32,202 nucleotides of DNA from Crocinitomicaceae bacterium (lineage in GTDB: Bacteria; Bacteroidota; Bacteroidia; Flavobacteriales_D; Crocinitomicaceae). This document shows, one piece after another, positions 1 to 32,202 of this stretch. A program made the position numbers and the translations under genes. Numbering within the stretch: position 1 is the first letter of the stretch; each line of letters begins with the position of its first letter. The notes beneath the pieces were generated by a model, which worked only from the letters and a program-made list of their open reading frames with translations, was not told the origin of the DNA and ran no database searches. The stretch lies in the NCBI GenBank assembly GCA_021740085.1, contig JAIPAL010000024.1, positions 1 to 32,202 on the forward strand. The letters run 5' to 3'.

Positions 1-569
1 GTTAAGTTTAAACCCACCACTGTCCAAGGCAACCAAGTTTGACCACCGCAGTTTTGAAAGTTTTGTCCAGGCTGACCACCATACACGGTATAGATACCAC
101 AATTACCACCAATTTGTTGTCCTGCAGCATTCAGAACCCTTGCTTGAAAGGTTGGTTGGTTATTTGGCGCATGTCCTGGATTCTGCAATACAACGGCATA
201 TTTATAAACGAAAAGTGCATTAATTTGAGAAACAGCTATTTGATATGTTATTCTTTCTCCTTGTGCTCCTGTACTTGAGTTCCCTAATCTTAATGAACGG
301 TTGTGACCAGGAGGAATCATTTGTAAGCCTCCACAAGTATTTGGGTCTATTCCCGGTGCTGTAATTATGGTGTGTCTTCCGTTAACAATCCCAAAGCTGG
401 CTCCTGGATTTGCATAATTACCGGTATATCCTGTCCAACCTGTAAAATTATTCATGTTCAAATTGGCATTCGGACATCCTGGTTGCAGGTATTGTGCATT
501 AATAGGAGAAAGAAACGCTATTAAAACTAAACAAATAAATAGTGTTAAGCGCAAAGTAAAATTTTTCAA
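1..569 (-). CDS. Secreted protein, N-terminal part (runs off left edge)
   Basis: An open reading frame enters the window from the left edge and can be read back to a TTG codon at 569, giving about 189 residues. No in-frame ATG gives a sensible signal peptide. From the TTG the protein begins M-K-N-F-T-L-R-L-T-L-F-I-C-L-V, a classic Sec signal peptide ending N-A-Q near residue 26. The mature part (GCPNANLNMNNFTGWTGYTG, later PPGHNRSLRLGN, FVYKYAVVLQNPGH, FQARVLNAAGQQI) looks like the lectin-like N-terminal domain of large gliding-motility/T9SS-secreted proteins of Bacteroidetes, which usually continue with PKD repeats and a C-terminal sorting domain. That part lies outside the window. It sits 65 bp downstream of the last small paralogue with no visible terminator, so it may be the tail of the same operon. 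The secreted assignment is firm; exact function is unknown. Confidence 0.7.
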   Translation of the reverse strand, partial: MKNFTLRLTLFICLVLIAFLSPINAQYLQPGCPNANLNMNNFTGWTGYTGNYANPGASFGIVNGRHTIITAPGIDPNTCGGLQMIPPGHNRSLRLGNSSTGAQGERITYQIAVSQINALFVYKYAVVLQNPGHAPNNQPTFQARVLNAAGQQIGGNCGIYTVYGGQPGQNFQNCGGQTWLPWTVVGLNL

Positions 570-634
570 GGGTTTTGTTTTTCTTAGTACGTAATTTAAT
601 TTGAGCGGTTGTTTTATTAATGTTTTTTTAATTA

Positions 635-991
635 TCAGGGTATTATATTAAATTCTATGATACTGAGTATACCTCCCGCAGCACCACCAGCACTACCAAA
701 GGTAACCGATGTGCCAGCCGAAAGCCAAAAAGGAAAATTTGCTACTTGGGAGGAGGTTAATTGCTGACGAAGATTATAATACACCCCATTATATAACATG
801 TAAGTATAGGTATTACTTACGGAGTTTAACATGCAATTTTCTAATTTCCAAACTTTACCTGCGGGAACTGTAATTGGTGTCGTATTGCTCGAGGCAAATG
901 CATAAGTAATTACTTGATTAAACTGCAAGTTTCCTTGGGCGAAAGAAGTGTGAATGCTAACCAAAAAAAGGAAAATTAAAATAACTCTCAT
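635..991 (-). CDS. QGNLQFNQV-family small secreted protein, left array member 5
   Basis: This 118-residue protein is the last of five leftward paralogues. A signal peptide of about 18 residues ends F-A-Q, followed by GNLQFNQV, then VPAGKVWKLEN, a variable core, FPFWLSAGTSVTF and the C terminus SIIEFNIIP. Its ATG overlaps the stop of the upstream paralogue in a CCATGA junction. Its own end is CCC TGA, not CCATGA, and no paralogue follows, which marks the array end. The alternating polar/hydrophobic pattern suggests an all-beta domain. No known domain was recognised and the function is unknown; export to the periplasm or cell surface is inferred from the signal peptide. Confidence 0.85.
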   Translation of the reverse strand: MRVILIFLFLVSIHTSFAQGNLQFNQVITYAFASSNTTPITVPAGKVWKLENCMLNSVSNTYTYMLYNGVYYNLRQQLTSSQVANFPFWLSAGTSVTFGSAGGAAGGILSIIEFNIIP

Positions 992-1392
992 GGGGTAATA
1001 TTAAATTCAATGACACTTATTTTGTTTAAGCATATTCCTCCTGATAGCGTTGTACCCGCAGGAAGCCAGATTGGTAGTATAGTGTATGAGTGAACATAAG
1101 CTCCACTAGAATAGGCCAAAGGGGTAGTTCCTTGTCCAACTTTTGTGGGGGTACCAGCCACAATAATTGCTGCAGAATTATAGTCACTAGAAGTACAATT
1201 GCCATAATTCCCTGTTTGATAAGTTGTCGAGCCTTCCGCTATGTTGTAAATAACAGATTCCACTTTCCAAACTTTTCCAACTGGTACAGTTTCTTGTGCG
1301 GTAACTAATTTTACTTGGTTAAACTGCAAATTACCTTGAGAAAATGCGACTTGATTTAGAAGGATAAAAAGAATAAAGTAGAGTTTCTTCAT
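988..1392 (-). CDS. QGNLQFNQV-family small secreted protein, left array member 4
   Basis: A 134-residue protein with signal peptide to about residue 18 (V-A-F-S-Q), then GNLQFNQVKLV, ETVPVGKVWKVES, a variable core with two cysteines (G-N-C-T and G-G-I-C-L) that could pair, LPIWLPAGTTLSG and the C terminus SVIEFNITP. The start overlaps the upstream stop by 4 nt (ATGA) and the stop overlaps the next start in the same way. The first part of the mature protein (QVKLV...ETVP..KVWKVE) is closest to left member 3 and to right-array member 7, so the arrays are related beyond the common motifs. Function unknown. Confidence 0.85.
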   Translation of the reverse strand: MKKLYFILFILLNQVAFSQGNLQFNQVKLVTAQETVPVGKVWKVESVIYNIAEGSTTYQTGNYGNCTSSDYNSAAIIVAGTPTKVGQGTTPLAYSSGAYVHSYTILPIWLPAGTTLSGGICLNKISVIEFNITP

Positions 1393-1820
1393 GGTAAAAT
1401 GTTAAATTCAATAACACTCAAACTTAATACATTGGTGGATGCCGCTAATGTCGTGGATGCAGGTAACCAAATTGGTGCATCAAAAATTTTATAATCGGAA
1501 GCAGTTGTGTAGCCAGAATGGTTCCAATATGCATCGTCTCTTCCAACTTCTCTAGTGATAGTGGTTTGCAAAAATACTTGGTTACTATTGACTAACATTA
1601 TAAAGTTCTTTGTTCCCCCGGCAGTGGCTTGATTTGATGGTCTATTTAAATCAATTGCAAGTTGGGAGGAAGGTAAATAATTTTCCACTTTCCATACCTT
1701 CCCTGCAGGAACAGTTTCTATAGTGGAAACCAATTTCACTTGATTAAACTGCAAGTTACCTTGCGCAAAAGCACCCGTATATAGAAAAGTCGTAATTATA
1801 AATATGTAAAGTCTTTTCAT
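1389..1820 (-). CDS. QGNLQFNQV-family small secreted protein, left array member 3
   Basis: At 143 residues this is the longest family member. The signal peptide M-K-R-L-Y-I-F-I-I-T-T-F-L-Y-T-G-A-F-A-Q is almost the same as that of the neighbouring member 2, pointing to a recent duplication whose cores then differ. Family motifs present: QGNLQFNQVKLV, ETVPAGKVWKVEN, APIWLPASTTLAA and SVIEFNILP. The core is longer than usual and contains a TTITREVGRDDAYW stretch. The mature ends resemble right-array member 7 (8618-8995), which also carries QVKLVS-IETVPAGKVWKV and LSVIEFNI-P. Four-nt overlaps at both ends suggest translational coupling. Function unknown. Confidence 0.85.
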   Translation of the reverse strand: MKRLYIFIITTFLYTGAFAQGNLQFNQVKLVSTIETVPAGKVWKVENYLPSSQLAIDLNRPSNQATAGGTKNFIMLVNSNQVFLQTTITREVGRDDAYWNHSGYTTASDYKIFDAPIWLPASTTLAASTNVLSLSVIEFNILP

Positions 1821-2203
1821 GGGATGATGTTAAATTCAATTATACTAACCCATCGATAACCTGAAGTTCCATTGCAAGCAAGTGCATGCAATGGAGTTCC
1901 CGCTGGCAACCAAAATTGCTGTGTAGAAGAGACATATGTGTAAGCGGCTGAATAACTATCTGTAGTTCCTGCACGAAAAGCCGGGTTTGCTCCATTAAAG
2001 CTAAAATCACAACTGTAATAACTGGTAAGATTAGTTCCATAGCCTTCTATTTTCCATGTTTTACCCGCAGGAACTGTTCCAAGTAATACGTTTGAATTTA
2101 GATTTGTGGAAAGTAATAATACTTGATTAAATTGCAAGTTGCCTTGCGTAAAAGCACCCGTAGATAGAAATATAGTAATTATGAAAATGTAAAGTCTTTT
2201 CAT
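1817..2203 (-). CDS. QGNLQFNQV-family small secreted protein, left array member 2
   Basis: The open frame extends back to 2281, but the ATG at 2203 is the better start. It gives a signal peptide (M-K-R-L-Y-I-F-I-I-T-I-F-L-S-T-G-A-F-T-Q) nearly identical to member 3 and produces the same ATGA overlap seen at every other junction; the 26-residue extension would lie inside the upstream gene. The resulting protein is 128 residues: QGNLQFNQVLLLS, TVPAGKTWKIEG, a core with cysteines at S-C-D and A-C-N, QFWLPAGTPLHA and VSIIEFNIIP. Function unknown. Confidence 0.85.
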   Translation of the reverse strand: MKRLYIFIITIFLSTGAFTQGNLQFNQVLLLSTNLNSNVLLGTVPAGKTWKIEGYGTNLTSYYSCDFSFNGANPAFRAGTTDSYSAAYTYVSSTQQFWLPAGTPLHALACNGTSGYRWVSIIEFNIIP

Positions 2204-2535
2204 GGGATAATATTGAATTCTATAATATTGAAATGGGTAGTTGCATGGTATCCTGAAATAGTTGATCCTGCAGGTAACCAAATTGGGCCTGTTGGCAATG
2301 ATCCGCCCGAACCCTGTGGAAACCAGTTTTGCCCATTTATTACCAATGAGGAATATAATGCGCTACCAGTAGAATTATAGGATTGCGCAGTGTTTTCTAC
2401 TTTCCAAATTTTTCCGGCAGGAACAGTGTTAAGCGCTGGCCCGCTGAATAAGAGTGCTTGATTAAATTGCAAGTTACCTTGAGCAAAAAGCACATAGTTA
2501 AAAAGAATACTTATTATTAGTAACAAGTTTTTCAT
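2200..2535 (-). CDS. QGNLQFNQV-family small secreted protein, left array member 1
   Basis: A 111-residue protein, the shortest canonical member and the first of the left array. The signal peptide of about 18 residues ends L-F-A-Q, followed by GNLQFNQALLF, NTVPAGKIWKVEN, GPIWLPAGSTISG and FNIIEFNIIP. The mature part has no cysteine. It starts 21 bp after the stop of the collagen-like gene at 2557-3978, without a terminator, so it is likely co-transcribed with the collagen-like genes. Its stop overlaps the next start by 4 nt. Function unknown. Confidence 0.85.
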   Translation of the reverse strand: MKNLLLIISILFNYVLFAQGNLQFNQALLFSGPALNTVPAGKIWKVENTAQSYNSTGSALYSSLVINGQNWFPQGSGGSLPTGPIWLPAGSTISGYHATTHFNIIEFNIIP

Positions 2536-2556
2536 GTGATAGAAATAAGGCTAAAA

Positions 2557-3978
2557 TTAAAAGCCGTCTGCGGTATAAATAAGTGTATTTGCCGATGAAG
2601 ATGATCCTCCTCCTGCAGCTGCTCCACCAATTGCCGTCCATGCTGTTCCATTAAAATAATAGAAACCAGCCGTTCCATCGGTTTGATAAACAAGTAACCC
2701 AGTTGCCGGAGTTAAAATTGCCGATTTCTGGGCTAAAGTCATGGTAGGTAATAATAAACCTTGTGTGGTAGATTGAACATCTAAAATGGCAGAAGAATTC
2801 GGTGAAATGGTTCCAATTCCTATGGCTGTGCCTGTATTCGTTAATGTTGAATTGGCCACCCATGTTGTGCCATTATTGCGTAATGTTTGATCGGTACTTC
2901 CAGCTGGTAAGGCTCCTGCTGGCCCCTGTGGACCAGTAGCACCTGTCAAACCAATTGGACCTTGTGTTCCGTTCGTTCCTGCTGGTCCCGTTGCACCTGT
3001 TAATCCAGTTGGACCTGCAACTCCTTGCACTCCTGCTGGTCCTGTAGCACCGGTTAAACCAGTTGGACCAGTTGGACCCGCTGGTCCTGCAACTCCTTGA
3101 AGACCTTGCGCTCCTGCAGGTCCCGTAGCTCCGGTTAATCCAGTTGGACCAGTTGGACCAGCAACACCTTGAAGACCTTGCGCTCCTGCAGGTCCCGTAG
3201 CACCAGTTAATCCAGTTGGACCAGTTGGGCCTGTTGGTCCTGCAACACCTTGTGTACCTTGTGCTCCTGCCGGTCCGGTTGCTCCTGCTGGTCCTGTTAA
3301 TCCCGTTGGTCCTGCTAAACCTTGAATTCCTTGTGCTCCTGCCGGTCCTGTAGCACCTGTTAATCCAGTTGGACCCGTTGCTCCAGCTGCTCCTGCTGGA
3401 CCTGTAATATTACCTGTTAGCGTCCAAGTTGTTGCAGCTGACTTATAATAAACATTTCCATTAGTCATGTTGAGGTAAAAATCACCCATGGCCCCAAGTG
3501 CACCGGCTGGAACCACATTTCCATATCGCCATTGATTTAATTGATTTCCAGCATTTTTAGCATAAAGCGCGTAGGGTACGCTCATCAATTGTTGTGAGCC
3601 ATAATCCAAGTAGTTCGTTCCGTTGGTAAAACTCACACCTAGACTTACGAAATAAGGCCCTGTAGCCCAATTCACAGTTGAAAAGTTACCCCCAAGAAGT
3701 GTCCCTTGTCCAATAACTAAATTTACAACGCCTTGCGCTGAGGTGGTAACGCTATGTCTTTCTTGAAATACGATGGTACCTGAAGCAGAAGTTTGCTTTA
3801 ATTGTATCCGTATTGCAATGGTTGTATTTGCAATCAAAGCTCCTGAAAGATTTCGGATAACCGCTTGATAATTTACACCATCAGGCGCTTGCGCTAAGGC
3901 CTTTGAATTTGGCGTAAAGAGCACTAAAAAGAATAAAGCCGTTGCTAAGCTTAGGTTTGAAAGTAATGTTGTTTTCAT
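2557..3978 (-). CDS. Secreted collagen-like (Gly-X-Y repeat) protein
   Basis: A 473-residue protein. A signal peptide to about residue 30 ends in A-L-A-Q. Residues 30-190 form a globular domain ([20 protein letters not shown] ... [15 protein letters not shown]) common at the N terminus of Bacteroidetes collagen-like and tail-fibre-like proteins. An uninterrupted Gly-X-Y stretch follows at about residues 193-356, rich in GPTG, GATGPAG and GAQGLQG units. The C-terminal part (about 360-473) contains S-A-I-L-D-V and [11 protein letters not shown], typical of Bacteroidetes fibre-like proteins, then a Ser/Gly tract. There is no S74 domain, unlike the upstream neighbour. Its N-terminal half is nearly identical to that neighbour, including an 89-bp identical DNA block. 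It is likely a surface stalk or adhesin; the partner is unknown. Confidence 0.85.
2911..3402 (-). repeat. Gly-X-Y coding repeat of the first collagen-like gene
   Basis: This stretch encodes about 164 residues in strict Gly-X-Y phase. The unit [16 protein letters not shown] recurs several times with small changes. Such DNA is prone to expansion and contraction by slippage or unequal recombination, so length polymorphism between strains is expected (inference). Confidence 0.85.
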
Positions 3979-3995
3979 TTTTTGTATGATTATAA

Positions 3996-6074
3996 TTATT
4001 TATGATTTTCTATTTTTATTTCTAATGCTTCAATTCTTTTTAATAAATCTTCAATTACTTTATCTTGCTCTTTTAACGCTTCAACAAGAATAGGAATAAC
4101 TTCTGTATATCCTACTGTCTTTAAACTTACGGACCCTGCATCAACACCGTCTGATCTTAGCGACATATTTGGAATAATTTTTTCTTTAACTATGGCAGGA
4201 AGTATAGTCTCTACTTCTTGTGCAATAAAGCCATAGGTTAGGCCTACTTTTAATCCTAGTCCAGGAAACTCCTCTAATCTGTGTTCATAGGAAACGCCTC
4301 TTAAATTATTGATAATCGAGCGGGCGTCAGTGATAGTATTGATGTTCTTTTTTATTTTTAAATCGGAAGCGCTTCCGAAAAATCCTGTATACCCTAAATC
4401 ATTTTGAAACAAACCGCCCCACCCGCTAACAGGAGTAATTGTTACAGCTCCATTAACACCTATTGCATTAGCATTAGTTGTTATTCCTCGAACACCAGCA
4501 CCAGCACCACTTCCAATATGTTCACCTTGAACAGCGCCGTAAGTGGTTGTGTTACCAGCCAATATAGTTCCAAAAATACCACTACCATTGAAGGATGAAT
4601 ACCCATTTACTGCCCATGGAAATGTTGCATTTGAAACACCATTCATTAAATCGCCCGCCATAACTGTTGAGGTGGCCCCAATAAAAAATTCCCCAAGATT
4701 ACTTATTCTACCCCTAACCAAATTGTTTGTTCTGAAGTCAATAGAATAGTTACTGTTTGTCCCTAAACTAAGATCACTAACACTCGTATTACCTCCTATA
4801 AGTAATGCTTTATTAGTTGAATTTACCGTTTGTGGAACACTCGTAACGATTGATAAAGTTCCATCTGTTTGAAAGTTGTCGGAAGTAATTGATGTAGCAG
4901 TGCCTGCCGCACCAGTTGCTCCAGTTGGACCTGTAGCACCTGTTACTCCTTGAAGACCTTGTGCTCCAGCCGGACCTGTTGCGCCTGTTAATCCTTGAAT
5001 TCCTTGTGCTCCAGCAGCTCCAGTTGCTCCAGTAGCTCCTGCCGGTCCAGTTAAACCAATAAGCCCTTGTGCTCCAGTTGCACCCGCTGGTCCAGTCAAT
5101 CCTTGAATACCTTGCGCCCCAGTTGCTCCCGCTGGTCCTGCTGGTCCAGTTAAACCAATAAGCCCTTGTGCTCCAGCTGGACCCGTTGCACCCGTCAACC
5201 CTTGAATGCCTTGCGGTCCAGTTGCGCCAATTGGTCCTGCGGGACCTGTTAATCCGATTGGTCCGATTGGTCCTGTCAATCCTTGAATACCTTGCGCACC
5301 AGTTGCTCCTGTTAATCCAGTAGCACCCATTGGTCCCGCAGGCCCAGTAGCTCCAGTTGCACCTGTTGGCCCTGCCGGTCCTGCTGGACCTCCAGCTGGT
5401 CCTGCCGGACCTGTCGCTCCTATTGGTCCTGTCGCACCTGCTGGTCCTGCTACACCTTGAATTCCTTGCACTCCTGCTGGTCCGGTAGCTCCTGTTAATC
5501 CAGTAGCACCCGCAGCTCCAGCCGGACCTGTAATATTACCTGTTAGCGTCCAAGTAGTTGCGTTTGATTTATAATAAACATTTCCATTAGTCATGTTGAG
5601 GTAAAAATCACCCATTGCACCTAGAGCCGCTAAGGGAATTGCATTTCCATATCGCCATTGATTTAGTTGATTCCCTGCATTTTTTGCATATAATGCATAG
5701 GGTACGCTCATCAATTGTTGTGAGCCATAATCCAAGTAGTTCGTTCCGTTGGTAAAACTCACACCTAGACTTACGAAATAAGGCCCCGTTCCCCAATTTA
5801 TGGTAGAAAAATTCCCACCAAGAAGGGTGCCTTGTCCAATGACTAGATTAACAACGCCTTGCGCTGAGGTGGTAACGCTGTGTCTTTCTTGAAATACGAT
5901 GGTACCTGATGCTGAAGTTTGTTTTATTTGAATCCGGATCGCAATAGTTGTATTGGCAACCAAAGCACCAGATAGATTTCGGATAACCGCTTGATAATTG
6001 ATACCATCAGGTGCTTGACTAAATGAAGTTTGTGATAGTAATAAAAGAGCGAAAAACAGTATTATTTTATTCAT
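3996..6074 (-). CDS. Secreted collagen-like protein with C-terminal peptidase S74 chaperone domain
   Basis: A 692-residue protein. The signal peptide ends near residue 19 (T-S-F-S|Q). Residues 20-180 are the same globular domain as in the next gene. Residues 183-391 are Gly-X-Y repeats, broken once by a Gly-Gly near 228-229. A linker of about 180 residues follows, and from Ser570 a peptidase S74 (intramolecular chaperone) domain: [25 protein letters not shown], and a C-terminal helix [19 protein letters not shown]. In this family, known from endosialidases and tail spikes, a Ser and a Lys five residues later perform self-cleavage after trimer folding. Both are present (S570, K575), so release of the last 123 residues is predicted. 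It is the first gene of the leftward set and ends 17 bp before the next. Likely a trimeric surface fibre. Confidence 0.88.
4902..5528 (-). repeat. Gly-X-Y coding repeat of the S74 collagen-like gene
   Basis: It encodes about 209 residues of Gly-X-Y with recurring [10 protein letters not shown] and [10 protein letters not shown] units. The phase slips once, where G-P-A-G is directly followed by G-P-A-G near residues 228-229. Prone to length change by recombination (inference). Confidence 0.85.
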
Positions 6075-6150
6075 AACGGCTTTAAATTAAATTCAATTCT
6101 AAAATTACATATTAAAAAATGAAAAATAAAATTATTAGTAATTAATTAAA

Positions 6151-6183
6151 CAAAAGATATTTTACATTTAATCTAGATATCAA
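6151..6183 (-). promoter_or_regulatory. Possible promoter of the collagen-like/left array operon
   Basis: On the minus strand, TTG (CAA at 6181-6183) is followed after 21 bp by TATCTTTTG (6151-6159), close to the Bacteroidetes pattern TTG-N17-23-TAnnTTTG but with one extra T. It would give a leader of about 70 nt before the ATG at 6074. Confidence 0.35.
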
Positions 6184-6232
6184 GTTATTAAAGGGATTAA
6201 TTCAATAATTTTATAGTGTTAAGATTCATTCT

Positions 6233-6262
6233 TTGTGACGATGAATATTTTTACTAATTTAG
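6233..6262 (+). promoter_or_regulatory. Possible promoter of the right array
   Basis: TTG at 6233-6235, 19 bp, then TAATTTAG at 6255-6262, one base off TAnnTTTG. It would give a leader of about 70 nt before the ATG at 6338, mirroring the leftward promoter candidate. The intergenic region 6075-6337 is otherwise AT-rich, with no gene or clear hairpin seen. Confidence 0.35.
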
Positions 6263-6337
6263 GCTAATGAAAAGACTTTTTGAAACCGTACTAAATTCTC
6301 AAAGTTGTTTCTTTATCATTGAAAATAATACTGTATC

Positions 6338-6760
6338 ATGAAAATAGTAATCATCTTTAGCATTCTTTGGTGCGGGGCTTTTTATTCGCAAGGCAATCTG
6401 CAATTTAATCAAGTGAAGATGGTTTCAAATACAGACGCCCCACAAATTGTCCCTGCTGGAAAAGTATGGAAGATTGAGAGCGTTATCAGTGATGGCGGCC
6501 AAGATTCTTACCCTGTTCAAACATCAGGGTCAACACAATCTTTTTTTGGCGCGTGTGGCGTTCCGGCTTTTTATTATTTATATTATGGTAAATATTTAGC
6601 GATCAATAGTATGCCTATTAGTTTTGGAATCCACAGTTCTGGAGGAGTAATGACCTCTTTACCTTTATGGGTGCCTGCAGGTTCAACAATTTGCATGTGC
6701 ACAAATGCGGCATTTTGTGCTCGTGGTTATTCAGTCATCGAATTTAATATTGTACCATGA
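6338..6760 (+). CDS. QGNLQFNQV-family small secreted protein, right array member 1
   Basis: A 140-residue protein, the first gene of the rightward array. The signal peptide of about 17 residues (S-I-L-W-C-G-A-F-Y-S|Q) is almost shared with member 2. Motifs: QGNLQFNQVKMVS, QIVPAGKVWKIES, LPLWVPAGSTICM and YSVIEFNIVP. The core has several cysteines (A-C-G, I-C-M-C, F-C-A), more than any other member, which suggests disulfide stabilisation after export. Its stop overlaps the next ATG by 4 nt. Function unknown. Confidence 0.85.
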   Translation: MKIVIIFSILWCGAFYSQGNLQFNQVKMVSNTDAPQIVPAGKVWKIESVISDGGQDSYPVQTSGSTQSFFGACGVPAFYYLYYGKYLAINSMPISFGIHSSGGVMTSLPLWVPAGSTICMCTNAAFCARGYSVIEFNIVP

Positions 6761-7101
6761 AACTCTTCTTATTAGTTAGCATTCTCTGGTGTGGAACTTT
6801 TTATTCCCAAGGGAATTTACAATTTAACCAGGTGTTAAATTTGTCTTTTACAAGTGGTGGTACATTTTATCCCATTCCAGTTGGGAAGGTATGGAAATTA
6901 GAGAATGTTGGGATGTCATCTTATGCCTCTTATTTTACAGTAAGTGTAGCGGGACAACAAATATTTTTAAAATGTACACATACAGGTTACACTGCTGAAT
7001 TTAACTCTTTTCCTTATTGGGTAAATGGTGGTCAAAATATCGGGTTTTCTGGTTTAAATGCAGGCGTTGTTAGTATCATAGAATTTAATGTTGTACCATG
7101 A
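6757..7101 (+). CDS. QGNLQFNQV-family small secreted protein, right array member 2
   Basis: A 114-residue protein. The signal peptide S-I-L-W-C-G-T-F-Y-S|Q differs by one residue in that stretch from member 1, while the cores are unrelated in detail. Motifs: QGNLQFNQVLNLS, YPIPVGKVWKLEN, a compact core, FPYWVNGGQNIGF (a weak form of the P-I-W-L-P-A-G motif) and VSIIEFNVVP. ATGA overlaps at both ends. Function unknown. Confidence 0.85.
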   Translation: MKLFLLVSILWCGTFYSQGNLQFNQVLNLSFTSGGTFYPIPVGKVWKLENVGMSSYASYFTVSVAGQQIFLKCTHTGYTAEFNSFPYWVNGGQNIGFSGLNAGVVSIIEFNVVP

Positions 7102-7481
7102 AAAACCTTCTGTTTTTACTTTTTCTATTCTTCAGTTTGAGCTTTACGGCTCAAGGAAATTTACAGTTTAATCAAGTGTTAACATTGACAGGAACAACTA
7201 TTATAGATCCTTTTACACTGGCCACTGTACCAGCTGGAAAAGTTTGGAAGATTGAACATTCATCAGCTGCACGAGCTGGTTCTCCTGCATACGTAAGTTA
7301 TGTGTGTAATAATGTTTCTTCACCAATTTCTCTTCCCCAATCAAATTGGGCATCTTACAAGATGCAAGTTGATGGCCCAATTTGGCTGAAAGCCGGAGAC
7401 TCAATAAAGTTTTCTTATTCGTCAGCTAATAACGCGACTGACTATTTTTTTTCCATTATTGAATTTAATGTAGTACCATGA
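7098..7481 (+). CDS. QGNLQFNQV-family small secreted protein, right array member 3
   Basis: A 127-residue protein. The first 27 residues (signal peptide F-F-S-L-S-F-T-A|Q plus GNLQFNQV) are identical to those of members 4 and 5, and the DNA there differs at only a few, mostly silent, positions. The rest differs. Motifs: ATVPAGKVWKIEH, GPIWLKAGDSIKFS and FSIIEFNVVP. The W-L-K-A-G-D variant is shared with members 4 and 6. ATGA overlaps at both ends. Function unknown. Confidence 0.85.
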   Translation: MKNLLFLLFLFFSLSFTAQGNLQFNQVLTLTGTTIIDPFTLATVPAGKVWKIEHSSAARAGSPAYVSYVCNNVSSPISLPQSNWASYKMQVDGPIWLKAGDSIKFSYSSANNATDYFFSIIEFNVVP

Positions 7482-7867
7482 AAAACCTTCTATTTTTACT
7501 TTTTCTATTCTTCAGTTTGAGCTTTACAGCTCAAGGAAACTTGCAGTTCAACCAGGTATTAAGGGTAAGTAATACCCCGCAAACGGTACCTGTTGGAAAA
7601 GTATGGAAGGTAGAATCGTATTTGGAAAATGAAGGGGATAATTCAATTAATTATTCAACAGGGTGTACCAACCTAGGTTATCATCGTCCACTTACTATTA
7701 ATAATTATAATTATTATTTTGTGGGAACAATAGCTTGGGGAAATACTGCTTATGTTCAACTAGCGAATGCAAATAAACTTCCTGTATGGCTAAAAGCTGG
7801 GGATATAATCAAGACAACTTGCATTCAAGATTTTGCAAGTGTCCTCGAATTTAACATTATACCATGA
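7478..7867 (+). CDS. QGNLQFNQV-family small secreted protein, right array member 4
   Basis: A 129-residue protein with the same signal peptide as members 3 and 5. Motifs: QTVPVGKVWKVESYL, then a core with T-G-C-T-N, Y-H-R-P-L-T-I-N and two cysteines, LPVWLKAGDIIKTTC and SVLEFNIIP. The core is clearly related to member 6 (RHHPFLIN, LPIWLKAGDIVQTTC), although the unrelated-core member 5 lies between them. The two cysteines (S-T-G-C and T-T-C) are conserved between members 4 and 6 and are probably a disulfide. ATGA overlaps at both ends. Function unknown. Confidence 0.85.
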   Translation: MKNLLFLLFLFFSLSFTAQGNLQFNQVLRVSNTPQTVPVGKVWKVESYLENEGDNSINYSTGCTNLGYHRPLTINNYNYYFVGTIAWGNTAYVQLANANKLPVWLKAGDIIKTTCIQDFASVLEFNIIP

Positions 7868-8232
7868 AAAACCTCCTATTTTTACTTTTTCTTTTCTTCA
7901 GTTTGAGTTTTACAGCTCAAGGAAATTTGCAGTTTAATCAAGTACTTTACTTGTCGGGTATTACCGACAATACCACTCAATGGACTGTGCCTGCGGGAAA
8001 GGTGTGGAAAATTGAAGCAGTAGGTGTTTACGGAAGTACCTTGACGGTATATTTAAACGGAGCAACCTCATTTATTTATGCAGGATCTTATTCCAACTCA
8101 AGTCCATCTGGCTATTACCGAAATGCGGATGCTTCGCCAATTTGGCTGCCGGGTGGCAGTATCCTTGGTCAATCTTGTGGATGTGGGGGCAATCGTTGGT
8201 TTAGTATTTTAGAATTTAATGTTATTCCATGA
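7864..8232 (+). CDS. QGNLQFNQV-family small secreted protein, right array member 5
   Basis: A 122-residue protein with the same signal peptide as members 3 and 4. Motifs: QGNLQFNQVLYLSG, WTVPAGKVWKIEA, SPIWLPGGSILGQSCGCGG and FSILEFNVIP. A C-G-C pair lies just before the C-terminal strand. The core differs from both neighbours, so the shared 5' end and divergent middle are best explained by recombination or very uneven selection along the gene. ATGA overlaps at both ends. Function unknown. Confidence 0.85.
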   Translation: MKNLLFLLFLFFSLSFTAQGNLQFNQVLYLSGITDNTTQWTVPAGKVWKIEAVGVYGSTLTVYLNGATSFIYAGSYSNSSPSGYYRNADASPIWLPGGSILGQSCGCGGNRWFSILEFNVIP

Positions 8233-8621
8233 AAAACGTTTTTATTATTCTATTTATTTCTGGTTTTTTTACGGCTTTTGGCCAAGGAAATCTCCAATTT
8301 AATCAGGTGTTGCGCATAAATAATATAGCTCAGACTGTTCCAGTAAATAAAGTCTGGAAAATAGAATCATATATGCAATCTCAAACGGCATTAAGTGATG
8401 GCACTGAAATATCTACCTGTAATTATTTGGATCGTCATCACCCTTTTCTCATCAACACAAAACCTTATTACCTTATCAATGGCTCCCCAGGACATGGTAG
8501 TTCAGGGACCTACATGGCTGTTGGAAATCAATTGCCCATATGGTTGAAGGCTGGTGATATTGTTCAGACGACATGTGTCGATAATTTTTTAAGTATTTTA
8601 GAATTTAATATTGTTCCATGA
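8229..8621 (+). CDS. QGNLQFNQV-family small secreted protein, right array member 6
   Basis: A 130-residue protein. The signal peptide ends F-G|Q at about residue 18. Motifs: GNLQFNQVLRI, QTVPVNKVWKIESYM, LPIWLKAGDIVQTTC and LSILEFNIVP. The core matches member 4 (QTVP, YH/HHP, L-I-N, paired cysteines), with its own signal peptide. In the VPAGKVWK motif the Gly is replaced by Asn. ATGA overlaps at both ends. Function unknown. Confidence 0.85.
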   Translation: MKNVFIILFISGFFTAFGQGNLQFNQVLRINNIAQTVPVNKVWKIESYMQSQTALSDGTEISTCNYLDRHHPFLINTKPYYLINGSPGHGSSGTYMAVGNQLPIWLKAGDIVQTTCVDNFLSILEFNIVP

Positions 8622-8995
8622 AAACACTTTCTTTCCTTTTTTTTACATTCCTTTTGTTTAACAATATTTATTCACAAGGAAATTTACAGTTTAATCAGGT
8701 TAAATTAGTAAGTGCCATAGAAACGGTGCCAGCGGGTAAAGTTTGGAAGGTAACAAACTTTCTTCCAACACCCAACGGTAATTATCAGTTCGCGCAAATC
8801 GGACTTGCTGAATATTTAATTAATATAAATGGTGTAGCTATGAATTTAGGACGCAGGGCATATTATAATAGTTCTTATGGCTTAATGGATGAAGTTCGAC
8901 ATTCAGGCGACATTTGGTTGGCTGCAGGCACGACACTTTCTGTTGTTCAAAATATTGCTCACTTATCAGTCATCGAATTTAATATCGTTCCATGA
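8618..8995 (+). CDS. QGNLQFNQV-family small secreted protein, right array member 7
   Basis: A 125-residue protein. The signal peptide ends I-Y-S|Q at about residue 19. Motifs: GNLQFNQVKLVS, IETVPAGKVWKVTNFLP, GDIWLAAGTTLSV and LSVIEFNIVP. No cysteine in the mature part. It is most like left-array member 3 (1389-1820): both share QVKLVS-IETVPAGKVWKV, a following L-P motif and LSVIEFNI-P, a link across the two divergent arrays. ATGA overlaps at both ends. Function unknown. Confidence 0.85.
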   Translation: MKTLSFLFFTFLLFNNIYSQGNLQFNQVKLVSAIETVPAGKVWKVTNFLPTPNGNYQFAQIGLAEYLININGVAMNLGRRAYYNSSYGLMDEVRHSGDIWLAAGTTLSVVQNIAHLSVIEFNIVP

Positions 8996-9366
8996 AAAAT
9001 CTCCTGTTATTTAGCTGCTTACTAATCAGTTTGAGCTTTAAAGCCCAAGGCAACCTGCAGTTTAACCAGGTATTGCATTTAGAAATCACTTGTTGTACTG
9101 CTTCAACCTTTACAGTTCCAGTTGGTAAAGTGTGGAAAATAGAAGGAGCAATGGCCTATAATAATTCTTACCCTACTAGAATAACGGCTATTAATGGCAA
9201 TCCAATGGAGGCATACCTTACAGGATATACCTACCTTAACTATGGTATTTTGCCGATACCTTTACCATATTGGTTACCAACAAATACGCAAGTATCTTTT
9301 AATACAGGTTCTGGGCTTGGTCAAAAAGGGTACGTTTCTATTATTGAATTTAATGTAATCCCGTAA
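8992..9366 (+). CDS. QGNLQFNQV-family small secreted protein, right array member 8
   Basis: A 124-residue protein, the last canonical member of the right array. The signal peptide of about 18 residues ends S-F-K-A|Q. Motifs: GNLQFNQVLHLE, a C-C pair, FTVPVGKVWKIEG, LPYWLPTNTQVSF (G of the motif lost) and VSIIEFNVIP. The gene ends CCG TAA rather than CCATGA and the next gene follows 5 bp later, so the overlap signature stops here. Function unknown. Confidence 0.85.
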   Translation: MKNLLLFSCLLISLSFKAQGNLQFNQVLHLEITCCTASTFTVPVGKVWKIEGAMAYNNSYPTRITAINGNPMEAYLTGYTYLNYGILPIPLPYWLPTNTQVSFNTGSGLGQKGYVSIIEFNVIP

Positions 9367-9371
9367 ATAAA

Positions 9372-9686
9372 ATGAAGTATATATTATGTTTTTTAGTAGT
9401 GGTTTCTAGTTTTGTGGCGCTTTGCCAAGACACTTCTTTTGTTAAAGTATATTATGCTGGTTCCTACGCTCAAGTGCCTTATGGCAAAATTTGGCAATTC
9501 GAAAAAGTATTTGTTTCCAGTGGAGATGGCTTCAATATTAAAATCAATAACGATGCTTTTAAAGGTGATTTTATTGGCGGTTCAAAAATACAGATTCCAT
9601 ATTACATCGCTGAGATGGAGTTGTTGTCTTCGGGAAGTATGGTCTCCTATATATTATACGTCAAGCAAAGAAATTCTAAGGAATAA
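9372..9686 (+). CDS. Divergent terminal relative of the array family
   Basis: A 104-residue protein. The signal peptide of about 18 residues ends A-L-C|Q. The QGNLQFNQV and EFNIVP motifs are absent, but V-P-Y-G-K-I-W-Q-F-E-K-V corresponds to VPAGKVWKIE, and IQIPYYIAEMELLSSGS sits where P-I-W-L-P-A-G-T normally lies. It begins 5 bp after member 8 and is probably co-transcribed. It may be a degenerate cassette or a specialised capping subunit (inference). A weak hairpin (AAGGA/TCCTT, 9678-9695) with a T-rich tail follows. Confidence 0.7.
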   Translation: MKYILCFLVVVSSFVALCQDTSFVKVYYAGSYAQVPYGKIWQFEKVFVSSGDGFNIKINNDAFKGDFIGGSKIQIPYYIAEMELLSSGSMVSYILYVKQRNSKE

Positions 9687-9759
9687 GGCATCCTTTTTCT
9701 ATTTTTAGTGTTAATGTAAAAAAAATAGTAATTTAGTAACTTAATTAAACACTTAAATC

Positions 9760-10125
9760 ATGAAGAAAGTCTTTTTAATAGTATCATTAATTTTTGTTGG
9801 TTTCTCCACTATTAATGCTCAATCTTACGCAATCAGTGCCGATGCAAAAAAATTAGAAATCGCTAAAAACACGGGCATTTATGAATTCATAATGGGTGCA
9901 GATGTTACCGAAGATAAGGTAGCGGAGGTTTCAAAGTATTATACGGAGTATTTTACTATCAAATTTGATGAAGCAACTCACAAAGCAACTATAACATTGT
10001 TTAATATCGACGAAACATCTAAAATGGTGATGACAAGATATTTTATAGCAATAGGTGCTGATAAAATTGCTATGGGGGATGAATTAATGCCAATACAAGA
10101 TTATTTTAAAAAATACATTTTGTAA
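9760..10125 (+). CDS. Small secreted protein of unknown function
   Basis: A 121-residue protein with a clear signal peptide ending I-N-A|Q near residue 20. The mature part (about 100 residues) starts SYAISADAKKLEIAKNTGIY and is rich in charged residues, with no cysteine and no recognised motif; it does not carry the array motifs. It lies 73 bp after the array and is followed by a strong terminator, so it may have its own promoter: TAATTTAG at 9729-9736 resembles the -7 candidate of the right array. I do not recognise the family. Confidence 0.7.
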   Translation: MKKVFLIVSLIFVGFSTINAQSYAISADAKKLEIAKNTGIYEFIMGADVTEDKVAEVSKYYTEYFTIKFDEATHKATITLFNIDETSKMVMTRYFIAIGADKIAMGDELMPIQDYFKKYIL

Positions 10126-10152
10126 ATCCACTCCTTACTAATTATTCTTGAT

Positions 10153-10186
10153 AAACCGACAGTGAAATTGCTGCCGGTTTTTTTTT
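10153..10186 (+). terminator. Rho-independent terminator after the small secreted gene
   Basis: Stem AAACCGACAG / CTGCCGGTTT (one A-C mismatch) with an 8-nt loop, followed by a run of nine T. Confidence 0.85.
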
Positions 10187-10203
10187 AAAATTTAATTTCA
10201 AAA

Positions 10204-11190
10204 ATGTATAACAAGTTACCCAAAGTTGAGCTTCATATTCACTTGGATTGTTCGCTAAGTTATGATGTGGTTGCTCTATTAATACCTGGTATTTCAGTAG
10301 AAGAATATCGAAATAAATTTACGGCCCCCAAAAACTGTTGTAGCTTGAATGATTATATTGAATGTGCGCAAGCAGCCATAAATTATATGCAGACAAAGGA
10401 GCAGTTGCGAATCGTGACGCTTGATTTATTGGCTCAATTTGATGCTGATAATGTTGTTTATGCTGAAATGCGATTTGCTCCTTTGCAGCACCTTCAATTA
10501 GGCTTGACGCCTGAAGAAGTTGTTCAAGAAGTACTTAATGCCATTGTTGAAGGTAAAAAACATTATAAAGTCGAGGCGAATGTTATTTTGTGCACCTTGC
10601 GAAACTTCTCCGAGGCGCAAAGTATGGAGACAGCTAAATTAGCCTTGCAATTCAAAGATAGTGCTGTTGTTGGATTTGATATTGCGGCAGATGAAGTTGG
10701 TTATCCGCTTGATAATCACGTTTCAGCGTTTAAGTTTGCTAAATCAAATGATATTCTTTGTACAGCTCATGCTGGTGAGGCGCTTGGTCCTAATAGTGTT
10801 TGGGAAACATTAGAAAAACTTACCCCTAATAGAATAGGTCACGGCATTAGAAGTATTGAAGACCCTTCCTTAATTGAGCGATTAATTGAAAGCAACATTC
10901 ATTTGGAAGTTTGTCCAACAAGTAATCAATTAACTCGTGTTTATCCAAGTTTAGAGGAATATCCAATTAATAAACTCTACAAAACGGGTGTTTCCATGAG
11001 TATAAGTACGGATGGAAGGGCTATCTCAGCAGTTGATTTAAACGAGGAATATCAATTTATGACCAATCAATATGGTTGGACAATTAATGATTTATATCGA
11101 ATTAATACCGAGGCAATAAAGCATTCTTTCGCGACTGAAGAGGTGAAAATGGCGGTTCAAGCTCAACTGGATGCTTTTTATTTAGTGTAA
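10204..11190 (+). CDS. add: Adenosine deaminase
   Basis: At 328 residues this is near the usual length of bacterial adenosine deaminase, which hydrolyses adenosine to inosine and ammonia in purine salvage in the cytoplasm. Zinc-site motifs are in order: ELHIHLD (His11 and His13), T-A-H-A-G-E, I-G-H-G-I, C-P-T-S-N and S-I-S-T-D-G-R. The last differs from the T-D-D-P of E. coli and animal enzymes but resembles the T-D-G/N-R form I recall from several Firmicutes and Actinobacteria. H-L-D-C-S replaces the usual H-L-D-G-S/A. A related aminohydrolase specificity cannot be excluded. It begins just after a terminator; neighbours give no operon. Confidence 0.85.
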   Translation: MYNKLPKVELHIHLDCSLSYDVVALLIPGISVEEYRNKFTAPKNCCSLNDYIECAQAAINYMQTKEQLRIVTLDLLAQFDADNVVYAEMRFAPLQHLQLGLTPEEVVQEVLNAIVEGKKHYKVEANVILCTLRNFSEAQSMETAKLALQFKDSAVVGFDIAADEVGYPLDNHVSAFKFAKSNDILCTAHAGEALGPNSVWETLEKLTPNRIGHGIRSIEDPSLIERLIESNIHLEVCPTSNQLTRVYPSLEEYPINKLYKTGVSMSISTDGRAISAVDLNEEYQFMTNQYGWTINDLYRINTEAIKHSFATEEVKMAVQAQLDAFYLV

Positions 11191-11196
11191 AACAAA

Positions 11197-12072
11197 TTAC
11201 CTTTTACCAATATTATAGATAAGTTGAAATGTTAAGCGATAATAAGCATCCATTTGATTAGCATCGCCTCGTTTGTCTCCAATTGTATACGCTAAACTTG
11301 GATTCGAAAGATAAATAGCGGCTGGTGATGACAATAAACTTGGGTCTGTATATTTTGTGCTAACATCATCTAGGTAATCACTGAACGTTTTGGTATAGTT
11401 TCCTTCGATTCCCAAACGTAATTTTTTTGTTAAGCCAATTCGAAGACCAATTCCTGTAGGAATAATAAAAGTAGCTGATTTGTAACTTGTGCTTTGTCCT
11501 TCTGTGTTTAATGGGCGGAGTGGCACCCAAGCGCCGTTATAGGATGCCTTTGGATTGTAGGTGGTAAAACCGATCCCACCAAAAACATACAATTGGCTAT
11601 TTGATTTTCTTCGCTTTGTTCGGCTTGTTAAATTGTAAAAAGATCCGTTAAATTCATTGGCGTAAAATATAAATTCTAAGCGCTGACTTACTTCGAAATT
11701 ATTACTTTTAAAATGTAAGTTGCGTGCTTTACGCATATTCTCCTCGGAGTATTTATCATCCGCTTCAATGCTAAAGTAGCTAAGGCAGGTTTTTGTTGCC
11801 AAATAAGGCCTGAATCGGTATTTGAATGAAATTTCTAGTCCCGTGCCTGTCGATTCCCAATCAATGTCTTTTGTGCTGTAATCAATTCCTTGTCCACCTG
11901 CTCCGCCAAGATCTCCATTGAATTGGGTGGCGCACAGACCAATCTGAATTTCTTTCCTATTTGAACGCCAATTGGTTCGTTTATTGAAATTTTCAATCTT
12001 AAAGAGTTGTGAAATACCACAATTCCATACTGAAATCAATAGAAATAGAATTAAAGTCGTTGAAAATTTCAC
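11197..12072 (-). CDS. Outer-membrane beta-barrel protein, DUF6089/PorG-like
   Basis: A 291-residue protein. The signal peptide ends near residue 21 (N-C-G-I-S|Q). The mature part has many alternating amphipathic strands and aromatic turns (EIQIGLCATQFNGDLGG, GLEISFKYRFRPYLATK, QLYVFGGIGFTTYNP, FIIPTGIGLRIGL, RLTFQLIYNIG), the hallmark of a small outer-membrane barrel. The Q-F-N-G-D-L opening and the I-P-T-G-I-G-L-R strand are like DUF6089 proteins, some of which are annotated as the T9SS component PorG; that identity is likely but unproven here. It is transcribed alone, convergent with add, with a perfect TAAGTTTG -7 element just upstream. A role in T9SS would fit the secreted proteins nearby. 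Confidence 0.7.
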   Translation of the reverse strand: MKFSTTLILFLLISVWNCGISQLFKIENFNKRTNWRSNRKEIQIGLCATQFNGDLGGAGGQGIDYSTKDIDWESTGTGLEISFKYRFRPYLATKTCLSYFSIEADDKYSEENMRKARNLHFKSNNFEVSQRLEFIFYANEFNGSFYNLTSRTKRRKSNSQLYVFGGIGFTTYNPKASYNGAWVPLRPLNTEGQSTSYKSATFIIPTGIGLRIGLTKKLRLGIEGNYTKTFSDYLDDVSTKYTDPSLLSSPAAIYLSNPSLAYTIGDKRGDANQMDAYYRLTFQLIYNIGKR

Positions 12073-12091
12073 TGAAACAATTTTTTCATTA

Positions 12092-12099
12092 CAAACTTA
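12092..12099 (-). promoter_or_regulatory. -7 element of the PorG-like gene
   Basis: Minus-strand TAAGTTTG matches TAnnTTTG exactly and lies 20 bp before the ATG at 12072, implying a very short leader. No TTG was found at the expected -33 distance. Confidence 0.35.
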
Positions 12100-12152
12100 A
12101 CGAAATCATTCGTTAAAAATAACTGAATGTTTAAGCTATCTAGGTATCCTGA

Positions 12153-12184
12153 AAAACTTATGTCTGGAGATTTTACCCCCAGAC
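12153..12184 (-). terminator. Terminator after tRNA-Leu
   Basis: On the minus strand, GTCTGGGG pairs with CTCCAGAC (one G-T) around a 7-nt loop, then ATAAG and TTTTT. It sits 9 bp after the tRNA 3' end. Confidence 0.65.
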
Positions 12185-12192
12185 TTTAATTT

Positions 12193-12277
12193 TGGTGCCC
12201 ACGACTGGATTCGAACCAGCACACCAAATGGCACCACCCCCTCAAGATGGCATGTCTACCAATTTCACCACGTGGGC
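12193..12277 (-). tRNA. tRNA-Leu (anticodon GAG), CCA encoded
   Basis: Minus-strand tRNA of 85 nt. Acceptor arms GCCCACG and CGTGGGC pair, followed by A and an encoded CCA. The anticodon loop is TTGAGGG on stem CCATC/GGTGG, so the anticodon is GAG (leucine). A long variable arm follows, as expected for class II tRNA-Leu, and the T arm is GCTGG-TTCGAAT-CCAGT. Confidence 0.95.
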
Positions 12278-12287
12278 TTTTCTTTCG

Positions 12288-12321
12288 CAAAGATAATAAA
12301 AACATAAAGGAAGAGGTCCAA
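12288..12321 (-). promoter_or_regulatory. Promoter of tRNA-Leu
   Basis: Minus-strand TATCTTTG (12288-12295) matches TAnnTTTG exactly, with TTG (12319-12321) 23 bp upstream. The predicted start lies a few bases before the tRNA 5' end at 12277, which supports it. Confidence 0.5.
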
Positions 12322-12384
12322 ATTAATTTTAAATACAAGACCAACTTTAAGGAAAATTATTAGTCGGATAAGATGTTTCTACGC

Positions 12385-13680
12385 TTAATTTTCTATATAA
12401 TCTAAATCTTTTGCAAAAGTTTCTTTCAATTGACTTAAGCTGTAAAAGGCTAAGCCAATGAATAGTGCGCCTATTAGAAATGCTGAAATACCAACTGATA
12501 GCTGGCTGGCGAGTAATATAGAAAATAACAGCATTATTAAATTCACAGACCCTCTCACAAAATTTGGAATTGTATTAGCAGCGGTTGAGCGAATGTTTGT
12601 CCCAAATTGTTCCGCTGCAATAGTCACAAAAATCGCCCAATATCCGGTTCCAGTGCCCAAAAGAAAACAAAAGAAATAGTAATTGGCTACAGTCATCCCT
12701 TTGCCGAAAAATAAAAATACAAGGGTTAATATGCCCGTAAATGTTAGGTAAAGAAACACCACTTTTTTTCTACTTTTGAGCAACTGACTTAGAAATCCGG
12801 AGATTAAATCTCCAAATGATAGGCCTAAGTATGCGTACATAACCGCCTTGCCATTTTCGATGTTCTTTAAGCCAAGCCATGGACCAAAATCATCTTTTGA
12901 ATTCATTATAATTAACCCGATGATGTACCAAATTGGTATACCAATGATAATACAGTACAAGTATTTTTTTCTGTTTGTTTTCGTTGTAAAGAGCAGTTTG
13001 AAATTCCCTTTAACAACTTCTTTGTTTGATTTTATGGAATTGAAATACGAAGATTCAATAGTACCGATTCGTAAAAACAATAATATAAATCCCATGATGC
13101 CACCTATCAGATAGGCAACTTGCCAATTGGCTAATTTAACTGCAGTGGTTTGGTAAATCAATTGCGCAAAAAATTCACCTTTTGACCCCACTATGGAGGC
13201 GAATACAGCTCCCAGAGCACCAAAAGTTACTATTATCATAGTGCCGTAGCCTCTTTTTTCTTTTGACATCATTTCTGAAACAAGGGTAATTCCTGCGCCT
13301 AGTTCACCTGCTAATCCAATTCCCGCAACAATCCGAATGACTGCATACGATGTGGTGTCAAAAACAAATGCATTGGCGATATTAGCCAATGAGTAGAGTA
13401 ATATGGAGCCAAACAAAACAGTTAAGCGTCCTTTTTTATCACCTAAGACGCCCCAGATCACACCGCCGATTAACATTCCAATCATTTGCATATTAAATAG
13501 AAACTTTCCGGTGGCCGCTTGTAATTCCGGACTTGTTCCAATCATAATTTGTTTTAAGCTTTCTGCTTTTACAACGCCAAATAATACCAAATCGTAGATG
13601 TCAACAAAATAACCAAGAGCGGCTACAACAATGATTGTGAGAATCTTACTATTATTTAGATCAGGTGTTTCTTTTTTCAT
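12385..13680 (-). CDS. MFS transporter (metabolite:H+ symporter-like)
   Basis: A membrane protein of 431 residues from the ATG at 13680. An upstream ATG at 13722 would add 14 residues (KIMFCFKFPTFNG), but starting at M-K-K-E-T-P gives a normal cytoplasmic N terminus. About twelve hydrophobic segments are seen. The loop 2-3 signature GVLGDKKGRLTVLFGS fits G-x-x-x-D-K/R-x-G-R of the major facilitator superfamily, and RIVAGIGLAGELGAGITLVSE is the TM4-5 region typical of the sugar/metabolite-proton symporter group. A substrate cannot be assigned. It is monocistronic and divergent from upp, with no shared function evident. Confidence 0.85.
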   Translation of the reverse strand: MKKETPDLNNSKILTIIVVAALGYFVDIYDLVLFGVVKAESLKQIMIGTSPELQAATGKFLFNMQMIGMLIGGVIWGVLGDKKGRLTVLFGSILLYSLANIANAFVFDTTSYAVIRIVAGIGLAGELGAGITLVSEMMSKEKRGYGTMIIVTFGALGAVFASIVGSKGEFFAQLIYQTTAVKLANWQVAYLIGGIMGFILLFLRIGTIESSYFNSIKSNKEVVKGNFKLLFTTKTNRKKYLYCIIIGIPIWYIIGLIIMNSKDDFGPWLGLKNIENGKAVMYAYLGLSFGDLISGFLSQLLKSRKKVVFLYLTFTGILTLVFLFFGKGMTVANYYFFCFLLGTGTGYWAIFVTIAAEQFGTNIRSTAANTIPNFVRGSVNLIMLLFSILLASQLSVGISAFLIGALFIGLAFYSLSQLKETFAKDLDYIEN

Positions 13681-13780
13681 GCCGTTAAAAGTAGGGAATT
13701 TGAAACAAAACATAATTTTCAATCTTTGATTATTTTAAAAATTAATCGAAAAACTAATTAACTTTATAAAAAATTCAAAA

Positions 13781-14428
13781 ATGGTTTATAATTTCTCAGA
13801 GCATTCATCAGTGATCAATACGTACATGGCTGAAATCAGAGATGTTTCGATACAAAAAGACGCAATGCGTTTCCGTTTTAATATGGAGCGAATTGCAGAG
13901 ATTATTGGATATGAATTATCAAAAAACATGAAATTCGTTTCGAAGGAAGTGACAACTCCTCTTGGAGTTTCTGTAGAAAAAGAGTTGGAGGAACAGCCTG
14001 TATTAATAACGATTTTACGAGCTGGATTGGCCATGCATCAAGGATTAGTAAGAACATTTGATCGGGCTGAAAGCGCATTTGTGTCGGCTTATAGAAAGCA
14101 TACGAGCCCTGAAGATTTTGAAATTTATGTTGAATATTTGGCAGCACCTAATTTAGATAATCGGATTTGGGTTATAAGTGATCCTATGTTAGCTTCCGGA
14201 AATTCTATGGTGGCTGTTCTTGATGCTTTGAAAAGACAAGGAAAACCAAAAAGAATCATTATCGCATCCGCAATTGCAACAAATGAAGCTATACAATTAG
14301 TGCAAAAACACACCCCAAGTAATACGGAAATTTGGGTTGGGGCAATTGATAAGGAATTAACTGCACAATCATATATTGTTCCTGGATTAGGCGATGCAGG
14401 GGATTTAGCATTTGGAGTAAAAATATAA
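13781..14428 (+). CDS. upp: Uracil phosphoribosyltransferase
   Basis: A 215-residue cytosolic enzyme that makes UMP from uracil and PRPP in pyrimidine salvage. Seen: V-L-I-T-I-L-R-A-G-L, the PRPP-binding loop D-P-M-L-A-S-G-N-S (usually A-T-G-G/N-S) and the uracil-binding C terminus PGLGDAGDLAFGVK. Length and order match the family. Some flavobacterial UPRTs diverge in just this way. The stop overlaps the next gene start by 1 nt (TAATG), so the membrane protein downstream is probably co-transcribed. Confidence 0.9.
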   Translation: MVYNFSEHSSVINTYMAEIRDVSIQKDAMRFRFNMERIAEIIGYELSKNMKFVSKEVTTPLGVSVEKELEEQPVLITILRAGLAMHQGLVRTFDRAESAFVSAYRKHTSPEDFEIYVEYLAAPNLDNRIWVISDPMLASGNSMVAVLDALKRQGKPKRIIIASAIATNEAIQLVQKHTPSNTEIWVGAIDKELTAQSYIVPGLGDAGDLAFGVKI

Positions 14429-14898
14429 TGATGATTAACTGGGCAGGAGTTACAAGCGTTTTTTTATTAGCGCTTATAAAATTTATGTTTGCTCCTTTTG
14501 CGGGAGTTCCAATTGGTTTACATTATTATGAAACATACTTTGCAGCTGTTTCAGGTGGAATCATTAGTTCCGCATTTTTTTATTTTGGCAGTGATTTCCT
14601 TATGGAATTAATTCAAAAAAAACGAGTTCAAAAACAGGCTGAATTAATAAAAAATGGTGTAGCCATAAAAACTAAAAAAAGAATAACCAAAACGAATCGA
14701 TTTATCATTAACTTGAAAAGAAAATTTGGCAAGTTGGGTATTTGTTTTTGGGCGCCTTTCTTTTTGTCTGTCCCAATCGGGAGTTTTATAGTAGCTAAGT
14801 TTTATGGCCATGAGAAAAATACTTTTTTATTAGTGGTTTTGGGCATGATATTAAATGCAACTATTACTACTTTTCTTGCTTATGTCATTTTCAAATAA
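14428..14898 (+). CDS. Small integral membrane protein
   Basis: A 156-residue protein with four hydrophobic segments: near residues 6-28 (VFLLALIKFMFAPFAGVPIG), 35-58 (AAVSGGIISSAFFYFGSDF), 108-128 (LGICFWAPFFLSVPIGSFIV) and 135-155 (FLLVVLGMILNATITTFLAY). A strongly basic stretch between TM2 and TM3 (KKRVQKQAELIKN to NLKRKFGKL) predicts a cytoplasmic loop. ATG at 14428 and 14431 are both possible starts. It overlaps upp by 1 nt and the next gene by 17 nt. Family and function not recognised. Confidence 0.75.
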   Translation: MMINWAGVTSVFLLALIKFMFAPFAGVPIGLHYYETYFAAVSGGIISSAFFYFGSDFLMELIQKKRVQKQAELIKNGVAIKTKKRITKTNRFIINLKRKFGKLGICFWAPFFLSVPIGSFIVAKFYGHEKNTFLLVVLGMILNATITTFLAYVIFK

Positions 14899-15595
14899 AC
14901 ATATTTTCTTTGATCTCGACCGCACCTTGTGGGATTTTGATAGCAATTCAATTTTTGCATTAAATTTTATTCTCGAACAAGAAGGATTGCTTGCAAAATG
15001 TTTGGGGTTTGATTCTTTTTATAAAGTGTATCATCAAAAAAATTCGCTGCTTTGGAAAAAATACGGAAAAGGTAAATTATCTAAAGAAGAGCTCCGCTAT
15101 GAGCGTTTCAGATCCACTTTGAAGGTTTTTAATATAGTAGATGAGGAGTTAATTCGTCGAATAGGCGATGCTTATGTTGATATATCGCCAAAGCAAAAAT
15201 TGCTTTTTCCGAATGCCTTGAATGTATTAGCCGATTTGAAGTCCATGGGTTTTAATTTACACATCATTACGAATGGTTTTGTTGAGGTGCAATTTGAAAA
15301 GTTGGAAAATGCGGGTCTATCGCCCTTTTTTGATGTGATAGTTTGCTCTGAACATATTGGATTTAATAAGCCTCACCCGAATATCTTTAATCACGCGATG
15401 AATGAAGCAAAGACTAAAGGATGTAATTCACTTATGGTTGGCGATGATTATCGCGCTGATATTTCTGGAGCAATAAACGCAGGAATGCATGCGCTTTGGT
15501 TTGAACCTAATTTGAAAAATGGATTAAAGTTTGAAAACCGCATCATGGATTTAAACGAAATACCGCAGAAAGCTGCTCAACTGTTAAGTGCTTAA
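14882..15595 (+). CDS. yjjG: HAD-family pyrimidine nucleotidase, YjjG type
   Basis: An open frame starts at 14855, but the ATG at 14882 (M-S-F-S-N-K-H-I-F-F-D-L-D) matches HAD N termini and gives 237 residues. The four HAD motifs are present: D-L-D-R-T-L-W (catalytic Asp pair), I-T-N-G-F, N-K-P-H-P-N-I-F (motif III Lys) and G-D-D-Y-R-A-D-I-S-G-A. D-L-D-x-T-L-W-D-F is characteristic of YjjG, which dephosphorylates non-canonical pyrimidine nucleotides. Location after upp fits pyrimidine housekeeping. The end overlaps the convergent methyltransferase by 4 nt. Another HAD substrate remains possible. Confidence 0.8.
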   Translation: MSFSNKHIFFDLDRTLWDFDSNSIFALNFILEQEGLLAKCLGFDSFYKVYHQKNSLLWKKYGKGKLSKEELRYERFRSTLKVFNIVDEELIRRIGDAYVDISPKQKLLFPNALNVLADLKSMGFNLHIITNGFVEVQFEKLENAGLSPFFDVIVCSEHIGFNKPHPNIFNHAMNEAKTKGCNSLMVGDDYRADISGAINAGMHALWFEPNLKNGLKFENRIMDLNEIPQKAAQLLSA

Positions 15596-16374
15596 TCTTT
15601 TTTGAAAAGTACTTCCGCTTCTTGACGCATCTTTTCATACATTACGATTCCTGCAGCTACACTTACGTTTAAAGAGGCTATTTCTCCTTTCATGGGAATT
15701 CGCAGCCTAGCGTCAGACATGGAAATTAAATCCGAGGTAATGCCACTCTCTTCTGAACCGAAAAGCAATGCCATAGGTCCGCGAAGGTTGATACTTTGAA
15801 TCGGAACACTTGCTTTTTCTGTACAAGCAATAATTCGTAAACCTGATTGCTGTAAATAAAATAAGGTGTTTTTTAATTGGTCCGTTTTGCAAACAGTTAT
15901 TCTATTTAATGCTCCAGCTGAAGCTTTCATGGCATCTGCCGTTACTAACGCTGATCCTTTTGATGGGATAAGTATGGCATCAATCCCCTGACATTCTGCC
16001 GTTCTAGCTATTGCACCAAAATTGCGAACATCGGTGATTCTATCCAAAACGAGTATACAGGGTTTTTCTCCTTTTAATAACATATCATCAACAATAACCT
16101 GGATATCACCGTATTCAATTGGTGACAAAAAGGCTATTACGCCCTGATGATTTCCTGCACTTAAGGCATTCAGTTTTTCGATGGGAACAAATTGTAATTG
16201 ATAGTCTTTATCTGCCAATTCTTTTTTTAACTCCATGAATAAGTCTTTATTCATGCCTTTTTGAATCAAAATCTTATTGATTTCACGTTCTGCTTGTATC
16301 GCTTCAATCACGGTGCGAATTCCAAAAATCACATCGGATTTTTCTTTTCGAACGAAGTTTCTTTCTCTTTCCAT
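15592..16374 (-). CDS. rlmB: TrmH/SpoU-family 23S rRNA ribose methyltransferase, RlmB-like
   Basis: A 260-residue protein. The N-terminal substrate-binding domain (DVIFGIRTVIEAIQAEREIN ... GNHQGVIAFLSP) has the form typical of RlmB, which 2'-O-methylates G2251 of 23S rRNA. The C-terminal SPOUT domain holds motif 1 N-F-G-A-I-A-R-T-A-E, motif 2 L-L-F-G-S-E-E-S-G-I and motif 3 IPMKGEIASLNVSVAAGIVM, which form the knotted SAM site. It lies 2 bp after the OsmC-like gene and is probably co-transcribed with it. Specificity for RlmB rather than another TrmH-family target is inferred from the N-terminal domain. Confidence 0.85.
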   Translation of the reverse strand: MERERNFVRKEKSDVIFGIRTVIEAIQAEREINKILIQKGMNKDLFMELKKELADKDYQLQFVPIEKLNALSAGNHQGVIAFLSPIEYGDIQVIVDDMLLKGEKPCILVLDRITDVRNFGAIARTAECQGIDAILIPSKGSALVTADAMKASAGALNRITVCKTDQLKNTLFYLQQSGLRIIACTEKASVPIQSINLRGPMALLFGSEESGITSDLISMSDARLRIPMKGEIASLNVSVAAGIVMYEKMRQEAEVLFKKD

Positions 16375-16376
16375 TA

Positions 16377-16775
16377 TTAATTAAAAATATATTCAATTTC
16401 CACATTTCCTTCCAATGTAAGGTGAACAGGGCACGTTTTTCCTGCTGCAATGGCTTTTTTTAAGGTAATATCATCCCAATTATTGCCTGAAAAATCAAAT
16501 CGTATGTTAATTCGCTCAATTTTTCTAGGTGCGCTTGACATAATCTTTTCAACTTTAGCCAAGCAATAATCAAAAGGAATTGAGTGTTGTTGGCAATAGA
16601 TGCCTACAATGGTTATAAAACAGGAAGCCAGCGATGTAGCCATTAAATCTGTGGGTGAAAAAGCGGCGCCCTTTCCAAAATTATCTAACGGAGCATCCGT
16701 AGTAATTTTACATCCCGACTTGTGGGTGCACTCGGTACTAAGATTTCCTAAATAGTTTACTGTTGAAATTTCCAT
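16377..16775 (-). CDS. OsmC/Ohr-family protein
   Basis: The open frame runs back to 16844, but the ATG at 16775 (MEISTVNYLGNLSTECTHKS) gives the normal OsmC N terminus and 132 residues; the upstream extension is not OsmC-like. The family reduces organic peroxides using two cysteines. Here one lies in A-T-S-L-A-S-C-F-I-T and a second in G-K-T-C-P-V-H, at the usual places. The D-x-x-L-D-N-F-G-K-G-A-A-F-S-P-T-D-L-M-A stretch is typical. First gene of a two-gene unit with rlmB, divergent from lipA. Whether it is an OsmC or YhfA-type subfamily member is not clear. Confidence 0.8.
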   Translation of the reverse strand: MEISTVNYLGNLSTECTHKSGCKITTDAPLDNFGKGAAFSPTDLMATSLASCFITIVGIYCQQHSIPFDYCLAKVEKIMSSAPRKIERINIRFDFSGNNWDDITLKKAIAAGKTCPVHLTLEGNVEIEYIFN

Positions 16776-16860
16776 TGCTCGCAATTTCACAAAGATACTG
16801 CTTTTAATCTCCCTTTTTTGGAATAATAAAAAGTATTCACCCAAAAAATAATGCTAATTC

Positions 16861-17754
16861 ATGAACTTTTACGAATTTTGCTCTCGCATGAATGATAATA
16901 CAAAAGAAACTGAACGATTAAAAAAACCAAGTTGGCTTAGGGTTAAGCTACCAATTGGCGAGAATTATCGAAAAGTTAGAAACCTTGTTGATCAACACAA
17001 ATTACATACAATATGTGAAAGTGGTAGCTGTCCGAATATGGGGGAGTGTTGGGGAGAAGGAACAGCAACTTTCATGATTCTAGGAAATATCTGCACCCGC
17101 TCTTGTGGTTTTTGCGCTGTACAAACAGGTAGGCCTGAAGCAGTGGATGAGTTCGAACCTGGTAGGGTAGCTAATAGTGTGAAAATCATGGGGGTAAAGC
17201 ATGCTGTAATTACTTCGGTGGATCGCGATGATTTAAAAGATGGCGGCTCCTCGATTTGGGTACAGACTGTTAAAGCGATTCGAGTGCAATCTCCTCAAAC
17301 AACGATGGAAACCCTTATCCCAGATTTTGCTGGTAAGTGGGAAAATCTACAACGCATTATTGAAGTTGCTCCCGAAATTGTTTCGCATAATTTAGAAACA
17401 GTGCGCAGACTTACCAAAGAAGTAAGGATTCAAGCAAAATATGACAGGAGCTTAGAACTACTTTTTAGACTAAAAAAAGGAGGGATGCGAACTAAATCTG
17501 GTGTAATGTTAGGTTTGGGCGAAACACCTGAAGAGGTTATAGAAACAATGGAAGATCTGGTAAACGTTCAAGTGGATGTGCTTACATTAGGCCAATACCT
17601 ACAACCTACCTCCAAACATTTGCCGGTACAGGAATTTATCACGCCAGCTCAATTTGCATATTACAAGGAATTGGGACTGAAAATGGGATTTAAATACGTG
17701 GAGTCGGGCCCTTTGGTAAGATCTTCTTACCATGCTGAAAAACATTTGTTTTAA
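16861..17754 (+). CDS. lipA: Lipoyl synthase
   Basis: This radical SAM enzyme inserts two sulfurs into octanoyl groups on lipoyl domains of 2-oxoacid dehydrogenases and the glycine cleavage system. At 297 residues it has the usual length. The auxiliary cluster motif [12 protein letters not shown] and the radical SAM motif C-T-R-S-C-G-F-C are both complete, and the C terminus has the conserved R-S-S-Y-H-A-E containing the Ser ligand. The ATG at 16888 (M-N-D-N-T-K-E) is an alternative start. Transcribed alone. Confidence 0.95.
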
Positions 17755-17828
17755 TCAAGCTTTTCAAAGAGTTAATTATTTCCTAAAAATCTTAGTTAAA
17801 TTATAATTAATTAAAAACAATTTTACAT

Positions 17829-17836
17829 TATATTTG
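17829..17836 (+). promoter_or_regulatory. -7 element of the T9SS cargo gene
   Basis: TATATTTG matches TAnnTTTG exactly, 30 bp before the ATG at 17867. No clear TTG lies at -33. Confidence 0.4.
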
Positions 17837-17866
17837 TCTTTGATATAATACACAAAATTTACTATT

Positions 17867-20794
17867 ATGAATAAAAAGTATTTGTTAATTGCTTCGGTTG
17901 CAATTGTCGCTACTGTAAGTGCCTTACTAATAGCTCCTTGGTCAAAATTGACTTCCTCTTCCGCCTACAAATCAAAGGGTTTCTCATTTTTAAAAGAAAC
18001 AAAATCAGACGATGCTGCTGAATGGTTGAAAGCAAGATATATTGATGTAACTACTGGTCAGCCTGTTACAGCAGAAGTGCTCGCTCAAATTCAAAAGGAA
18101 GTGGGTAAAATGAAAATGTCAAAGACAATTAGTTTTACAGAACAAGGTCCTGATAATATCGGTGGACGGACGCGTGCCGTTCAGCCAGATAGAACAAACA
18201 TTAACCGTGTTTGGGCTGGTGGTGTTTCGGGTGGTTTATTTGTTTCATTGAATAAAGGAAATCTATGGACACGTGTTGATGAGTACATTGCTGCAGGAGC
18301 GAATCCATACATTTCTAGTATGACACAAACTCCTGACGGGACTTTGTATGTTGCAACGGGATCGAATCAAGAAGGTTGGAATGGTAATGGGGTTTGGTAC
18401 TCTACAGATTTCGGTTTGACTTGGGCAACAATCCCTGGTGTTACTAATTGTACTGAAATCGTTAGCTCTAATGCAGATAATTATGTTTTCATGGCAACTG
18501 CTTCTGGATTGAGAAAATGGAAAGTAGGAGATGCTTCAATGACAACAGTTCCAGCTTCTTCAGGGGGGTGTTTCGCATTACAAATGTCTAAAGATGGTCA
18601 AGTTATTATCGCTTCATTTGGTTCAAGTAAAGTATTTGTTTCAACGGATGGAGGCCTTACCTTTTCAGATAAGTCTGGTACAATAGCTAATAATCTTGTT
18701 CCTACAGGTGCTGGTAGAATCGAATTTGCGGTTTCAGCCATAAAAAACTCTTCTAATAACTATTCTTTGTATGCAGTTAGAACAAATAGCAATCTATTAA
18801 GCATGCATGTTTCTCACGATCAAGGTCAGACTTGGCATCAATTTGTTGGTGCTTCTGGTCCACCAAATGAGTTTGATATATTCCGTGATCAAGGTACTTA
18901 TAATTCAATAGTTTCTGTTAAGCCTACCGATCCAAAACAAATTCTAATTGGTGGTATTGATATTTGGAAGTGGAACCAAACAGTAAATAATCCTCCCTCT
19001 GGTGGTTTTGAAAAAATAAGTCAATGGTTTGTTAATCCTAACAGCTCTATTTATGTTCATGCTGATAACCATGAAATGAAATGGGATGCAAACAATAGAT
19101 TATATATTGGAAATGATGGTGGGGTGAATGTATCGAACGATTTTGGTGAAATTTGGTACCCAACCAATAGAGGATACAACGTTACTCAGTTTTATGGTAT
19201 TGCTTTCGATAGAGATGGAGCAGTAATGGGAGGTGCGCAAGATAATGGAACACTATATAATGATCACACCATGTCTACTTTCCAGCAATTTACTGAAATT
19301 GGTGGTGGTGATGGTTTTGAATGTGAAATTTCTTACTTTAATCCTAAAGTAATGTTTTCATGTGTTTATTATAATTCTATTCGTCGATCTGGTGATAAAG
19401 GCGTTACATCTACTGCTTTCGAACCGGCTTTACCTGGAACATATGATGATCCAGGAACAGAAGGATCTATACACCCTTTCCATACTGAATTTGTTTTAAG
19501 TGAATACTATGACCTAAATTCAGAAGACTCTGTGAATTTTATTGCAACTAAGAACTACCAAACAGGCGATATAATTCGAGTTGCAAGTACTTCTTCCGGC
19601 GATTCAATAACTGTAATTGCTTCAACAAATCTTTATTTTGATGACACTTTAGCATACAATCCTGCTTTAACGGTTGGTGCTATGAATTATGGTCAAAATG
19701 CTGCCACTGGGGAACTTGTGGAAATGGGCTCAGATACTGTTATCTATAATGTTGCATGGGATACACTTCGAGTTCAAGATCCATATCAATCTTGGTTTTT
19801 AGTGTATGTAAATATTAATGGTGGTGAATTATGGGGTACGAGAAATGCATTGCGTTTATCTACTACTTTCGTTAATTGGGTGTGTATCGCCAAAGGAATA
19901 GGTGCAGGTGGATTTAATAATGTTGATATTGAATTTTCTAAAAACTTAGAGCAATGTTATGTGTCTGCTGGTTCTGGTGTATGGCGTATTGATGGCCTAG
20001 GAAGTGTTTACACAAGTGACCCATTATTTAATGATAAAGTCGCGTATGTCGGAACAGGTGCCGGTGCAACCACGCCAACTTATACAACAGCTACTAAAAT
20101 AACTACTACTAGTTATGAGGGGTTAGCGGTTAATCCTAATAATGCAAATGACATAGTTCTTTTTGCTGGATTTAATGGTGTCAACAAACGTTCTTTGAAT
20201 GCAACGTCTGCCGTTCCTACGTATACATCATTAGGTGCTGTAACTAGCCCAAGTGTTGCGTGCTACGACGGTATTATTGATCGTGATGATTCCGATATTA
20301 TTGTTGTTGGAACTTCAAATGGTGTTTTTGTAACTGAAAATGGAGGCGCTTCTTGGGATAATTCTTCAGCTGGATTTGAAGGAACACCGGTATACGAAGT
20401 AAGACAATCTTGGAGAACTTTTGAGGAAGGAAATAATCGACCGGGAGAAATCTATATTGGAACATTCGGAAGAGGAATTTGGAGCTCTGCTGCTTATTTA
20501 GGGATTGGTAATAATAATTCAAGTTCGGGTGAAAACTTTAAAACGAAAATGAAAACGTATCCAAATCCAACGAATAATTCTACTACGTTGTCTTTCAATT
20601 TAGCAAAATCAGGTTCAGTTACTGCTCAGGTATATTCAATTACTGGTCGATTAATTAAAACGGTTGTAGATCAGAATAGACCAGCTGGTGAAAACACCTT
20701 ATTTATTGACGGCGATGATATTCCAAATGGAACTTACATCATTAAATTTGTTTCAGGTAAACAAGTGGAGTCTGTTAAATTTATAAAAATGTAA
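17867..20794 (+). CDS. T9SS-secreted protein with BNR/Asp-box beta-propeller repeats
   Basis: A 975-residue protein. The N-terminal hydrophobic segment (residues 5-23) serves for Sec export. Residues of about 90-530 and the part before the C terminus resemble VPS10/sialidase-like beta-propellers, with Asp-box motifs S-x-D-x-G-x-T-W: S-T-D-F-G-L-T-W, S-T-D-G-G-L-T-F, S-H-D-Q-G-Q-T-W, S-N-D-F-G-E-I-W and E-N-G-G-A-S-W. The last 75 or so residues are a T9SS type A sorting domain: Y-P-N-P-T-N-N, V-T-A-Q-V-Y-S-I-T-G-R, G-T-Y-I-I-K-F and V-K-F-I-K-M, so export across the outer membrane by T9SS is predicted. No sialidase Arg triad was identified, so enzymatic activity is not assumed. Own promoter and terminator. 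Confidence 0.85.
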   Translation: MNKKYLLIASVAIVATVSALLIAPWSKLTSSSAYKSKGFSFLKETKSDDAAEWLKARYIDVTTGQPVTAEVLAQIQKEVGKMKMSKTISFTEQGPDNIGGRTRAVQPDRTNINRVWAGGVSGGLFVSLNKGNLWTRVDEYIAAGANPYISSMTQTPDGTLYVATGSNQEGWNGNGVWYSTDFGLTWATIPGVTNCTEIVSSNADNYVFMATASGLRKWKVGDASMTTVPASSGGCFALQMSKDGQVIIASFGSSKVFVSTDGGLTFSDKSGTIANNLVPTGAGRIEFAVSAIKNSSNNYSLYAVRTNSNLLSMHVSHDQGQTWHQFVGASGPPNEFDIFRDQGTYNSIVSVKPTDPKQILIGGIDIWKWNQTVNNPPSGGFEKISQWFVNPNSSIYVHADNHEMKWDANNRLYIGNDGGVNVSNDFGEIWYPTNRGYNVTQFYGIAFDRDGAVMGGAQDNGTLYNDHTMSTFQQFTEIGGGDGFECEISYFNPKVMFSCVYYNSIRRSGDKGVTSTAFEPALPGTYDDPGTEGSIHPFHTEFVLSEYYDLNSEDSVNFIATKNYQTGDIIRVASTSSGDSITVIASTNLYFDDTLAYNPALTVGAMNYGQNAATGELVEMGSDTVIYNVAWDTLRVQDPYQSWFLVYVNINGGELWGTRNALRLSTTFVNWVCIAKGIGAGGFNNVDIEFSKNLEQCYVSAGSGVWRIDGLGSVYTSDPLFNDKVAYVGTGAGATTPTYTTATKITTTSYEGLAVNPNNANDIVLFAGFNGVNKRSLNATSAVPTYTSLGAVTSPSVACYDGIIDRDDSDIIVVGTSNGVFVTENGGASWDNSSAGFEGTPVYEVRQSWRTFEEGNNRPGEIYIGTFGRGIWSSAAYLGIGNNNSSSGENFKTKMKTYPNPTNNSTTLSFNLAKSGSVTAQVYSITGRLIKTVVDQNRPAGENTLFIDGDDIPNGTYIIKFVSGKQVESVKFIKM

Positions 20795-20810
20795 TTTTAT
20801 AATTAAGATA

Positions 20811-20836
20811 AAAGGCGGCCTAGGTCGCCTTTTTTT
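20811..20836. terminator. Bidirectional terminator between convergent genes
   Basis: Stem AAAGGCGG / TCGCCTTT (with a G-T pair) around CCTAGG, then seven T on the plus strand. The minus strand has a shorter T tract. It serves the T9SS cargo gene and probably the mutL operon end. Confidence 0.8.
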
Positions 20837-20848
20837 ATGCCTTTAAAT

Positions 20849-21421
20849 TTATTGTGCTTTCTTATGAGTTTGGCAAATAGTGTGGAAGTTTTGAATAAGA
20901 ATCATGCCGCTATTACCCGAAACCTCCGGATGAAATTGAACACCGTAAATTAATTTCTTTTGATGGCGCATCATTTCGTTAACGCAAGCATCTGAGGTGG
21001 CTAATAAATCAAATCCTGGTGGAATTGAAATACTCTCGCAATGGTCTTCCATCATTGAAAATGAAGTGGGGAGTTTATCCAAGATCTCATCATCAATAAG
21101 TTTTTCAATTTCTTGCCAATCACGATCTTCACGCATGCGAGATGGGTAAGCGCCAAATAACATTCCTACTAATTGGTGCCCAAAGCATATTCCCAAGATG
21201 GGAATCGTGAGCTCTTTTATCCATTGAAATTTGGAAAGATAGATTTCCATGTTAATTTCAGTGATTAGTAGAGGCGCGCCTGAAAAAATAATCCCTTGAC
21301 ATGATTCAATGGAATCAATGTTAAGTTCCATTAATGGTATGGTCAAATAATCACCCAACTCGTTTATGCTGTCTTCAATGAATGGTGTCTTTTGACTGCC
21401 ACAGTCTACTATTAGTATCAT
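20849..21421 (-). CDS. Class I glutamine amidotransferase domain protein
   Basis: The open frame starts at 21481, but the ATG at 21421 (M-I-L-I-V-D-C-G-S-Q) begins the true domain and avoids overlap with the upstream gene, giving 190 residues. The catalytic triad is present: Cys79 in G-I-C-F-G-H-Q, His164 and Glu166 in V-Q-F-H-P-E. D-C-G-S-Q at the N terminus resembles the GMP synthase glutaminase domain, but there is no synthetase domain, so it is a stand-alone amidotransferase of unknown acceptor. It starts 2 bp after the YciO-like gene and is the last of the mutL-led run. Confidence 0.85.
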   Translation of the reverse strand: MILIVDCGSQKTPFIEDSINELGDYLTIPLMELNIDSIESCQGIIFSGAPLLITEINMEIYLSKFQWIKELTIPILGICFGHQLVGMLFGAYPSRMREDRDWQEIEKLIDDEILDKLPTSFSMMEDHCESISIPPGFDLLATSDACVNEMMRHQKKLIYGVQFHPEVSGNSGMILIQNFHTICQTHKKAQ

Positions 21422-21423
21422 GT

Positions 21424-22041
21424 TTATTCGCTTAAGATTCCTAATCCTTGTCGAGTAATAATTGCATCTCCTTCTGTGCAATCTACAATAGTAGAATGGG
21501 TTAATAAGCCTGTTCCACCTAAAACAATTACATCAATTTTATCTGAAAAATGCTCGTAAATTTCCAATGGATCAGAATAATATACCCGAATTTCATCTTC
21601 TATGTGATGCAAGGAAGTGGATGCCAATGGTTGCCCCAATGATTTTAGAATAGCATCAAGGATCGTATTTGCTGGTATCCGCATTCCAATTTCTGTTTTC
21701 GAAGACGAAAATAACTTGGCTACTTGTGTGTTGGCTTTTAAAATAAATGTAAATGGCCCCGGAAGATTATTCTTTAACAAGCGAAATATAGGTCTTTCTA
21801 TGGGAGCTGTGTAAGCTGCTAATTGTGAAAAATCATGAAACAAAAGAGAAAATTTCAATTTGTTTAATTTCTCATTTTTAAATAATGCAAGATTATTTAA
21901 TCCTTTTGGTGAATGAAGATTACAAACGACGGCATATATGGTATCTGTAGGTACGATGGCAATTCCACCACCTAATAAATGTTGGACAATCTGATTAATT
22001 TTCCGGGTGTCTATTGATTGAGGATCGATTTCTATAATCAT
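21424..22041 (-). CDS. Sua5/YciO/YrdC-family protein (YciO-like)
   Basis: A 205-residue protein with the YrdC fold. Family signatures: I-V-P-T-D-T-I-Y-A-V-V-C-N, L-P-G-P-F-T-F-I-L-K-A, I-G-M-R-I-P-A-N and P-L-A-S-T-S-L. The L-P-G-P-F-T-F-I-L and T-S-L-H forms are closest to the YciO branch rather than TsaC. TsaC makes threonylcarbamoyl-AMP for tRNA t6A37 formation; the role of YciO is less settled. It overlaps the EEP-family gene by 4 nt (ATGA), so it is part of the same operon. If no other Sua5 is in the genome it may serve t6A synthesis. Confidence 0.85.
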   Translation of the reverse strand: MIIEIDPQSIDTRKINQIVQHLLGGGIAIVPTDTIYAVVCNLHSPKGLNNLALFKNEKLNKLKFSLLFHDFSQLAAYTAPIERPIFRLLKNNLPGPFTFILKANTQVAKLFSSSKTEIGMRIPANTILDAILKSLGQPLASTSLHHIEDEIRVYYSDPLEIYEHFSDKIDVIVLGGTGLLTHSTIVDCTEGDAIITRQGLGILSE

Positions 22042-23144
22042 GGTTTATAGATTTTACATGAAATCGCTAAATGATCGCTCAAAATTTCTTTTTGAATTTT
22101 GAATCCACTGGAGGATAAATCGGGTGAATGAAAGATATAATCTATTCTTCCAGCTGGAAGTCTTCCGTTATAGGTACGGCCAATTCCCCAGGATGAATTT
22201 CGGAAGGCGTCCACTAGTAATCGGTCGAATTGATTATAGGTATAGGACATGGGGGTATCGTTAAAATCGCCGCATACAACTGTAGGATAGGGAGATGTTT
22301 TCATGTGTATTATTATCCTTCTCGATTGTTCTGCTCTTTTCTGAAATGCAATTTTTAATTTCCGACTAATGTTTAAAAGAACCTCCGTTCCTGACGAATT
22401 TTCCTTATCGCTTATTTCATTTGGGTAATTACTTAATTTAATAGATTGTAAGTGAACATTATAAATCCTAAATGTATCCTTGTCTTTTACGATATCTGCG
22501 AATATGCAATAGTTAAAATCTTGGCCGCTTTGTGACTCAAAAATCACATCACCTTTTGCAATCATTGGATATTTGGAAAAAATAGCAACCCCAAAATTTT
22601 GTCTCCCTTTCTTTTTATGCGCGGTACGTTCATGATAATCGATCATGCCTAAAGCATTTTTTAAGGAATCAAAGGTCTCAAATTTCGTGGGTTTGTCCTG
22701 GCGATAGTATTCTTGAAAACAAGCAACATCTGGATTTTCACTTCTCAAATAATTAAATATGTTATTGCGTATGGTGTATGAATTGTCTTCATAAATCCCG
22801 AATAGCCTAACATTATAACTCATTATAGACAAGGAATTAGCCGGGCTTGTTTCCGTATTTAAAATATGAAAGGCAAATGTTCGAAAATGAAGTTTTCCAC
22901 CAATTAATAGGATAAAAAGGCAAAAAACAGCCCATTTTGATCTAAAAATGGCCCAAAAAAGTAAAAATGATAAAGTGGCTATTGCGAAAATTGGGTAGCT
23001 AATTCCGAAAAAAGGAAGTATTGTAACTGTATTTGGATGAAAATAGGGGGCAATGTAACTCAGTAATAAACACAATAAGGTAATTGTCGTTAGTACCTTG
23101 AAAATAATGGAGAGGACATGGAATCTTTTTTTGTTATTTTCCAT
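22038..23144 (-). CDS. Membrane-anchored EEP-family hydrolase
   Basis: A 368-residue protein. Three hydrophobic segments lie in the first 100 residues (LTTITLLCLLLSYIAPYF, FAIATLSFLLFWAIF, WAVFCLFILLIGG). The rest is an endonuclease/exonuclease/phosphatase domain: M-S-Y-N-V-R-L-F-G, F-Q-E-Y-Y-R (catalytic Glu), C-G-D-F-N-D-T-P, R-I-D-Y-I-F-H-S and L-S-D-H-L-A-I-S. The active-site residues are complete. Membrane EEP proteins act on nucleic acids, phospholipids or phosphoinositides; substrate unknown. It overlaps the rhomboid gene by 11 nt. Confidence 0.85.
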   Translation of the reverse strand: MENNKKRFHVLSIIFKVLTTITLLCLLLSYIAPYFHPNTVTILPFFGISYPIFAIATLSFLLFWAIFRSKWAVFCLFILLIGGKLHFRTFAFHILNTETSPANSLSIMSYNVRLFGIYEDNSYTIRNNIFNYLRSENPDVACFQEYYRQDKPTKFETFDSLKNALGMIDYHERTAHKKKGRQNFGVAIFSKYPMIAKGDVIFESQSGQDFNYCIFADIVKDKDTFRIYNVHLQSIKLSNYPNEISDKENSSGTEVLLNISRKLKIAFQKRAEQSRRIIIHMKTSPYPTVVCGDFNDTPMSYTYNQFDRLLVDAFRNSSWGIGRTYNGRLPAGRIDYIFHSPDLSSSGFKIQKEILSDHLAISCKIYKP

Positions 23145-24006
23145 TTTTACTTTGTTTAAAAAGGAAGTCTTTTTCTTGCTTTGTTAATGATTCATATCCA
23201 CCTTTCGAAATCTTGTCTAAGATCTTATCGGTCTGTATTTGTTGTTCCCTCCGTTCTTGGTTATAGTCTTCATTTGATTTAAAACGACTTTTGGGTTGCT
23301 GTTTTTTACTTGTTCCAAATTTACCTTTAAAAAGTGAGGTAAATCTTGTTTCTATTCGATTAAGTAGTGAGCTATTCTGAACAGATAAAACGCCGAAAAT
23401 AGCGCCTCCCAGATGTGCAAAATGAGCAATACCATCGTTTTTACCTATTCCTATAATATCTTGAATAAGAAAAAATAAGGCCACAAAATAAAGTCGAATA
23501 GAAAACCGTCCAAATAGCTGTACTTTCATGTTTGGGCTATGGAATGCTACCGCTACAAATATGGCCATGATAGATCCGCTTGCGCCAACAACTAAGGCGG
23601 ATTCTTTTAAAGGAAAAAATAGAGATTGAATAATGATCTCGGCTAGTCCGCCAAAAATACCACCAATAATATAGGTGATTAATAGTCGTTTGCTATCAAA
23701 AATATCCTCGTAGATCTTTCCAGCAAAATATAAAAAGACCATGTTAAACAATAGGTGAATAAAGTCAAAATGCGAAAAAATACTTGTCAATATTCCCCAA
23801 GGACGATACAGCAGCCTAGTAAAGTTTGGGTCTAATGTGAATATATGATAAATGATGTCATCGCTGGCTCCCCCAAGTCTACCTATTGCCAGCCAAATTT
23901 GTATAAAAATAAAGAAGGCCACATTAATAATTAATAGACGGTGGTTCATCTTTCCTTTAAGAAGTTCATACTTTAATTCAGATAGAAAATTACGGTTGTT
24001 TTCCAT
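23134..24006 (-). CDS. Rhomboid-family intramembrane serine protease (second of pair)
   Basis: A 290-residue protein with about six transmembrane segments. Catalytic Ser143 lies in G-A-S-G-S and His198 in H-F-A-H-L-G-G; the H-L-L-F-N-M segment (TM2 motif H-x-x-x-N) is at about residue 84. The C-terminal 80 residues are charged and soluble (GTSKKQQPKSRFKSNEDYNQ), likely cytoplasmic. It lies 2 bp after the first rhomboid gene. The paired rhomboids between mutL and an EEP gene resemble a gene order I recall from Flavobacteriia. Substrate unknown. Confidence 0.87.
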   Translation of the reverse strand: MENNRNFLSELKYELLKGKMNHRLLIINVAFFIFIQIWLAIGRLGGASDDIIYHIFTLDPNFTRLLYRPWGILTSIFSHFDFIHLLFNMVFLYFAGKIYEDIFDSKRLLITYIIGGIFGGLAEIIIQSLFFPLKESALVVGASGSIMAIFVAVAFHSPNMKVQLFGRFSIRLYFVALFFLIQDIIGIGKNDGIAHFAHLGGAIFGVLSVQNSSLLNRIETRFTSLFKGKFGTSKKQQPKSRFKSNEDYNQERREQQIQTDKILDKISKGGYESLTKQEKDFLFKQSKNGK

Positions 24007-24008
24007 TT

Positions 24009-24776
24009 TTAATAGAAATTAGCGCGATCTGTTTTTCGCCAAATTAACACTATAATTCCCCCAACAATTGCTCCGCCAATATGTGCTAAATGAGCTGTTG
24101 AATCACCTGCGTTATTCTGAATTGCCTGGTAGATTTCTAATAACAAGTAAGCGCCTACAAAGTATTTTGCTTTGATGGGAATAGCGAAATAAAGTCGAAA
24201 CTCAGTGTTTGGAAATAAGATGGCAAATGCCGCTAAGACACCAAAAATGGCCCCTGACGCGCCCACCATTGGGGTGATGCATAATTTAAAGTAGTTGCTA
24301 AAATCTTGATTGATAGGATAATTATTGGTGTTTAAATAGTTTTCTAAAACTTCGATTAGTGCACTTCTGTCTGTGTTTTTGATGATTGAATCTACGGTGT
24401 CCATGGGAATACGAAGCGTTACTAAGTTTGCCCTTAGTTCATGGATTTGGTATACGCCAATAGCATTATGGAGCGCAAATGATCCTAGAGCACAGGCAAC
24501 GTAAAAAATAAAAAATCGCTTCGGCCCCCAGAGGTTTTCTAAGTAGGCTCCCAACATGACAAATAACCACATATTCATTAATATGTGAAAGAAATTGGCA
24601 TGCATGAAAAAATGAGTGATTATTTGAAATGGTTCAAATTTTGGGGAATTAATATAGTGTGTGCCTAATTGAGAAATTAAATCAATACCTTGACTTTCTA
24701 AAATTAGTGTGGCAATAAAAAACATGATGTTTAATAGCAAAATGTTTTTGGTGACTTGGGGTAAATTAGCAAACAT
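24009..24776 (-). CDS. Rhomboid-family intramembrane serine protease (first of pair)
   Basis: A 255-residue protein with about six transmembrane segments. The H-A-N-F-F-H-I-L-M-N motif is at residues 59-68, catalytic Ser174 in V-G-A-S-G-A and His232 in H-L-A-H-I-G-G. The soluble region at about 110-165 between TM segments is longer than in the neighbour. The ATG overlaps the mutL stop by 1 nt (TAATG), so translation is probably coupled. Rhomboids cleave membrane proteins within the bilayer. Substrate unknown. Confidence 0.87.
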   Translation of the reverse strand: MFANLPQVTKNILLLNIMFFIATLILESQGIDLISQLGTHYINSPKFEPFQIITHFFMHANFFHILMNMWLFVMLGAYLENLWGPKRFFIFYVACALGSFALHNAIGVYQIHELRANLVTLRIPMDTVDSIIKNTDRSALIEVLENYLNTNNYPINQDFSNYFKLCITPMVGASGAIFGVLAAFAILFPNTEFRLYFAIPIKAKYFVGAYLLLEIYQAIQNNAGDSTAHLAHIGGAIVGGIIVLIWRKTDRANFY

Positions 24777-26593
24777 TATTTAAATTTTAATCCGATTTCT
24801 TCGATTGTGATCGTTTTTAATATTGCTTTACCAGCAACGGTAACAGTATGATCTGTTAATTGAAATAATTCATTAACTAATGCAATTGCTTGTTCTTGCA
24901 CTTGAATTGATGCTGTCCGTGAACTTGATTTTGCTATAATGGATACCACTTGGTGCGCAAGATCTCCTTTATCAATTTCTTTATGCACTAATAATTGGAT
25001 TAATTCGCTAAGACAAGTATCTATTTGCTCTTCATTTATGATGGATGGAGCACTTACCAGTTGTAATTCATTTTGTACAATTTCACCTTTAAATCCAAGT
25101 TGTTCTAGCAACGATTTGTTTTCTTGCCAAATTACCAGATCTTCATTAGGCAGTATTTTTATTATTGGAAACAGTAACATTTGCGCATTAATTGGTGAAT
25201 TAACAAAGTCCCTCAATAATTTTTCATAATGGATACGTTCTGTTGCGCGCCGAATATGAATCACTAAGACGCCAGATTTACAATTTGTGAGTAGGTATTT
25301 GCCACGGATTAAATAATGAGGAATTTGACTGAATTCATCATTCAAGGCTATATTTTGCTGAACGGCTTCTTCTGAATTTTTAATTGAATAAAAATTATCC
25401 CAATCTTCTTCGTTGGTTATGGCCTTGCCAAATCCTTGTTCATGTATTTTCGAAGAATTCGTTTGGTTGAAGTCCGATTTAGCGAATTTATGAAAGGGGT
25501 TAAACGATGGATTAATATTTATTTGTGGTTCAACGACATCATTTTTTCTATAAGAACTTGGGATGTCAAAACTTGTCTCCAAATCAAAATCAAGGGTAGG
25601 ACTAATGTTATACTTCCCCAATGCTTGTTTTGTAGCACTTAGAAGGATAGCATAAATAAATCGATCTTCTTCAAACTTTATTTCTGTCTTTGTTGGATGA
25701 ATATTCACATCTATTTTACTTGGATCAATCTCTAAAAATATAAAATAGGAAGGGAATGATTTTTCAGGAACTAATCCTTCAAAAGATTTGGTGATGGCAT
25801 GGTTAAGATAGGAGTCCTTGAAATAACGATTGTTAACAAAAAAGTACTGTTCGCCTCTTGTTTTTCTTGCAATGTCTGGTTTCCCAACATACCCAGCAAT
25901 TTTTATAATATCGCTTTCTTCTTCAACCGGCACTAATTTTTCATTCATCGATTTGCCAAAAATGTCTGAAATCCTTTTTCGCAAAATACCTGGTTGAAGT
26001 TGATAAACTTCTTCATTGTTGTGTATTAAAATCAGATGGCACTCAGGATGAGCCAAGGCAATACGGATGAATTCCTCTCTAATATGTCCAAATTCTACGT
26101 AATCTGACTTGAGGAAATTTCGGCGCGCAGGGACGTTAAAAAAAAGATTTTTTATTTCGAAATTACTACCGTTACTACAAACGATTTCACCTGATTTAGT
26201 TATTTTGCTAGATTCTATTTCTACTAAGTGGCCAATTTCCTGGTCTGATTTTTTTGTTTTTAAAACGACTTGAGCAATGGCCGCAATAGATGCTAATGCT
26301 TCCCCACGAAAACCTTTTGTTTTAAGTCTAAACAAATCATCAACATGTTCTATTTTGCTAGTAGCATGACGGTCAAAGCAACTTTTGCTGTCTACACTAT
26401 TCATTCCGTCGCCATCATCTATTAGTTGAATAAGTGTCCTCCCAGCATCTTTAATTACGACTTTGATTGTCTTGGCATGCGCATCGATGGCATTCTCCAT
26501 CAATTCCTTAACGACAGAGGAAGGGCGTTGCACTACTTCTCCAGCGGCAATTTGATTCGCAATGTGTTCGGGAAGCAATCGGATTACACTCAT
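24776..26593 (-). CDS. mutL: DNA mismatch repair protein MutL
   Basis: A 605-residue protein. The N-terminal GHKL ATPase is complete: I-A-A-G-E-V, K-E-L-M-E-N-A-I-D-A-H, D-D-G-D-G-M, R-H-A-T-S-K and T-K-G-F-R-G-E-A-L-A-S-I. MutL couples MutS mismatch recognition to strand incision and excision. The C-terminal dimerisation domain shows H-I-R-R-A-T-E-R-I-H-Y-E where endonuclease-type MutL has D-Q-H-A-x-x-E-R, and V-A-G-K-A-I-L where C-P-H-G-R-P is expected, so the metal-binding endonuclease site appears lost. First gene of the leftward six-gene run; a perfect TATATTTG -7 element is 37 bp upstream. Confidence 0.92.
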   Translation of the reverse strand: MSVIRLLPEHIANQIAAGEVVQRPSSVVKELMENAIDAHAKTIKVVIKDAGRTLIQLIDDGDGMNSVDSKSCFDRHATSKIEHVDDLFRLKTKGFRGEALASIAAIAQVVLKTKKSDQEIGHLVEIESSKITKSGEIVCSNGSNFEIKNLFFNVPARRNFLKSDYVEFGHIREEFIRIALAHPECHLILIHNNEEVYQLQPGILRKRISDIFGKSMNEKLVPVEEESDIIKIAGYVGKPDIARKTRGEQYFFVNNRYFKDSYLNHAITKSFEGLVPEKSFPSYFIFLEIDPSKIDVNIHPTKTEIKFEEDRFIYAILLSATKQALGKYNISPTLDFDLETSFDIPSSYRKNDVVEPQININPSFNPFHKFAKSDFNQTNSSKIHEQGFGKAITNEEDWDNFYSIKNSEEAVQQNIALNDEFSQIPHYLIRGKYLLTNCKSGVLVIHIRRATERIHYEKLLRDFVNSPINAQMLLFPIIKILPNEDLVIWQENKSLLEQLGFKGEIVQNELQLVSAPSIINEEQIDTCLSELIQLLVHKEIDKGDLAHQVVSIIAKSSSRTASIQVQEQAIALVNELFQLTDHTVTVAGKAILKTITIEEIGLKFK

Positions 26594-26629
26594 GAATTAG
26601 TTGATTTTATTCCGATAAGTAAATCCGAA

Positions 26630-26637
26630 CAAATATA
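26630..26637 (-). promoter_or_regulatory. -7 element of the mutL operon
   Basis: Minus-strand TATATTTG matches TAnnTTTG exactly and would start transcription about 30 nt before the mutL ATG. No TTG at the expected -33 distance. Confidence 0.4.
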
Positions 26638-26710
26638 TACCAATCTATCTGGAGATATAATAAAGGTATTGTTTCTGTATTGAATGATTAGCGCCATAAG
26701 AATAGTAAAC

Positions 26711-26743
26711 AAAAATAAGGATTATCCGTGAAAATAATCCTTA
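26711..26743 (-). terminator. Terminator of the sigma/anti-sigma-like operon
   Basis: On the minus strand, TAAGGATTAT pairs with ATAATCCTTA (10 bp, 8-nt loop) and is followed by TTTTT, 24 bp after the stop of the gene at 26767. Confidence 0.75.
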
Positions 26744-26766
26744 CTTATGAAACTTATTAATGATTC

Positions 26767-28023
26767 TTACAAGCGTACAATTGTACCTTTATATTCGATG
26801 TTTTCTTTGTGTTCTGGATTTGCGATGTTTACTTTCCAAATGTAAGCCTTATTAGCTGCAGCCATCTTGCCGTTTCGTTTGTCGTAGCCATCCCATGCAT
26901 TGCTTGCATCACTAGATTCAAAAACTATTCCTCCATCTGAAGGGTCAATAATTATTAAGTTAAATGCGGTCTTTCTTTGCGTAAGTGCGAAAGGCATGAA
27001 GGTGCTTTTGCGAGCGTCATTTGAAAAGGGATCAAAAGCATTTACAGCAAGTAAATTATAATCTTCAACAGTGTTAACCGTTTTTGTGATGGTTGCTTTA
27101 CAATTAAATTCATTGCTGCATGAAATGCTTACCTGGTTAGCTCCTTTTTTAAATAGATAAATTTCAGTTTCTTTAAGGTTTGACGCGACTAACTTATTAT
27201 TGAGATATATAGCAATGGTCGTTTCATTAGACTTAATGTTAATCGGCAAGGTAGGAAGCCCGTTTAAGTAATTTAGGTCTTCAACACTAAAATCCAAACT
27301 AGGGGATTCATTCACCAATTGGTTGGTATGTTCGTTGAAGATACCTTCAGCTGACATTTTACCTATTCGATAGTAGCCTTTTTCTTCTATGGTAACAGAG
27401 GTTTCACTTTTCGCAGGTATAATTAATTGTAGATTACTTGGTGTAACAAGAACTAAATCAGTAGCGTTTTTATTTGAAAGCACCTTTTGATCTCCAATGC
27501 AATTGAAAGATAGGGTAGGATAAACGATACTTGAATTTACTGCTACATCATTTTCATGTTTTTTTACTGTTTCTATTTGTTCGTCTGTGCTAACAATTTC
27601 TTCCTTTTGAATTTCATCTACATTTAAATTTTCATTTTCGTTGTAGTCAGTATCAATCGTTGGAATTTCAAAAACATTTTCTTGAGTAATAGCTACCGCT
27701 TGCTTTTTATCCTTCTGAATAGTTACGTCTTGTTTATTAGTAGATTTTTCAATTTTAGTAGTCTTGCCCTTTTGTGAAGTGTTTTCACCAATTTCATTCT
27801 TTTTGGTATTGTTTATTTCTTTAGAGTTATTCCAAAGTAAAAGTGATGTAATGGAGATTAATACAAGGGACCCCAAAACCCAACGCCACACTTTAACGGG
27901 GCTTTGTGCAGGAATATTTTTATCTAATTTGTTAGTTAAACCTTTCCATGCAGACGCATCGTAGGGCAATTCGTGCCCATCAAGTGCGTGTTTGAAAAGT
28001 TCTTCTATATTTTTATTTGTCAT
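26767..28023 (-). CDS. Membrane protein with anti-sigma-like layout and C-terminal CHU_C-like domain
   Basis: A 418-residue protein. The N-terminal 45 residues (NIEELFKHALDGHELPYDAS) are hydrophilic, like the cytoplasmic head of Bacteroidetes anti-sigma proteins. One transmembrane segment lies at about 46-64 (VWRWVLGSLVLISITSLLLW). A Lys/Glu/Thr-rich linker follows to about 165, then a region with PKD-like or Ig-like beta strands. From about 325 to the end: V-N-A-F-D-P-F-S-N-D, F-N-L-I-I-I-D-P-S-D-G-G-I-V-F-E-S, A-W-D-G-Y-D-K-R-N-G, Y-I-W-K-V and Y-K-G-T-I-V-R-L, the pattern of gliding-motility (T9SS type B) C-terminal domains. Its ATG overlaps the sigma factor stop (ATGA). It probably controls that sigma factor and may sense T9SS or envelope state (inference). 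Confidence 0.7.
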   Translation of the reverse strand: MTNKNIEELFKHALDGHELPYDASAWKGLTNKLDKNIPAQSPVKVWRWVLGSLVLISITSLLLWNNSKEINNTKKNEIGENTSQKGKTTKIEKSTNKQDVTIQKDKKQAVAITQENVFEIPTIDTDYNENENLNVDEIQKEEIVSTDEQIETVKKHENDVAVNSSIVYPTLSFNCIGDQKVLSNKNATDLVLVTPSNLQLIIPAKSETSVTIEEKGYYRIGKMSAEGIFNEHTNQLVNESPSLDFSVEDLNYLNGLPTLPINIKSNETTIAIYLNNKLVASNLKETEIYLFKKGANQVSISCSNEFNCKATITKTVNTVEDYNLLAVNAFDPFSNDARKSTFMPFALTQRKTAFNLIIIDPSDGGIVFESSDASNAWDGYDKRNGKMAAANKAYIWKVNIANPEHKENIEYKGTIVRL

Positions 28024-28592
28024 TCTTCAATTTTTGAAAATTTAATACTTAATCTGTTTTGTAAATTAACTTTTGCCTTGGATAAATTGGATTTTGATGT
28101 CCCTTCGCTTATTCCTAAAATTTCACTTATTTCTTTGTGTGAATATTCCTCAAAAACATATAAATTAAAAACAGTTCGGTAAGCTGGTGATAATTTTTGA
28201 ATCTCGTCCATAGCAACTTTTGCTTTTAGTTCCGTATAGATAAGATTCTCTTTTTTTTCTAATTCATTTTCAGCTAACTGTTTAAAATCATTGTCGTTGT
28301 CGGTTAGAAATGGATTTCTTTTCGCCCTTCGAATAGCATCTATTGCGGTATTAGATATAATACGCCTTAGCCACCCGTCAATCGAGCCACGAAAATCAAA
28401 ATGTTCCAATTTTTCAAAGACCTTAATAAAACCATCTTGAAGAACTTCTTGTGCGCTGTCCCGATCACTTATGTATCGAAGACAAACAGACATCATTTTT
28501 CCATAATACAATTTAAAAAAGGCTTCTTGAGACCGTCTGTCTTTACGAAGGCAACCTTCTATAATTTGTTTTATTTTATCAATATTCTCCAA
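28020..28592 (-). CDS. ECF RNA polymerase sigma factor
   Basis: A 190-residue protein. Region 2: FKLYYGKMMSVCLRYISDRD, A-Q-E-V-L-Q-D-G-F-I-K-V-F, G-W-L-R-R-I-I-S-N-T-A-I-D-A-I-R. Region 4: LSPAYRTVFNLYVFEEYSHK, then E-I-S-E-I-L-G-I-S-E-G-T-S-K-S-N-L-S-K-A-K helix-turn-helix. Length and domain spacing are typical of Bacteroidetes ECF sigma factors. It is translationally coupled to a membrane protein that is the likely anti-sigma factor. Targets cannot be deduced from this window. No clear TAnnTTTG promoter was found upstream. Confidence 0.92.
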   Translation of the reverse strand: MENIDKIKQIIEGCLRKDRRSQEAFFKLYYGKMMSVCLRYISDRDSAQEVLQDGFIKVFEKLEHFDFRGSIDGWLRRIISNTAIDAIRRAKRNPFLTDNDNDFKQLAENELEKKENLIYTELKAKVAMDEIQKLSPAYRTVFNLYVFEEYSHKEISEILGISEGTSKSNLSKAKVNLQNRLSIKFSKIEE

Positions 28593-28693
28593 TGTGTTTC
28601 AGCTTAAAAACGTAAGGGTCTGTTTTGGGTTGCCTTATTAGTAATTTTCCTCGAAAAAGATTTCAAAATTCACTTATTTTACGTCAAATATAT

Positions 28694-28701
28694 TAATTTC
28701 G
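28694..28701 (+). promoter_or_regulatory. Possible -7 element of mdh
   Basis: TAATTTCG, one base off TAnnTTTG, 29 bp before the mdh ATG. Weak evidence; the rest of 28593-28730 holds nothing else seen. Confidence 0.3.
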
Positions 28702-28730
28702 TACTTAATATTATTAACTAAATTTTTGAA

Positions 28731-29669
28731 ATGAAAGTAACTGTTGTAGGAGCAGGAAATGTTGGTGCGACTTGCGCTGATGTCCTTGCTTATCGTGAAA
28801 TTGCCAATGAAATAATATTGTTGGATATCAAAGAAGGGTTTGCTGAGGGAAAAGCCTTAGATATTTGGCAAACGGCACCCATTAATCAGTATGATTCAAG
28901 GGTAATTGGTTCAACCAATGATTATTCTAAAACTAAGGATTCTGATGTTGTGGTAATTACTTCTGGATTACCTCGCAAGCCAGGTATGTCGAGGGATGAC
29001 TTAATTGCAACCAATGCTGGAATTGTTAAAACGGTAACTGAAAACATTGTTAAGTATTCTCCTAATGCCATTATTATTGTTGTATCTAATCCTTTAGATG
29101 TAATGACTTATTGCGCTTATTTAAATGCGAAAATAGATCCCAACAAGGTTTTTGGAATGGCGGGTGTGTTAGACACGGCTCGTTATCGTGCTTTTTTAGC
29201 TACGGAGTTAAACGTTTCTCCGAAAGATATTCAGGCAGTGTTGATGGGTGGACATGGTGATACGATGGTTCCACTTCCTAGGTATACAACAGTAGCAGGT
29301 ATTCCGGTTACTGAGTTAATTGAAGAAGAAAAATTAAATGAGATCATCGAGCGAACTAAGTTTGGCGGTGGAGAAATCGTTAAATTACTTGGTACTTCAG
29401 CATGGTATGCACCGGGAGCAGCTGCTGCTCAAATGGTAGAGGCAATTGTTCGTGATCAACGAAGAATATTCCCTGTTTGTGCTTGGTTACAAGGTGAGTA
29501 TGGCTTCAGCAATATTTATTTAGGTGTACCAGTTATATTGGGCAAAAATGGCATCGAGAAAATTATTGAATTGGATTTGAACCAAGAAGAAAAAGTTCTC
29601 TTAGCTGAATCGGTTGAAGCCGTAAAAAGTGTAATGGATGTATTAGATGCTATGAATGCTAATGCATAA
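28731..29669 (+). CDS. mdh: Malate dehydrogenase
   Basis: A 312-residue LDH-like malate dehydrogenase, which interconverts malate and oxaloacetate with NAD in the TCA cycle. Seen: the Rossmann loop V-G-A-G-N-V-G, an Asp at the end of beta-2 (I-L-L-D-I) for NAD, the substrate loop G-L-P-R-K-P-G-M-S-R-D-D-L with both arginines, D-T-A-R-Y-R, and the catalytic His in G-G-H-G-D-T-M-V-P. Arginine rather than glutamine in the G-L-P-R-K-P-G-M loop marks malate over lactate specificity. Transcribed alone and followed by a strong terminator. Confidence 0.95.
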   Translation: MKVTVVGAGNVGATCADVLAYREIANEIILLDIKEGFAEGKALDIWQTAPINQYDSRVIGSTNDYSKTKDSDVVVITSGLPRKPGMSRDDLIATNAGIVKTVTENIVKYSPNAIIIVVSNPLDVMTYCAYLNAKIDPNKVFGMAGVLDTARYRAFLATELNVSPKDIQAVLMGGHGDTMVPLPRYTTVAGIPVTELIEEEKLNEIIERTKFGGGEIVKLLGTSAWYAPGAAAAQMVEAIVRDQRRIFPVCAWLQGEYGFSNIYLGVPVILGKNGIEKIIELDLNQEEKVLLAESVEAVKSVMDVLDAMNANA

Positions 29670-29688
29670 TAGATATCAAGAATTAATT

Positions 29689-29715
29689 AAAAGCGCTTTT
29701 TAGCGCTTTTTTTTT
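29689..29715. terminator. Bidirectional terminator between mdh and the lipoprotein gene
   Basis: Perfect 9-bp stem AAAAGCGCT / AGCGCTTTT with loop TTTT, then further T. The flanking A tract gives a T tract on the minus strand, so it can serve both convergent genes. The minus-strand stop codon lies inside it at 29714. Confidence 0.85.
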
Positions 29716-31099
29716 AATTTAATTCTACCGCACCAATATCTGGCGGATTATTTCTTGGTGAGCCATAAATATCATTCGTGACAGTTGTCACTATTCCATT
29801 TGCGTTTAGTGTGGAATTAGTCGTAAATAAAAAATCTCCTTGGGCAGTATCTTCAAATAATGGATTGTCATTCCATAATATATCTTGGTAGAAGGCATCT
29901 GTGTAATTAATTTCAGAGCGAATTAAGCAATTTTTTATGTCAAAACTTAAGTTTACTCCGTTCATTTGGATGGTATCGATGGCAAATTCACTGCTTAAAT
30001 TTCCCGTAATTATGCAATTATAGAATTTACCTTCATTAATGGATCCAACGTTAGTTGTCCCATTAAAAAAATCATTGTAAAAATTACTAATCCCTACAGC
30101 AGGAGATTGAGAATTGCCATAACCAAGTAAATTACAATGGTTAAAATTAAAATCTCCTCCTTCCAATACAATGAGGGCATGCGTACTACATTTAGAAATT
30201 ATGCAATTTTCGGCCTTGACTTTCCCTCCAGAATAAATGAAGATACCGTATCTTGAATGGTTGAATATTTTCGTATTGCTTACTGTTAGCGTATAATTCG
30301 GGTTGGCGTTATCGTTTGAATAGACATGAATTCCGGAAGTTCCATTTTTAATTATTGCATAGTTGATGGTGGATTCTTTGGCCTCGTGAAAGTAAATGCC
30401 ATAATATTGTCCTTCTACATCTTGATACATTTGTTCGAGTCGATCGCCTTTAAAAACAACTTCGTTGCCTAAATTTCCTTCTACATGTAAGGTAGATTTA
30501 TAGACATATAACAAGGAATTTTTGTGTAAATGTATTTGTGTCCCGGCAGGAATCGTTAGTGATTTAGCCGAATCTACGGCTGCATATCCATAGATCACAT
30601 GTGGCTTATCATTTGCCCAAGTTCCTTCGTTAAGGTCCTTGTAATGAAAATAAGCATCTTGTCCCCAAACAGCTAATTTTACATATTGATCGACGCCATT
30701 GGTCCGAAATCGAATAGAGTCCTCAATAATCAATGGAAGTGTTTGTCCATTGGTAGTTAAGGTGACTTCAATAAAAGCGAAAAGACTGTCATTACCCAAT
30801 ATCTTGGTGTCTTTAATTATGTTTTGACTTATCCCATCAACATTCATTCTGAAAAAAGAATTGGTTCCCCCCATTAATTCAATCTCTTCAATGACAAGCG
30901 TTTTATTTTCGTTGTTATAGATCTTAAATTGTTGCGTAGTTGATCCAATGGTGGTAAAAACGGTGTCAAAAACCAAGGTGTCTAAGGAAAAACTCAAGTG
31001 CTTTTTTGAAAATGAATTATTTTTCCCACAACTTGTAGTAAGGGATAGTAATCCGAGCACGAAACTAAAAAGAATGAAGGGGATTAGTTTATTTTTCAT
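29714..31099 (-). CDS. Lipoprotein with right-handed parallel beta-helix repeats
   Basis: A 461-residue protein. The lipobox L-T-T-S-C at residues 20-24 (Cys24) predicts a lipid anchor. Residues of about 35-140 look like a beta-sandwich (Ig-like) with S-L-D-T-L-V-F-D-T-V-F-T. Residues of about 170-400 form a beta-helix with repeated strands (I-N-Y-A-I-I-K-N-G, L-T-V-S-N-T-K-I-F-N-H, A-E-N-C-I-I-S-K-C, F-N-H-C-N-L-L, F-Y-N-C-I-I-T-G). It ends D-I-G-A-V-E-L-N, the usual end of choice-of-anchor Q/beta-helix proteins in Bacteroidetes. No catalytic site recognised. A surface role is inferred only from the anchor and fold. Confidence 0.8.
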   Translation of the reverse strand: MKNKLIPFILFSFVLGLLSLTTSCGKNNSFSKKHLSFSLDTLVFDTVFTTIGSTTQQFKIYNNENKTLVIEEIELMGGTNSFFRMNVDGISQNIIKDTKILGNDSLFAFIEVTLTTNGQTLPLIIEDSIRFRTNGVDQYVKLAVWGQDAYFHYKDLNEGTWANDKPHVIYGYAAVDSAKSLTIPAGTQIHLHKNSLLYVYKSTLHVEGNLGNEVVFKGDRLEQMYQDVEGQYYGIYFHEAKESTINYAIIKNGTSGIHVYSNDNANPNYTLTVSNTKIFNHSRYGIFIYSGGKVKAENCIISKCSTHALIVLEGGDFNFNHCNLLGYGNSQSPAVGISNFYNDFFNGTTNVGSINEGKFYNCIITGNLSSEFAIDTIQMNGVNLSFDIKNCLIRSEINYTDAFYQDILWNDNPLFEDTAQGDFLFTTNSTLNANGIVTTVTNDIYGSPRNNPPDIGAVELN

Positions 31100-31113
31100 G
31101 GTTCTTCAAGGAG

Positions 31114-31147
31114 CAAATCTACGTATTATTAGGGTGTTAATAAACAA
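31114..31147 (-). promoter_or_regulatory. Promoter of the beta-helix lipoprotein gene
   Basis: Minus-strand TAGATTTG (31114-31121) matches TAnnTTTG exactly, with TTG (31145-31147) 23 bp upstream. The leader would be only about 8 nt. The rest of 31100-31271 is AT-rich with no gene seen. Confidence 0.45.
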
Positions 31148-31271
31148 TTCGTTTTTCTTTTTATTGTTCAATTTTCAATCAATAATAAATAAATACCTTT
31201 ATTCTATATTTAAAAAAAAAACTTAGTTTGAACCTTCTTGCCTTAGAGTTGTAATTGAAAAAAAAAATACC

Positions 31272-32202
31272 ATGAAAACTTTGATTTTTTCTATTTCGTT
31301 TTTTCAAGTTGCGATCTTATTTTCACAACCTCCGGAAGAAAATAAGGTGATAAATTCATCATTCAATTCTAACTCATCCATTCCAATAATAGTAACGGAT
31401 TCCATTCAATTGGAAAATTTGAATGAGGTAGAAGTAATTAGCACGAAAAAACCAAGTAAAAATAGGGAGGCTGTCTCCAATTCAAAGCAGGACATTAAAT
31501 CTATTAGTACTACTTCCGATAAATTTATTCAGAAAAAGAAGGAGGCTTCTAATCAGCCAAGCTCTCGATCTGCCGATATTCCTTTACAAGAAAAAATGGA
31601 TGAGGATGTGCGCTTATTAAAAGATGAAGACCCAAATTCTTTTGAGTATAATTTATACTATTACATTTCGGGTAATTATAACGTTGATCGTGAAACTGAA
31701 TTAAGTAAAGCCGAGGAATTGGCTCCATTAGACCCAACAGTATTGTCACAATGTGTAGGAAATGCAATGGTGAAAAATGATTCCGCAGGAACAATTAACT
31801 ATTTAGAAAAATTACAAGTCAATAACTTACTTTCTGAAGAAGTTATCTCATACGCAAAGGATTTGCTACTCTCTGCCGCAGAAGATCAGGTATTGATCAC
31901 CCATGGGTTTTTTGATTCGTATGGTGTTGCCTATCAGCAATACATTAACAAATTTCATTCTGAACTAACTACGATTTCGTTGGATCTTATGCAAAGTGAA
32001 TCGTATCGCTATCATTTGGCTAAGCAGGGATTTCTACTCCCGAAGAGCAATACAATAAACACGAGTTATTTAGCTTCTTTTTGTAATTTGAATAGTGACA
32101 AAAACATCGCTTTGTCTATGACATTACCAAGAGAATATTTATCCCCGATAAAAGAGTTTTTATTTCCAATTGGATTGGTTTTTGAATACCGACAAAATAA
32201 TA
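31272..32202 (+). CDS. Secreted protein, N-terminal part (runs off right edge)
   Basis: An open frame from the ATG at 31272 continues to the right edge without a stop, giving 310 residues so far. A signal peptide of about 18 residues ends I-L-F-S|Q. A low-complexity Ser/Lys/Asn-rich stretch follows to about residue 105 (including N-E-V-E-V-I-S-T-K-K), then a more ordered region: DPNSFEYNLYYYISGNYN, then a helical, TPR-like segment (ELSKAEELAPLDPTVLSQCV) and ITHGFFDSYGVAYQQYIN. No family recognised. The frame is supported by normal codon use and a signal peptide. The C terminus, which might carry a sorting domain, is outside the window. Confidence 0.75.
   Translation, partial: MKTLIFSISFFQVAILFSQPPEENKVINSSFNSNSSIPIIVTDSIQLENLNEVEVISTKKPSKNREAVSNSKQDIKSISTTSDKFIQKKKEASNQPSSRSADIPLQEKMDEDVRLLKDEDPNSFEYNLYYYISGNYNVDRETELSKAEELAPLDPTVLSQCVGNAMVKNDSAGTINYLEKLQVNNLLSEEVISYAKDLLLSAAEDQVLITHGFFDSYGVAYQQYINKFHSELTTISLDLMQSESYRYHLAKQGFLLPKSNTINTSYLASFCNLNSDKNIALSMTLPREYLSPIKEFLFPIGLVFEYRQNN

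Follow-up and report, generated by a model that had tools for sequence, protein, structure and literature searches.

A C-terminal peptide linked to tandem arrays of small secreted proteins suggests a bacterial surface stalk fitted with many separately encoded heads

We found that a short C-terminal tail on fibre-like proteins is strictly linked to genes of F, which on sequence grounds is a previously unclassified family of small secreted proteins encoded in tandem arrays of uncultured bacteria. This linkage is our main new result. Across 75 loci, a peptide resembling TLIYTxDGF stood at the C terminus of 48 of the 1275 non-F ORFs of at least 100 aa, and all 48 lay directly upstream of a run of F genes on the same strand; a tail-bearing gene was present in 47 of the 75 loci. 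The rule was derived from the very loci on which it was counted, and a genus-wide search is only partly independent of them. Loci L001-L037 and L112-L132 did not enter the tail, F-run, and collagen counts, because they repeat or partly copy the same genomes or were added later. Because the synonymous codons of the tail vary, selection acts on the protein. The arrangement suggests a single surface stalk bearing many different heads, each from a gene of its own.

The window, that is, the whole stretch of 32,202 nucleotides that was analysed (G000:C9:1-32202), contains two divergent arms with the following features.

1..581, minus strand: large secreted PKD-type gene closing the left arm, present only as its 5' part because the contig begins within it; position of the start codon approximate
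635..991, minus strand: F1, small secreted family protein, 118 aa; intact ORF; best match in L042, 97%
988..1392, minus strand: F2, 134 aa; intact ORF; best match in L039, 84%
1389..1820, minus strand: F3, 143 aa; intact ORF; best match in L038, 94%
1817..2203, minus strand: F4, 128 aa; intact ORF; start corrected
2200..2535, minus strand: F5, 111 aa; intact ORF, directly behind the tail-bearing stalk gene
2557..3978, minus strand: stalk gene, with MAT-like N-domain, collagen repeats, C-terminal module, Gly/Ser linker, and terminal tail; Pfam Collagen, E 8.1e-25
2560..2589, minus strand: codons of the stalk's C-terminal tail of 10 residues (proposed docking peptide), from the tail count over 75 loci
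3996..6074, minus strand: second collagen-like fibre gene, with a Peptidase_S74 chaperone domain and without the tail; Pfam Collagen, E 6.3e-29; Peptidase_S74, E 1.1e-10; SDLKIKK motif located
6075..6337, no strand: intergenic region from which the two arms diverge, with presumed promoters, given by coordinates only
6338..6760, plus strand: F6, 140 aa; intact ORF
6757..7101, plus strand: F7, 114 aa; intact ORF
7098..7481, plus strand: F8, 127 aa; intact ORF; leader DNA 97% like that of F9 over 60 bases, core unrelated
7478..7867, plus strand: F9, 129 aa; intact ORF; mature form folded (model md446abbff85f)
7864..8232, plus strand: F10, 122 aa; intact ORF
8229..8621, plus strand: F11, 130 aa; intact ORF
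8618..8995, plus strand: F12, 125 aa; intact ORF
8992..9366, plus strand: F13, 124 aa; intact ORF
9372..9686, plus strand: F14, divergent yet conserved member, 104 aa; intact ORF, with alignment and orthologues

A sequence-only reading had described thirteen paralogues, five leftward and eight rightward, around two collagen-like genes, and all of them were recovered as intact ORFs. The ORF list opens F4 with a distant upstream TTG; initiation at 2203 restores a signal peptide and yields the 128-aa protein. Neighbouring genes overlap by 4 bp at all 11 junctions within the two arms of the window, and at 154 of 275 junctions overall. The relative of the 1..581 gene in L042 is longer, is itself cut by the contig end, and matches PKD_4 and PKD.

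We compared the F proteins in three alignments: the 14 proteins of the window (A1); 143 of 373 F proteins, taken in mature form at 85-150 aa from L038-L111 and the window, with close relatives removed (A2); and 14 of the 17 in-frame chains that were found, plus 97 F proteins (A3). In A1, M1, Q19, F24, P45, K48, W50, and N124 are invariant and the middle is variable, so that the fixed plan proposed earlier, a conserved frame around a variable core, could be seen directly. Export of the F proteins would rely on signal peptides with cleavage ahead of Gln, and the proteins are predicted to form small beta domains in which the first and last strands are conserved. AlphaFold2 modelled mature F9 as an all-beta domain (pLDDT 89.5). 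The model had no fold match at E 0.001 or better in PDB and BFVD, and the fold search gave no significant match to any adhesin head. The best BFVD matches, with E values of 7e-3 and above and TM scores of about 0.3-0.44, serve as a lead only; they were mostly proteins of about 110 aa, many from uncultured tailed phages.

The view that the family is unrecognised was likewise upheld by the database searches, as Pfam and NCBIfam gave just isolated marginal matches. Among the 143 proteins scanned, GH131_N matched one (Pfam, E 0.0024) and three NCBIfam models matched one member each (best E 0.0025), all of which we treated as chance; the F profile had no match below E 0.089 among PDB sequences. A mobile-element origin was rejected, as F was not found, at the limits used, in viral contigs by a profile scan or in phages and plasmids by tblastn with one F protein. 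A PADLOC defence search was negative for five proteins. Within a limited literature search, we found no description of a system of F arrays and a collagen-like stalk, and no paper containing any of four motif strings.

The product of 2557..3978 is best read as a secreted collagen-like stalk, probably a trimer, of the type known as the mosaic adhesive trimer (MAT). Its collagen repeats imply a triple helix, and Collagen was its only Pfam match. In place of a recognised head domain, it ends in a flexible Gly/Ser linker and the conserved peptide TLIYTADGF, with no tip domain. The MAT-type S74 tip is present in 3996..6074 and absent from 2557..3978, which is the only one of the two collagen-like genes to carry the tail. 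Bdello_MAT_N scored 41.6 bits on 2557..3978 and 39.3 bits on 3996..6074, both below the cut-off of 60. Ten proteins of other loci, namely nine tail proteins and the L045 cis fusion, were scanned as well; nine matched, all below cut-off, and the L061 tail protein gave no match. A YQAV-type N-motif was found in 37 of the 43 tail proteins with a complete 5' end, and collagen in 33 of 48. Overall, the tail proteins mostly look like collagen/MAT-type fibres. The stalk genes also match tail fibres in PHROG, mostly along the collagen repeat. The earlier link between F and collagen held in part: a fibre gene adjoins F in many loci, but the constant partner is the tail protein rather than collagen as such, since 15 of the 48 lack at least eight consecutive Gly-X-Y triplets and the S74 gene lacks the tail.

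When the C-terminal region of the stalk was searched against 61 genomes of the genus, 9 of the 42 matches reached the last residue, and all nine abut F genes. Eight of the 17 F-bearing genomes gave no match reaching the tail; for two of these, a tail gene with another body was seen (G004 in locus L033; G054 in L053, a record of equal length).

The tandem layout is kept in other genomes. Of 93 F runs, 48 begin directly behind a tail gene, so the paralogues are not scattered away from fibre genes; another 15 share their locus with a tail gene at some other place, 17 start less than 700 bp from an edge, and the remaining 13 lack a tail gene. Several tail-less loci also lack a collagen gene (L062, L066, L104, L109, and L111), and in L050, L056, L092, L101, L102, and L108 one tail gene accompanies a single F. 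Fused forms occur as well: the MAT-like N-domain and F are joined in one chain in L045 (F part, E 5e-6), two proteins of L096 are F-F tandems, and four proteins (L048, L068, L080, and L110) carry the F halves in swapped order together with a glycine-rich region, confirmed as Pfam Gly_rich_2 in L048, the sole one of the four scanned. F tracks a sub-clade of the genus: all 14 genomes in which the neighbouring deaminase-like gene has a strong match (E 1e-60) carry F, as against 3 of the 47 without one. In the empty-site comparison, contig G006:C115 ends 235 bases past the deaminase-like gene.

We propose, at close to even chances, that these loci encode surface fibres with one shared handle, the stalk tail, and many F heads supplied in trans. 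The F proteins would dock on the tail through their conserved frame. Each F gene would encode a different head, and therefore one stalk gene would serve a repertoire of about thirteen. The heads may be made together from two operons, a co-expression that we infer from the 4-bp gene overlaps. Surface display, perhaps with the help of type IX secretion, and trimerisation are presumed, and the fibres would probably let the cell adhere to a range of surfaces, to glycans, or to other cells. The repertoire would change as whole cassettes are gained, lost, and recombined, rather than by fast point change. The fuller version, in which a universal docking peptide accepts any of at least 12 trans heads and the set is rewritten through recombination at the conserved leader and junction DNA that the cassettes share, is more tentative and falls somewhat short of an even chance. 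The proposal draws on the tail count and the genus search, the different bodies that carry the tail, the loci with one tail gene and a single F, the fused forms, the 4-bp overlaps, and the conserved collinear orthologues. Against it count the 13 F runs that lack a tail gene, the F-bearing genomes in which no match reached the tail, the absence of a significant fold match to an adhesin head, and a weak but negative AlphaFold2 test of tail and F5 in one chain, described below. An exploratory comparison of tail type with F residues (7 versus 39 loci, confounded by descent) also gave no clear signal of covariation.

To our knowledge, little is known of the attachment machinery of uncultured Bacteroidota. 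If the proposal is right, a free-living bacterium could keep many adhesive specificities economically, without many long fibre genes, and a short peptide able to recruit whichever head of one family would be a simple display tag. The tail together with an F array would provide a sequence handle for surface recognition systems in these organisms, and reading them as a handle with heads would link three fields, namely MAT fibres, ENA pili, and phage tip adhesins.

The long tail fibre gp37 of T-even phages is trimeric, and its receptor-binding tip, a glycine-rich adhesin, is the product of a separate next gene, gp38; these phages carry one tip gene per fibre. The tip encoded by an adjacent gene is a likeness to our loci, whereas the F arrays comprise many genes and were not seen in the viral, phage, and plasmid searches. 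The collagen-like adhesins Lcl, SclA, and SclB share collagen triple-helix repeats with the window genes, which match them in NCBIfam with scores far under cut-off (Lcl, 112.8 versus 500 bits) and chiefly over the repeat region; we know of no F-type partner for any of them. In Bdellovibrio, MAT fibres are trimeric, have a signal peptide and a conserved beta-rich N-domain, occur in S74 and non-S74 forms, and are diversified for recognition at the far end, with tips in cis on each fibre (PMC10769870). The window shares with these fibres the signal peptide and the S74 and non-S74 forms; it may also share the N-domain, for which Bdello_MAT_N scored below cut-off, and the stalk is probably trimeric, with a far end proposed to be diversified for recognition. 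In contrast to tips in cis, a peptide closes the stalk here, and the heads, as proposed, have genes of their own.

The main rival is a stacked pilus like the F-ENA endospore appendages, in which the tail protein would be the anchor and F trimers would stack on it, each latching to its predecessor via the conserved terminal strands, so that the thirteen F proteins would be successive beads in a single mixed fibre instead of alternative heads. In F-ENA, trimeric DUF4183 subunits of about 10 kDa are strung together by short hook peptides, a collagen-like F-Anchor is encoded by the upstream neighbour, and F-BclA also belongs to the system (PMC11952670). The parts list is similar: both have small beta subunits and a collagen-like anchor gene directly upstream, and peptide-mediated joining is described for F-ENA and proposed here. 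Such an upstream gene was found for part of the runs: 48 of 93 directly follow a tail gene, and 33 of those 48 genes encode collagen repeats. The conserved first and last F strands could form two stacking faces, and the F-F tandems of L096 and the N-domain/F fusion of L045 would also fit. Ena3A (8pdz, rank 15) and Ena2A (9i0y, ranks 24-25) were among the Foldseek matches to F, but at E 0.16-0.20 and TM 0.22-0.27, which is not significant. DUF4183 was found in none of the 143 F proteins at E 0.01 and had no match in the window's genome, so that no sequence link was detected to F-ENA, which decorates Bacillota spores. Furthermore, F-Anchor ends in a subunit-like domain, whereas the tail protein here ends in a bare peptide, and the description of F-ENA consulted mentions no arrays of a dozen divergent paralogues (PMC11952670). 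We consider a stacked pilus unlikely, although it is the strongest competitor.

Less likely still is a tail that acts as a signal for sorting or for the outer membrane, with F products that are independent secreted proteins and have only the operon in common. In its favour, AlphaFold2 run on a single chain of the tail and F5 gave no tail-F contact, leaving the tail unstructured (pLDDT about 50-58) and without a strand; this test is weak, though negative, because the chain held the signal peptide and no trimer was modelled. Other array genes also have their own Por_Secre_tail, the type IX C-terminal sorting domain, which was found in 6 of 10 neighbouring proteins picked by eye and in none of the 143 F proteins at E 0.01. 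However, a general signal would be expected away from F too, and none of the 48 tails in the loci examined was placed so; the 33 other genus matches to the stalk's C-terminal region represent the body, with alignments that stop between residues 42 and 63.

An antigenic or phase-variable coat, which displays one F at once and changes fast to escape phages or grazers, would suit the conserved ends and variable middle of F and the leader DNA of F8, F9, and F10 (90-97% identical over the first 60 bases, with unrelated cores), yet it is very improbable, as the F genes overlap by 4 bp and collinear orthologues keep their order at 76-97% identity with dN/dS mostly below 0.25. The closest paralogues are only 35-47% identical. 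Most orthologue dN/dS values were 0.06-0.24, with 0.08-0.27 for the pooled core and 0.33-0.64 for four single genes. Purifying selection thus acts on orthologous F genes and argues against a rapid variation of antigens; the shared leaders with unrelated cores point to recombination at the leader. F14, which had been taken for a degenerate relative, does not look decayed. No orthologue was found in the available sequence of L039, and the best matches show 94% identity to L042 and 89% to L038 over all 104 residues (dN/dS 0.07 and 0.17, respectively), with 78% to L059 over 92 residues.

The window opens contig C9 in a 2.41-Mb genome (101 contigs, 87.6% complete) and holds thirteen paralogues of a small secreted protein family, F, together with one divergent relative, flanking two collagen-like genes.

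635-2535, minus strand: left F array, five paralogues (ORF coordinates)
2557-3978, minus strand: collagen-like gene with a C-terminal tail, the stalk (domain scan)
3996-6074, minus strand: second collagen-like gene, without the tail (domain scan)
6338-9686, plus strand: right F array, nine genes (ORF coordinates)

Every F ORF is intact, and a 4-bp overlap was found at 11 of 11 junctions within the two arms. With one F protein as a query against its own genome, all 15 matches fell inside the window. Each F protein carries a signal peptide with an apparent cut before Gln, which is the cleavage expected from the Bacteroidetes Q-rule as set out in two papers (PMC5837995, PMC10653852). The plus-strand gene at 9760-10125 encodes a small secreted protein whose DUF4971 match falls below threshold; genes of this type adjoin the array in relatives too (8 loci by clustering, some being copies of one genome).

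F is an unclassified family. Pfam and NCBIfam scans of ten proteins from the window, among which six belong to F, gave no credible match for F, while all 143 F members of a diverse set yielded one marginal Pfam and three marginal NCBIfam matches, each in one member. The F profile found no counterpart among solved structures. Within the literature searched, four F motif strings occurred in no paper, and the array, collagen, and Bacteroidota subjects returned no description of the system. The AlphaFold2 model of F, built from 143 input sequences, has nine strands (pLDDT 89.5, pTM 0.81), and Foldseek gave no significant match to it in PDB and BFVD. Ranks 15 and 24-25 of the Foldseek list went to ENA pilins; their E-values of 0.16-0.20 and TM scores of 0.22-0.27 are no evidence of kinship with F.

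F is present in 17 of 61 genus genomes, including the window's own, in 1 of 39 other genomes of the order (G074, a single weak match), and in 0 of 394 other genomes of a phylum-wide sample at E 1e-8, a few of which also belong to the genus and order set. Because F tracks a sub-clade within the genus, its patchy occurrence there is largely descent. A scan of GTDB genome contigs picked up 115 relatives and gave 74 loci, and an iterated profile gave 568 F ORFs in 104 loci; removal of overlapping copies left 430 F ORFs in 93 runs and 75 loci, with 1 to 19 F genes per run.

The gene immediately 5' of many F runs encodes, as a listing of C-termini revealed, the same C-terminal peptide (the tail, resembling TLIYTxDGF) on varied bodies. 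Among the non-F ORFs of at least 100 aa with a complete 3' end in the 75 loci, 48 of 1275 carry the tail, and each of the 48 is the next gene upstream of F, in the same orientation. Its terminal Gly and Phe are invariant, both being required by the search pattern itself. Since synonymous codons differ among tail genes, the constraint on the tail acts on the protein. Seen from the F side, 48 of the 93 runs sit directly behind a tail gene and 15 have one elsewhere in the locus, many of these being a second arm; 17 begin less than 700 bp from an edge, and 13 are without a tail gene. Searched with the stalk C-terminal region (67 residues), 28 of the 61 genus genomes gave 42 matches in all. Nine extend to the last residue, each adjoining F genes, and 33 stop between residues 42 and 63, some of which could have a divergent tail, given that local alignments can end early. 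A tail-reaching match was absent in 8 of the 17 F-bearing genus genomes, two of which have a tail gene on another body (L033 in G004, and G054, taken as L053).

The tail-F link is strong, and it was absent from the sequence-only reading. Docking of F at the tail is its simplest explanation. The single structural test of docking came out negative: in an AlphaFold2 chain of tail, signal peptide, and F5, the left-arm member next to the stalk gene, with stop codons read through as a device, the tail was disordered. The bodies of the tail proteins vary, with at least 8 consecutive Gly-X-Y triplets in 33 of 48, and some, at ~160 aa, consist of just N-domain, linker, and tail. A YQAV-type N-motif is common to 37 of the 43 with a complete 5' end. 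Bdello_MAT_N, the N-domain model of mosaic adhesive trimer (MAT) proteins, matched 9 of 10 proteins scanned outside the window, all below cut-off; the ten comprised nine tail proteins and a cis fusion. MAT proteins form trimeric fibres on the cell surface, in which the base is conserved and the end, of recognition type, varies (PMC10769870). We tentatively favour, at slightly under even chances, a shared handle with many heads, in which the stalk tail docks F proteins and each F gene supplies a different head. A stacked pilus, as in the F-ENA comparison, is possible and distinctly less probable. That the tail is a sorting signal seems improbable, and antigenic variation is very unlikely. Of the known systems, F-ENA and MAT fibres come closest in proposed way of working; in each comparison, at least one tested membership feature fails.

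A type IX sorting domain occurs in 6 of 10 hand-picked array-neighbour proteins, whose genes lie at or near array ends, and in none of the 143 F members scanned. A PorG-like/DUF6089 outer-membrane beta-barrel gene lies near the array (11197-12072, minus strand; T9SS_PorG 92.6 bits against a cut-off of 130).

Collinear orthologues of the window F genes in loci L042, L038, and L039 are 76-97% identical, against 35-47% for the nearest paralogues, and orthologues at 75% identity or more number 11, 11, and 9 of 14, with 3 of 14 in L059. Their dN/dS is mostly 0.06-0.24, with raised values for F12 in L038 (0.60), F12 and F13 in L039 (0.64 and 0.33), and F10 in L059 (0.35). Pooled over genes, it is 0.08-0.27 in the core and 0.04-0.14 in the N-terminal frame, the core being looser in L042, L038, and L039 and not in L059. 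The first 60 bases of leader DNA are 90-97% identical among F8, F9, and F10, beyond which the cores are unrelated. By these comparisons, F members are old and constrained, their sets change through gain and loss, and leaders appear to recombine.

Natural fusions were also found: L045 encodes a MAT-like N-domain and F in a single chain, and L096 two F-F fusions. In four proteins (L048, L068, L080, and L110), the F C-half precedes the N-half (E 2e-5 to 8e-3 and 1e-9 to 1e-8) and a glycine-rich region follows; Pfam Gly_rich_2 was confirmed in L048, the sole one scanned. These arrangements point to an F frame that functions as one unit, with ends open to re-joining and a variable middle for which another module can substitute.

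In a second locus type (L040, L043, L058, L075, and relatives), the left arm finishes with a gene of ~240 aa, outer-membrane-barrel-like by eye, and the right arm begins with a tail gene; the barrel-like gene occurs in 19 clustered loci, including same-genome copies, and a Pfam scan of the L040 protein gave no match. In L044, L072, and L080, a gene of ~304-315 aa, SIR2-like by eye, lies between F and a fibre gene without the tail; PADLOC gave no match for the L080 copy.

Arrays are very long, with 18-24 F genes, in L061, L069, L071, L084, L090, and L094 (24 in L071, 21 in L090, and 20 in L061, when runs interrupted by a gap or an intervening gene are summed). Five sit behind a short non-collagen tail protein, and the sixth, L071, starts at an edge. 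A PKD protein of ~1035 aa that bears a type IX sorting domain closes those of L061 and L069, and a Gly_rich_2 gene lies within the L090 array. Contigs end at or beside arrays in L130 (G006:C115) and at the window start, perhaps because assemblers treat the cassettes as repeats, and metagenome-assembled genomes may therefore undercount F. Most of the relatives' records have titles that name metagenome-assembled Bacteroidota, and several carry the name of a lake or pond sample; titles on the metagenome-assembled L039, L040, L046, and L048 (e.g., Chryseobacterium gleum, Streptomyces griseus, and Chitinophaga pinensis) look like loose labels.
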